Positions 1 through 64,000 of a DNA stretch of 64,000 nt are shown in pieces. The notes beneath the pieces are model-generated. The model worked only from the letters and a program-made list of their open reading frames with translations. It was not told the origin of the DNA and ran no database searches. How positions within the stretch are numbered: the first letter of the stretch is position 1; each line of letters opens with the position of its first letter. This stretch comes from Crambe crambe (taxonomy: Eukaryota > Porifera > Demospongiae > Poecilosclerida > Crambeidae): assembly GCA_963924555.1 (NCBI GenBank), contig OZ004594.1, positions 62,001 to 126,000 of the forward strand, written 5' to 3'. The position numbers and the translations under genes were made by a program.

Positions 1-769
1 GGAGGACCCACAGGACACTTTTGGTGCAATAATAATCATTAGCTATTCTATTATTTATCACTGATTGATTATCGTGCAGGGCATTTGAGAGTTGGAATTT
101 GCCAGAACCTCCGGATTTTGTCACCTTTGCCAAAAAGATGATGACTGGAGGTTTTTATTTTAAGTCTCCTGAGAAGTACGAGGTGAAGAGATGGAGTATG
201 TAGCATTTCAACTGAGCATGTGCAGTGTGTACATAGGCTTATCGTATCATCAACACATGGATGGGGGACCACGCTAGATTAGTCACTTTGGAAGCAGTCA
301 TTAAGGAGATAAGGGACAATGACTTGTTATCACTGGCCAAGGAATCTGGAAGCACGCTTCTCAGTGGCCTCAGGACTCTAGAGGTGTAGCTAACTTTGAT
401 TTGTCTTGAACCGTGCATTCATATTAACTTATTTAGAAAACTTACCCTGACCTGCTGATGAATTCTCGTGGTAAAGGAACATTTTGTGCTGTTGATTGTC
501 CTGATCCCAAGATGAGAGATGCATTGGTGGCAGCTGCCAGAAACAGAGGTGTGCTGCAAGCAAATACTCTCTCCCTCGGCTGAGAGAGGTTTGCTTGAGT
601 AAACAATAGAACCATTACAGTGTTTGTGTGTACTGTGACAGGTTTTCATGTTGGTGGGTGTGGAGACAAGAGCATCAGATTCCGACCAGCTCTTATCTTC
701 CAGCCTTCTCATGCAAACACATTTCTGGATGGATTTGAGAAAGTGCTAAGTGAAAAGGCATCTAAGTGA
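1..769 (+). CDS. ABAT: 4-aminobutyrate aminotransferase, copy 1 (3' part only)
   Basis: This is the C-terminal part of a mitochondrial GABA transaminase, a PLP enzyme that converts GABA plus 2-oxoglutarate to succinate semialdehyde plus glutamate. The 5' exons lie outside the window. Visible exons encode [12 protein letters not shown], which holds the PLP-binding lysine region, then a segment matching [11 protein letters not shown] in the family, [16 protein letters not shown], and the final exon [14 protein letters not shown] ending EKASK and TGA at 767-769. The introns are short. Exons and introns match copy 2 from about 2472 almost base for base, except that the last intron is about 450 bp shorter. 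The duplication is therefore recent. Identity is certain at family level. Whether the missing 5' half is intact cannot be judged. Confidence 0.9.
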
Positions 770-1056
770 AATGACAAGAACAAAATTATTATTATTATTA
801 TTATGAAAGATCAGGTTTCTGCGGTCCTACTTATTTCCAAGTGTAGTAGGGTGGTGTCAGGCAACAACAAATATGGAGTCTGGAGGGGCTGAGTTGATGG
901 AGATGTTCGGAGATGTTCGAAAATAGATTTGTTAGGCTGCAGGCAAGCAAAGCAGTGTCATCTCCCTGTACAGCAGTGCCAATCCAGCCAGGCAAGCAGG
1001 AATGTTCTAATTAAACCACGTGCGAAATCAAAGAGGCGTGTACTAGGTTCTAGAAA
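770..1056. other. intergenic spacer between ABAT copies 1 and 2
   Basis: The spacer has a short ATT-repeat tract near 787-804. I see no coding exon. It must carry the promoter of copy 2, but no clear TATA box or other motif stands out. Confidence 0.5.
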
Positions 1057-3695
1057 ATGGCATCTCGGATTTTATCTAAAAATGTCATAGAGAGCTTGAA
1101 ATCTTTCACATCCGGTGCGAGATGTATTTCAAGTAGCCTTGATGGCCAGTTTACGGGACCTTCCATGAAGACTACCGTCCCTGGCCCAAAGACCAAGGTT
1201 TCTTTTGTGGTACCTTAAATTATTAATCTCTTAATATTATGCAATCCTCTTTCAGGAACTCGTTGCAGAGATGACTAAACTAAAGGTGCAGTGGATATGT
1301 TATTATAAATAATAATGATACTGGTATTTGATAGCCGTGTGGAGAGATAGCATTTTTTGTTGATTACGAACATTCGGCTGGAAACTATGTAGTGGATGCT
1401 GATGGCAATGTCCTCCTGGATTTATTTCAGCAGATCTCTTCCCTTCCACTGGGTATCTAATCATTATTAATTTCAACCTCACCTGCCAAGTTAGTATATA
1501 TTTTTTTATAAAGGTTATAACCACCCTGCTATCAAGTCTGCCCTCTCCCAACCTAATGCCTTGCTATCCCTCATCAATCGGCCATCTATTGGGATACATC
1601 CTCCTCTAGACCTGGTAGAGAAAATGAACAGTGCTCTCATGAGCGTGGCACCAACTGGTTTAAACAAGGTCTGCACTCAGATGTGTGGAACTTGCTCCAA
1701 TGAGAATGCTTTCAAAGTAGCCTTCATGAAATACATGGTATGATGTTTTATATATGCTGTGTCAGTAATGTAATTATATCTCTCTCATAGAATGAGAATC
1801 GAACAGGACCTGTAGATATGAGCTCACCTGAGTATATGGATGTTCTTTATAATCAGGTTGTCTTGCAATCATTCCTCTCTTTGCAAAAATCATCTTTAAT
1901 TTATGGCATAGGGACCTGGTTGCCCAAACCTGAGTATCTTGTCTTTTATGGGAGGTTTTCATGGAAGGGCATTAGGTACTTTATCTTGCAGTCATACTAA
2001 ACCACTCCACAAGTTGGACATCCCTGCTTTTCAGTGGCCAATCGCTCCATTTCCTAAACTTTCTTACCCATTGGAACAACACGAGCAGGAGAACCGTGCT
2101 GAAGAGCAACGATGTCTCCAAGTGGTCTGTTGATCCATGCTACTGCATTAGTTATTCTATTCCCTTGCATCATCAGGTTGAAGAGGAATTCAATGTGTCA
2201 CATCAGAAGGAGTGTCCCATTGCTGCTGTGATTGTGGAGCCCATTCAAGCCGAAGGAGGTGAATCAGACATAGAGTTCCATAGTGTCAGACTCCACCTAG
2301 TGAGTCCATGTCACTTGCTTCCTCACAGGAGATGTTCACGCTTCCCCAGAGTTCTTCAGAGGACTACAAACACTCTGTAAGAAGGTGAGTGAGTTAAATC
2401 GTTACAGTGGTCAGTTAGAATGATGACTGTAGTTTGGAGCCAGCTTTATCGTGGATGAGGTGCAGACTGGAGGAGGACCCACAGGACACTTTTGGTGCAA
2501 TAATAATCATTAGCTATTCTATTATTTATCACTGATTGATTATCGTGCAGGGCATTTGAGAGTTGGAATTTGCCAGAACCTCCGGATTTTGTCACCTTTG
2601 CCAAAAAGATGATGACTGGAGGTTTTTATTTTAAGTCTCCTGAGAAGTACGAGGTGAAGAGTTGAAGTATGTAAGCATTTTAACTGAGCATGTGCAGTGT
2701 GTACATAGGCTTATCGTATCTTCAACACGTGGATGGGGGACCACGCTAGATTAGTCACTTTGGAGGCAGTCATTAAGGAGATAAAGGACAATGACTTGTT
2801 ATCACTGGCCAAGGAATCTGGAAGCACGCTTCTCAGTGGCCTCAGGACTCTAGAGGTGTAGCTAACATTGATTAGTCTTGAACCGTGCATTCATATTAAC
2901 TTATTTAGAAAACTTACCCTGACCTGCTGATGAATTCTCGTGGTAAAGGAACATTTTGTGCTGTTGATTGTCCTGATCCCAAGATGAGAGATGCATTGGT
3001 GGCAGCTGCCAGAAACAGAGGTGTGCTGCAAGTTTTGTGTTTTACAACTAAATACTCTCCCTCAGCTAGCCCTGAGCTAATTAAATACTCTCCCTCAGCT
3101 AGCCCTGAGCTAATTAAATACTCTCCCTCAGCTAGCCCTGAGCTAATTAAATACTCTCTCTCAGCTAGCCCTGAGCTAATTATTCATATATAGATGCCCA
3201 TTATTCAAGTATTTTATTCAACATTTTGCTCCCTACTATTCAAGAGACAGCCCCCTATTATTCAAAACAGAGTGATGACAACACTCTGACTGACTGACCA
3301 ATGTGGCTAGAGACAAGTAATAAGGATCATTATTAAGGATGTACATTGACAGGATTGACAGTCATAACTATTACACAGTTCATTAACTCATCGATTATTG
3401 TACTGAAGCATCAAAGATGTCTCAGAGCCTATTATTCAATTTCTGAAAGAAGCTACCTATTATTCAAAAAATTATCCTGAATAATTAGCTCAGGCCTACC
3501 CTCAGCTGAGAGAGGTTTGCTTGAGTGAACAATAGAACCATTACAGTGTTTGTGTGTATTGTGACAGGTTTTCATATTGGTGGGTGCGGAGACAAGAGCA
3601 TCAGATTCCGACCAGCTCTTATCTTTCAGCCTTCTCATGCAAACACATTTCTGGATGGATTTGAGAAGGTGCTAAGTGAAAAAGCATCTAAATGA
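1057..3695 (+). CDS. ABAT: 4-aminobutyrate aminotransferase, copy 2
   Basis: Complete GABA transaminase gene. The ATG at 1057 opens a basic, hydroxylated N-terminus ([15 protein letters not shown]...) typical of a mitochondrial presequence, followed by [11 protein letters not shown], close to the mature start of animal ABAT. Further exons give [38 protein letters not shown], an [10 protein letters not shown] block, the [16 protein letters not shown] segment with the PLP-contacting Asp, the lysine segment FAKKMMTGG and [12 protein letters not shown]. It ends ASK-TGA at 3693-3695. All splice junctions I checked keep frame (about ten introns), so it looks functional. The last intron (3021-3567) holds an insertion with a 33-bp minisatellite that copy 1 lacks. 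Confidence 0.93.
3050..3181 (+). repeat. 33-bp minisatellite, four units, in ABAT copy 2 last intron
   Basis: Four head-to-tail 33-bp units begin at 3050, 3083, 3116 and 3149. The first three are identical and the fourth has one change. The unit is a multiple of three and stays open in the frame of the upstream exon, reading [11 protein letters not shown] four times before a stop at 3191-3193. Copy 1 has only a remnant (aaatactct near 561) in the same intron, so the array and its flank up to about 3500 were gained in copy 2 or lost in copy 1. Confidence 0.9.
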
Positions 3696-3954
3696 ACAAA
3701 AACAAAATATAGCCAGACTCGACATGTAGTTTGTTAGATCACAATGTGAATAATATTTAATAAATTGTTGGTTGGTGTCAAATTAGAGTTAATTTAACAC
3801 CACTTTTTGTACTGGGCATGCTCAGTAGTTAAAAATTACATGTACTTGAAAAATTGGGGCAGGGCTCCGCGAGACTAGATCTAGATGTGTGATAGTCAGC
3901 TTCGTACCGGCGTCTAGCTAGCTCTGCATATGAAGTGGTTCATAGATTATAATT
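3696..3954. other. intergenic spacer between ABAT copies 2 and 3
   Basis: AT-rich spacer with no exon recognised. It presumably holds the 3'UTR of copy 2 and the promoter of copy 3. Confidence 0.5.
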
Positions 3955-6455
3955 ATGGTGTCTAGGATTTTATTGAGAAATCTGACTGGGAGTCGGGGAA
4001 TTGTTACTAATGTGAGATGTGCATCAAGTAGTATCAGCCTTGATGGCCAGTTTACTGGACCTTCCATGAAAACCAGCATCCCTGGTCCTAAGAGTAAGGT
4101 ATGCATTACTACAAATAATCAGGCAGGTTTATTATTATGCCTTCTTCCACCTCAGGAGCTCATGGCAGAGATGGCTAAGCTAAAGGTGCAGTAGAAATAA
4201 TTGTGTTATTGTAAGTATCCACACTGAATATATATAGCCAAGTGAGGAGATGATACTCTTCGCCGACTACCAATCTTCAGCTGGAAACTATTTAGTAGAT
4301 GCTGATGGCAATGTCCTCCTGGATTTATTTCAGCAGATCTCTTCCCTTCCACTGGGTATGTACTGTTTTAGCTAGTTCAAAGTTGCAATTATAACTCCTT
4401 AATAAAAGGCATGGGCCTAGTATTAAAACAGTGAAATGACGGCTCTAAACTAATAAATGACCAGTAGATCAATACCAGCCTGAGCATTCATAAGTGCCAT
4501 AGTAGCTAATGCTTGTGATTTCTCGAGGGCTCATTTTAAACCACCAGAAACTCAATGTTTGACAGATTCATTGAGTTTAGCCAGCCATAGTCTAGCCCTT
4601 AGTCCACTATTTCAGGACCTTCGAGTTGTCGCCTTCGGTCACCAAAATAGCAACAGCTCTCAGGTTCCTAAAATAGTGAAACTCTCACTAAATTTTGTAC
4701 CTGTAATAATTAGGATATAACCACCCTGCTATAAAGTCTGCCCTCTCCCAACCTAATGCCTTGCTATCCCTCATCAATCGGCCGGCTATGGGAGTCCTTC
4801 CACCCCTCGACCTGGTGGAGAAGATGAACAGTGCTCTCATGAGCGTGGCTCCGGCTGGTTTGAACAAGGTCTGCACTCAGATGTGTGGAACTTGCTCCAA
4901 TGAGAATGCTTTCAAAGCAGCCTTCATTAAATACATGGTATATCAGTGCAGTTTTATTTTTTCAGTGCCATCTAGCTCTCTCTCTCTCTCTCTCTCATAG
5001 AATGAGCATCGAATGGAACCTGTAGATATGAGGTCACCTGAGTATCAGGATGTTCTTTATAATAAGGTAGGCATTAGGGAACAGGGATTCCTTATCTGAA
5101 TGATAATCCATGGCATATTGCTATAGGGACCTGGTTGCCCAAATCTGAGTGTTTTGTCATTTATGGGAGGATTTCATGGAAGATCACTGGGTACCTTATC
5201 TTGCAGTCATACTAAACCACTCCACAAGTTGGACATCCCTGCTTTTCAGTGGCCAATCGCTCCATTTCCTAAACTTTCTTATCCATTGGAACAACATGAG
5301 CAGGAGAACCTTGCTGAAGAGCAACGATGTCTCCAAGCGGTCTGTTGATCCATGCTACTGCATTAGTTATTCTATTCCCTTGCATCATCAGGTTGAAGAG
5401 GAATTCAATGTGTCACATCAGAAGGAGTGTCCCATTGCTGCTGTGATTGTGGAGCCCATTCAAGCCGAAGGAGGTGAGTCAGATATAGAGTTCCATGATG
5501 TCAGACTCCTGTCACCTACTTCCTCACAGGAGATGTTCACGCTTCCCCAGAATTCTTTAGAAGACTACAAACACTCTGTAAGAAAGTGAGTGAGTTTTAT
5601 TGTAATGGGAGGAAGCATGTGCACAATGGCTATTGACTGTAGTTTGGAGCAAGTTTTATGGTGGATGAGGTGCAGACTGGAGGAGGACCCACAGGACAAT
5701 TTTGGTACAGTGCAGTGCAGCCAGCTCTTGATTGCAGTGTGGCTATAGCCACAATTATTGTGCAGGGCATTTGAGAGTTGGAACTTGCCTGAACCTCCGG
5801 ATTTTGTCACCTTCTCCAAAAAAATGATGACTGGAGGTTTTTATTTCAATTATCCAGAGAAGTATGAGGTGAAGAGTTGAAGTATGTGGTGTTTCAACTG
5901 AGCATACGCAATGTGTACATATAGGCATATCGTATTCACAACACATGGATGGGAGACCATGCAAGGTTGGTCACTTTGGAGGCAGTCATTAAGGAGATAA
6001 AGGATAAGGACTTGTTATCACTTACACGAAAATCTGGGAGCACACTCCTTGGTGGCCTCAAGACTCTAGAGGTATAGTTAGCCAGTTATCTTCAACCACC
6101 AATTTTACATGTAGCTATTGTATTGTTATAGAATGCTTACCCTGACCTGCTGATGAATTCTCGTGGTAAAGGAACATTTTGTGCTGTGGATTGTCCTGAT
6201 GCCAAGATAAGGGATGCATTGGTGACTGCTACCAGAAATAAAGGTGCACTTCCATTATAGTGTGTGAAATAGCATTTATGCGTGTGTACTGTGATAGGTT
6301 TTCAGATTGGTGGGTGTGGAGATAGGAGCATTAGATTCCGACCAGCTCTGATCTTTCAACCTTCTCACGTCAACATATTTCTTGATGGATTTGAGAAAGT
6401 ATTGGGAGAAATGGAGAACAAAAAAATAGCCAGCAATGTCAAACTACATCACTAA
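3955..6455 (+). CDS. ABAT: 4-aminobutyrate aminotransferase, copy 3
   Basis: Third complete GABA transaminase gene. The ATG at 3955 opens [21 protein letters not shown], a good mitochondrial targeting sequence, followed by [19 protein letters not shown]. The same exon series follows as in copy 2: [60 protein letters not shown] with the active lysine, [13 protein letters not shown] and [12 protein letters not shown]. It ends with a longer, different tail ([16 protein letters not shown]) and TAA at 6453-6455. It is clearly more diverged from copies 1 and 2 than they are from each other, in introns as well as exons, so it is the older duplicate. No frame break was found. One intron ends in a (CT)n tract at about 4976-4997 that serves as its polypyrimidine tract. 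Confidence 0.93.
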
Positions 6456-6533
6456 ACATATTCAGTGCATCATATCTTAATATCATCAACAAGGCAATAA
6501 ATTATGTTGGTGTTACAGAATGAAAATAAATGA

Positions 6534-8653
6534 TTAATCAGTTTTTGGTGAGTGGAGGAGAACATCTGTAGACTTGACAGACACCTCTGAACTGATGCTG
6601 GAACCACACCCTGACACTTCAGGGTCAAAGGATGAATCACAATTTCCATCAAGCTCTATGGTAGTGGTTAAGAGGGTGTGGTCTACATCAGGAGTGCCAG
6701 GAAGAGAGACGCACTCCTGGTTCACAGTGTGCAGCACTTTCCTGTCACTGATCTTTGTCCTTACAGGTTTGTCTTTCTCGGCAGGTTCAGAAGTCACATG
6801 ATTTGCTTCATCTTCTATGGGAACCACGCAAAACTCTGTAGTTGTTGTCGGAGGAGTGGTAGTACTGTGTGCACATGAGAGAGATAGAGATGATAATCCC
6901 TAAATTGTCAGCAGCTCACCTTTGTAAAGGCTCCGGAGTAGGTTGTTCATGAGAAGGACTTGAACTGAACTGAACTACTACATCATCCTCTCCTTCCTCC
7001 TTCAACTGGTAGCCATTGAGGGCCTGAAGCAGAGGCACATTCTGGAAGCCTGGAATTGCATACTGCAATCAAAGGAAAACGGCATTATAAGATCTCTGCC
7101 TCACAATACAACTTGATGAACACACCTTAGGGTTCCCAGTTATAGTATCATCATCGAGACAAAGATCAGGAGGCAGTGGTTCCAGTGCCTTTATCTGTAA
7201 TAATGCTCGGAATGCTGCAATAGATATAATAGTGATCACATTACAATTAGTACTCTATTGAGTCTCCTTACGTGCTCTGCATATGGGACAATTGCTGGAC
7301 TGGAAGCGGAGATTAGCAGCTGTAACAATTACTATGATTGTATTAAGCTATGGGACGCAAAGGGCCTGACTCACCACAGGAATTGCAGAGACAGAGATGG
7401 CGACATGGGAGGAGTAGAGTGTCCCTCACATCGGTGATACAAATGACACACTCTGTACTCAAATCCTCCTCCTCATCTTCACTATCTGAGTCATCTTCTC
7501 TTGCTGCCTCATCACCCTCTTCCTTTGGATGCAGCTTATTCTCTAGCCCATATACTTCCTGCAGCAGCAACTCCATCCCATCCGTCTAAAACAACACACA
7601 TTGCTTATACTCGCACACACAATCAACACTTACCAATAGTTTCTGCTTGATTATTTTGATGGAATAGTTGTCTTCAGTGAAAGTGTCAATAGTACAGAGA
7701 GACAACTGAGCCTGCTTTTGAGATTCCACACCTGAAAAAGTCACTACCTTCATAAAGTTTTTTTAAGCAAAATTAATGTGTAAGCAAGGACTGACCATCA
7801 GGACTGTGAGACTCCATCAAAATAGCAAGAGGAAGTGTAGTGTGGCCATTGGCTGGGTCATAGCCCTCTTCCATCAGCTGACTCGGATGGATCACATGGT
7901 CTTCTTCTACAAATGTTTGCTCAGAGCCAGCGCTGTACTGAAAAGGAGCACTTGCTGATCCACAGGGTTCTCTATCGATCAAAGTCAGAGTCCATAGTAA
8001 TTTAATAATAATTATAATGAAAACCTTGTTTCTCTGAGGCTTCCGAGTGCCACTGAATCAGTGATTGATGTAAAGATGGTGAATTGGCATGGTAAGTCAC
8101 TGTCAAACATAAATTGAACTGAATAGCTCTCTTTAGAGGAGTCAATTTGTCTAGTTGATTGAAAAGATCACTGTAATTCACTATAATTCAACAACAACTT
8201 TGTACATACTTCGACTTGACGAGCTTAATGGAGTCTCTCTGGATATTGATGAAGCTACGCAAGGTTTTGAGTGGATGAGATCTGGCAGGTTGCTTGTAGG
8301 GGAACTATAGTAGTAAAAACATGTAAAGTAGAGAGATCTTCTATACTTTATCATGTACAATACCCTAATAGGTTTGGGTGGAAGATAGTTGAGGTCCTGT
8401 AGGTCTCCGAATAAAAATACCTCTGGTTCTCCTGTCTCAAATCGTCTGTGTCCAAGATAATAATGACTGGAAAAGAAGGCCCCCTCTGGAGCCCGGAGTG
8501 CAATGAACACTTTGATTTTAAACTAGGGCTACATCATTCTCTGGCTTTACCATTAGGAGGAGGATATCTATACAGGGCCTGGGACCCGGAGGGTGTGACG
8601 CCATTACTCCTGCTCGTTCCTCGACCGCTACTGGCAGATAAAATGCCTCCCAT
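6534..8653 (-). CDS. MGRN1: MGRN1/RNF157-like RING E3 ubiquitin ligase (mahogunin family)
   Basis: The protein starts at the ATG complement of 8651-8653: MGGILS gives an N-terminal MGxxLS myristoylation-type motif like mahogunin. It is followed by YRYPPP, a splice, then EGAFFSSHYYLGHRRFETG, matching the conserved N-terminal region of MGRN1. The middle carries HANSPSLHQSLIQWHSEA and VEEDHVIHPSQL. The segment LLLQEVYGLENKL then precedes an acidic linker and a C3HC4 RING: CVICITDVRDTLLLPCRHLCLCNSC, a splice, then NLRFQSSNCPICRA. The tail is Ser/Thr-rich and low in complexity. Mahogunin-type ligases ubiquitinate endosomal-sorting and receptor-related substrates. The gene is convergent with ABAT copy 3 (78 bp between stop codons) and divergent from cytohesin. 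Confident at family level; MGRN1 versus RNF157 cannot be told apart here. Confidence 0.87.
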
Positions 8654-8817
8654 CTCTGAAGGTTGTTTATGATCAATCAATCATGTGATATTATTGTATA
8701 AACCACGGGTAATTAGAAAAGGATGTTAGGGGGTGGAGTTAGTTAGGTATTAACAACACAGTTTACACAGTGGATACTGAGATCGAGAGGCGGTTACTGT
8801 ACTGATTGCTGAAGAGA
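8654..8817. promoter_or_regulatory. divergent promoter region, MGRN1-like / cytohesin
   Basis: The two start codons, on opposite strands, are 164 bp apart with no other gene between them, so this short stretch must contain both 5'UTRs and core promoters. No TATA box is evident. Inferred from layout only. Confidence 0.5.
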
Positions 8818-11403
8818 ATGGCTGTAGATGTTATACACCACGTCTCTCCATCAAGGGTTTATGCCAAAATGGCTTTCGGCCAGAAAAGCAAGAGCACAGA
8901 GGAGTTGAACACTGAAACAGCATACCCTAAGATGGCTAACAACATAACGTCCAACACCAGTACAGATCAGCGGATAAGCAGCGGTTCCGATAAGTCCAGT
9001 ACCATCTCATTACTGGACATGTCACTGCTAGAACGTTCAGAAATGGCCGTAGAACAGCTTAAAACCAGCAGAAAGCAATTGGAAGACGAGATAGAGGTAC
9101 TAACTCTAGTGTTTAGCTAGTGATTTAATAACCCAGCCGGCCAGACACTTGAGTAAATTGTTTGTGGTGAAATGTGTAGTACTTGGTTGAAGAGCTCAGC
9201 AAGTTTGGTGAAGAGATGGACTGCAGAGCTGAATGCACTCAAGTGCTTCAAGAAAGGTAGTTTACTGGGATGCAGTGATGCATAGCTTAACTACCTCTCA
9301 TAGTATATTAAATAGGTACTTGTGGGTGTGATTTGCTTACATGGAAATATTTAGTATATACAAACTATGAAAGTGCCACAAATAAGTAGGTACTAGCCAT
9401 GCATGCAAGTCTAGTCCATAGAGTAGTTACGTCTAATAGGCACCATGGCTAGTAACAGTCCAAATCACTAGTGCCAATACACTCTTGTTTGAGACATGAG
9501 TAAGTATGCTGTTGGCATGATTGGTCCCTAATATTTGAAACTAGTTCCTAAAGTAACACTGTGTAGGTTTGTAGTTGACTTTAGAGCACTGCAGCAGTAT
9601 CTAGAGTGTAGTACATTATGGTTAGTGTTTACTGCCCTTGCATGCCTGGGCCCATCTGGCCTGCCACTCACTCACTGGTACTGGTTGTAATACTGATCTG
9701 CATGTGTTTCCATGCAGTGAAGAAGCTACCAGCAAGAAACTCATGAGGCGAGGGAGGAAGCTCTTTAACAACAAGCCTTCTGAGGTAAGTCTACTTCCAA
9801 GGAAATGAACTCTACATAATCAGAAAGTGGGATTGCTTCGTAATAATGCCATCGCACTTTACTAGAACAACAGTACAGTCAGTATAATGGGGTTGGGCCA
9901 TGAACTAAACTTCCTCTTCCCTCTCACTGCTACACCCCCCCTTGTACACATGCAAATCCATGGACTAGTCAGCTACCCTTCCTGTAGCAATGTCTGTCCC
10001 TTCAGCTAGACATGATCATAATATCTCCTTGTTCAAAAGGAAATCTTCAGCCTAATTACCATGGAGAAATGTTTGTGTGTGCGTGTGTGCATGTGTGGCC
10101 TTGTGAGGTGGTCAATACTGAAGCCATTTCACTGGATTCTTAGCTGTACACGTAGCAGATGCCATTGTGTCTAATGGATGTAGCATCTTGTGATCTAACC
10201 ATTGAGATCACTTAATGAGAATAGTCCTACTCTTTTATTCTTTTCTTAGGGTATTCGTTTTCTCATTGAGAAAGGACTTCTGAATTCGACGGCAGAGGAC
10301 ATAGCCCTATTTCTGTTTGTCAGTCAGTTGGATAAAGGAGCCATTGGGGAGTACATGGGTGAAGGGTAAGTACTTATCCCAAGCCATACAAATAGGTCCA
10401 CTAACTACATTTCTTTTCCGTTGCAGGAAGCAGTTTAACATTGAAGTCTTACATCAGTTTGTCAAGCATCACAAGTTTCATGGCTTGGATCTAGTGGCTG
10501 CCCTCAGGTAATAGCCATTCCACATTCAGTATATATAATGAGTGTTCTTGGTCACTGTGTAGAGCCTTTCTTGGGAGCTTCCAGCTGCCTGGAGAGGCTC
10601 AGAAGATTGACCGTATGATGGAGTCCTTTGCACAGCGCTACTGTGACTGTAACCCTGGCACCTTTAGTAACACAGGTCAGAGTTGATTCTTGTGTGTTAT
10701 GTACGTGAAGTGTGTATTAATGGAGAACTATTACATGTGTGTTTATAGATGCTTGTTACATCGTCAGCTTTTCCATCATCATGTTGAATACTAGTCTTCA
10801 CAATCCCAATGTCAGAAATAAGGTAACACAATCCTGCCAATTGTGAATAGATCACAGGCGCATTCTCTATGGAGACAGTATGTAGCCTAACACTTGCTCT
10901 GTTTTACACCACATCATCACACACATCCATCCACACACATCCATCCACAGCCAACAGTGGAACAGTTCATTTCAATGAATCGAGACATCAATGATGGCAA
11001 GGACCTCCCTCCAGACTTGTTACGGGTAAGGCTTGAAGTAGTGGATCTTGGTTTGTTTACAATCACTGGTCCCCTTTCCTTGCAGGGATATTTTGATGCC
11101 ATCAGGCAAAGTCCCTTTCAGTATCATGACAATGCAGATGAATTGGCCGAGGTTTTCTTCAACCCTGACCACCAGGGTTATCTCACTAAAGAAGGTTAAA
11201 AGCTGCATAAGTCACTTACCTGATTATTTACCTGATTGTGTCAATAGGAGGCAAGCATAAGAACTGGAGGCGACGATGGTTCATTCTGACCGATAACTGT
11301 CTTTACTACTTCAAGTCTCCAAGTGATAAAGAACCTCGTGGCATCATACCTCTTGTCAACCTTGAAGTCCGAGATTGTCCTGAACTTAAGAAGAATGTGA
11401 GCA

Positions 11404-11481
<78 letters not shown>

Positions 11482-11755
11482 TTATGATGTTGTTGCTTGT
11501 GTTCTTTAGCATGTTTTTGAGATCTGTATGAGTGAGAAGATTCGTGGAACAACTATTAGGGCCTGCAAGACTGTGTCAGATGGTCGTGTGGTGGTGGGTC
11601 ACCATGCCAACTATCGGATCCAGGCTGATAATGAAGATGAGAAGGAAGAGTGGATGAAACGGATTCGTGCTTCAATTTCTCGCAACCCTTTTCTGGAAAG
11701 ACTGCAGGAACGTCGCCAGAGGCTATCACATGCAGAAGGTCCTGTTGGACTCTGA
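8818..11755 (+). CDS. CYTH: cytohesin (Sec7-PH ARF guanine nucleotide exchange factor)
   Basis: Domain order is that of cytohesin/ARNO. An N-terminal coiled-coil region ([15 protein letters not shown]) is followed by a Sec7 domain: [32 protein letters not shown], the [19 protein letters not shown] block with the catalytic glutamate, and [18 protein letters not shown]. The phosphoinositide-binding PH domain begins [24 protein letters not shown] and includes the insert [22 protein letters not shown] typical of cytohesins. A basic C-terminus ([16 protein letters not shown]) follows. It activates ARF GTPases at the plasma membrane and endosomes. The ATG at 8818 is used; a longer open frame from 8806 would need a TTG. 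A large intron lies at about 9257-9717 and a (GA)n tract sits in an intron inside the PH domain. Confidence 0.95.
11408..11479 (+). repeat. (GA)n microsatellite in cytohesin PH-domain intron
   Basis: Roughly 36 uninterrupted GA dinucleotides lie between the exon ending PELKKN and the acceptor at about 11510. The short intron is mostly this tract, and it reads open as alternating Arg-Glu. Confidence 0.95.
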
Positions 11756-12094
11756 ACCCCTCTCTCTCCCTTAATCATCCATCAGGATCGATCACAGGCT
11801 CACATTCATTATTATTCCTATCACCCTTTATGCTCACTCTCACCCTTTACACTCACTCTCACTACATGTAGTGGTCTCCCTGTATCGTCACTCTTGTGTT
11901 TTGTTTGTGTGCTCCTGTTATTTTTAACACTGACAGTGATAGATAAACATCTCTATACAATCAACAAATTAAGACCAAAAATTGATAATGAAGCAACATA
12001 ATTAACTATAATTATTATTATGGGTGTGGTCTATTGCTGTCTCTCTCTGAAAAAGAATAATTTTAAAAAATAGGGAGCATGGGATGGAGTACAG

Positions 12095-14148
12095 CTAACT
12101 GCTGATGGAGCCCTTTCTGAGCATACTGGCTTGTCCATGGTGAGTGACAGTGATTGATGCTGGTCTCTGCTGCCATGGCTCCCCATCAACTTGTAGTGGG
12201 ACACTTTCAAGCAGTACAATCTACAGTCGGTTGCACATCACCATAAAATAAAGCCTATACTCCTGCCAACAACCCTCCCCTCCCTTCACAGGAGTATGTA
12301 CCTTGACCTCTCGTGCTTGGCCCAGTCGTATTGGATTAGCCATGTGGACCTGAATTCGCCCCACATGTAAGAAAGAGTACAACCCCACCACCTCCAGCAC
12401 CTTGTCAGACATGCTAGCTGGTCCAAAGTTATCCTGAGGGTCAGATTCACTCCACATGGTGCAACCTGCAGACCAGCTGTTAATATTCAGCAAAACAACA
12501 CCCTCCAACTCAGGAAGTTTCAATTCAACTCCATCTAAAAATATCTGCCGAAAAAAGATAATTCATAGAAGACATGCATACAGTAGGTAAGAATTGTTAT
12601 CTGACCTGTATTTTTTTCTGCAAGTCTTTACAAGACTGTTCTAATACATCTCTAGCCCCATAGCCCAGATACCACACCTACAATATTCATCAGTAACCTT
12701 CAGTAAAGGAACATGCTCATACATAAGCCAGACTGTCTGAAATCACTCACCTTGTTGATGATTCTACTTGTGAATAGTCGAGGTCTGCTCTCTCTCTGTC
12801 GATGGAAGTTGAGTGCAACACCAGCATCACACCCTACCCCCATATAATTATTCATGGTCACTTCCTTGGCCCCTCGTCTGAGACCTAGGTAGCGTCTGTG
12901 TTCCACTCTCACCCTCCACCTATCTAGCAGAGATAACTGTGAATGCTCCACCTCCTTCAGAATTTCCTCAATGTCATCGTTTTCATAACCGCATCCCCAA
13001 CCCAAGACCCGCGCCAAGTCATTGCCTGTGCCAAGTGGTAAGATGGCCACATGTGGGGTTCTCTATGAAATACACATACAATTCATGTTCATAGATACGG
13101 ATAATCATTGTTTTTTTGTTAATACACCATGTCGAAGTAAACTTTCTACTACTCGGAAACCAATTATACCATAGAAATAGGCTGAAAGGGACTTGTAAAC
13201 AGTTTTACTTACTGGCAGTTTGGCCTTGTCTATTGCACTTAGAATCCAGCCTACTGTTCCATCTCCACCACAGGCTAATATTCGACATGTGTGATTTGGC
13301 AGAAACCGACAAATCTCCAGGCCACACTCTGGAGAGAGTTCAGATATATCCACCACCTGTATTGGGTTGAGGAGCCTGCGGAATGAACTAAGAATGGCCT
13401 CCCCGTCTTTTCCTCCACTCTTGGGATTGGCCATGACTATCAGAGGTCGCCACTGCTCCACACATTTTGGAGGACGGATGGCCTTCACTGCTAACCTGGG
13501 AGGGAGTGCAGTATGAATAAGAATAAGCACAGAGATAGTCACACATGTAGCCTACCTGCGTCTACCTCTCCAGCCCTCCAGACTGAGTGTGACACTACTT
13601 GGGGGAATGATAGAGCTGTGATAAGGTCCAAGTGAACACGCATTGGACTCAACATCTATGCCATCCACACACTCCTCGTGTGCAGTCTGCTGACACCAAA
13701 CACACCGAAAATCAGCCAGTTTAGGAAGATTCCCACATGGTGCCAAGCACTTGAAACACGAACTATATAGAGGCAGATTCCCCTTCACCCAAAAATGTTC
13801 CGTTTTTCCAGCAGGGGAGGAGGAAGTGGCAAGGGGCTTGCAGCTCTTGTTGGAACTGGCCATTTTGACACAGCAGTTCTCAGTGCAGGTGCACAATCCA
13901 CAGGAAACACAGTAACTCCCAGAGAAACACATTTGTGTGCAGGAGTTGCAGTAGGTAGGTTTGTCTAGAAACTGGGTAGCCTGCCAGCAGTGTATCCTTA
14001 GGGGGTCTCTTAAGGGGAGCAGATGTCTGCGTCTACGTCGATAGAGCTGACGAAGTACCAGCCACCCACAAAATACAGTTAGGACAGCAAGGAGAGCCAA
14101 GTAGGGGGGTTCAAGCAGCCAACGTCTTCCTGTGACCACGCCCTCCAT
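12095..14148 (-). CDS. DGKE: diacylglycerol kinase, epsilon type
   Basis: The start at 14148 gives a short N-terminus and one hydrophobic segment (residues about 15-37, YLALLAVLTVFCGWLVL) followed by a basic RRRRR stretch. This single-anchor layout is the hallmark of DGK-epsilon. Two cysteine-rich C1 domains follow, from HCWQATQFLDKPTYCNSC and from HFWVKGNLPLYSSCFKC. The catalytic domain has ANPKSGGKDGE, ACGGDGTVGW (ATP-binding GGDG) and ILPLGTGNDLARVLGWG. The accessory domain has MNNYMGVGCDAGVAL and VVLLNINSWSAG. The last exon reads VPLQVDGEPWQQRPA and ends SISS with TAG at 12095-12097. It phosphorylates diacylglycerol to phosphatidic acid at ER/plasma membranes. It is divergent from SNX8. 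Confidence 0.92.
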
Positions 14149-14377
14149 ACTGGTCCCTCGAAGATCACAACTAGAGCAATGATTGCATTATCAAATTCGC
14201 CACCAGCTATAAACCAAATATTGCATTCATAGTCTTACCATGCTTCGCGATCTTTTGGAGAAGATGTGCAACATTCCACTAGCACTAGGGAAATGGTCGG
14301 CAGTCGCGCGCGCTTATGCTGCTCACGGTCACGTGTACGTACTTTGTAGGTGTGGCTCTGGCTCCACAGAGAGCATA
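14149..14377. promoter_or_regulatory. divergent promoter region DGKE / SNX8 with E-box
   Basis: There are 229 bp between opposite start codons. The region contains a CpG-rich run (gtcgcgcgcgc) and a TCACGTGT E-box at 14329-14336, part of GGTCACGTGTAC, which resembles the CLEAR/USF-type CACGTG element. That it works is inference. Confidence 0.5.
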
Positions 14378-16746
14378 ATGGCAGGTCTTAGTGTTGGTAA
14401 GTAGTTGCTCAAGAATGCAAGCAAGAAATGGATTCTGTTGTCAATATTATCTTGCAGGGACTGTCCCCCCTTATTATAGAGAGGTATTTGATGTTCTGTC
14501 CCAAAGCAACAACTCAAAGGTGAGCAAGGAGGTGTGGTACAAATGCTTCAAGACCTCTCGCCTTCCCCTCTCCATCCTTACGCAGGTCAGTCCAGTGGCT
14601 AGTTTGTGGCCAGTTATCAACAGTGGTTTTGTACTGTAAAGTGTTTACTACACATTCAAGTGGGCCTGTTTCTGCTGGCCACAATTATTGTGTCCACCAA
14701 GTGTGATTGTATATGTGTTAGATTTGGGATGTGTGTGACCCTATCGAGAGTGGTAGTCTGAGTCGTGATAGCCTTTATAAGGCCATGGCACTCTGTGCCC
14801 TGGGACAGCAAGGCAAAGGAGTGGATGAAAAACTCCTATTGAAGTATGGAGACTCTGGTAAGTTCACACAGCTTAATGTTAGTAGACTACTTGACCAGTA
14901 GATATTCTTGCAGAGGTTTTAGTTTATTTGTACTGTAGAGCTTCCGACACCTGACCTTGCCAGTTTGTCAGAGATGAGAGACTTGTGCATGCAAGTGCTG
15001 CGGGCCACTCGACCTACTGAACTGGGCTACTCCTATGAGGAGCTCAAGAATATGGATGACATCTCTATCACTGTCATGCCTGAAAAAAAGGGAATGGTCT
15101 TCAAACATGTGGAATACCTGGTGGAAAGTCGAGTAAATCAACCCTTTACCCTCTCTTATCATCCCTCTTCCAACCGTCTTTCCCCATGCAGGTACTCAAG
15201 TCTTCAGTGCGTAGGAGATATAAAGATTTTGAAGGTTTTTATGAGGCCCTGCTTAGCAAGTTTCCCTACAGACTCATTCCAAGAATGCCACCCAAGAAGC
15301 TAACACGTACATATCATAATCACACCTCTCCCTCCCCTTACATCGTATCATCTAATGCAGCTTCCCCTGCCTTCATCGAGCAGCGTCGACGTGCCCTGAA
15401 GAGGTTTGTGACACTGGTGGTCCGTCATCCTACCCTGGCTAGGGATGAAATGGTCAAGTACTTCCTCAGTGCAAGTGGCAGTGTATGTTGGTCTCCTATC
15501 AAAGGGAAGAACCCTATTAATCAAAGCTTATTATCTTCCACAGGATGTGGGTTATCGCCTGAAAGAAAAATTCAAAGTGCATATAGATGAATTTCTCTTC
15601 AATCCCATTGGAAAGAATGCTGAAGTGAGCATAATATCTTTTTTTTGTAGCCCTCTCTGCATGCTGCACTGATTGCGAGTAGGATCATGTGACTGAAACT
15701 ACCAGGGTCAAGTATGAGAGAGTTACTGAGCAGATAACATTGATGCAGCAAATAGTGTCCAGCATGCTGCAAGTGGCACAGAACATGGAGAACAGATCCA
15801 TTACACTTAGTCATGACATGAAATCGCTAGCCTCTAATCTGAGGTAAGTGTAATAGTCCCATGCACCACATTCTTATGCACATATTGTGTCATTGCTTAC
15901 AGTACTTTAGCCACAGACAATATATTGATGAGTTCGTGGACGTCTGGGGCTGCTGAAACATGGACTTATATGCAGAGAGACTGTGAAACTCTTTCTGGGA
16001 GATTCGGAGAGATTTCAGACAGAGCCAAACAACAAGGAGTGAAGGAAACCTCAGGATTCACTGAAAGTGTCCACCTGTTCCTGGACCTGATTGTGTCCTA
16101 CCAAGACCTCTGCGATCGCAGGGAGAGGACAGTGCATAGAAAGCATCAAAAAGCACTGGCTAAGGTCCACACCATGGTCAACTATAAGGAACGTGTGGAG
16201 TCCACAGGTGGACATCTGGTAAGTCAATGTGATATGCCAACACGATACTCTTCAATGCTGTTCTTCATATTAAATTTTATGCAGTCAGAGAAGGATGACA
16301 ACCGTATCATCAAGGTAGGTATGCTTTTGCTTTGTACCAACTGCATCAATGATTATTTTATCACTCTAGAGAGATGATGAACTAATAGTTATTGAGAAGC
16401 GGAATTTTTTCTCCCTATTCTGCCTTGACTTGGAGGCTCAGCTGGTGCATGTCAATCTCTCACAACTGGTTGAAATATTCGAATGTTTAGTCATTGCACA
16501 GGTCAAAGGTCATGCTGATGTGAGTGTGGCAGGATACCACTACGTCTTGTCATTATATTTATGTTTTTCTAGTATTTGTCGTTATGGGAATCTGTGAAGA
16601 CTGTGGTGGATAACATGAGGACTCAGCAAGTAAAGAGTCCTGGTCCTTCCTCTCCCACCAGAAGCCTGAATCAATCTGGGGAACTCTCCCCTCCACGCCC
16701 AACTTCTGCCTCCTCCAGAGAACATGCAGCCTCCCCATTCGTCTGA
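14378..16746 (+). CDS. SNX8: sorting nexin 8 (EH-like, PX and BAR domains)
   Basis: The ATG at 14378 opens MAGLSVG, spliced to TVPPYYREVFDVLSQ. An EH-like N-terminal region runs through VWYKCFKTSRLPLSILTQIWDVCD and LYKAMALCALGQQGKG, as in SNX8/Mvp1. The PX domain has VRRRYKDFEGFYEALLSKFPYRLIPRMPPKK, with the RRY/F phosphoinositide motif and the PPK loop, and ends RFVTLVVRHPTLARDEMVKYFL. A C-terminal BAR-type helical region follows (ITLMQQIVSSMLQVAQNMENR, VHLFLDLIVSYQDLCDRRERTVHRKHQKAL). The tail is Ser/Pro-rich and ends in TGA at 16744-16746. It acts in endosome-to-Golgi sorting. The gene is convergent with the TEX47-like gene. Confidence 0.9.
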
Positions 16747-16887
16747 CACAATGACTGATTAGAGTTATCTACCCTTGTTATACATGCAACCATTCCATTC
16801 CATTACTGTGAATGTACATGTGATTCTCTTCATTTTTTATCAAAACATTTTTGTGTTTGAATTGATGTCTAGAGTGACAATGTGTTG

Positions 16888-18029
16888 CTAGTCATCATAT
16901 GGAAAGAGTCTGACAGGGAGGGGCCACACCAGTTCTATGTCCAAAAAAAACAACAACAAAAAACGCAATACTAAATGATTATGACCCAATAAGTTAGAGT
17001 GTGTAGACTGACCACTGTCAAGCACCACATGAGGAGGGGAGCTGTAGCGTTCTATGAACTCAGAAGGCAAGCTAAGGTCCGGACAGGTCACATAGTATTC
17101 AATCACATCTAACACATAAACATCATCACTGCATGGGCTGCTGTTATAAATGCCACAGCTGTATACCTTGTTGAAGAAGGAGATTAGGGACTTTAGTGAC
17201 TAAGTCATCCATGGTAGCTTTCAATTGGTGCTGGAGAAATGTAAACGAACAATGTGATTATGTGTCACAGAATAATAACTCACCTGATTGAGCTTGGAAA
17301 GATGAACACCTAGCTTATAAAGACATTCCAAACTATTTCCAACCTGTATTATGTGCATTCATATTGACTTTTTTTCTTTTTTTTTCCAACTGACCGTGAC
17401 TTCAATAGGTTCATTAGTTCTGTGTACTTCTCCTTTGGGGAGGGCAGGCACATTGAGGATACGCTGAGCCCATTGGGGGAAGAGACGGAGAGGGATATTA
17501 GGGGAGAAGCTTAGGATGTGAGACTCCACCAATATGCCACTGTCAGGTGTCAGATCATGGATCTAAACTGCTAGCTACCTCCGATGGACTCTTGACTTAC
17601 TTAGAGATGTTCATGGTGTGCAGGTTAGCGACTACCTCAGTGACTATGTCCCAAGACGCCTCCATTAAATGTACACAATGCTGAGGGTAGACCAAAAGTA
17701 TACCAGTGGGACCTTCACCAGGAAACTTGCTCTGACAAGTCTTAAACAGCTTTTCATAGTGCACTGTATTGAAGAGGCAACTAGCTACTGTTTTGTGGTA
17801 ATATCTTCTTTTTTTCTTACAGCCAACATCTCTTTTATCAGCAATAGATGGTGAGAGTCGGGATATAACAATTAAGCTGTGGACAAGTTGCTTCTGCAAG
17901 AAATAAATGTAGAGGGAAAGTTCAATTCCTTTTTCGGAATTAAGGTTCTCATTTTACCCTATTTTCAGTCCTCATGTGCTCTAGTAGTTCCTGGAGCAAT
18001 GAACTTCCGGATTCTTGGCTCCTGGACAT
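16888..18029 (-). CDS. TEX47-like protein with BLUF-like fold (tentative)
   Basis: A short N-terminus from the ATG at 18027-18029 (MSRSQESGSSLLQELLEHM) is spliced to KQLVHSLIVISRLSPSIADKRDVG. After a second splice it reads LHYEKLFKTCQSKF and GPTGILLVYPQHCVHLMEASWDIVTEVVANL. The pattern of a hydrophobic strand, then G-hLLhYP...hHhhEAS, then a helix is that of small BLUF-like proteins, and it resembles vertebrate TEX47 as I recall it. The C-terminal exons give VLDVIEYYVTCPDLSLPSEFIE and end WPLPVRLFPYDD with TAG at 16888-16890. Function is unknown. I see no flavin-binding signature I would vouch for. The exon chain is supported by frame-preserving GT-AG junctions. The family name is a moderate-confidence inference. 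Confidence 0.55.
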
Positions 18030-18131
18030 TGCCACCTCTCTAGTCTCACTGCGAGATCTTCTTTATATTGTTTATTAAATTACTATTCCCTATAGCAACC
18101 TACGGTATTCTAAATAATGCGCACCATAATC
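18030..18131. promoter_or_regulatory. divergent promoter region TEX47-like / STK19
   Basis: Just 102 bp between opposite start codons, AT-rich, including a TTATATTGTTTATTAAAT stretch. It is the shortest shared upstream region in the window. Confidence 0.5.
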
Positions 18132-19052
18132 ATGAAGAGAAGGCTTTCAGGTGCTGAGTCAATGAGTTCCGGACCTCTTAAATTCACTAAAACTGACCAA
18201 AGAGCTGAAAAAGAAGGTGAGGTAGATGAACCTTTCATGTAGCCAAGACTTAATGTGTTCTTTATAGCAGCCATCACTGACACCCAACAAGCATTACACT
18301 ACATCCAATCTCTATTTCCTTGTGAGGCTTTCCATACTGACCCCCCATTGCCAAAAGTAGTCCTCAAACACCAACTCTATTCACTCCTCTCTGACCGAAC
18401 AGCAGTGGACAGGGAAATAGTAAGCTAGTCATATATTGAGTATGGTCACAGACATTCTGTTCTCCAGGCATCTCTGAAGGAGAATGGCACTGTCCGTTTA
18501 TTTAAATTGGGTGTATCTGAGTGTGATTACGCAGTAGTGGAAGAGGATTCATACCAATCTTACTTGCAAGCATTTCTCCAGAAAGACCCACCACTCTCCC
18601 GTAAACTCATTCAAGGGATTCTTCCTCGGTGTACTGATGTCAGTGTCACTCGACAAAAATTAGTAATTGAGTTGGGAGTCAGAGAGGATCAACTAAGGTT
18701 AGCTTCATGAATTCAAGCCTCTACCTAAGACGTAACAGTGATTATAGCCTAACTTCAATATGGTTTGTTATATATTAGTGTGCTGGTGAGACATGGTGTA
18801 CTGCTAGTCAGAGATGTTGGTAAGACTAGCAGCAGTTGGTGGTTTGCAATTCCAGGAGTCAGTCCCTTCATAAAGAGCTTGACTAAAGGACGGAGCATGG
18901 TCCAGCAGGTGCTACGAAAATCCAAGTATAAGGAACTGTTACAGAGTGAACTGGAGTCCAGGAAGTTTAGTGTTAGCAAGCTGAATATGGAATACCACAT
19001 ACACGATCTGATAGGCAGTGATCTTGTGGAAAGGTACCTTAATTCAGCTTGA
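18132..19052 (+). CDS. STK19: STK19-like winged-helix protein
   Basis: The start at 18132 gives MKRRLSGAESMSSGP, and the next exon reads ALHYIQSLFPCEAFHTDPP. Conserved STK19 blocks follow: VLKHQLYSLLSDRTAVDREI, SLKENGTVRLFKLGV, LIQGILPRCTDVSVTRQKL, VRHGVLLVRDVG, SWWFAIPGVSPFIKSLTKGR, LRKSKYKELLQSELESRKF and MEYHIHDLIGSDLVERYL. The family was first called a serine/threonine kinase, but its members lack a canonical kinase domain and are regarded as DNA-binding winged-helix proteins, with a reported role in transcription-coupled repair. None of the kinase motifs (HRD, DFG) is present here either. It is divergent from the TEX47-like gene, with 102 bp between starts. Confidence 0.88.
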
Positions 19053-19234
19053 CCTTTGTACTTATATGGACCTTGTATTTATTCATACAGTGTAAGGACC
19101 ACATCTGGACCACTCTTAAGACTAGTAAAAGATAAAAGAACCCACAATAGATAGCTCTACCCTACCCTATCATGAAATCAAGTCACATGTCACAATTGAT
19201 TATAAGAGAGGTACAAAAAAAATTGATTTATTGC

Positions 19235-20716
19235 TCATAAATTGTCCCAGTCTGCTGCTAGTCCACATACATTTCTGCACTGTTCACAACACTTGGCAGT
19301 GCTCAACTGAGAAGAGGTCGATGGTTGAAACTGAAAAAAGTTCTTTGCAGAAGTATGACAGCGACAGACTGGTGAGAAAGGGGATGGAGTATAAAGGAGA
19401 CCTGGTGTAGGTGGAGAACTGGACCCTTGCTGCTTCTTGCTGCAGCTGGGTGTACGTGATTGAGAGAAATTGAAAGAGTGGACAGTGAAAGGTTGGCGAT
19501 TAGGTGGAACAGAACAGAGAGACATGGAGAGGTCGGAGACATAGCCAGAACTTGCAGTAGTGCGACCAGAACCTGGACTTGGAGTAGTAGGAGAGAAAGG
19601 GGGTACCACAGTACTACATGTGAATCCACAGGCCAAACTGGTACCAGCGGGTAGTGCTATGTTCTCCCATTCATCATCATTGGGAGAAATCTCCTCCCAC
19701 TCTTCATCAGAACTACAGGATGCTTCAGCAGGCATTGGCAGGTACAGTCTACGATACCAACGACTAGATGTGCTTTTCCCTCTGTCAAAGTAAGTACGCT
19801 TAGCTTGATCTTGCTCCAGCATTCTCTTGTATACATAGTTTGCAGCCTTCAAACCTTCCACCCACCTGCAGGACAGTCACACAAATATTCCAAAGAATGT
19901 ACATGTTAGTAAACACATGGCTAGTCAGTGTATGCCACTTGAGGTCTAGAGAAAACTTACAAATGACAGGAGAGAGCAGAAGAGGCTTTTAGGTGACAGG
20001 CATATTGTTCTCCTACACCATCCATTAGAAACAGAGAGAAACTGCGGAGAGGTTCATAGTTCCCTGGAAAACAAAAACAACATGAAACAAATGAAAGCGT
20101 CGGATAGTAATAAGCTGACCTGCTACATCTGCATGATGGTTAACATGTGAGAACCCTTTACGAACTTCCACCTGTATCAAATCTGCTGTCTCTTTCAGTT
20201 CTAAAGATCAGAAGTGGCCGATCACACACTACTGAATTTAGGTGAAGAATCTAATATCCTACCTTTCGATTTCCAATGCAGTATCAACTCAGCTGTTTCT
20301 TCACTGAGTGAGATGTTAACAGTAGCACCAGCACCTTTAGTGCTAATGCATTCAAAATCCTCCCCTAATAGAGGATGAACAACAGTGGTATAAACACCCT
20401 ATTGTGCCATGTTTCCCCTATTGTCATAGGAGATCAGAGCACAAAGCTCACCTGCATTAAGTCTTTCTGCAGCAGTAGCTCTGTAATAATAACATTTCGA
20501 ACAAATGCGCTGTCCAAAGAATTCTCCTTCCACACGGATCTTGCGCATGCACTGTCTGTGAAAGAAGTAGCCACAAAACATGCAATGCCTGCGGCTCTTC
20601 CATAGGCTGAATCCCGCCTCGCATTCCCCACACTCTCCTGCCAGCGGCGATTCCACAGGCAACAAGAAGGCACAAGGCGTACGGACCCAGCCTGCAGGTA
20701 TCAAATCCTTCGGCAT
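19235..20716 (-). CDS. FYVE zinc-finger protein, ZFYVE21-like, with long C-terminal extension
   Basis: The start at 20716 (MPKDLIPAGWVRTP) leads into a FYVE-type zinc finger: CGECEAGFSLWKSRRHCMFCGYFFHRQC...ICSKC. This has paired CxxC motifs and an RRHCxxCG core, although the classic WxxD and RR/KHHCR residues are only partly kept. A PH-like region follows over several small exons, ending in LKAANYVYKRMLEQDQ, which resembles the last helix of ZFYVE21 (WLVAMHKAAKLLYE). Where ZFYVE21 stops, this protein continues for about 190 residues that are acidic (SSDEEWEEISPNDDEWENI) and then Ser/Pro-rich with a Cys-rich end (CCEQCRNVC). The family localises to endosomes and focal adhesions. The ZFYVE21 relation is likely but not certain; the extension matches nothing I know. 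Confidence 0.65.
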
Positions 20717-20936
20717 TTTAACTGAATTTGGACTCCAATAACCAACCCTTTATGCGCTTTTTTGATCTCCTTTGAAGGCTAGCATTTTTCATGTGGTTTC
20801 ACGTCATTGACACGCTGCGCAGCTGGCTGCTGAGCTGTTAATATACAACAGATGTTACATTTATGAATAGAATTAACTAGGCTAAAAAAGGCTTTATGCC
20901 AATGCATAGAGTTGTAGTAGGGTGGCAGCATTTCTA

Positions 20937-23900
20937 TCAGATGATGGGAATGGCATCAGAGCCCCGATCTCTGAGCACCACTTGTTGATCCACACACAAG
21001 CTGTTGGTAAAGGGGATGCAAGTCAAGAAGGAGAAGCCCACCCATGTAGTCTGCACCACATACAGAAGCACAAAAAACAAGACATACAGCAGGAGGACTG
21101 CAGGCAGACCAGCACCAACCATCACCCACTTTGCTATCAGATACTTCCTGTCCTTAGACTCGTCCTCTCCAGCCAAACGCCACGCCTCCTTGTAGCGACC
21201 ATAGGGTACCAGAATACCACTGATCAGGAAACCAAAGACAAAGCCACCAATATGTGCAAACTGATCCACATAAGGAATCAGTCCAAGCACAAAGAAGAAC
21301 AAAACAACACCGCCAAGCTTGAGAAATTCAATCCATGGTTTCTTCAAAAGACGTCTCTCAAATATCAAAAACACAAAGAAATAAGCCACCACTCCCAGAA
21401 TACTCCCAGCTGGTCCAACCTGCACACACACCACACAGTATAATATTAGTCATAGCTAATTCTGACCTCTGACCTCAGGATTATAAGGAGTGAAATAAGC
21501 GCTGACAAGGTTGCCTCCAATGCCACTGAAAATGTAGATGATGGCAGTGCGAAGCCAGCCCAGTCTCTTCTCTACATGACGCAGAACAAAGAAGCTGAAG
21601 AGCAGCGACAGAAACAAGTGGATCAAACTATAATTGTGCAATGGAATGACATCAGTAAAGTGAACACTTTAGAGGGAAGAAAGCGTTTACCCAGCATGGA
21701 GGAAGAGAGCTATCCACAATCGATAGACTTGATCTGGTTTATTGAATTCCCGAAAGGGTAGCAGGCCACATATCTCATTCAGACAGTCCACCTGTATACT
21801 CGTATCATATGCTCATATACAGTAGAAAATGATAATGGTACCTGGGAACAGAGAAAGGCATCTTGGTGGAAACGACCCTGCAAGAAATCACACTGTTCCC
21901 TGGTACTGATTATGCAGTTGGCCTGGATGCCAAAGCAGCAAGGACGACTGGTGATCTCACAGGTCAAGTGAGGCTCAGATGCATTCTCATTGGAGTCTGC
22001 ACGACAGATTGGCCATGTCAAAACGTCAGTGGGAATCCATCCATTTCGGAAAAATGCAGGAGAAGGATCATCACAAGTTCTGCAAGGAGAATTGTAAAGT
22101 ACTTGTCAGAATGTAAGGATGAATTTACCCTGGAGAAGTTCCACAAACAGCCCTCGTTTCACTAGTTGCACTCTCATTGAAAAAGAAATCTGAAAACCTT
22201 CCCTAGATAAAAAACCAACCGTTGCATTAATTTATATAATGTACATACAAGAGAACAAACCTGACAATCTGACATTTGCCGTGCTTGGAAACAGCCTGAG
22301 CGATCTCTACGCACGCAACAACCAGACATCCTGCTCTCCATCTGACGGTCCCTCTCAATTCCCTGAAATAGCTGTCTATCCAACCGCATACAGGGGGCAA
22401 AAAGAGCTCCCAGCAATACCAGTGCTTGCTGTGGCGGTCCTCCCCACACGCTGCCTACCACCTGTTTCCTCTGAATAGCAAAAGAGAGATCTGTCTGCCG
22501 GACATTTTCTCTCTGATCTACCAAGTCCCAACTATATGGAGCAAAACCGTACACAGCCAGGGCTATAATCATGATTATAACATGCACTGTCATCAGCCAA
22601 TAAGTGAAGTACGGTCGCCTGGAGAGAAAGATTGGTCAATCAAGCTGTGATCTCTCAAATGCCTGACTGACTCACTTGTGGAGGAATTGACTGTCAAGAT
22701 CCCTCAGAACCCGGGGACTCAAGTTATTATATCTGAAGTTGAGGAGCTTGGTGAGAATACCCAGTCCACCAGACCCACTACGATATCCTCCACACAGAAT
22801 CTTATTCACTTTCTCCACACACAGCGTCTTTTTCACTCTCTCCTTTATTTCCTCAATTCTGCCTCTGCGCACATTCTCTTGTTTGGGAGGAATGGGTCTG
22901 TCCTCTGCTCCACCCTCAGATACAACTCTCCTAACGATTGTTGGTGGAGGACTAGATGGAATGAATCATAGTATCACATTCAAAGGGTTTGGATGGATTG
23001 ATTCACTCACCCAACTGATGCAGAATCAGTTTCTTCCACACCATAGTCAAAGTCAAAGAAGTGCTCCTCCTCTTCCTCCTGAGAATGAAGAGGGGGAATC
23101 ATTAAGGCAGTCAAATATTAATAGCTCTGCTTTCTAACCGGGATAGGAGGGAACTTGGCAATGGGTGAGGAAGGGACACTGTAATCAGTGAAGTCTCCCC
23201 TCTCCTCTTCTTCACCTTCGAAAATGAAACTTCCCATAGCAGCAGCCTTTGCTGGTGGTCCACTCCATTCCCCACCCTTCTTCTGCAACTACATTATCAT
23301 CAAAAGTGTGTGAGTTCAGAAAGTGCACAAGTTTCAAGGTTTCTATGTACATTCTTCCTAGTGTGCTTCTGCCACACAACATTCTTATCAGTTCACACTG
23401 CTGATAAGCTGAATAACCTCCGACATGGAAGGCTTTCCACTCTCCTATCTTATCCTGAAAGCTCCATCACCTCCATCACCACTTACACTCACTCAATCCT
23501 GACTCACCTTAGTCGATGCTCTAATGCTGTTAACAGCCAGTTTCCATAAGTCAGGTTTGAGCTCTGTGCGAATGGCCTGGTTCCTCCCAGTCGCTTTGTC
23601 GGTCTTGTAGCTCTGCACACTCATCTGTCGCAGGCTTGTGGGCTGAAGACTCTGTCGCACCAAGGAAGAGGGAGGGGCTGGTCCCACCCCATCAGTGGCC
23701 TCAAAGTAATCATAGCCAGACACATGACGTATGATGGAGGTATCCTTTGGGTGGTGGGAGGCTTGGAGGACAGGAGGTTGTGTGGAGCTGCTGTCTTGAC
23801 GGTTGCTCACAACAATCCCCTTGAGAGCATCCCAGTGGCGACTCTCATCTCGTGTTGGTTTCAACCCCACTGCTATCATAGCTCCACTGGATACACATAC

Positions 23901-24087
23901 ACAACATAGTACAATCATCAGCTGGCTGGCTGGCTTACCTTTTGAGAGATTCTTTGACAGTTTTCCATCTTGACTGCTCGAAGGAGGCAAGACTCTTAGA
24001 TTTGTAGCTGCCAGCCACTGAGGAGGGGAATCTTTGAAATTCACCAGCACTACCACCCTCAGCCTCTGTTTTACTACTCGTTGCCAT
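20937..24087 (-). CDS. RHBDF: inactive rhomboid protein (iRhom)
   Basis: The start is at 24087 ([12 protein letters not shown]). A long cytosolic N-terminal region with basic motifs ([31 protein letters not shown]) is followed by TM1 ([18 protein letters not shown]). A luminal cysteine-rich iRhom homology domain follows: [67 protein letters not shown]. The rhomboid-like membrane core has [31 protein letters not shown] and [14 protein letters not shown]. The GPAGS sequence replaces the catalytic GxSG of active rhomboids, which is diagnostic of iRhoms. The C-terminus has [16 protein letters not shown] and ends in TGA at 20937-20939. iRhoms are ER/Golgi pseudoproteases that traffic ADAM17 and regulate EGF-type ligands. 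It is divergent from GALK1. Confidence 0.93.
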
Positions 24088-25708
<1,621 letters not shown>

Positions 25709-25907
25709 AGAACATTAATTTTGTATTGGCATAAACTTTATTGCTTAATATTGTTTGTTTGGTGTTAATTATTGAAGATTTGTAAGGGGGAGCCCCTCTC
25801 ATGATTTGCATGCTAACGCCACCTACCTACTTCACAAAGTAAACGAGCACTAGCAGGCCGTGGGGTGTCCTCTGATCGGAGAGAGAAGTCCAGTCTAGAT
25901 TACTACC

Positions 25908-27430
25908 ATGGCCGCCAGAGGTAGCCAATAGATTATCTAGCTTTAGATATGCTATTAATTGGCGACTTGTAGGAAAGGGTGGCAACCTGAAGAAGTTTAC
26001 GTTCAACTCGCCCAAACCCTCAGATACGGCCCCCAACCAGGCACTAGTGTCAGTTGAACCTATTGCTACCACCACATGGCACCTCTAACATGTTGATCTC
26101 TCCTTTGCAGGCCACCTCCTGAGGTTATAGATTCAAAAATAGTCATAGGAGATGAGGTGAGGCAGGATAAGTGGCCAGTTCTCTTTATCTATTTGTAAAC
26201 TGCTGACAGTCATTTGAATGTGATCCCAAAGACCTTATTGAAGAGAAGGAGTTAGGACGTGGCGCATATGGTGCTGTGTACAGGATGAAGCATGCTCCCA
26301 CTGGCCACATTATGGCTGTGAAGGTTAGTCCTCTCCCAACTCCCTCTCTGTCTTATTTTTGATTGGCGGAGTTGTGTAGAGAATTCGGGCGACAGTGGAA
26401 CAGGATGAGCGTAGACGTCTCTTGAGGGAGTTGCATGTGTGCATGGACTCAAAGCAATGCCCTTTCACCATCACTTTTTACGGTGCTCTCTTTGGAGAAG
26501 TGAGTTGTCTGCCCTTCAGTACCCTCTCCCCACACACCTGTGTCACTACATGCTCCCCTTTCAGGGTGATGTTTTAATTTGCATGGAAATGATGGACCGC
26601 TCTCTCCATGATCTTTACAAGCTGGTCTATGATAAGCTCCATCTCCGCATTCCAGACAATGTAGTAGGAAGAATGTCAGAATCGGTCAGTCCTGCCATCT
26701 CTGTAGGTGTACATAATTATGGTGGCAACACGTGTTTCTACAGACACTGAAGGCACTGCACTTTCTCAAGGAAGAACTGAAAGTTCTACACAGAGGTAAG
26801 GTTTACTGGTTGCATATACTTAATGGAAGTAACTTACATCAACAGATATCAAACCATCTAACATCCTCATAAACCGAGCTGGAGAAATAAAGCTCTGTGA
26901 CTTTGGAATAGCAGGAGAATTAGTAAATTCCTTCGTCCAAACTGACATTGGCTGCAAACCATATCTAGCGGTACGTTACACAAGAGAGCTTATTAAAGGT
27001 TCCCATCTTTTTCCAACTATAGCCAGAGAGAATTAACCCCATGACAACTGGGGGGAAATACGACCAAAGATCAGACGTGTGGAGTTTTGGCATCACAATA
27101 TACGAGTTGGCAGTAGGGCGATTCCCTTATCCATCCTGGACCAACGTGTTTGACCAGTTGAAGACAGTTGTGGAGGGGGAACCCCCTAGAATCCCGGCAG
27201 ATGCGGGTCTCAATCCAGAATTTGTGGATTTTGTTCATCAATGGTATGTTGGTCAGTTGTTTTTGGTCATTCACAATCATCTCTCTCCTACCAACAGCCT
27301 GACACATTCAGTGGAGAGACGCCCTAAATTCAAAGACCTGATGGAACACCCGTACATCAAATACATAGAGAAGCAAGAAGTGAATATAGCTGAGTGGTAT
27401 GCTGACATTTTGGAACAAGAGCAATCCTAG
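25908..27430 (+). CDS. MAP2K3/6: MAP kinase kinase, MKK3/MKK6 type
   Basis: The start at 25908 (MAARGKGGNLKKFTF) is spliced after one short exon. The kinase domain has the glycine loop ELGRGAYGAVY, AVK lysine, VEQDERRRLLREL, HRDIKPSNILI, CDFGIAG, the activation segment VNSFVQTDIGCKPYLAPERI, SDVWSFGITIYELAVGRFPY and RRPKFKDLMEHPYI. Ser and Thr spaced SxxxT in the activation loop, plus the RIRATV and GALF blocks, place it with the p38-activating MKK3/6 group. It ends ILEQEQS with TAG at 27428-27430. It lies 199 bp downstream of GALK1 on the same strand. The exact exon edge around the PNQ/PPPE junction (26030-26110) is uncertain. Confidence 0.92.
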
Positions 27431-27869
27431 GGTTCAATACATTGTATAACTATATCAAAAACAACATTAATTTTTTTTTTGTGTGCAATGCAATAATAGT
27501 AATAATAGAGTTTTATACAGTTAGTGTCTGATCACAGTCACAGATGAGAAGTCGGTGTCCATGTGCAACACTACCATGTACCCCATGGATGACACTAATC
27601 CCCCACCACACACTTGTCCATGGACAACACTGCAATAATGACTTCACTTTGTGGCAATTAGAGCAATTATTATGTTTCAAATTTCATTAGTTTTTTTTTA
27701 TAAAGTGAAAATATTGTTTGTGGGAGATGGTTGTTGCCGCTATAATAACATCACATGACTTCACACAACTATAGTAACTTATGAGTATATATCACATGAC
27801 TAATCACACGACTACATGACTTGATAGATATAATATGCACATACAATATACAAACATGAGAGCAAACTG
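27431..27869. other. intergenic region between convergent MAP2K and MICAL-like genes
   Basis: AT-rich 3' region with poly-T runs near 27469 and 27692 and several scattered CACATGACT-like words. No exon was seen. Confidence 0.5.
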
Positions 27870-30800
27870 CTAGAGGTGTGTGGTCTTGCTCCGCTGAAGT
27901 TGGAAAAAGTCCTGTGATCCGGCCTTCTTTTGTTTCAGTTTCTGTTGTTCTTCTTCTTCTCTGCGAGTGGGAGGAAGGGAATGAGGTGGGATGTGGGGAG
28001 GTGGGAGGTGGGGGTGAGGTGGGGTGTGGGGTGAGGTGGGGGAGAGGGGGGAGGTGGGGGTGAGAGGTGGGGTGTGGGGGGGTGTGGGGGGTGAGGGGTG
28101 AGGTGGGGGTGAGGAGGGAGGTGGGGGTGAGGTGGAATGTGGAGGGGAGAAGGAAGCCAGTCAACTTTCCTAGATTTCATATTTTGTAGTAATGACTAAC
28201 TTTTGCTTCTCTTCATCAAGAGCCCACATAAGTTGATCCCTCTTCTCCACCAACTCCACCAGTTCATTGATCATGGCTTCCTCTTCCAACTGCTCTCTTT
28301 CCGTCTTTTTGGAGCCTACAGTATATCACTTGGTGAACATTTGCACAACTCTGTACACACTCAGAAAGTTGCACTAACCATCTTTTAATAGGCGTCTTCT
28401 AATTTCGCTCTCCAATTGGTCATGTTGTTCTATCAGTTCCAAATCCCTCAGTTCATAGACCAATTCCGATTCACGGCTGTCTAACTTGGTCTTCTCCTGA
28501 ACCGTCTCAAACCACTCCTCCATTACCTTGTCATCTTCATCCTCATCTGAGTCCTGTATGTGGTCACCATCACATGTACAGTCAGTGGTAGGTTAATAAT
28601 GCTGTACAGCTCTTATGAGGTCAGGACACTTTTCACTCACCTCTCTGTTTCTCAAGTGGCGTTCAATCTCGACTCCCTTCCTTTCCACTTTGGACTGAGC
28701 CTGCTCCAATTCTCCCAGTTCTTTGCGCAGTTGCTTGATCCGTACCTTCCTCTTCTGAGACTGATCCAGCACTACACGAGTCAAGAGCATACATGTCTCA
28801 ATATGGAACTAGCTTTGGTGGGACTAGCAGAGAACAGGAGTCTCCCTATTCCAGGAGATCTTATGTGTACACATCAGACTCGTGGGATCATTCTAAATAA
28901 CCCTTAATGGATTATCCACTCACTTGAATTAACATGAACTTTGAATCTTTGGGGTCTGGGTTTGACATACAGTACTGAACTCACTGTGGGGTGGAATTTT
29001 GGAACGGAAGCTGGGAGGGTGGGTTGGACGAGGAGGTGCTGCTCGCTTGGGCTTTAAACCATCTCGTTTGTTGTTGCTGACTTTGCTTGTGTCAGGATCC
29101 TGTACAACTGAGGGGCTCTTACCACGTTCATTCTTCTCTCCTTGTGGTTCTTGATTGAAGTGTTTCTTCCTGCGAGGAGGTTTGGTAGGCATTGGAGAGC
29201 CTCCTGAGTTTGAGGGTTTGTCAGCTGTTACTACTTTGGGTTCAGCACCAGTTAACTTGGGTGTGTCAGCTGCACTGATGACTTTGGGACCAGAAGAGGC
29301 TTGACTGGATGGAGCTATTTTCTTGCCCTTTGTCAAGTAGTTGAGTGTGGATTGAGGAACAGTGTTTGTGGAGGTGGAGTAAGGTGGTGGGGGAGCTGGC
29401 TTAATCACACGGGTCCCAGTCGCAAGGGAAGACGCTGAAGGAGTTGATTTGGCACTAACTGTTGCTGGCACTCGCTGCATTCTATTTGCTTGGGTATTTC
29501 TCTCTGTTATATTACTTGTAGGGGGTTTGTTTTCGTTGGTTTTGGACGCCACTACCTCATGTGTGAGACCTCTCTCAGCCATGGCCCGTGTGATGGTCTG
29601 GTTGCGCAATACTTCCCGATAGTGCTGTCGACAGTAGAACTTGTTGGAATTGGCATCATATTCGTAAGAACCTGCTTTCAGTTTCAGTTTGCATGTGGAG
29701 CACTTGAAGCATGAGCGATGGAAGACGCGATTTTCCACTCCCAGTCTTTCCATCAGGAAGACTCTCTGCCCACACTCCTCACAGTGCTCCATGCCCATCG
29801 TTCCACGCTTAGCACTGTTGGCAGCACTCGACTTCACAGCTAGAGCAGTCCTGCTCCTTGGCTTCACTTCACCTGGTTTAATCCCCTTCATCTCATTCAC
29901 TTTGGCTTGGCCTGTAGACTGAGCCTTTTCCTTCTCCTTAACAACAATTTTTTCCTTCTCTTTTTCCTTCTCCTTGCTGGTGACTTCTTCCTTCCTACTG
30001 GTAACTTTCTCCTCTTTGCTAGTGACTTTCTCTTCTTGCTTAACATCTACTTTGGCAGTGGATGGATGTTTTACTTCCACCTTGACTGTGGACATGTGTT
30101 TCACTTCAGGTTCCTGTACGACATTGGATCCCTGCTTACTTTCAACTGATTTCTCTCCATCCTGTTTGGCCTGTGTATTGACTTTTGACCCCAGCACAAC
30201 TGTCTCTTGATTGACTGCAGGTTCATCCTTTGACCCCTGTTTCGTCTCTCCATCTTCAGAAGAAAGCCTGAATTTAGACTTTCTGCTTCTTCGTGACTTC
30301 TTATTGGTTTGAAGGGTGAGGTCACTTGTGGCAGGGGTCTCTTCCTTAGATGAGGAATCCTTAGGAGGCATGGCTACAGGTTGTTCTTCCTTGACAGGAG
30401 GCAGAGCAGCAGCCGCAGCCAGCTTTTTGGTTGCACCATTCGCTTCTGGTTCATGGGCAGGCACACCAATAGACTTTGAAGAAAGTGCAGTTGTCTTTGT
30501 GGGGGAAAATACGGTGACTGGAGGAGGAGGTTTGGTTGGGATGGATACCACTGAGTGCGGGCGACCAGAAGATGGAGAAGATGGCTTTGTTTCCATGGAG
30601 CTGATTAGCCTGGAGATATTACTGGAAGCTTTAAGTTTTGGAGATGTGTGACTGGGAGCAGGTACTTCTTTCTCCTTGTTCAGCTTGGGGGATCCACCAC
30701 CATGGACTTGTCTCCTAGCAGATTCTGGGGATTTATTGGGTTTCGTTGTCAGGTTAGTGGGGGACTTGTTGGAGGTTTGCTTTGTGGGGGACTCGGTCAG

Positions 30801-31794
30801 TTTTGGAGATAGGTTCTGGATTTGGTTGGAGTTTAGTGCTCTTGTCTGCAAGTTAGGACTTGAAACAGCTTTTGATGTGATGATGTGAGACTGAGATTTG
30901 ACTTCTTTTTCTTCTCCTTTAGTCTTTTTGGAAGGAGGGGCCACTTCAGAGGCAGGAGTAGCTGGCTGTCGAGGCATCCTAGCCACACCTTTCCCCTTGG
31001 AAGGTTGAGGTGACTTGTCCTTGAAGTAGTTGTAATATTGGACCAAGTAAGTGGCAACACTCAGCTTGTCAGGGATGGTCAAATCCACCATGTCTTCAGC
31101 ATCAAGGAGAGCAGCAATACCTAGCTCCTGCTCTGCCACAGAATAAGCCTAAGAGAAAGGAGATGTACATGTTATGTCCAAGATTTATTGGCAGTCTCGT
31201 CTATAGAAAATTGTGATCAAGACTCACCAGCTGATTATTCTCCAAAATATTCTTAGACTCCAGATGGTCAAAATCTCTGTAATGGAATAAAAGAACTGCT
31301 TCAGTGCTTGTCATGCTACACTTCTCCTGAGATTCAGCATGACAGATAGCATTCATATAATGAAAGTTTTTGTTTCCATAGAGGCATCTTCATGGAGATA
31401 TGCCCAATTGTTAATGGCCATGTTGAACCAGCTGATCAATGCAGCTCATCTGAGCTGGCCGGGATTCCCAGCTGGAATGATACAAGGACACAATCATGAG
31501 CTGGCTGGGCTTCCCAGCTGGAATGATACGTGGACAATTGACCACTTCAATAATATATTCATGAGGTTGAATAGCAATCAGAGAGGGCCGACTGCAAGAC
31601 TGAAAACCCATAACTAGCTGGCTATAGCTGGTCTGAACTCACATAAGGTCTGGTCTGAAGTGATGTATTATAGCACAGAAAGCCAGGCCGTTTCTAAAGG
31701 AGGTGGTCATGTTGGTAATCTCCACTCCTGGATATCCTTGTGTCACCTGCTTACTCCACTCCTGAAGGCCCCTCAGCCCTGTCTTGCGAGCCAT
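27870..31794 (-). CDS. MICALL: MICAL-like protein (CH-LIM-bMERB)
   Basis: The start at 31794 ([18 protein letters not shown]) opens a calponin-homology domain that continues [75 protein letters not shown] single 2.2-kb exon (28929-31139) then carries a long Ser/Pro/Lys-rich linker, a LIM domain ([15 protein letters not shown]...[15 protein letters not shown]...FYCRQHY) and another disordered region. C-terminal exons encode the coiled-coil bMERB Rab-binding domain ([58 protein letters not shown]). It ends QRSKTTHL with TAG at 27870-27872. It lacks the FAD monooxygenase domain of MICAL1-3, hence MICAL-like. The family links Rab8/13/35 endosomes to actin. The linker contains KEKEKEKEK-type repeats. 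Confidence 0.9.
27965..28145 (+). repeat. G-rich degenerate repeat (GGTGGGGGTGAG-type) in MICAL-like intron
   Basis: About 180 bp are almost free of C on the + strand and built from variants of gaggtgggggt and ggggtgtggggg. It lies in the last intron of the MICAL-like gene, so the transcript carries the C-rich strand. The open frames through it are proline-rich low-complexity shadows. Confidence 0.9.
31451..31540 (+). repeat. 46-bp direct duplication in MICAL-like intron
   Basis: Two adjacent copies start at 31451 and 31497, each beginning tgagctggc and continuing cccagctggaatgatac, with a few differences. Each copy contains a small CAGCTGG/CCAGCTG-type palindromic word. Confidence 0.8.
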
Positions 31795-32033
31795 GGCTAT
31801 CCTTTTTAAAATTCCACAAAATTAATACTACAGGAACATTGCTATATAAAGTTAGTTTGACCCTGTCGCGTCGTCCCTTTCCAGTGAGCCACGCCCCCAC
31901 GTTCTTAAGTAATTCGTAAGGTAAGGGTCGACAGGAGACCCGCCCCATGTACGTCTAATCCATAATATAGCAAGTGTGGGGTCTATACTTGTATCAATAA
32001 ACTCTCGAGGACCTTCTCAAGGAGAATCCGAAG
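31795..32033. promoter_or_regulatory. divergent promoter region MICAL-like / U1-C
   Basis: There are 239 bp between opposite start codons. No TATA box was recognised. It holds both 5'UTRs by position. Confidence 0.45.
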
Positions 32034-32815
32034 ATGCCCAAGTAAGAGTCTTACCGATTTTCTAAGAGCATGCAGTGTTGGTGTGCTTTAATTAGAGATT
32101 TATTTGTATCTCAGGTACTTTTGTGACTATTGTGACACTCACCTCACTCATGACTCTGTAAGTGATGACTATATACATATAATTATTTAGGTCAGTGCAC
32201 TATTACTTGTAGCCCTCTGTGCGCAAGACGCACAATTCTGGCCGCAAACACAAAGAGGCAGTGAAGCTTTATTACATGAACTGGTTAGAGAGAGAAGCAC
32301 AAAACATGATGAGCAACCCATGTAACTCATAAGGCTATAATAGAGGAATTCTAATAATCGTATCTTCCTGTAGCTGGTTTTCCTCCTCGGCCACCTGGAT
32401 TAATGATGCCCATGATGCCCCCAGGGATGATGCCACCACCTATGGGCATGCCCCCTCCCCCTGGTAAGTCTTTAACACTGCAGTTATGTGATAGTCCCCA
32501 CTTGGAGCCCGAGTATGTACAGCAAAGAAGCAACAATCCATTGTGTACACCTACAGCTGTGCCAGTTTCTTAATACAAGTATATTATGGTGAAAAAGATT
32601 ATTTCCCAAACATATAGCCTCTGAATTATATGCTGAATGCTGTTGCACATTCTAAAGGTCAGAAAACAGATTTATGATACCTGTCATAATACCTAGGTAT
32701 GATGCCTCCTCCACCCCCTGGAATGATGGGCCCACCCCCAGGAGCTATGCCTCCTCCCCATGGAATGCAGCCACCCCCTGGAGTGATGATGGGCCCACCC
32801 CCTCCAGGCCAATGA
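32034..32815 (+). CDS. SNRPC: U1 snRNP protein C
   Basis: The ATG at 32034 begins MPK, split by an intron, then [14 protein letters not shown], a splice, and [21 protein letters not shown]. This is the U1-C C2H2 zinc finger (CxxC...HxxxxxH) that contacts the U1 snRNA/5' splice-site duplex, followed by the helix [12 protein letters not shown]. The remaining exons encode a Met/Pro/Gly-rich tail ([18 protein letters not shown] and so on) typical of animal U1-C, ending GPPPPGQ with TGA at 32813-32815. Length is about 130 residues; the family is about 160 in vertebrates. It acts in nuclear pre-mRNA 5' splice-site recognition. Confidence 0.95.
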
Positions 32816-32899
32816 CCAAGAACTCCAGACAACATCTAAAATATAATAGTCAAAATTCATTTTCACTCTCTGGAATATAATGATAATGCAAAAAATGAG

Positions 32900-34443
32900 C
32901 TAGAGATTGGAGTTGACTATTTCTTTGAAGTCGGGAGGAATGGTTTGGTGCAGAATGAAAGAGTTCACCAGTGAACACAACACTTCAGGATTGTACAGAT
33001 GAACATGATGACCCCCAGGCACTTCAACCAACTTCATCTGTGTCAAAAGTTCATACATAACAAGCACAGGAATGACAGGATTCAACAAATTCAAACCTAC
33101 ATTATCATGTTTAATATCAGAAAATCTTCCTTTAAGTATATCCATGAGCTGACCAGAGTCTGCTCTGATAAAGAGAGTCACAATAAGGTGGTCATTACCC
33201 AGTGATAAGTGTCATTAATAAGGTGGTCATTACCCAATGATAAGTGTAGGACAGTCAATGGCTTTCAAGAATGTCAGATTCACCTCATGAGCGATCTTCA
33301 ATATAGACAACTACAAAACACGTCGCTTATCATGTGACAGTTATTTAACTCTAATGACACCTCACAGATTTGACTCTGAGGTCACGTGTGAACTGGTAGG
33401 AGCCATTTTCCAATTGACGTGTGCCACGCTGAGCCAAAATCCTTGCACACTCTCTGTCAAATAGTTTATCCATGTGCCCTTTACACATCCTACATGTAGA
33501 GAAGTTTGTCTCACAATCCTGGCATCAGCAATTACAGACCTGTCCAGGACTGAATCCCAAGTAGGGTATGGTTTATTTTCCACCTCCTGGAAGACTGTTA
33601 AATTTTTCAGAGCACGCCCCATCTTTTTCGGTATATCTTCCTAATAAAATGACATGCACTAATACATGCCTTACTGTCCTGACCATCTTTACCAATTCTT
33701 CTGACCAAAAGCCAAATGATTCCAATAGCACTAAACATTCCACATGCTCAGGCAATGCTCCTGCAAACTATCAATAATGTGCAGTTCTACAGGTAGCTTA
33801 TACGAGACCAGCCACACCTACCCAGCTGGCAGCTCCACCCCCTACATACGATCATAATTATTAAGCTAATAAGCTGACAAGGATCAACCAACTTACCCAT
33901 AGAATGTGCAAGAAGTGTAAATCTCTCCCACTTCAGACCTGTACACCATGAATTGACTATTGAATTAACAATACCTCATATCACTGACCATTCATTATGT
34001 ACTTGATGTCAGCCACATAGTCAAAGACATTGTATTGTGTTCCTATGGGCCTGTGGGAGGACTTTCCATGTCCAGGCCAGTCCACAGCTACCACATAGAG
34101 GTCTGCACCAAATAATAAATGATGGACTGCAGTTGCATGCACAACTAGTCTAGAGGTCTGACACACACCTTTGGACAACAGAGGTATCAACTTGTCAAAA
34201 CTTCCAGCATTATCCAGCCAACCTGCAAATATCACTGGCAATGAAAACTGTTCTTTAAAGACTTATACACTGCAACATACCATGCACAGCTAGCACTGGC
34301 TTTCCTGAGGGATCGCCCCAGGCCTTCCCAGCAATATGGCCCCAAGGCACAGGAAAACTCACTGCATGCAGCCAATATCAATGACTAATCTCATGTCAAA
34401 ATAGCAAGTCACCTTCTCTGGGCTCCACTAGCATTGATGACAT
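32900..34443 (-). CDS. SERHL: serine hydrolase-like alpha/beta hydrolase (SERHL type)
   Basis: The start at 34443 (MSSMLVEPRE) is spliced to VSFPVPWGHIAGKAWGDPSGKPVLAVHG, then WLDNAGSFDKLIPLLS and LYVVAVDWPGHGKSSHRP. This is the oxyanion HGW and strand pattern of SERHL/MEST-like hydrolases. The nucleophile elbow reads LLAHSMG, with Ala in place of the first Gly of GxSxG. The C-terminal block GLNLLNPVIPVLVMYELLTQMKLVEVPGGHHVHLYNPEVL supplies the catalytic His in GGHHVH. It ends VNSNL with TAG at 32900-32902. Substrate is unknown; the vertebrate proteins are peroxisome/cytosol-associated. It is divergent from TBCD (137 bp) and convergent with U1-C. Confidence 0.85.
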
Positions 34444-34580
34444 TCTTCTCACCCACTGGTATCTACACCCAAACGATAATATATGCCTTAACTTCAGTAG
34501 CACTGTCACCATTAATCATTAACAAGGTGTGCTCTATTTGGAGTAATTCCTGATCAGCTGCATGCTGCAGGGTTCTTGTA
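34444..34580. promoter_or_regulatory. divergent promoter region SERHL-like / TBCD
   Basis: There are 137 bp between opposite start codons. No distinct core element was recognised. Inferred from layout. Confidence 0.4.
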
Positions 34581-39947
<5,367 letters not shown>

Positions 39948-40099
39948 AGTGGATCCACTTGACTCAACCACTTAACTACCACTTAGGATTTGTGTAGCTA
40001 GGCAGTCATGTTGTCATAGTCATGTTGTCATTTACATAATAACAGTGATGTAATGTCTTGAGTGCATGAACCATGTACCATGCTCCACTGTGAGACTGA

Positions 40100-40966
40100 A
40101 TGATGGAAGATGTAGAGTCAGAGGACCCTTCCCTGGACTTTCTGTCCCCCTCTTTTGATCCCCTGAAGGTCCTGCACACGCCTCCTAACAGACTCCGCCT
40201 CCCTCACCCTTCAGTCCAGCCATGTGACAACCTCCAGGCTTACACTTCAGGTAGGTTGGTCATAGTGATAAGGAAGGGAGACATGACTGTGGTGAATGTG
40301 TCTGTTCAGTGGTGCAGGGGACACGACAAAAACCACGGATTCCTATGAGCACTGATGGAGGGGATGTGGCTCCAGAAGTGGGAGGAGTTAGCAAGGGTAA
40401 AGTAAAGAAGCCCAAGACAGTCCTTGATTTCATGCAGCGTAAGTGAGTATGGAGTTCTCAGGCTCATCACAACATGATTATGTGTTGCAGGGAAAGAACC
40501 AGGACCTTTCTCTTTATTGCAACGGTGCTACTTTGAGAAGGGGCGTGTCAAGGTGGTTATCAGACACTGTGCAGGAGTGAGGGGTGTGTGTGAAGGTGTG
40601 CCACTGGCATTCGACCGCCACATGAACATTGTGCTTGGAAAAGTCACTGAATGGTGCACTCCTTTTAGAACTGTTGCCAATGGTGGCTTCACACTCACCA
40701 AAAATCAACGAAGAAGACAGAGAAAGAGAGATGCTCAACAAAGCAGAGAACAAGACTTAGTTGGTGAGAGTGAAGGAAGAGAAAGCTGTCACACACAGCA
40801 AGTACCACCAACACCAGCAGTTACCTCTCCAGATGTCCAAGGTACCAGCATGGCTGTTTTGGGGACCACCATTACAGATATGGACAAGTGGGAAGTCTGT
40901 AGAACTGTGAACCAGCTGTTCATTCGAGGGGACAATGTGGTGTTAATCACTCCAGCACATAATTAG
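40100..40966 (+). CDS. LSM11: U7 snRNP Sm-like protein LSm11
   Basis: The ATG at 40100 (MMEDVESEDPSLDFLSPSFDPL) opens a disordered N-terminal region, then KKPKTVLDFMQRKEPGPFSLLQRCYFEKGRVKVVIRHCAGVRGVCEGVPLAFDRHMNIVLGKVTE, the Sm1 motif of LSm11. A spacer of about 100 residues (basic KNQRRRQRKRD, then acidic/polar) separates it from the Sm2 motif VNQLFIRGDNVVLITP, which lies at the very C-terminus. The long insert between Sm1 and Sm2 is the diagnostic feature of LSm11. It forms the U7-specific Sm ring that processes replication-dependent histone pre-mRNA 3' ends. Length is about 245 residues, shorter than the 360 of vertebrates. Confidence 0.9.
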
Positions 40967-41266
40967 AGTCAGTGAAGTAACGTGACACCTACCCAATGTA
41001 CTACACACTAGCCCATAGTTCAACCATCAAAAACTTAATCATTATTGATATCACTTTCAAATTCCTGTCTCATGGAAGTTAATCCATAATGTCACATCAC
41101 CTCCCACAAGTAGTAATGTTCATAAGCATGACACTGAAAATACATGACAACATTCTTTAATAATTTACACACATCAAATGGAACAAAGTAAAAAATAGTT
41201 ATAAATTACTAGATTTGCAGCATTTAGTCATTTCAGGAAGAGTAAAAATAAATTGTGTTGTGCATG
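40967..41266. other. intergenic region between convergent LSM11 and SKAP-like genes
   Basis: Short AT-rich 3' flanks with no exon or RNA gene recognised. A poly(A)-signal-like AATAAA at 41248-41253 reads on the + strand. Confidence 0.4.
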
Positions 41267-43912
41267 TCATGCAGTGACAGCTTCAAAAGCTTGAGTTGAG
41301 TAATTGCGAGGGAAGAAGCCAGTAGGACCCAACTTCCTAGCAGCATCGTGATCAAGGAGTTCTCCAAACCACCATTCATCTGAGTTACGTGGACTATTGA
41401 CGTACACCAAGTCTCCCCTTCGTAAGTTCAGTTCATCTTCTTCACCAGCTGCAAAGTCCCACATTGAGACAAACACTTTCTCCAGATGAATGCCGTTGGT
41501 AGAGGGCTGAGTATACACACGACTGGTATCCACCACAGGGCCCAAATCAGAATGAGGACGGGGTGCTGGACTCTTAGGGAGTGGAGCTTGGGGTGGAGAA
41601 AATACCTTGGACGGGGGGCCAGGAGGAGGGGAGAGGGGTGGAGGAGGTTGCTGGAAGTTTGTTGTATCTTCGTACTCTTCCTGGTCTATTTCGTCCTGTT
41701 TCACTACATCCACATACTCCTCAGATGACTCAAACTTGCCCTCTTGTTCCCCTGGAGCCACTGCCACGTACTCATCCTGGTCCTCCTCCCCTTCCTCTGG
41801 AATGGCCATATCTTCGTATAACTCGCCCTCCTCCTCACCAGCACCCCCAAAACTTGTTGCCCGTTTCTTCCTATTGTCCTCACTCATACCTGTGGGGGAT
41901 ATTTGCGAGGGCATACGAGGGAGGGTGCTTGCACTCAGCTTTTGCGGGAGAGGGCTGGAGCAGGCAACTCTAGAAATGCAGGACAACCACTTCTCCCTAA
42001 TATCACTAGAGTTGGCACGAAAGTAATAGTCCTTGTTCTTGCCTGTTTGAGAGTCCAACTGCGTCAGTTTGAATGCAAACTGCTTCTTCTTTTCATTTGT
42101 CATGTTGGGGGCAGGGCTTCCGTTGAATAATTGTATGGCAATACAATTATTGTATGATTTGCTATTTTCTTTCTCATAAAAGTACATGAGTGTGCCTGCC
42201 AGCACACAATATCGTCGCTGCCAGTTCTTCTGACTCTTCCCTCCTAATTTCTCCAGAAAACCCTTTATCAGCACATTCTTGAGCGAGCTGACTTTCTTCT
42301 TTTCGTTCTTGGGAGGCATGTACACAGTTCCCCAATCTGCTGTCGACATCTCTATAGATTTATCCTGCTCCCTCCCGATTCGAGTGGTCTCAGCGTATTC
42401 AGCACCTGAACCACTGTTCTCCTGGGAGGAGTTGGGCTGGAGAGAGGCTGTACTTGGACGACTCAAAGGTTCCTCATAGGTCTCTGCATTGTCCTCTTGA
42501 AGGTCCATTGTCGTTGAAATCACTGGAAAGTGCAATCAATTATGTGGTCAGTACCCCTGGTTACCTTGGTTACCTGGGACTACCCCTGGTTACCCTGGTT
42601 ACCTGGGACTACCCCTGGTTATCAAAACCCATTCTTATATTAAAGTGTCTCTACAGACAGACATCACTTCACAACAACACTTAAAATATTCACTCCATTA
42701 ATTCACTGAAATGACATACCAAGACACTCCCTACTCTGCAGGTATGTAATAGCAGTTTACTCAGAGTTCAATTCTGGCTCTTTAGGTGAATGCTCAAAGA
42801 ACACCTATTTGTCTATTTTTCCTACATGGTTGACTAACTGGAGAAGCCTCGCTGCAATAGCTGATGTACTAACTGAAACCTCCACTAGAATAACATTAAA
42901 TTCTAACCATAAGGTTCGCTAAAATGCTCAAATCCCAAATTGCAACGTTGACTTTTCTCGGGCCATCACAACACGAGTCATAAATATAATGTTGCACACT
43001 TGTATGAATGGCTGCAACAAAAGAACCCAAGATAGATAAACTGATCAGGCACATCTGGGGTCTGCTAAGGACTTGCAATAATGCCATGCAACGCACACAT
43101 ACACCTTAACTACTATGTAATCAATCAGAGCATCTGGAACACATGACATACTCGGATCAGCACTGGAACAACAATGAAAGGAGTCAGTCATCTCAGTGCA
43201 ATTTCACATAGGAACTCGAGTGGCCTTATACATACCTGGTTCCTCATAAACGTCCTGTTGCCCTCCTCCTTCCATGGCCTCGTACATCTCCTGCTCTTGA
43301 TCAGCCTCCTCTCCTGTTCCTCCATTCAGTGGCGAAGGCTGAAAGTCCAGATAGTCCTCAACCTTTTGTTCTGGTTGATCAGGAGTGGGGTCTTCATACA
43401 ACTCTTCTCCAGTGTCTTCTGGAATAAGGGTGGAGTTGTCCATGGGGGGAGGAGGTGGAGGCTTCTTCAAGGTATTAGTGGGTGGACGTATAGAAGGATT
43501 GGCACATTGGATCTTGTTGATCACATTTTGCAGTAATTTTGAGATGTTCTGTCGTTGGACTTGACATCCAGGAGTGAGACTTTCCTGACCCAGGTCTTTA
43601 TTCAGGAACAGCTGCACAGCTGCAACACAAATCAAATATAGCTAGCCCAAGCCAAGCCAAGCCAGGTTTACTTGCAGTTAAGAGGTGCTAATTAAGTAGT
43701 TGATAAACATGCTTGCTGACTGACAAGCAAGTCATACAATGTCTGCATCAGTTTAACTGTTTCTTCGTAGCCAGTTTTTAGCTAGATCAGAGCTAGCTAG
43801 CTTGCTGTGCAGCTAAATAAGCATTATTTAGCAAGCTAGCTAACTAGCTAGCTCACTATATACCTGAAATCCCCTCCATTATTTCAGTGAGCAGCTCCTT
43901 GCTCGCAGCCAT
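41267..43912 (-). CDS. SKAP-like adaptor (PH and SH3 domains, Tyr-rich acidic motifs)
   Basis: The start at 43912 (MAASKELLTEIMEGIS) joins VQLFLNKDLGQESLTP and a helical region QNISKLLQNVINKIQC, comparable to the N-terminal dimerisation region of SKAP proteins. A PPPPPP stretch and repeated acidic Tyr motifs follow (GEELYEDP, QEMYEAM, DVYEEP, ETYEEP). The 41267-42535 exon carries the PH domain (KGFLEKLGGKSQKNWQRRYCVLAGTLMYFY...YYFRANSSDIREKWLSCI), then more acidic Tyr motifs (GELYEDM, DEYVAVAP, EEYVDVV, EEYEDT) and a Pro-rich run. The C-terminal SH3 domain is VSMWDFAAGEEDELNLRRGDLVYV...WWFGEL...GFFPRNYS. In vertebrates SKAP1/2 couple Src kinases and ADAP to integrins. Domain order fits SKAP, but the many Tyr motifs are more than usual. 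Confidence 0.72.
42552..42621 (+). repeat. 29-bp tandem repeat in SKAP-like intron
   Basis: About 2.4 units of a 29-bp sequence (starting tacccctggttacc) lie at 42552, 42581 and 42610 (partial), nearly identical. It sits in the first part of the roughly 700-bp intron between the exons ending DVYEEP and starting VISTTMD. Confidence 0.9.
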
Positions 43913-44148
43913 CTCGGTGCTAATCTGTACAGCTTCCCTGCTTTCCTTCCACTAGTAGCTGGATCTGCCTCCAAATTCACACCTGCTCTATATAGCTCGC
44001 TACAGTGTACACTTGCCTTCAAATGCTAATATTTCCCCAACATATCCGGAACACATAATAGGCTTCCTAGAAATTGAGCCAACCACGCCCCCATGTTTCA
44101 GATGCCAATGATGATAATTTGTTTATATCTATTCTAAAGCAGAAAAGA
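43913..44148. promoter_or_regulatory. divergent promoter region SKAP-like / p40phox-like
   Basis: There are 236 bp between opposite start codons. No TATA box or strong motif was recognised. The adjacent first SKAP intron has an AGCTAGCT-rich run at about 43784-43856. Confidence 0.4.
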
Positions 44149-45993
44149 ATGGATGTCACTGCCAGGGGAGGAGGGAGGTACGTAGGGATCCTTCTAACTG
44201 TTTAGTACTGATGTTGATGTTGTCTTTACTGACCCAGGAATGGACTGGAATCACTTCCAGTGAAGTTGGAGATTGTGGATGTGGAGAAAGTCAAAGGATT
44301 ATCCAATTACTATGTGAGTATCTGCTCAGCTGTCTGGAGTGATTGATGGGTTGTGTCTGTCATTATTTGCTGTTGTTATGACTGGCTGCTGGTTTAGACT
44401 CTGACCTGTTCTCCTGATGCAGGCTTACATTATTAAAGTGCTGTGCAAGGATGGCACTCACTACCACATCTACAGGCGCTACAAACAGTTTGATGAGATG
44501 CACAACTGGTTGGAGAAACGTTTCCCAATAGAGGCGGGTGCAATTAAGGTCAAGGACAGGGTTCTCCCCAACCTCCCAGGTAGGTCTGAAACCCACAAAG
44601 TGCAGGACAAATTCCATCTAGCACAGAAGACTAGTGGGAAAGGAGTGAAATTTCCTTTACTGGAAATGCTACACTGCCTCAGGGAAATTTCAGCCCTTCC
44701 TGCTTATTGATTCACTTCACAGGCTCTCATATGATAAAGATATTGTTTGTTTTTGCAGGTAAAAAGCTATTTGGTAGAAGTGCCATTAGAGAAGTGACGG
44801 ATAGACGACTTCCTCTATTGAACACTTACCTGCAGAAACTGTTAGTTCTTCCTGACAAGATACGTTACGATTCCATCGTCACTAGTTTTGCAAAGCCCAC
44901 CTCTGATGACCAGGCTCATCCTTACACTGGTAACCAGGCATACAAGATGAGGCATACTACTAAACCAGATAGGCCTGCTGGACCACCCACCAGACCTGTT
45001 AAACCAGTAGACAAGCCCGCTAGACCTCCCCCATCTCAAAGGTGAGGAATTGCAGCTACAATTCTAGTGACTGACTCTATCTCATGACAGACTTCCATCA
45101 TCGGGTCCTTCCCGACCTTCCAAACCAAGCATCCTCCCTAAAACCTCCGGGAGAGCCCCCCCCACTATCCCCCCTCCTCCACGACCTGCCACTGCCAATC
45201 CTAAAGGAAAAGTAATAACTTTCATAATGTTCAGGGGGCAAAACCAATTCCATTGTGTGTCCTCCCCTCACCTTACCCAGGCTCTCTACAGCTACACTGC
45301 CATGCATTTCGATGAGATGAGTTTTGAGGAAGGTGATTTGCTCTCTCTATTGGAGCAGGTGGACAGCGGCTTGTGGTGGAAGGCCACACTGAAGGGGAAG
45401 TCTGGCTTGGTCCCTGCTAATTACATTGAAGTGATTGGGAAGGGAGTGGTGCAGGACTTTAAGGATCGTGTGCAGGAGTCGGACGAGTGGGACAGTTCAG
45501 ATGAGGATGACAGGAAGGGGAGTGGTGTGGGGACCATCACTTACTACTACAATGGAGCTGCTCGCACAGTTGAAGTGGACCAACAGCTGGTCTCCAAACC
45601 AACCTTCATCGGTCTTTACAGAGCCATACAGTAAGTCCCACAGCTCACAATTGAGCCATGTAATTATCACACCTTGTAAAGTTGAAATAGATATCAAATA
45701 ACTTTGCCCTCCCACTGCATAGCTGACAGAAGGCTGATAGTGATATGTATCAATTATTGATGCTGGTATCCACTGACTGCAGGAAACAGCTGCACCAGCA
45801 TGACATCACACTCAATTACAAGGACAGTGATGGGGACTTGGTACAAGTCTTGGAACAGGAGGACATTCAACTCTTGAAAACTGATGCCATAGCACCAAGG
45901 AAGCACTCAGACAATACAAGCCACGCCCCCTGGGCCATTTATGTCACTCAATCCAATGATAACTCGGTGTACAACACAGCTCCACCCAGATAG
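44149..45993 (+). CDS. NCF4: p40phox-like protein (PX-SH3-PB1)
   Basis: The start at 44149 (MDVTARGGG) is spliced to RNGLESLPVKLEIVDVEKVKG. The PX domain is YIIKVLCKDGTHYHIYRRYKQFDEMHNWLEKRF...VLPNLPGKKLFGR...RRLPLLNTYLQKLL, with the RRY phosphoinositide-binding motif and a PxxP loop. A Pro-rich linker leads to the SH3 domain (ALYSYTAMHFDEMSFEEGDLLSLLEQVDSGLWWKATL...GLVPANYIEVI). An acidic linker (DEWDSSDEDDRK) leads to a PB1 domain with the acidic motif LNYKDSDGDLVQVLEQEDIQLL. The end, IYVTQSNDNSVYNTAPPR, closely recalls the C-terminus of vertebrate p40phox. PX-SH3-PB1 in this order is specific to p40phox, the PtdIns(3)P-binding NADPH oxidase subunit. Confidence 0.9.
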
Positions 45994-46152
45994 TACCATA
46001 AACCCATCCAACCTCTCATGTACAGCAGCAAAACATTGTGTTCCATTATTTATTATTTTTGTCATGACAATTCAATACATACATATGTAGTGACTGAAAA
46101 TTTTATTGAGTTTTGGATAGTCTGCTCTTGATCTATGGTGAAGTGTTGATAG

Positions 46153-48452
46153 CTATGGGCGGAGTAGTTCAACAATGCCTGTGTTTTGCCGACCATCATA
46201 GAGGAAGCTATTGTTGTAAGGATGATCCTTGGCAGAGATGGCCTTGATGACTTCTTGACCTAAGACTCCACCCACCACTGCACACACTGGACTGAGCTCG
46301 GAGACACACCACCTGAACAACCATTCATAGTTCCAACATTTACTTTCTACACATGATAAGGAGCCTGTTAGTACGGCTTCCTTGTTGATTTAACAACACT
46401 AACATCATAACATATGAAATCATAGCCTGGTTATATACCTCGACCAGGGCACAAGGCTACGAGCTCAGTGGCCAATCAGTAGAGACATCACCAAGGCTAT
46501 AAGCTAAGTGGTCAATCACTAGAGATATCACCAAGGCTATAAGCTCAGTGGCCAATCAGTAGAAACATTACTGGGTACAAGGGTGGAGTCATTATAGATC
46601 ATACTTCAATAATTAGGCTTGAGCTAGAATAATAGAGAATAATGAGTGTTTTGCTGGTTAACGTGCAGACTTTCCTGATGGGCGGGGTCACGGCCATCAG
46701 GAAAGTTTGCGCGAGACTAGGTTAAGGCTTCATCAGGGGCTGCTGAATGAGTTTTTTTTGTTTGTTTTTTTTTGTTGTTTTTTTTGATTTTTGTTCAGCC
46801 CTGAAGATGACAGAAGCATGGCTGTCAAAACATTTATCATGATTTTTAGGTTGGAGAAAAAAGAAAAAACACCAAGTAGTTATAACCAACCGAGTGAACC
46901 ACTAAAGACTTTCATTTCATAATAGCAAGATCTTGTGTTGTAAGACTATGTTGAAACCTCATTAATGCTACAATAACAGCATTTCTTTTGGGGAATAATA
47001 ACTTTCTTTTGGGGAATAATAGAAGTATCCAAGGGAATAATATGTTATAAAAATAAAAATAGGGAATAAATTATTCTAAGCATCACGCTTATCAATAGCG
47101 GAATGTCACTAGTGGGACATGGGTCATAGATCAAGAGGTCAAAGGTGGACTCACTGAGAGAAGCCAGGTGGTATCAGGTCAGGAGAGATGTTGCACTTGG
47201 AGGCCACCTTCAGCTTCAGTTGATCCAGTGTCTCCCAATCCCCAGCTGAGTCCGAGGGTCTACGGCCTTCCTTATTGAAGAACAGCTGGAGACCTAGAGT
47301 ACACGGAGGAAGGCATACACATTATGGACAGGGTGTAGAGTAAGACTGACTCTGAATAACAAAGAATGTTGGGGGAATTCGACGAAAATACTTGGGTGGC
47401 TTTTTACTCCAGTCAGTTGAGAGGGCGTGGCTGAGGGAGCAGAAGGAGCAAGTCTATGGGAGAGGGGATAAAGTCGATCCAATCATGGATCAACTGCAAA
47501 ATCTCACCTGCTTGACTGTTATCATTTCCGGCTCAAGTTTTGGCTTCTTTCTGGGACCATCAAGACTCATTACCTCTTCAGCCTCTTCCTTCTTCTCCAC
47601 CTCCCTGCATCCAAAGGGGTAGCCCTCACTCAATAGAGTTGCCATGATAACTTACGTTAGGTATTCATGTTCACCAAGGTCAGTGAAAAAGTAGCCATAG
47701 TAACCCCAAATATCTCCACAGAAAAACTTGATCCCGTTAGCTCGACAGACTTCATTCATTCTGATCTGAAATCATATTACACAGCAATTCCTCTCAGAAA
47801 CTCCCCAAAAAGGAAAAGAGTAACCCTAGAAGATAAAGATGTCGTAGGTTGAATACCATACTCACCAGCTCTTCTGTAGTGCAGCAAGTAGCAATCACCA
47901 CATCATATCTAGTGAAGAAGTCGTCATTTTTCTCTGAGAGTGGTGTGGTATCTGCTGAGATAAGGACATTAGGGTTCAGTCTCTGCAGTCGCTCCACTGC
48001 TTGTTCTGCCCGCTGCTCAAGGGAAAGGGGTGTGGTCAAACAGTACAGTGGACAAGGGTTTGACATTACATTCACTCCTTCACACTGCATCAGGAATCTC
48101 TCTGCACTGTCTCCTGACCCCAGGGAGGTGTGGTCTAGCAGAGTGACCTCACGAACTCCAGCAAGTACAATATTTTTGCTGACCTCAGCACCTAGCCCTC
48201 TAACACCTACAATCAGCACACGACTTGCACGCAACCTTGAAAAATATTGGATCGATACATTTATTAGGTTCTCTTGATCAAGTATCAAGTAGACAACCTT
48301 TTTTGAGCATCGAGACCCCACAGTCTGATTTGCCTATCGTATTGCTCAGTCTCATCAACAGTTAACCTGTCCACATCTCCATCCATCATCCCTCCTTTCT
48401 CCTCCTCCATAGCATATCCCTTTCCTCTTGCTGCCTCAGCCACAGCCGCCAT
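46153..48452 (-). CDS. SAE1: SUMO-activating enzyme subunit 1
   Basis: The first in-frame ATG is at 48450-48452 (MAAVAEAARGKGYAMEEE). It leads to TVDETEQYDRQIRLWGLDAQKRL, then RASRVLIVGVRGLGAEVSKNIVLAGVREVTLLDH, the Rossmann core of the AOS1/SAE1 half of the SUMO E1. Further exons give SGDSAERFLMQ, RLQRLNPNVLIS, FFTRYDVVIATCCTTEEL, a KFFCGDIWGYYGYFFTDLGEHEYL segment and the C-terminal CAVVGGVLGQEVIKAIS, ending GIVELLRP with TAG at 46153-46155. It pairs with UBA2/SAE2 to adenylate SUMO in the nucleus. A large intron (about 46315-47150) is filled with repeats. Family assignment is firm; the start could lie a few codons either side. Confidence 0.93.
46452..46571 (+). repeat. 40-bp tandem repeat, three units, in SAE1 intron
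   Basis: Units start at 46452, 46492 and 46532, each beginning caaggctac/taag and including gtggccaatcagtag or a close variant. They differ at a handful of positions. Confidence 0.9.
46669..46706. repeat. 13-bp perfect inverted repeat in SAE1 intron
   Basis: actttcctgatgg at 46669-46681 is the exact reverse complement of 46694-46706, with a 12-base G-rich spacer between. It could fold as a hairpin in either strand. It lies just right of the 40-bp repeats and may be part of a decayed mobile element. Confidence 0.85.
46776..46850 (+). mobile_element. possible retroelement-derived fragment (hammerhead-like motif)
   Basis: After a T-rich stretch (about 46750-46798) comes ccctgaagatgacagaagc, then atggctgtcaaaac. 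The order CTGAAGA, a 5-bp stem GACAG/CTGTC, then AAAAC resembles the core-stem-GAAAC layout seen in decayed ends of many animal retroelements and hammerhead-like motifs. The expected CTGATGA and GAAAC are each altered, so at best this is a degenerate copy. Confidence 0.35.
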
Positions 48453-48589
48453 AACTACATATGAGTCAGGGATCAGATCTGGCGTAGCTGATCCTTTACC
48501 AACCGCGAGAAAAGGGTTGGTAAAGGATCGCACTAACGTTGAACTTGACGATCATTACCCAGTGTCTCACGTGGCCATAGCTAGCTAAG
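48453..48589. promoter_or_regulatory. divergent promoter region SAE1 / NUP85
   Basis: There are 137 bp between opposite start codons, including the 15-bp inverted repeat at 48490-48529. The region must contain both core promoters and 5'UTRs. Confidence 0.5.
48490..48529. repeat. 15-bp perfect inverted repeat upstream of SAE1 start
   Basis: gatcctttaccaacc at 48490-48504 is exactly reverse-complemented at 48515-48529, separated by 10 bases. It lies 38-77 bp upstream of the SAE1 ATG and 61 bp upstream of the NUP85 ATG, within the shared promoter/5'UTR region. Confidence 0.95.
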
Positions 48590-51518
48590 ATGATGTTGGA
48601 TAGTGTTTCAGACACAGAGTCTCAGTCTGAGGTGACAATAACTTACAGGAGAAATAAGTTAAAGTTTAAACTATTTAGTATTCCAGGCCAAAAAGTATGT
48701 GGGGGTGACATGGAAAGACAGTAACACAATCACTACATACTACACAGCTGTCAGGGAGAACCGTTGTCAACCTGCCAGTGAGTACCTCATAACAATATGA
48801 CTCCTCTTAACTGGCTGCACATGACATCAAGGTCCGGAGCACTGTAAACTCACCCAGACTACACTAGGAGGATTCCAATGGAATACAACCACTAGGAAGT
48901 TTGTGAACCAGTCACATGGTACAGCAACCAACCACACCCCTTTTATTTAGACTACTACACCTATTTACTCTATTTGTGTCTGCAGCTCACTTTATGAAGC
49001 TGCAGGAAGAAGCCAAGAGGGAGGAGGGTGGTGTGAGGTCAGTGGACACATTGGTCCAGTATAGTCAGCTTTGTCGCTCACTACTTCATGAGTGTGTCCA
49101 GGACTCCAGGAAACAGAAACTGCAAGGTCAGCAAACAGCTTCTCGGTGATGCAATGCTGACCTGTTCTCTACATGTCCTACAGAACAGATGTCCCTTTAC
49201 CAGATGTTGGAACTGGGTTGGCATTTGTGTGAGATGCTGTTTGTGGAGGAACTGGCAGAGGGTGCTCTCATCCAGCGCCTATTGGAGTGGGTACGCTGGC
49301 ATCGCTGTGAGTCCAACCCCCTTCCCCTCTGAAAGAACCCTACCATTAGATGGGCGATGGGTGGGGCTTTGTGTGAACAGGTTCAGATGAGGAAGAGATG
49401 AATGAACTGTTGTTGATCCCATCACCAGAGACTCACCCCAACTACTGGAAGAATGTGTATCAACTGGTGCTGAGGGGACAACTCACTGAAGCTTGTGATC
49501 TCTTGCTGCATCACTCGCATTCACACTCTGCTCAAATGGTATCGTGATCTCATCTGTCATGTGGTGTGACTATCACATGATTATCATGCAGGAATTTTCC
49601 AGCATGAAAGAACTTCTGAAGAAAGCTCCTATGGTCAAGTTTCCAGCAGATCTTTCACGTGCTGAATTGCGTCACCATTGGTTGGAGTGGAAGGGAGAAG
49701 CTAGCAAGAGAGTGGAATTCTTCACTCACCCTGAACTCCACTTACTGGCAATGGTGAGCAAAATAGATCACAAGGAAGGAGAAGAGAGAAAGTAGGGTTG
49801 GAGTTGGGTGATTGAGAAGATGTGTATTGTAACAGATGACACTTTGTAGGTGCTGTGTGGAGATCTGGAGGCCTTCAGACAAGATGAGTGAGTCCATTGT
49901 TGTCTCCACGGTGCACACAACTCACTTCCTTTCTCTCTGTATATAAGAATCATGGAAGCGTGTGATGGCTGCTGGTATGAGCTGATGGTGGGGAAGCTTC
50001 TCTTTACCAGTCCCCTGGTGGTCAGTTGTGACTATGAACTGGTATACACTGCAGAGGGTTGCATAACAGAGATGGGAGTAAGGAAAGCTGCACTCGATAA
50101 CTTCCTATTAGCAGCTCTTCGCAATGACTTCATGGAAATGTTTGCTATTAGCAGGTTAGCATTCTTTATGTGCCAGAAGTTCTTCACGCCCTTCTTCACT
50201 GCCTTCTTCTAGCACAGAGATCAGTAATTGGTGGTTTGTGGCCCATCTTGCCAACCTCCTTCAGCACAAAGGACTTTTGCCGACTCAAGCAGGGTGAGTG
50301 TGGAAGCAGTAAAGACATACCCGCTCTGATGATAATTATGTGCCTCCAGGTCCGCTCTGAAGATGTGCGAATTCTTTTTGCGAGAGTACAGCTTCAGCCT
50401 TCTCTCTCACCAGAGCTTATGGCAGGTTGCCATGGACTACCTTGGTCACTGCCCCTCGAAAGGACGTCACTGCATGAGCCTGCTGGTGCAGAGCATCCCA
50501 CTCACCACCGACAAAAAGGCAAAAAAGGTCCTCAGTCTTTGCAAAAGATACCAGCTCAATGACCAAGGTGAGATAGATGCAATTATTTATTCCTCTCTCT
50601 TTCTTTATCTGTTTTTTTTCTTTCTAATTTCCAAGTTAAAGATATATGTAAAGTACTTGCTATGAGGGAGTATAAACGTGGAAGACTAGGAGCAGCTTTG
50701 ACCTGGTGCCTCAAAGGAAAGGTGTGTCACTTTCTTAAATGTTGTTGATTGTGTTACCTCCTGTTTAATCACAGGACTCCTCCTTTGCTGCTGTCATTGC
50801 TGAGAAGTGAGTCATGGCGTGGCATCCTGGCTGTCCCCAGTGATGATAGCATTCTTTGCCTGCAGGTACATGGAAAGCTTTGAATCATTTGGAGAGTTCA
50901 TGGACCTTGACCTTTTGGATCACTTAGGAGATGCCATGCTTGTGAATGACAGACTTCTTTTTCTTGGTAAGTAGAGATACTAGAGTGAGAGCAGTGCTGA
51001 ACCACTTCACTTCTTATGTAGGAAAGTATCGTGAATTCCATAAACTGTATGAGAAAGAAGAGTTTATCGAGGCTGGTAAGCTGCTGGTTACTCTTCTGAC
51101 CTCTGGCACGGTTCCACACCGGTGAGATCAACCCAGCCTGTGTATATATATACTTATCACCCCCCACACAGATTTATCTCCATACTGCTAAAAGATGCAC
51201 TAGGCTTACTGCAGATGGAACAGGTACAGATATAGATGAACATGCAATAACTGATTCAATTCTTGCTCCTGTATCTAGTTGGTATTCTCCTCTAAACAAA
51301 CCTACTCACTCTCCGAGTTTGTGGTTGACTTGGATATGTCCTTGGACTCCCCTACTCACTCCAAAGAGACCCCGCCTTCTTCTGACAGCAAGGCATTGAA
51401 GAAGAGACTAGACCAGGAGCTTTTATCATCTCTACGGCTAGCAGTCTTCAAAAATCTTGCACGTGCTTTGATGGCAGAGTCTGTTGAGGTTCATCACGGA
51501 CAAGGCATAGTGGAATAG
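48590..51518 (+). CDS. NUP85: nucleoporin NUP85
   Basis: The start at 48590 (MMLDSVSDTESQSE) is followed by many small exons reading an alpha-helical protein: AHFMKLQEEAKREEGG, TLVQYSQLCRSLLHECVQDSRKQKLQ, YQMLELGWHLCEMLFVEELAEGALIQRLLEWVRWH, PETHPNYWKNVYQLVLRGQLTEACDLLLHHS, HHWLEWKGEASKRVEFF, LHLLAMVLCGDLEAF and YELMVGKLLFTSPLVV. It continues WQVAMDYLGHCPSKGRHCMSLLVQSIPLTTDKKAKKVLSLCKRYQL and [25 protein letters not shown]. This matches NUP85/Nup75 of the Y-shaped (Nup107-160) nuclear pore complex. It ends HHGQGIVE with TAG at 51516-51518. The N-terminal beta-blade exons (48600-48960) are short and their exact joins are uncertain. Confidence 0.9.
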
Positions 51519-51618
51519 TTTTACACGCAGAACTGACAACATCATATCAACTTTTGACATTGATTTTTTAGAATTTGTATTTGGCGCCTGCAACATATTT
51601 CACTGAGCATGCGCATAA

Positions 51619-51630
51619 CTTCCTTTCGCC
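51619..51630 (+). promoter_or_regulatory. candidate 5'TOP tract of RPL18
   Basis: A C followed by an unbroken or nearly unbroken pyrimidine run, about 20-30 bp upstream of the RPL18 ATG, is the usual place and form of a TOP initiation site controlling ribosomal protein mRNA translation. Inferred; no transcript start is known. Confidence 0.5.
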
Positions 51631-51647
51631 TTAGCTAGCTAGCCAGC

Positions 51648-52642
51648 ATGGTAAGTCATGGAGACAACCTGTATTGATCGCAGCGTTTAGTGTAGTGTTG
51701 AAGGCATTGTGTGTGAGGAGAGTGGAATGAAGACTGTCTTTTCTTCCTGTAGGGAGTAGATGTGGGACACAAACAGAGAAAGGTCATCAGGAGAGAACCA
51801 AAGTCTGACGACCCTTATCTAAAACTCCTCGTCAAAGTAAGAGGATTAGATCAGCTAGTGTTCAGTAGTAGTAGTTGCTGTATTGATGTACTACCTACCA
51901 TGGTGGCACTTCTATTTAATGAGCACTCTTGCAGTTGTACAGGTTTCTTGCTCGACGTACCAATGCACCCTTCAACAAAGTGGTCCTAAAGAGGCTCTAC
52001 ATGAGCAAGACTAACCGTCCACCACTGTCTTTGGCAAGAATTGTAAGTTCCAGAGAAGATGACCCAAATGAGAGAACCTCTTCCCCTCTCAATCGTTTCT
52101 CAGGTCCGTCAAATGAAGCCAGATGATCGCAAGACTAAAATAGCAGTAGTCGTGGGAACTGTCACTAATGATGTTAGGATATTAGAGATCCCAAAGTTAA
52201 AGGTAGGTGATGTTTTAAGAGCAGCGTGAGAAGTCTACTGTCTCTCTCCTTCCAGATATGTGCCCTGAAATTCACAGAGACTGCCCGGGCTAGAATCCTG
52301 AAGGCTGGAGGAGAGGTTCTGACCTTTGACCAGCTGGCCCTCCAGGCGCCCAAGGGACAGAACACCATTTTACTTCAAGGTATGTTTTAATACTGGATAC
52401 CTTTGATGACTCCTTATTGATGTGGATTACAGGTCCTCGCAAGGCACGGGAGGCAGTGAAACACTTTGGACCTGCCCCAGGTGTGCCTCACAGCCATGCT
52501 AAGTGAGTTCCTCGGGGGTTCAGTAGTAGTAGTGGTGGTTTGATGTGTTGGTTTTGTGTATCTCAGACCATATGTGAGAAGTAAGGGAAGAAAGTTTGAG
52601 AGAGCTCGTGGCAAGAGAAAGAGTAGAGGCTACAGAGTCTAG
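51648..52642 (+). CDS. RPL18: 60S ribosomal protein eL18
   Basis: The first exon holds only the ATG (51648-51650), spliced to [28 protein letters not shown]. Next come [127 protein letters not shown] and [24 protein letters not shown], with TAG at 52640-52642. It is full length for the family (about 188 residues) and very conserved. A pyrimidine-rich cttcctttcgcc at 51619-51630, just upstream of the ATG, looks like a 5'TOP transcription start, as expected for a ribosomal protein gene. It lies 129 bp downstream of NUP85 on the same strand. Confidence 0.97.
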
Positions 52643-52818
52643 AACAGAACATGTTCCATTTTGAAGTGATCATGTCTAAAATGATTTTATTCATGGAGAG
52701 TCGGTGGTTGGGACAATGTTTATGACTGTGACTTCTGCTTATGAGATCGTGTTAGGTCAGGCATCTTCTCAATGTCCTAAATGAAGTAATGAATGCTAAA
52801 AAGATCAGGTCATTTCCA

Positions 52819-54692
52819 TTACTTCACCTTCTCTGGCTGCAAGTAGCAGAGCAGTAGGTAAAGTAAATACATCAGAGCCAGTACAAAGACATACAGTTTC
52901 CCAGCCCATGGCGACCTCTGGTGGAATCTGCATTTGTACATAAGCTGTGAAACTATTTGCTTGTGTGAGTCCTTATTCTATATACCTGTGAATTCTCTCA
53001 ACAAAAGTCCTGCTCCTACCCTGAGCAACTGTGTCATAGACCTTAACAGCCACCAGTCAACTCACTCAACCAATCAAAGACTATTCCCTCTCACCTTCTC
53101 TGTCCTTTCTGCCACATTCTGCCATTTGTACATTTCACGCACCTTTCCATGCATGTCATGAGGGGACATACAGTCACCATGGCGATGGCATTCAATAATT
53201 TCTTCTAAAGCCATAACAAGATCTGCAAAGATATTGAGGACTCCATACATGTGACTGTCATATGCAAAATCATATGACTGCACCTGGCACTGTTGGTGCT
53301 GCCAGTGTGATCAAGTCAGGGGGAAGTACTTCTGGGACTCCGCCCACTCTTGTACTGACCACTTGAAGTCTGAATGTGTTACAATGATCAATTAACATCA
53401 AAATGGATCGTCTTCAAGCTCTTATTACCCACAGCAAGCAGCTTCCACAATGGCTATGCAGAAAGCCTCTGTCAGGGAAGTGTTGATAAATATATTGCCC
53501 TGTACCAACACCTGAAGAGCAGGCACAATTATTGTGTTGAATGCCACCTGAACTAGCTCGCCATTCTGGTACTGAAAGTTCCCTCACATCTCTGACTTGA
53601 GAGTGCTCGAGTGCCCCTAGCAACTGGACTCTGTTATGAAGATCATGCTTCTCCCTCACTTCTTCCAGCACCACTCGCTTTGGCCCCTCTCCTCCTGCGT
53701 GTCCACTATACAGCTACAGTCATGTGACAGCTGCCAACTCACGTACCAATGATGAAATGGACATCTGGATGTTTGGAACAGATTATGGGAATGAGACCAG
53801 CCAGCAAATCCATTCCTTTCCTGTACACAAGACGACTGATCACCACAATAGTCACTGCAGACGGAACAGAAGATGCCATGGAGATATGGACTAAGATAGC
53901 ATGAATCCCAATACATCACCATAACACCACATCCCACAGACACACACACACACAGGGTGACTATTTTGGAGGACATACCTCTATCAGGACAGGCTTTGGA
54001 TGGGTCGGGGGTGAAGCATGAAGCATCAACTGCATTTGGGATAACAGAGACAGAGGTGGGTTGGAGAGAGGCTCGTAGTACTGTGTTCTCTTTGCTGGTG
54101 TAAGAGACACAGATGACATGGTGGATGTCGGTCAGCACAACTTCCAGGAACTTATTGGTGATGATGGAGCTTCCATCAGCAAATCCAAAGAGGGAGTGAT
54201 CGGTAAAGACAGTGGGGAGACCCATAGTCCCGGCATGTAAGATTCCCTCATGACAGAGAGCACTGAAGGCTCCATGCCCATGGAGTATTGTGATCCTCTC
54301 TCTGATCAAAATATGTCGCAGGACGGGAAAGGCTGTGATGAGGGTTGGCAAGGTAACCTGGTTGTAAAAGGTTTGCATGGGAAGGTAGTAGACCTACATA
54401 ACAGGAACGAGCATTGATTTCCATATCCACCCATGCAGTCTCTATGCAATAGCTATGAAGGTATGCATTGGACCTTGAGGTAATTAGATAGATAGCGAAC
54501 TCCTGTCCGGTCTCCATAGCAATGTGTGATGATAATCACCTAATAAGAGAAAGGGATATGAGAAGGTCAAGGTACATCAGCCAGCTGGATACCTAAGGTT
54601 ACCTTATGTCCACGTGCTATGAGGCACTGGGAGAGTTGGTAAATGTGATTTTCCACTCCACCCATGTTGGGGTAGAAGAAATCTGAAACCAT
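52819..54692 (-). CDS. PIGA: GPI-anchor synthesis GlcNAc transferase subunit PIG-A
   Basis: The exon at 54692 begins [30 protein letters not shown], the conserved start of the GT4 catalytic fold. It continues [102 protein letters not shown] and [18 protein letters not shown]. Next are [78 protein letters not shown] and [14 protein letters not shown]. The last exon holds one membrane helix ([19 protein letters not shown]) and ends QPEKVK with TAA at 52819-52821. It is the catalytic subunit for the first step of GPI synthesis on the cytosolic ER face. A small upstream coding exon cannot be excluded, since vertebrate PIG-A has extra residues before MVSDFF. Confidence 0.92.
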
Positions 54693-55080
54693 GCTAACAA
54701 AAAACAACAATCAAGCTGCACCAAGTAGGTAGCTAGAAATAATACCATATTCTATGTCTCTGCTGACTTGTCATTTCTGCACAGACAGGAAATAAGTGGC
54801 TGGTTGATTAATTCGTTTGCAGGTAATTTAGTGGTTGATTACCAATATCACCCTAGTGATGCTCCTTCTAAATTTTTTTCTACAAGAGTCCAAGTAAAAA
54901 AATAAGAGTACAATGTATGCTTTGTTAAATTTTTTTTTTTTTTTTTTTTTTACAAAGCGCACCCACCACGCATGCGCGGGCATAACGAAAATATTAAGTG
55001 GTTGATTATACCGCTCATGAATATTATTACCCTAGCCGCAGGCCATGTAATAAAATTGCACCAGCTGAAGATAACAGTGG
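54693..55080. promoter_or_regulatory. divergent promoter region PIGA / chimaerin
   Basis: There are 388 bp between opposite start codons. The region contains an uninterrupted run of 22 T at 54930-54951 and a short GC-richer stretch (aaagcgcacccaccacgcatgcgcgggc) at about 54954-54981, with CGCATGCG forming a palindrome at 54969-54976. The palindrome resembles an NRF1-type GCGCATGCGC site. Regulatory role is inferred. Confidence 0.5.
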
Positions 55081-58000
55081 ATGAAATCGAGAATGTCGAC
55101 GTTATCCAGCTTGCAACAGCACCACAGACACGGGATGGTGTATCTGGACGACTCCAGCTCTGGAGAGTACGGAGAGACGGACAATCCTCCACCGATTCCA
55201 GCCAGGCACTATGAATACAGTCCTTCTTCTTCTTCCCCTCCTCTCAGAGAACCCGATTACACCTACAGGGAACTAGTGTCTCCTCCGTCCTCCATCACTT
55301 CAGATTCAGAAGACTCTTACTACAGCGAGGGCGACGATATAGCGGAGTACTGGGATCCTTACCGTGAGTTAGACTACTGCATGTATGCTGGAACTATTAA
55401 AGAGTTTAATCATTGCTTGCTTGTGTAGCAGAGCTGGCTTGTTGTTGACTTGTTGGAGCAGAAAATAGTTGAGCTTCTGATTCAGTGTGTATTGTGGTGG
55501 CATGCTTTCATCCAGTCTTGGATCCTACATTAGCTTAACAAGATGCTCACATTCTGTAAAAAAAATTTGTTTGACAAATGATCCTTGCAGTGTGTTGCAG
55601 ATGCCAGTCTGATTATTTCTTTCCCCTGTGAGCCTTGATTGGTTTCTTAGTTGGTGTGAGGTGTGTGCAGGTGGTGTATATAATTATTATTCTCTCCTGA
55701 ATAGTTGCTTGGCTGGAACCACTGATGCCAAAGGAATTTGAACTGTGGTGGTCCTAAATATTGACACTATTACTCTTTATTACCATACAGTTTACCAACT
55801 GCAGTCTCAAGCCCCTCAACCCACATGCATCCCCTGTCAGAGATATGTAAGTCATAAAATTAATTGTCTTCTAGTAGTCAATCAAATTTTTCTCCTTCTG
55901 AATGCAATGCAGGTAGCAAATGCTCCACCATTCTATGGACTGGAGTGAGTCTTCACAGCACTGTCTGTACATCATGCACTCCTTCACACACCTACAGGTA
56001 CCATGGCAGCATCTCTCGAGACGAGACAACTCAACTGTTGGGAGATGTGGATGGTAATTATCTGGTGAGAAAGGGACTCTCTCACTCTGGAACTTACAGC
56101 TTATCTTTTGTGTGAGTGTAGTTAGCTGGTCACACAATGAAATTTCACTGCTTGTGATCAAGTTTCATTTGCTAAGCAGCTTTGAAAAACAAGTTCGTCA
56201 CTACAAACTCTACCATGAAGATGGATACCATTATGTCGGTAAGTTCCCTTCCCACCTTGCCCTCTGGCCTTACTTCCCAATACTGCAGGAGAGAAGCCAT
56301 TTGACACAATAGAGGACCTGGTCCAGGATGGCCTCATCACTCTGTACATGGAGGCCAACAATGTGGACGACTACCTCCGGTCAGCAAGAGACACCAGAAT
56401 TACTCAACGTCTGAGCATCCATGAGCCCTCTGACCTTGTCCCTGCTCCAGTCAAGGACCCTCCCCCTGAAGAGGAAAGCCCTGTATTTAGGGAGAAAGAA
56501 CTGAGTGATGAAGTTGGGGATTTGACTGTGCAGTCACAGAATGTTCAACTTCAACGACCACGTAAACTGTATCAGCCATGCACCATCAAACAGCGAAGGG
56601 ACTGCACCTTGATACAGTCCCCTGAGAGAGAGGGTACGTCTCTAGCTGGAGGCCAGGAGAAACAAGCTGATCACAGTCTGAAAGTGGAAGAGAACTCTAC
56701 AGTGAGTCCACCACTCCATAATATGCAATACTAAACCAGCTGCATGGTGTGTACTTTACAGTCTCCGATTGCCAAGGGGAGAAAGACAAGCACCATCTGG
56801 CACTATGAAAAGGCACACAACTTTAAGGTAAATATTTCACCACTTACCTTTGCATCTAGTGAGACTTCCTCTGGCTGCCTGCTGCTAAGTAAATAGATCA
56901 TTGTTAGTTAGGCCAGGTGTCAAACTCAAATTGCACACTGCCTCTTGAAGACTAGAAAGTGTGGGAGGAAAGTGTTTCCATGCAATGATGTGGTGCAAAT
57001 TGCACTTACAAGTCACAGTCAGTTTGCTATCAACATGTGATGACTATCTTAATGTGACAAATGCCACATATGCTGGGAGGGGCTTGTTTAGGTTACTGGT
57101 TAGTTCTGTCATAGACCAACACACATACATGAACATGTCACATGCACATGTCAACATGTCACATTTACAGCACGGACAAATGCATGGACATGTCACATGG
57201 ACACGTGCCTGAACATGTATACCCATGTGCTCACACATGCATGTTTTTTCAGCTGCATAACTATGTGGGGATCAAGTCGTGGTGTGACTACTGCAGGAAC
57301 TTCATGTGGGGACTCCGTAACCAAGGGTTCAAGTGCAAAGGTCAGCTGAGAGATGAGACTGGGTTGGAATAATATAGACACGTGGTTAATTGATTTAGAT
57401 TGTGGATTCAATGCCCATAAACAGTGCAAAGATGAAACTGCATCAGACTGTCAACCATCCCATCAACTGATAAAGAGAGGTACCTTTATTCAAATTGCAT
57501 CATGTGATTGTGTGCATTCATATAGACGAGACTGTCGATTGGGCATATATGGAGATTGCTGTGTGTGGGGCATTGGCAAGGGTTCAGTTTGAGCAAGGGT
57601 GTTCTAATCAGATTAAGTGCAGATCTTGCCAGACCAAATGATTAACACTCTGTATGAAGATTCTGTGTATTAATTAGCACTAGATCGTGAGATCCCATTT
57701 CCACCATTTTCCCCATTTCTCCAACCACAAAGCTTCATTGCTTCACAACTCAGCTATGCCACTGGTGTTTATCACTTAGCTGTAGAACAACACATGCAAT
57801 CTATTTGGTCTAGAGTGCTTGAATGTGAGTGTTAAGATGTCCCTAGTGGGTTTAAGTTGAAATATCAGTGTAGTAAAATTGGAAATGTTGAGAATAACTT
57901 TCTTTCAGTATCAATGGAATACACACGTAGATGAGATGTTTTTCTCTTTCTCTGCAGTATTTGGTGTGGAGTTGACCACTTTTGTGAAGATGGAAGGTAC

Positions 58001-58916
58001 CAAGGTCCCTTCAGTGATCAAAGACTGCATTGAAGAGATAGAGAAGAGAGGTAAGTTAATCAACCCTCAAGGTTGAGCATGCTCACTGCAGGTTGACATA
58101 GCATGTGTTCTCCAGCTGTGATTCACCTAGCTCTCGTGTGCATTTTAGGAATGGAAATTGAAGGATTATACAGAATGTCGGGGAAGAAGAATGATATCTT
58201 GCGACTCAAGGAGAAGTTTGATTCTGGTAAGTAGAATAATAGTGAGTGACTGAGTGTGTGTGTAAACTTTCCCTGAAACATAAGCATTTTGTTTTTCTGA
58301 TGAGATGATAACATTACACTGGTGAATGAATGAACTTTCCTTAAAATCATCAATTGAAATCTTTGATAAACTGTCAACTGTGTTGATTATCGTCTGTTTT
58401 TTCAAACAATCCTCGCAGAGATGAGTGCAGACCTGTCCAAGTTTGAGGACATACATGCCTTGACTGGTGCCATGAAGCTGTACTTGCGAGAGCTGCCCAT
58501 TCCTCTAGTGACGTATGAGGTGTATGACGTGTGTCTGATAGCAGTACGGATGGGATCCCTCCAGGAGACTCTGGACATGCTGAAAGTAGCCCTCCAGCGA
58601 CTAGCTCCTGCTCACTACAACACTCTAAGCCATCTCATCCAGCACCTTCACAGGTAAGCCACACCCCTTGGTTACCACACCCATCTAACATGCACCCCTC
58701 CCTCCATATGTGCACAGAGTTCAGCTCCTGAAGGATGAGAATAGAATGGATTCAAAGAACCTTGCACTGGTCTTCTCTCCCTCTATCATTCGCTCTCCTC
58801 ACTTAGCTGCTGGTGTCATGGCCGTCCAGAGACTACCTGAGGAAAAGAAAGTCATAGACTTGCTGATTCAGCACCATCAATCCTTGTTCCTTTGTAGGTC
58901 CAACACTGGTACATAA
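55081..58916 (+). CDS. CHN: chimaerin (SH2-C1-RhoGAP)
   Basis: The start at 55081 (MKSRMSTLSSLQQHHRHG) leads into a Ser/Pro/Tyr-rich region with PPPIPARHY. The SH2 domain is YHGSISRDETTQLLGDVDGNYLVRKGLSHSGTYSLSF...RHYKLYHEDGYHYV...FDTIEDLVQDGL, with the phosphotyrosine-binding Arg in YLVR. After a polar linker comes a C1 domain: [46 protein letters not shown], the HxCx2Cx13Cx2C pattern of diacylglycerol-binding C1. The RhoGAP domain is VFGVELTTFVKMEGTKVPSVIKDCIEEIEKRGMEIEGLYRMSG (arginine finger in GLYRMSG)...LTGAMKLYLRELPIPL...MDSKNLALVFSPSII. It ends FLCRSNTGT with TAA at 58914-58916. Chimaerins are DAG-regulated Rac GAPs. The N-terminal extension is longer than in vertebrates and the C1 domain is split by a phase-1 intron. 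Confidence 0.93.
57120..57245 (+). repeat. ACATGTCA-type simple repeat in chimaerin intron
   Basis: Dispersed, imperfect repeats of acatgtcac/acatgcac words run up to the acceptor before the C1 exon. A similar CACATG-rich run occurs in a GNPTAB intron at about 62560-62625. Confidence 0.7.
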
Positions 58917-59514
58917 AATTCTTTTTAATCATCACCATCCACCCCCCACCATTATATCTCATTTCCTCCCTCCATCTGTTCACATACAAGTCTGTCTCAC
59001 CCATAAACTAATACATATGCCAAATATTCATGGCCACGGCCTTAATCATATTGGTTACCATGGAGCTCTCTTACTTGGCTGTACAGCAGATTGCAGTGAT
59101 CTTGCAACATGAAATCCAGAACAGCAAAACCAAAATTTACATAGTCTCCTTTCAAATGGCTTTGGAGTTGGGCTACTTGAAAGGAGGCTATGTAAATTTT
59201 TGGTTTTGGCTGTTCTGGATTTGTATTGCAAGATCACTGCAATCTGCTGTAATTGCAAATCATACACTAGCCTTGTACCCAGGCCACTAGATAGATAGCC
59301 TTGCACACTGTTATATGTACCCCAGGACCACCTCCAGGTACAAACTAATCATACATTTGGCTTCTTGTCCCAAATAATTTAATGGAGGAGGCAGCTGATT
59401 TACAAAGAAACACGAAAATAAAATAGACCATGTGGTCTAAAGCCATACTTGTGTGATGGTGAGGGATATGCATACAAGTGGCCGGCAAAATGGAGTCAAT
59501 ATTAAAATATGTAA
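58917..59514. other. intergenic region between convergent chimaerin and GNPTAB
   Basis: About 600 bp without a gene. It contains the palindromic element at 59083-59250. The rest is AT-rich 3' flank with no further structure recognised. Confidence 0.6.
59083..59250. mobile_element. palindromic MITE-like element
   Basis: A near-perfect inverted repeat has arms of about 75 bp. The left arm starts acagcagattgcagtgatct at 59083 and the right arm ends with its complement at 59250, around a loop of about 20 bp. Arm mismatches are few, mostly single-base changes and small indels. Ends read TACAGCAG...CTGCTGTA, so the element may be flanked by a TA target duplication as in Tc1/mariner-type MITEs. There is no coding capacity. 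A long-hairpin non-coding RNA is the alternative, but arms this long with TA ends favour a MITE. Confidence 0.75.
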
Positions 59515-62500
59515 CTAGATGGAGGAGTGAGTTCTGCTTGTGGAGAAACGTGTCTTGATCCATCTAGTCGTTCTCCTCTTGAATTGAACTAGCTGCAGTG
59601 TCATAAGAAATTTTCACTGCAAGTGGTGGCCATTAATTTTGTAATAACGAACTCACCTTGCCGTAGAATAAGGATGCCAAACTCAGCAGGAGAAGGAGAC
59701 AGAAAATAACGTACAGTAACATATTCATCTGGTCCTTCAATGCCAACCTAGTGCAAATGGTCACATGATCACAAACATGAGGTACTAGGTTTCAGAGATC
59801 AGCAGTCCACACTCACCACTCCTTTAACTTGTCCACATATAAAAATCTATTCCTGTAGTGGCCAGGCAGTTCAAACTGAGATGGAGTGGGAAAGAGGGAC
59901 TCATAAAAGTCCAGGAGGATGAGTTTTGCCATCTCAGCACCTTCATGTGAGTGGTCAATGTTGTCATTCAGACAAATAAACTTCTTTTTCTTCTTTCTGA
60001 GCTCATCCAGCATCATACTAACCTATGGACAAGCCATGGCCGCATGACATTACATGTGCAACACATAAGCCTATCCCTTGCCTCTGATCCATTCTCACTG
60101 ATCATTTTGAAGCCAATGACATCCTCAGTAACCTCTTGGAACTTGTATCTCTTGAGACTGGTGACTGTCTTATTCAACTTCTCCACCAGTTCAGGGCAGT
60201 TGCGTGTGAAGTTCAAAGTCACCAATGGCTGCAGGGGAGGAAAGACAATTCAGGAGTGTTCTCGAGAGCTGCTAAGAGCAATACCAATTTGGAGTCATAG
60301 AGTGTCTCATATTCCACTGGTGCAAGAGAGGGGCGTGTCCAGTTATATTTGTGGTCACATGACTTGAGAATATCTTCCAGTTTGGTGACGTCACTCATAG
60401 AAATGGGTAGATCACTGATCATGGCCAACAAAGTCCGCAGTTCTCGGACAGAGAGAATGCTAAAGTGCAGCCAAACATCACTAACACCAGCTAAAGTTCA
60501 GTGGATTAACACTTACCTGGAATGATCAGTGTCTAGATCAGCAAAGACATCCTCTATAACCATCTCCAGCTTTTCACTCATCAAGAAGTACAGGTAAGAG
60601 AAGGAGAACTGCATGTCATCTGCCATGCGAACCTACATGCATGTACATGTATGTACGTATATAACGGCCCCAAGGCGAGGTCATGAACTCTTGATTACCG
60701 GATGGGAAGAGGTGATGGCAAACTCCTCTGGGAATTTGTCTTGCAGTGCAATCATGACTTCTTTCTGGATGAAGTGTGGCATGTGGGAGGGGACCTTCCG
60801 AGAGGTGTGGCCATAGACCCTGGTGTATAGACGGTTGACATACCTAAGTGAGTCAGCAAAGGTGTCTGTCTTCTCTTGTGCCATCAGCCGACGGGAGCGA
60901 AATTGCCCTATCTTGTACATGTCGCTGGATGTAGTAGGCATGTCAAGGTATGGTGTAGGTGTGTCTGGAAATAGGTGGAACTTCTCCCATGGAAACCGCC
61001 TCCGAGATTCCACCCACTCAAGGATTGGAGGATTCTATTTCAAAACAATACATCATTACCCTTAAGTCAAACCTACAACCATCCTCCATTATCCCTACAA
61101 CCATCCTCCATTATCCTTAAGTCACACTACAACAATCCTCCTCACCTCGGCCAACTCTATCAGTTGTTGGAGAGTTTTATCGTCCTTTGCATGGTATTCC
61201 AGGAGCTTGCGTAAAGCTATTCCTGGCTCCTCCCTCTCCTCTAGTCTCTTCAGCAGCTCCCCATGTGACCTTCTACTCACTACAGGAGGCTCTTCAACTC
61301 CTCCTCCTCCCCCTGCAGGCAGGTGGTGATTTCACCACCAGATGAGTATCCTAGTATTGGTGAGCTAGTATATTCCTAGTATACTATACCTGGAGCATTC
61401 TCTTTGGGTTTTGGAGAAACATGAGGGTCTGGTAACTGGCCTTCATTAGCTCCCACAGAGGGACCAGGTGCTGCCCCTTTAAGGGTGTGTCCAAACTCCT
61501 CCGTTCCATTCACTCTCACCAGATGAGAGAAGTTGCGAAGGAGAATCGCCCTTTGTTTCAAGTAGCCCTTTCTGGTGAGATCTCCATCCTGCCATTCCTT
61601 GTCCAGCAGCTGTAAGGCCTGTGACACATTGGGAGGAAGGAAGGACATGTTGGCCACAGAATAGCGGGTCAGGACAATGGACGCAGGCTGAGTTGGCTTC
61701 ATCAAAGCACTAAGCAAGAAAGAAAAAATGTAGTGTTACCATCACTATGATGGTGGCCATGGCATATATGTAATACCGTTCTTCAATCCAATACTTGACA
61801 CTCTTGTTGCTAGGTAGTTTGGCAATTACTGCCTCCAGAAACTGACATAACACAAAACAAGATCAGGTCACATGATGTCACATGACTTTTACACATGCAC
61901 ACACTTCTCTGGAACTGGTGTCATTGATATCAACAGCAAGATGGGTGTGGCCTTTACTAGCAAGCACTTTGGATGTGTTTTTAGTAGCAGTATCACCAGT
62001 CAAGGTGAAGGTCACCTGAAGTAAGGGTCATGTGATACGACAAGTGAATCACATGATCACACACTTACAGTGATGTTAGAGCCGAGGGAATTTCCTGAAA
62101 TAGTGAAATTGACAGAGGACCTAGAGACATTCCTGGAGAGGGTGAGAGCCAATGCCTTGTACTTCTGAGCCACTATGGCCGTCCGGATCAGGTCGGAGGG
62201 GGAGTGGTGAGCTGTAAAGATGGTCCCATTGAAGAACATGTTTGTCAAGTTGAAGTAGAGTGCCGTAGTGCCCAGGGGCAGGGAGTAGTTCCCCCATGAA
62301 CGGGTCATCTGCAAGAAATGTCTGATTAACTACACATGTGACTGCCTCACTGACCGACTACATACATACAGTGTAGCCTAGAAGCTCCTCCCACTTCTCA
62401 GTGCCACAGTCTCCAGCGTCATAGCCACAGTCCGGAGTGCGACATGCAGAGTCACAGTATCTGTCCCCTAACCATGAGTTCAGGCACCCAGGACCACAGT

Positions 62501-62794
62501 AGTCACTTGATCCTATGAGGGGCAGGGGATTCATTATTCATCTAGTCCATGCAGGCACATGGAATCACATGAAAGCACATGCAGGTACATGCAGGCACGT
62601 GGAGGTTCCATATACATACCAGAGTGGGAGTAGCCAGCACGAACTCCTTGAGGACCAGGACGAGTGGCGTTGGCACAGTCTCCCCCATCCCAATCACATG
62701 CTGAGTTGTTGCAGTTGGCATCACAGTAATGGTCACGGATCCAACTAGGGGGACAACCCTCGGCACAGTTAGGCACTGGCCAGGACAGATATAC
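59515..62794 (-). CDS. GNPTAB: GlcNAc-1-phosphotransferase alpha/beta subunit, 3' half only in window
   Basis: The first exon seen (62794 downward) starts [25 protein letters not shown], a Notch-like LNR module, followed by a second LNR (DYCGPGC...CGYDAGDCG). Then come an N-glycosylation-rich spacer, [33 protein letters not shown], an EF-hand-like [18 protein letters not shown], the Stealth C-terminal block [22 protein letters not shown]...[23 protein letters not shown], and a final TM helix ([20 protein letters not shown]). A basic tail ([16 protein letters not shown]), if the last acceptor is as I read it, ends in TAG at 59515-59517. The enzyme adds GlcNAc-1-P to lysosomal hydrolases in the Golgi. 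In-frame TAG just before VYL shows that an upstream exon is needed. The N-terminal TM and Stealth CR1/CR2 are absent from the 62795-63004 gap. Confidence 0.88.
60400..60475 (-). other. EF-hand-like segment inside GNPTAB
   Basis: The loop [19 protein letters not shown] (spanning the exon junction near 60460-60530) has the DxDxDxxxxL..RE spacing of an EF-hand, as in vertebrate GNPTAB. Position 12 is Glu as expected. Position 9 is Ser, as allowed. Confidence 0.5.
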
Positions 62795-63004
62795 CTACAT
62801 GCACATGATATATAACATGCATGGAGCCGACATCCAGCATGCAAATTAATATTCATTTATAAACGCACACTAAAATGATTCATGCTTAGACCATATGACC
62901 TTTGCGTGACCTCTGAATACCATTGTGCAAGATCTTCAAGAATAAGAGAATGAAGAACTCAATCCTACACCTCCTTGCTTTACTCACTCTTGTGACTGCC
63001 ACAG
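62795..63004. other. junction between 5'-incomplete GNPTAB and 5'-incomplete IDS-like gene
   Basis: 210 bp with no recognisable exon of either gene. It ends on the right in a pyrimidine-rich tract and acag, which looks like the splice acceptor of the IDS-like exon, and on the left in the complement of a GNPTAB acceptor (ctacatgc). Two acceptors back to back, with no first exon for either gene, make it a possible breakpoint or a place where two genes interleave. Confidence 0.6.
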
Positions 63005-64000
63005 TGAAGTCCATAGTCCCAACATTGATGCACTGGCTTCTAAGTCCATGGTGTTTGAGAGAGCTTACTGCCAAGTTGCAGTCTGTTCTCCATCTCGTAC
63101 CTCACTCCTCACAGGAAGAAGACCAGACACTAACCATGTGTGGAGAATATCTGGCGATGAGTACTGGAGGAACTACACCAACGCTACCACCATTCCACAA
63201 TACTTTAAAGACAATGGATACATATTAGCTGGAATGGGCAAGATATTTCACCCTGGAAAACCCAATGGTTTCGATGATGAAGAATACTCCTGGAGTGTGC
63301 CATACTTCCATGGAACTCAAAACACTAGTGATATTGGACATGTCTTGGCATTCCTTTGAAGATGCACAAGATGACAAACTTAGAGATGGCCAAATCTCTG
63401 CCAAAGCCATTCAAACTCTACAAGATATCAAGAAGAACCGTAGTCTGGGTGATGATCGTCCATTTTTCCTTGCTGTGGGATTCCACAAGCCTCACTTGCC
63501 CTTTTTTGCACCATCCACTTACTATGACATGTACCCTCCTCCAGATCAAATCAAGCCACCTGCCAATCCTGATGCACCGGCTGGAATACCACCCATTGCA
63601 TGGAGCACCTCCGCAGAATTGCGCAATCATTGGGACATGAAGAAGTATGCCTCACCTGAGTGCTACTCCAATGCCACTGCTTCCATAAATGGAAGTGAGT
63701 GCATGATAACAGGGCTCGAGGCACAAACCCTCAGACGAGCCTATTATGCATGTGTCAGTTTCACTGATGCACAAGTCGGTAAGGTGATTGCAGAGCTGGA
63801 AGCACAGGGTTTTGCCAATGACACTATCATAGTCATGTGGGCTGACCATGGATGGCAACTTGGAGAACACAATCTGTGGGGAAAGTTCACCAACTTGGAG
63901 GACGGGACACACGTCCCTTTCTTGCTGAGGGTACCAGGTGTGACGGATGCTGGAATGCGCTCCAAAGCACTGGTGGAGCTGATTGACATATTCCCAACCC
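63005..64000 (+). CDS. IDS: iduronate-2-sulfatase-like gene, 5' incomplete, one frameshift, runs off window
   Basis: The exon begins EVHSPNIDALASKSMVFERAYCQV, then AVCSPSRTSLLTGRRPDTN, the sulfatase signature with the Cys that is converted to formylglycine. It continues TIPQYFKDNGYILAGMGKIFHPG and YSWSVPYFHGTQNTS. The frame then shifts by one base between 63331 and 63357; the upstream frame stops at 63357-63359. From about 63337 the second frame runs open to the window end: FFLAVGFHKPHLPFF, TLRRAYYACVSFTDAQVGKVIAELE, MWADHGWQLGEHNLWGKFTNLEDGTHVPFLLRVPG. Missing upstream is the exon with the metal-binding VDDLRP motif. IDS removes 2-sulfate from iduronate in lysosomal heparan/dermatan sulfate breakdown. 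It could be a pseudogene, a sequencing error, or a gene with a distant first exon. Confidence 0.75.

Follow-up and report, generated by a model that had tools for sequence, protein, structure and literature searches.

A tandem pair of IDS-like sulfatase genes, one intact and one decayed, lies nested in intron 7 of a complete GNPTAB gene in the sponge Crambe crambe

Lysosomal hydrolases receive their mannose-6-phosphate tag from the GNPTAB enzyme, and in Crambe crambe the gene for this enzyme carries sulfatase genes inside one of its introns. Nested genes are reported to number 2432 in A. vastus (12.4%, with a typical range given as 5-10%) (PMC10282587) and 2357 in the ctenophore H. californensis (PMC8527503), and the first of these sources indicates that such counts depend strongly on the annotation method, with 0 in Ephydatia and 83 in Oopsacas (PMC10282587). 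Among the matches listed in the open-access literature (titles and abstract openings), we saw no report of a sulfatase nested in GNPTAB, and GlcNAc-1-phosphotransferase combined with a nested gene gave no match in that literature.

We analyzed a window of 64,000 nucleotides (contig C17, positions 62001-126000; window positions carry the prefix w, w62794 being C17:124794) and searched the genome from which it comes (119 contigs, 143.14 Mb; the published assembly, odCraCram1.1, is described as 143.20 Mb in 124 scaffolds, PMC12166358). A first-pass annotation of the window had read a GNPTAB gene and an IDS-like gene as meeting head to head, each opening at a splice acceptor and lacking its 5' end. 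We find instead that a single complete GNPTAB spans the site, which falls in its intron 7, and that this intron holds a tandem pair of IDS-like genes on the opposite strand. The two seemingly broken genes are an intact GNPTAB that runs past the end of the window and a sulfatase pseudogene, whose intact twin lies next to it. We are very confident of this explanation. The features are as follows, each with its basis.

w59515..62794, minus strand: GNPTAB coding exons 8-21, including the C-terminal hydrophobic segment and the stop codon (exon model; spliced protein against human GNPTAB)
w62620..62794, minus strand: GNPTAB exon 8, with its phase-0 acceptor TAG at w62797-62795 (exon model)
w62795..64000, minus strand: in-window part of GNPTAB intron 7 (exon model)
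w62950..64000 and on to C17:126453 (453 bp past the window), plus strand: IDS-like sulfatase pseudogene (alignment to the intact copy)
w62950..63000, plus strand: start codon and signal-peptide stretch of the pseudogene, MKNSILHLLALLTLVTA, ending at the GCC before the missing 70 nt (alignment; signal peptide judged by eye)
w63002..63004, plus strand: cag misread as an acceptor, which aligns with normal coding sequence of the intact twin (alignment)
w63344..63345, plus strand: place of a 2-nt frameshifting loss in the pseudogene (alignment to the intact copy)
C17:128379-128552, 128639-128788 and 129833-129904, minus strand: Stealth CR1/CR2 matches (the only ones returned by the genome searches)

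The GNPTAB model, picked by hand from the minus-strand reading, has 21 coding exons (C17:121515-130364, minus strand) that all join in phase and encode 1245 aa with no internal stop. Its introns are GT-AG in 19 of 20 cases and GC-AG in one (exon 18 donor). This GC-AG intron 18 spans w60023-60081 (donor GAG/GCAAGG), and its GC donor was selected since the joined protein then fits the human stretch there. The spliced protein matches human GNPTAB (PDB 7s05) at 8.5e-228 over two stretches (residues 45-761 and 877-1197 of 1245), and the part encoded by exons 8-21 begins with what we take to be LNR/Notch-like repeats. The first-pass annotation was right that the in-window reading opens at a splice acceptor, exon 8 running from w62794 behind a real one (atgtgcatgtag/GTATATCTG), and right that the Stealth CR1 and CR2 exons are absent from the window, as the genome searches returned matches only at C17:128379-129904. 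It had also proposed to seek the N-terminal part of GNPTAB in the rest of the genome, and the CR1 and CR2 profiles locate that part on the same strand just past the window end. Exons 1-7, which carry both domains, occupy C17:128379-130364 (minus strand), 2.4-4.4 kb beyond the edge, and the Pfam profile search found one CR1 match and two CR2 matches genome-wide, all on C17, minus strand. CR1 (PF17101) scores 42.2 bits there, and CR2 (PF11380) scores 78.1 bits on one exon and 70.1 on another, all above cut-off. The last residues of exon 7, which closes at C17:128379, are HGQK and the first of exon 8 are VYLSW, a phase-0 join whose human counterpart reads KGQKVYLTW (the human sequence that resembles the join is KGQKVYLTWPVPNC). 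GNPTAB is thus not truncated at its 5' end; exons 1-7 are merely beyond the window. Two readings without 5' ends do face each other in the window, which had raised the thought of a misassembly or inversion joining unrelated gene fragments at w62794-63005. No such error need be invoked, as GNPTAB keeps an open frame through the site and its splice phases run on across the whole stretch; with a second sulfatase copy 194 bp downstream in the same orientation, and with the published C. crambe assembly reported at 459-fold HiFi coverage and QV 58.1 (PMC12166358), we consider a misassembly almost inconceivable.

Intron 7 (C17:124795-128378) measures 3584 bp, against 50-158 bp (median 67) for the other 19 introns, and both sulfatase copies, from ATG to stop, lie wholly inside it on the plus strand. 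Within it, 155 bp precede the first copy (1504 bp from ATG to stop), a spacer of 194 bp separates this from the second (1599 bp), and 132 bp follow; the two copies and the spacer fill 3297 of the 3584 bp. The sulfatases therefore do not meet GNPTAB head to head, as had been supposed, but sit nested within it, in an ordinary nested-gene layout. The suggestion that the genes are interleaved, each with its first exon beyond the other, holds for GNPTAB, whose exons 1-7 lie past the sulfatases, and fails for the IDS-like gene, a single-frame pseudogene that needs no exon elsewhere. The stop of the intact sulfatase is 132 bp from the GNPTAB donor of intron 7, and in the 454 bases after it the only poly(A)-like signals are a weak TATAAA (C17:128284) and an AATAAA (C17:128611). 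Because the AATAAA is located past GNPTAB exon 7 and the weak TATAAA alone precedes that exon, the predicted 3' end of the sulfatase transcript may overlap the host exon in antisense.

The intact copy (C17:126648-128246, plus strand) begins 648 bp beyond the end of the window, 194 bp downstream of the pseudogene and in the same orientation, and its single open frame encodes 532 aa. The protein carries VDDLR at 33, CSPSR at 73 and eight N-glycosylation sequons, matches PF00884 with 147.1 bits, and has human iduronate-2-sulfatase (PDB 5fql) as its best solved-structure match (1.5e-90). Ten aligned positions are kept (D34, D35, C73, R77, K125, H128, H210, D327, H328 and K340), which we take to correspond to the catalytic and metal residues of human IDS.

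Aligned to this twin, the upstream copy is 89% identical over 1480 columns and shows net losses of 82, 2 and 8 nt that break the frame and one of 3 nt that keeps it. Of the 82 nt lost, 70 form one stretch between two GCC triplets, and with it the VDDLR segment (D34, D35) is gone; because the missing 70 nt are flanked by these triplets, the sequence suggests a microhomology deletion. The same loss puts the signal-peptide stretch out of frame, so that the gene seemed to start at EVHSPNID. The cag at w63002-63004 that had been read as the splice acceptor of the IDS-like gene aligns with contiguous coding sequence of the intact twin (GCCACAGCGAAGTC), and the 5' end, thought to be missing, is in place but broken. 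Likewise, the earlier observation that the window holds no VDDLR part stands (in-window sulfatase matches begin at profile position 25), whereas the 210-bp gap between the two readings is not empty, as it contains the pseudogene ATG (w62950) and signal-peptide stretch. We also considered whether a VDDLR exon might be hidden upstream of w63005 and rejected this, as the signal-peptide stretch directly adjoins the lost segment, with no room for an intron between them. A real rearrangement that truncated both genes and left two broken ones would fit an in-window IDS-like copy that is truly broken, but GNPTAB is complete, and the ATG, signal-peptide stretch and C-terminus of the IDS-like copy are all in place, with small losses as its lesions and no breakpoint; we judge this reading exceedingly improbable.

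Over 497 codons, the two copies differ by a dS of 0.30 and a dN of 0.062 with no nonsense codon, and their dN/dS of 0.21 is a pairwise value that does not give the timing of lost constraint on the pseudogene's own branch. These figures suggest constraint until recently and might be taken to mean that the upstream copy is still a working gene whose introns or shifted frame were misread by the alignment. We find this very unlikely, since the D34/D35 segment is physically absent (the 70 nt between the two GCC triplets) and the frame from the copy's own ATG ends after 92 codons, with two more frameshifts following. The upstream copy has instead probably decayed recently, given the low dN/dS and the absence of nonsense codons despite the frameshifts. 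It is a pseudogene in the assembled haplotype, and an allele in the alternate haplotype, which PMC12166358 lists as GCA_963924525.1, could be intact.

From this arrangement we propose that GNPTAB would be transcribed through the sulfatase pair and the 3.6-kb intron 7 spliced out, while a promoter of its own in the 194-bp spacer would drive the intact sulfatase on the opposite strand. The sulfatase protein would enter the secretory pathway, be activated by formylglycine formation at Cys73, and reach the lysosome or the outside of the cell. As to origin, one sulfatase gene may have entered a formerly short intron, been duplicated in tandem and later lost one copy to decay. Opposite-strand transcription of the sulfatase could also tie the amount of cargo to that of the tagging enzyme, and the nesting could have been kept since host and guest are coupled in this way, an idea to which we give very little credence. 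That the gene of the hydrolase-tagging enzyme should house a lysosomal-type sulfatase is a coincidence noticed after the fact and weak evidence for coupling, because the genome is rich in sulfatases (59 stretches match the sulfatase profile, some being exons or pieces of one gene).

The nested gene has four close relatives in the genome (78, 69, 68 and 67%) and one distant relative (41% or 38% in two comparisons), each of the five matching as one open frame (527-573 codons). A separate cluster of at least six sulfatase genes, also single open frames (516-528 codons), lies on both strands at C12:1942657-1975282. Around the closest paralogue (78%, C10:3426621), Pfam matches were found in five of eight neighboring ORFs (three ferroportin, one talin and one DUF747) and in none of seven further ORFs; we saw no nesting in ferroportin there, the sulfatase lying outside the ferroportin match, past its C-terminal end, and nesting in a host on the DUF747 side is possible.

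On the sequence comparisons, this IDS-like family may descend from an animal IDS whose introns were lost, or may go back to an early transfer from bacteria. The transfer would have brought the family to sponges from Acidobacteria- or Verrucomicrobia-like bacteria, and concerns its origin only. In its favor, the five paralogues are single open frames, and a search of prokaryote genomes with an alignment of six sponge paralogues matched 341 stretches, 312 of which encode relatives; the best bacterial relative among the best 80 of these 312 is 44.7% identical to the nested protein over 532 positions, against 37.0% over 521 for human IDS. Sulfatase is moreover reported among the commonest Pfam domains of putative prokaryote-derived genes in Amphimedon (PMC4784904). 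On the other hand, the same search with a single protein matched a pattern in 18 stretches and confirmed none as a relative, and human IDS as the query scores the nested copy highest, at 317 bits against 309 for the best bacterial sequence. A quick tree of 88 sequences, including all 78 loci to which the best 80 of the 312 correspond, groups the six sponge sequences with human IDS (support 87), with that fork drawn open, a long-branch warning, and human IDS as the only animal sequence from elsewhere. We therefore regard bacterial transfer as possible but lean away from it.

A 149-bp segment (w62813-62961, C17:124813-124961, plus strand), comprising the upstream region of the pseudogene and its first 12 coding bases, is 99.3% identical to C8:2141565-2141713, and the search returned these two places only. 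No sulfatase turned up in the 20 kb surrounding the C8 copy, which adjoins an ORF resembling, by eye, a neighboring ORF. On sequence grounds, C8 appears to have received the segment from C17 in a recent templated insertion. Just past the 3' end of GNPTAB lies a hairpin element of about 160-170 bp (w59082-59251), with arms that are 100% complementary over the outer 26 nt and 86-88% further in. Its family has 608 candidate places in the genome, 40 of which (this one included) scored at 98-100% identity, and it looks like a young, abundant MITE-like family. A plus-strand multi-exon gene (w58000-58900), presumably encoding a RhoGAP domain judging by eye, converges on the same end of GNPTAB.

GNPTAB, central to lysosomal targeting, is thus complete in C. 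crambe, and the alarm over misassembly or gene loss falls. Automatic annotation may split the gene at intron 7 or overlook the nested sulfatases, and the pairing of GNPTAB with a sulfatase offers a small natural test of functional linkage between nested genes. Human GNPTAB (the GlcNAc-1-phosphotransferase alpha/beta precursor of PDB 7s05) and its sponge counterpart correspond along most of the length, with Stealth CR1/CR2 and the exon 7/8 junction among the matching parts; compared with its own other 19 introns, the sponge gene has one that nested genes have enlarged to 3.6 kb. The intact sulfatase and human IDS (PDB 5fql) have the ten aligned catalytic positions in common, whereas the sponge copy is a single open frame, only 37% identical to the human protein and with bacterial relatives at least as close. 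As in other animal nested intronic genes, a single host intron encloses the entire guest, here in antisense orientation; unlike in typical cases, two tandem copies, one of them dead, make up the guest, and it plausibly acts in the same pathway as its host.
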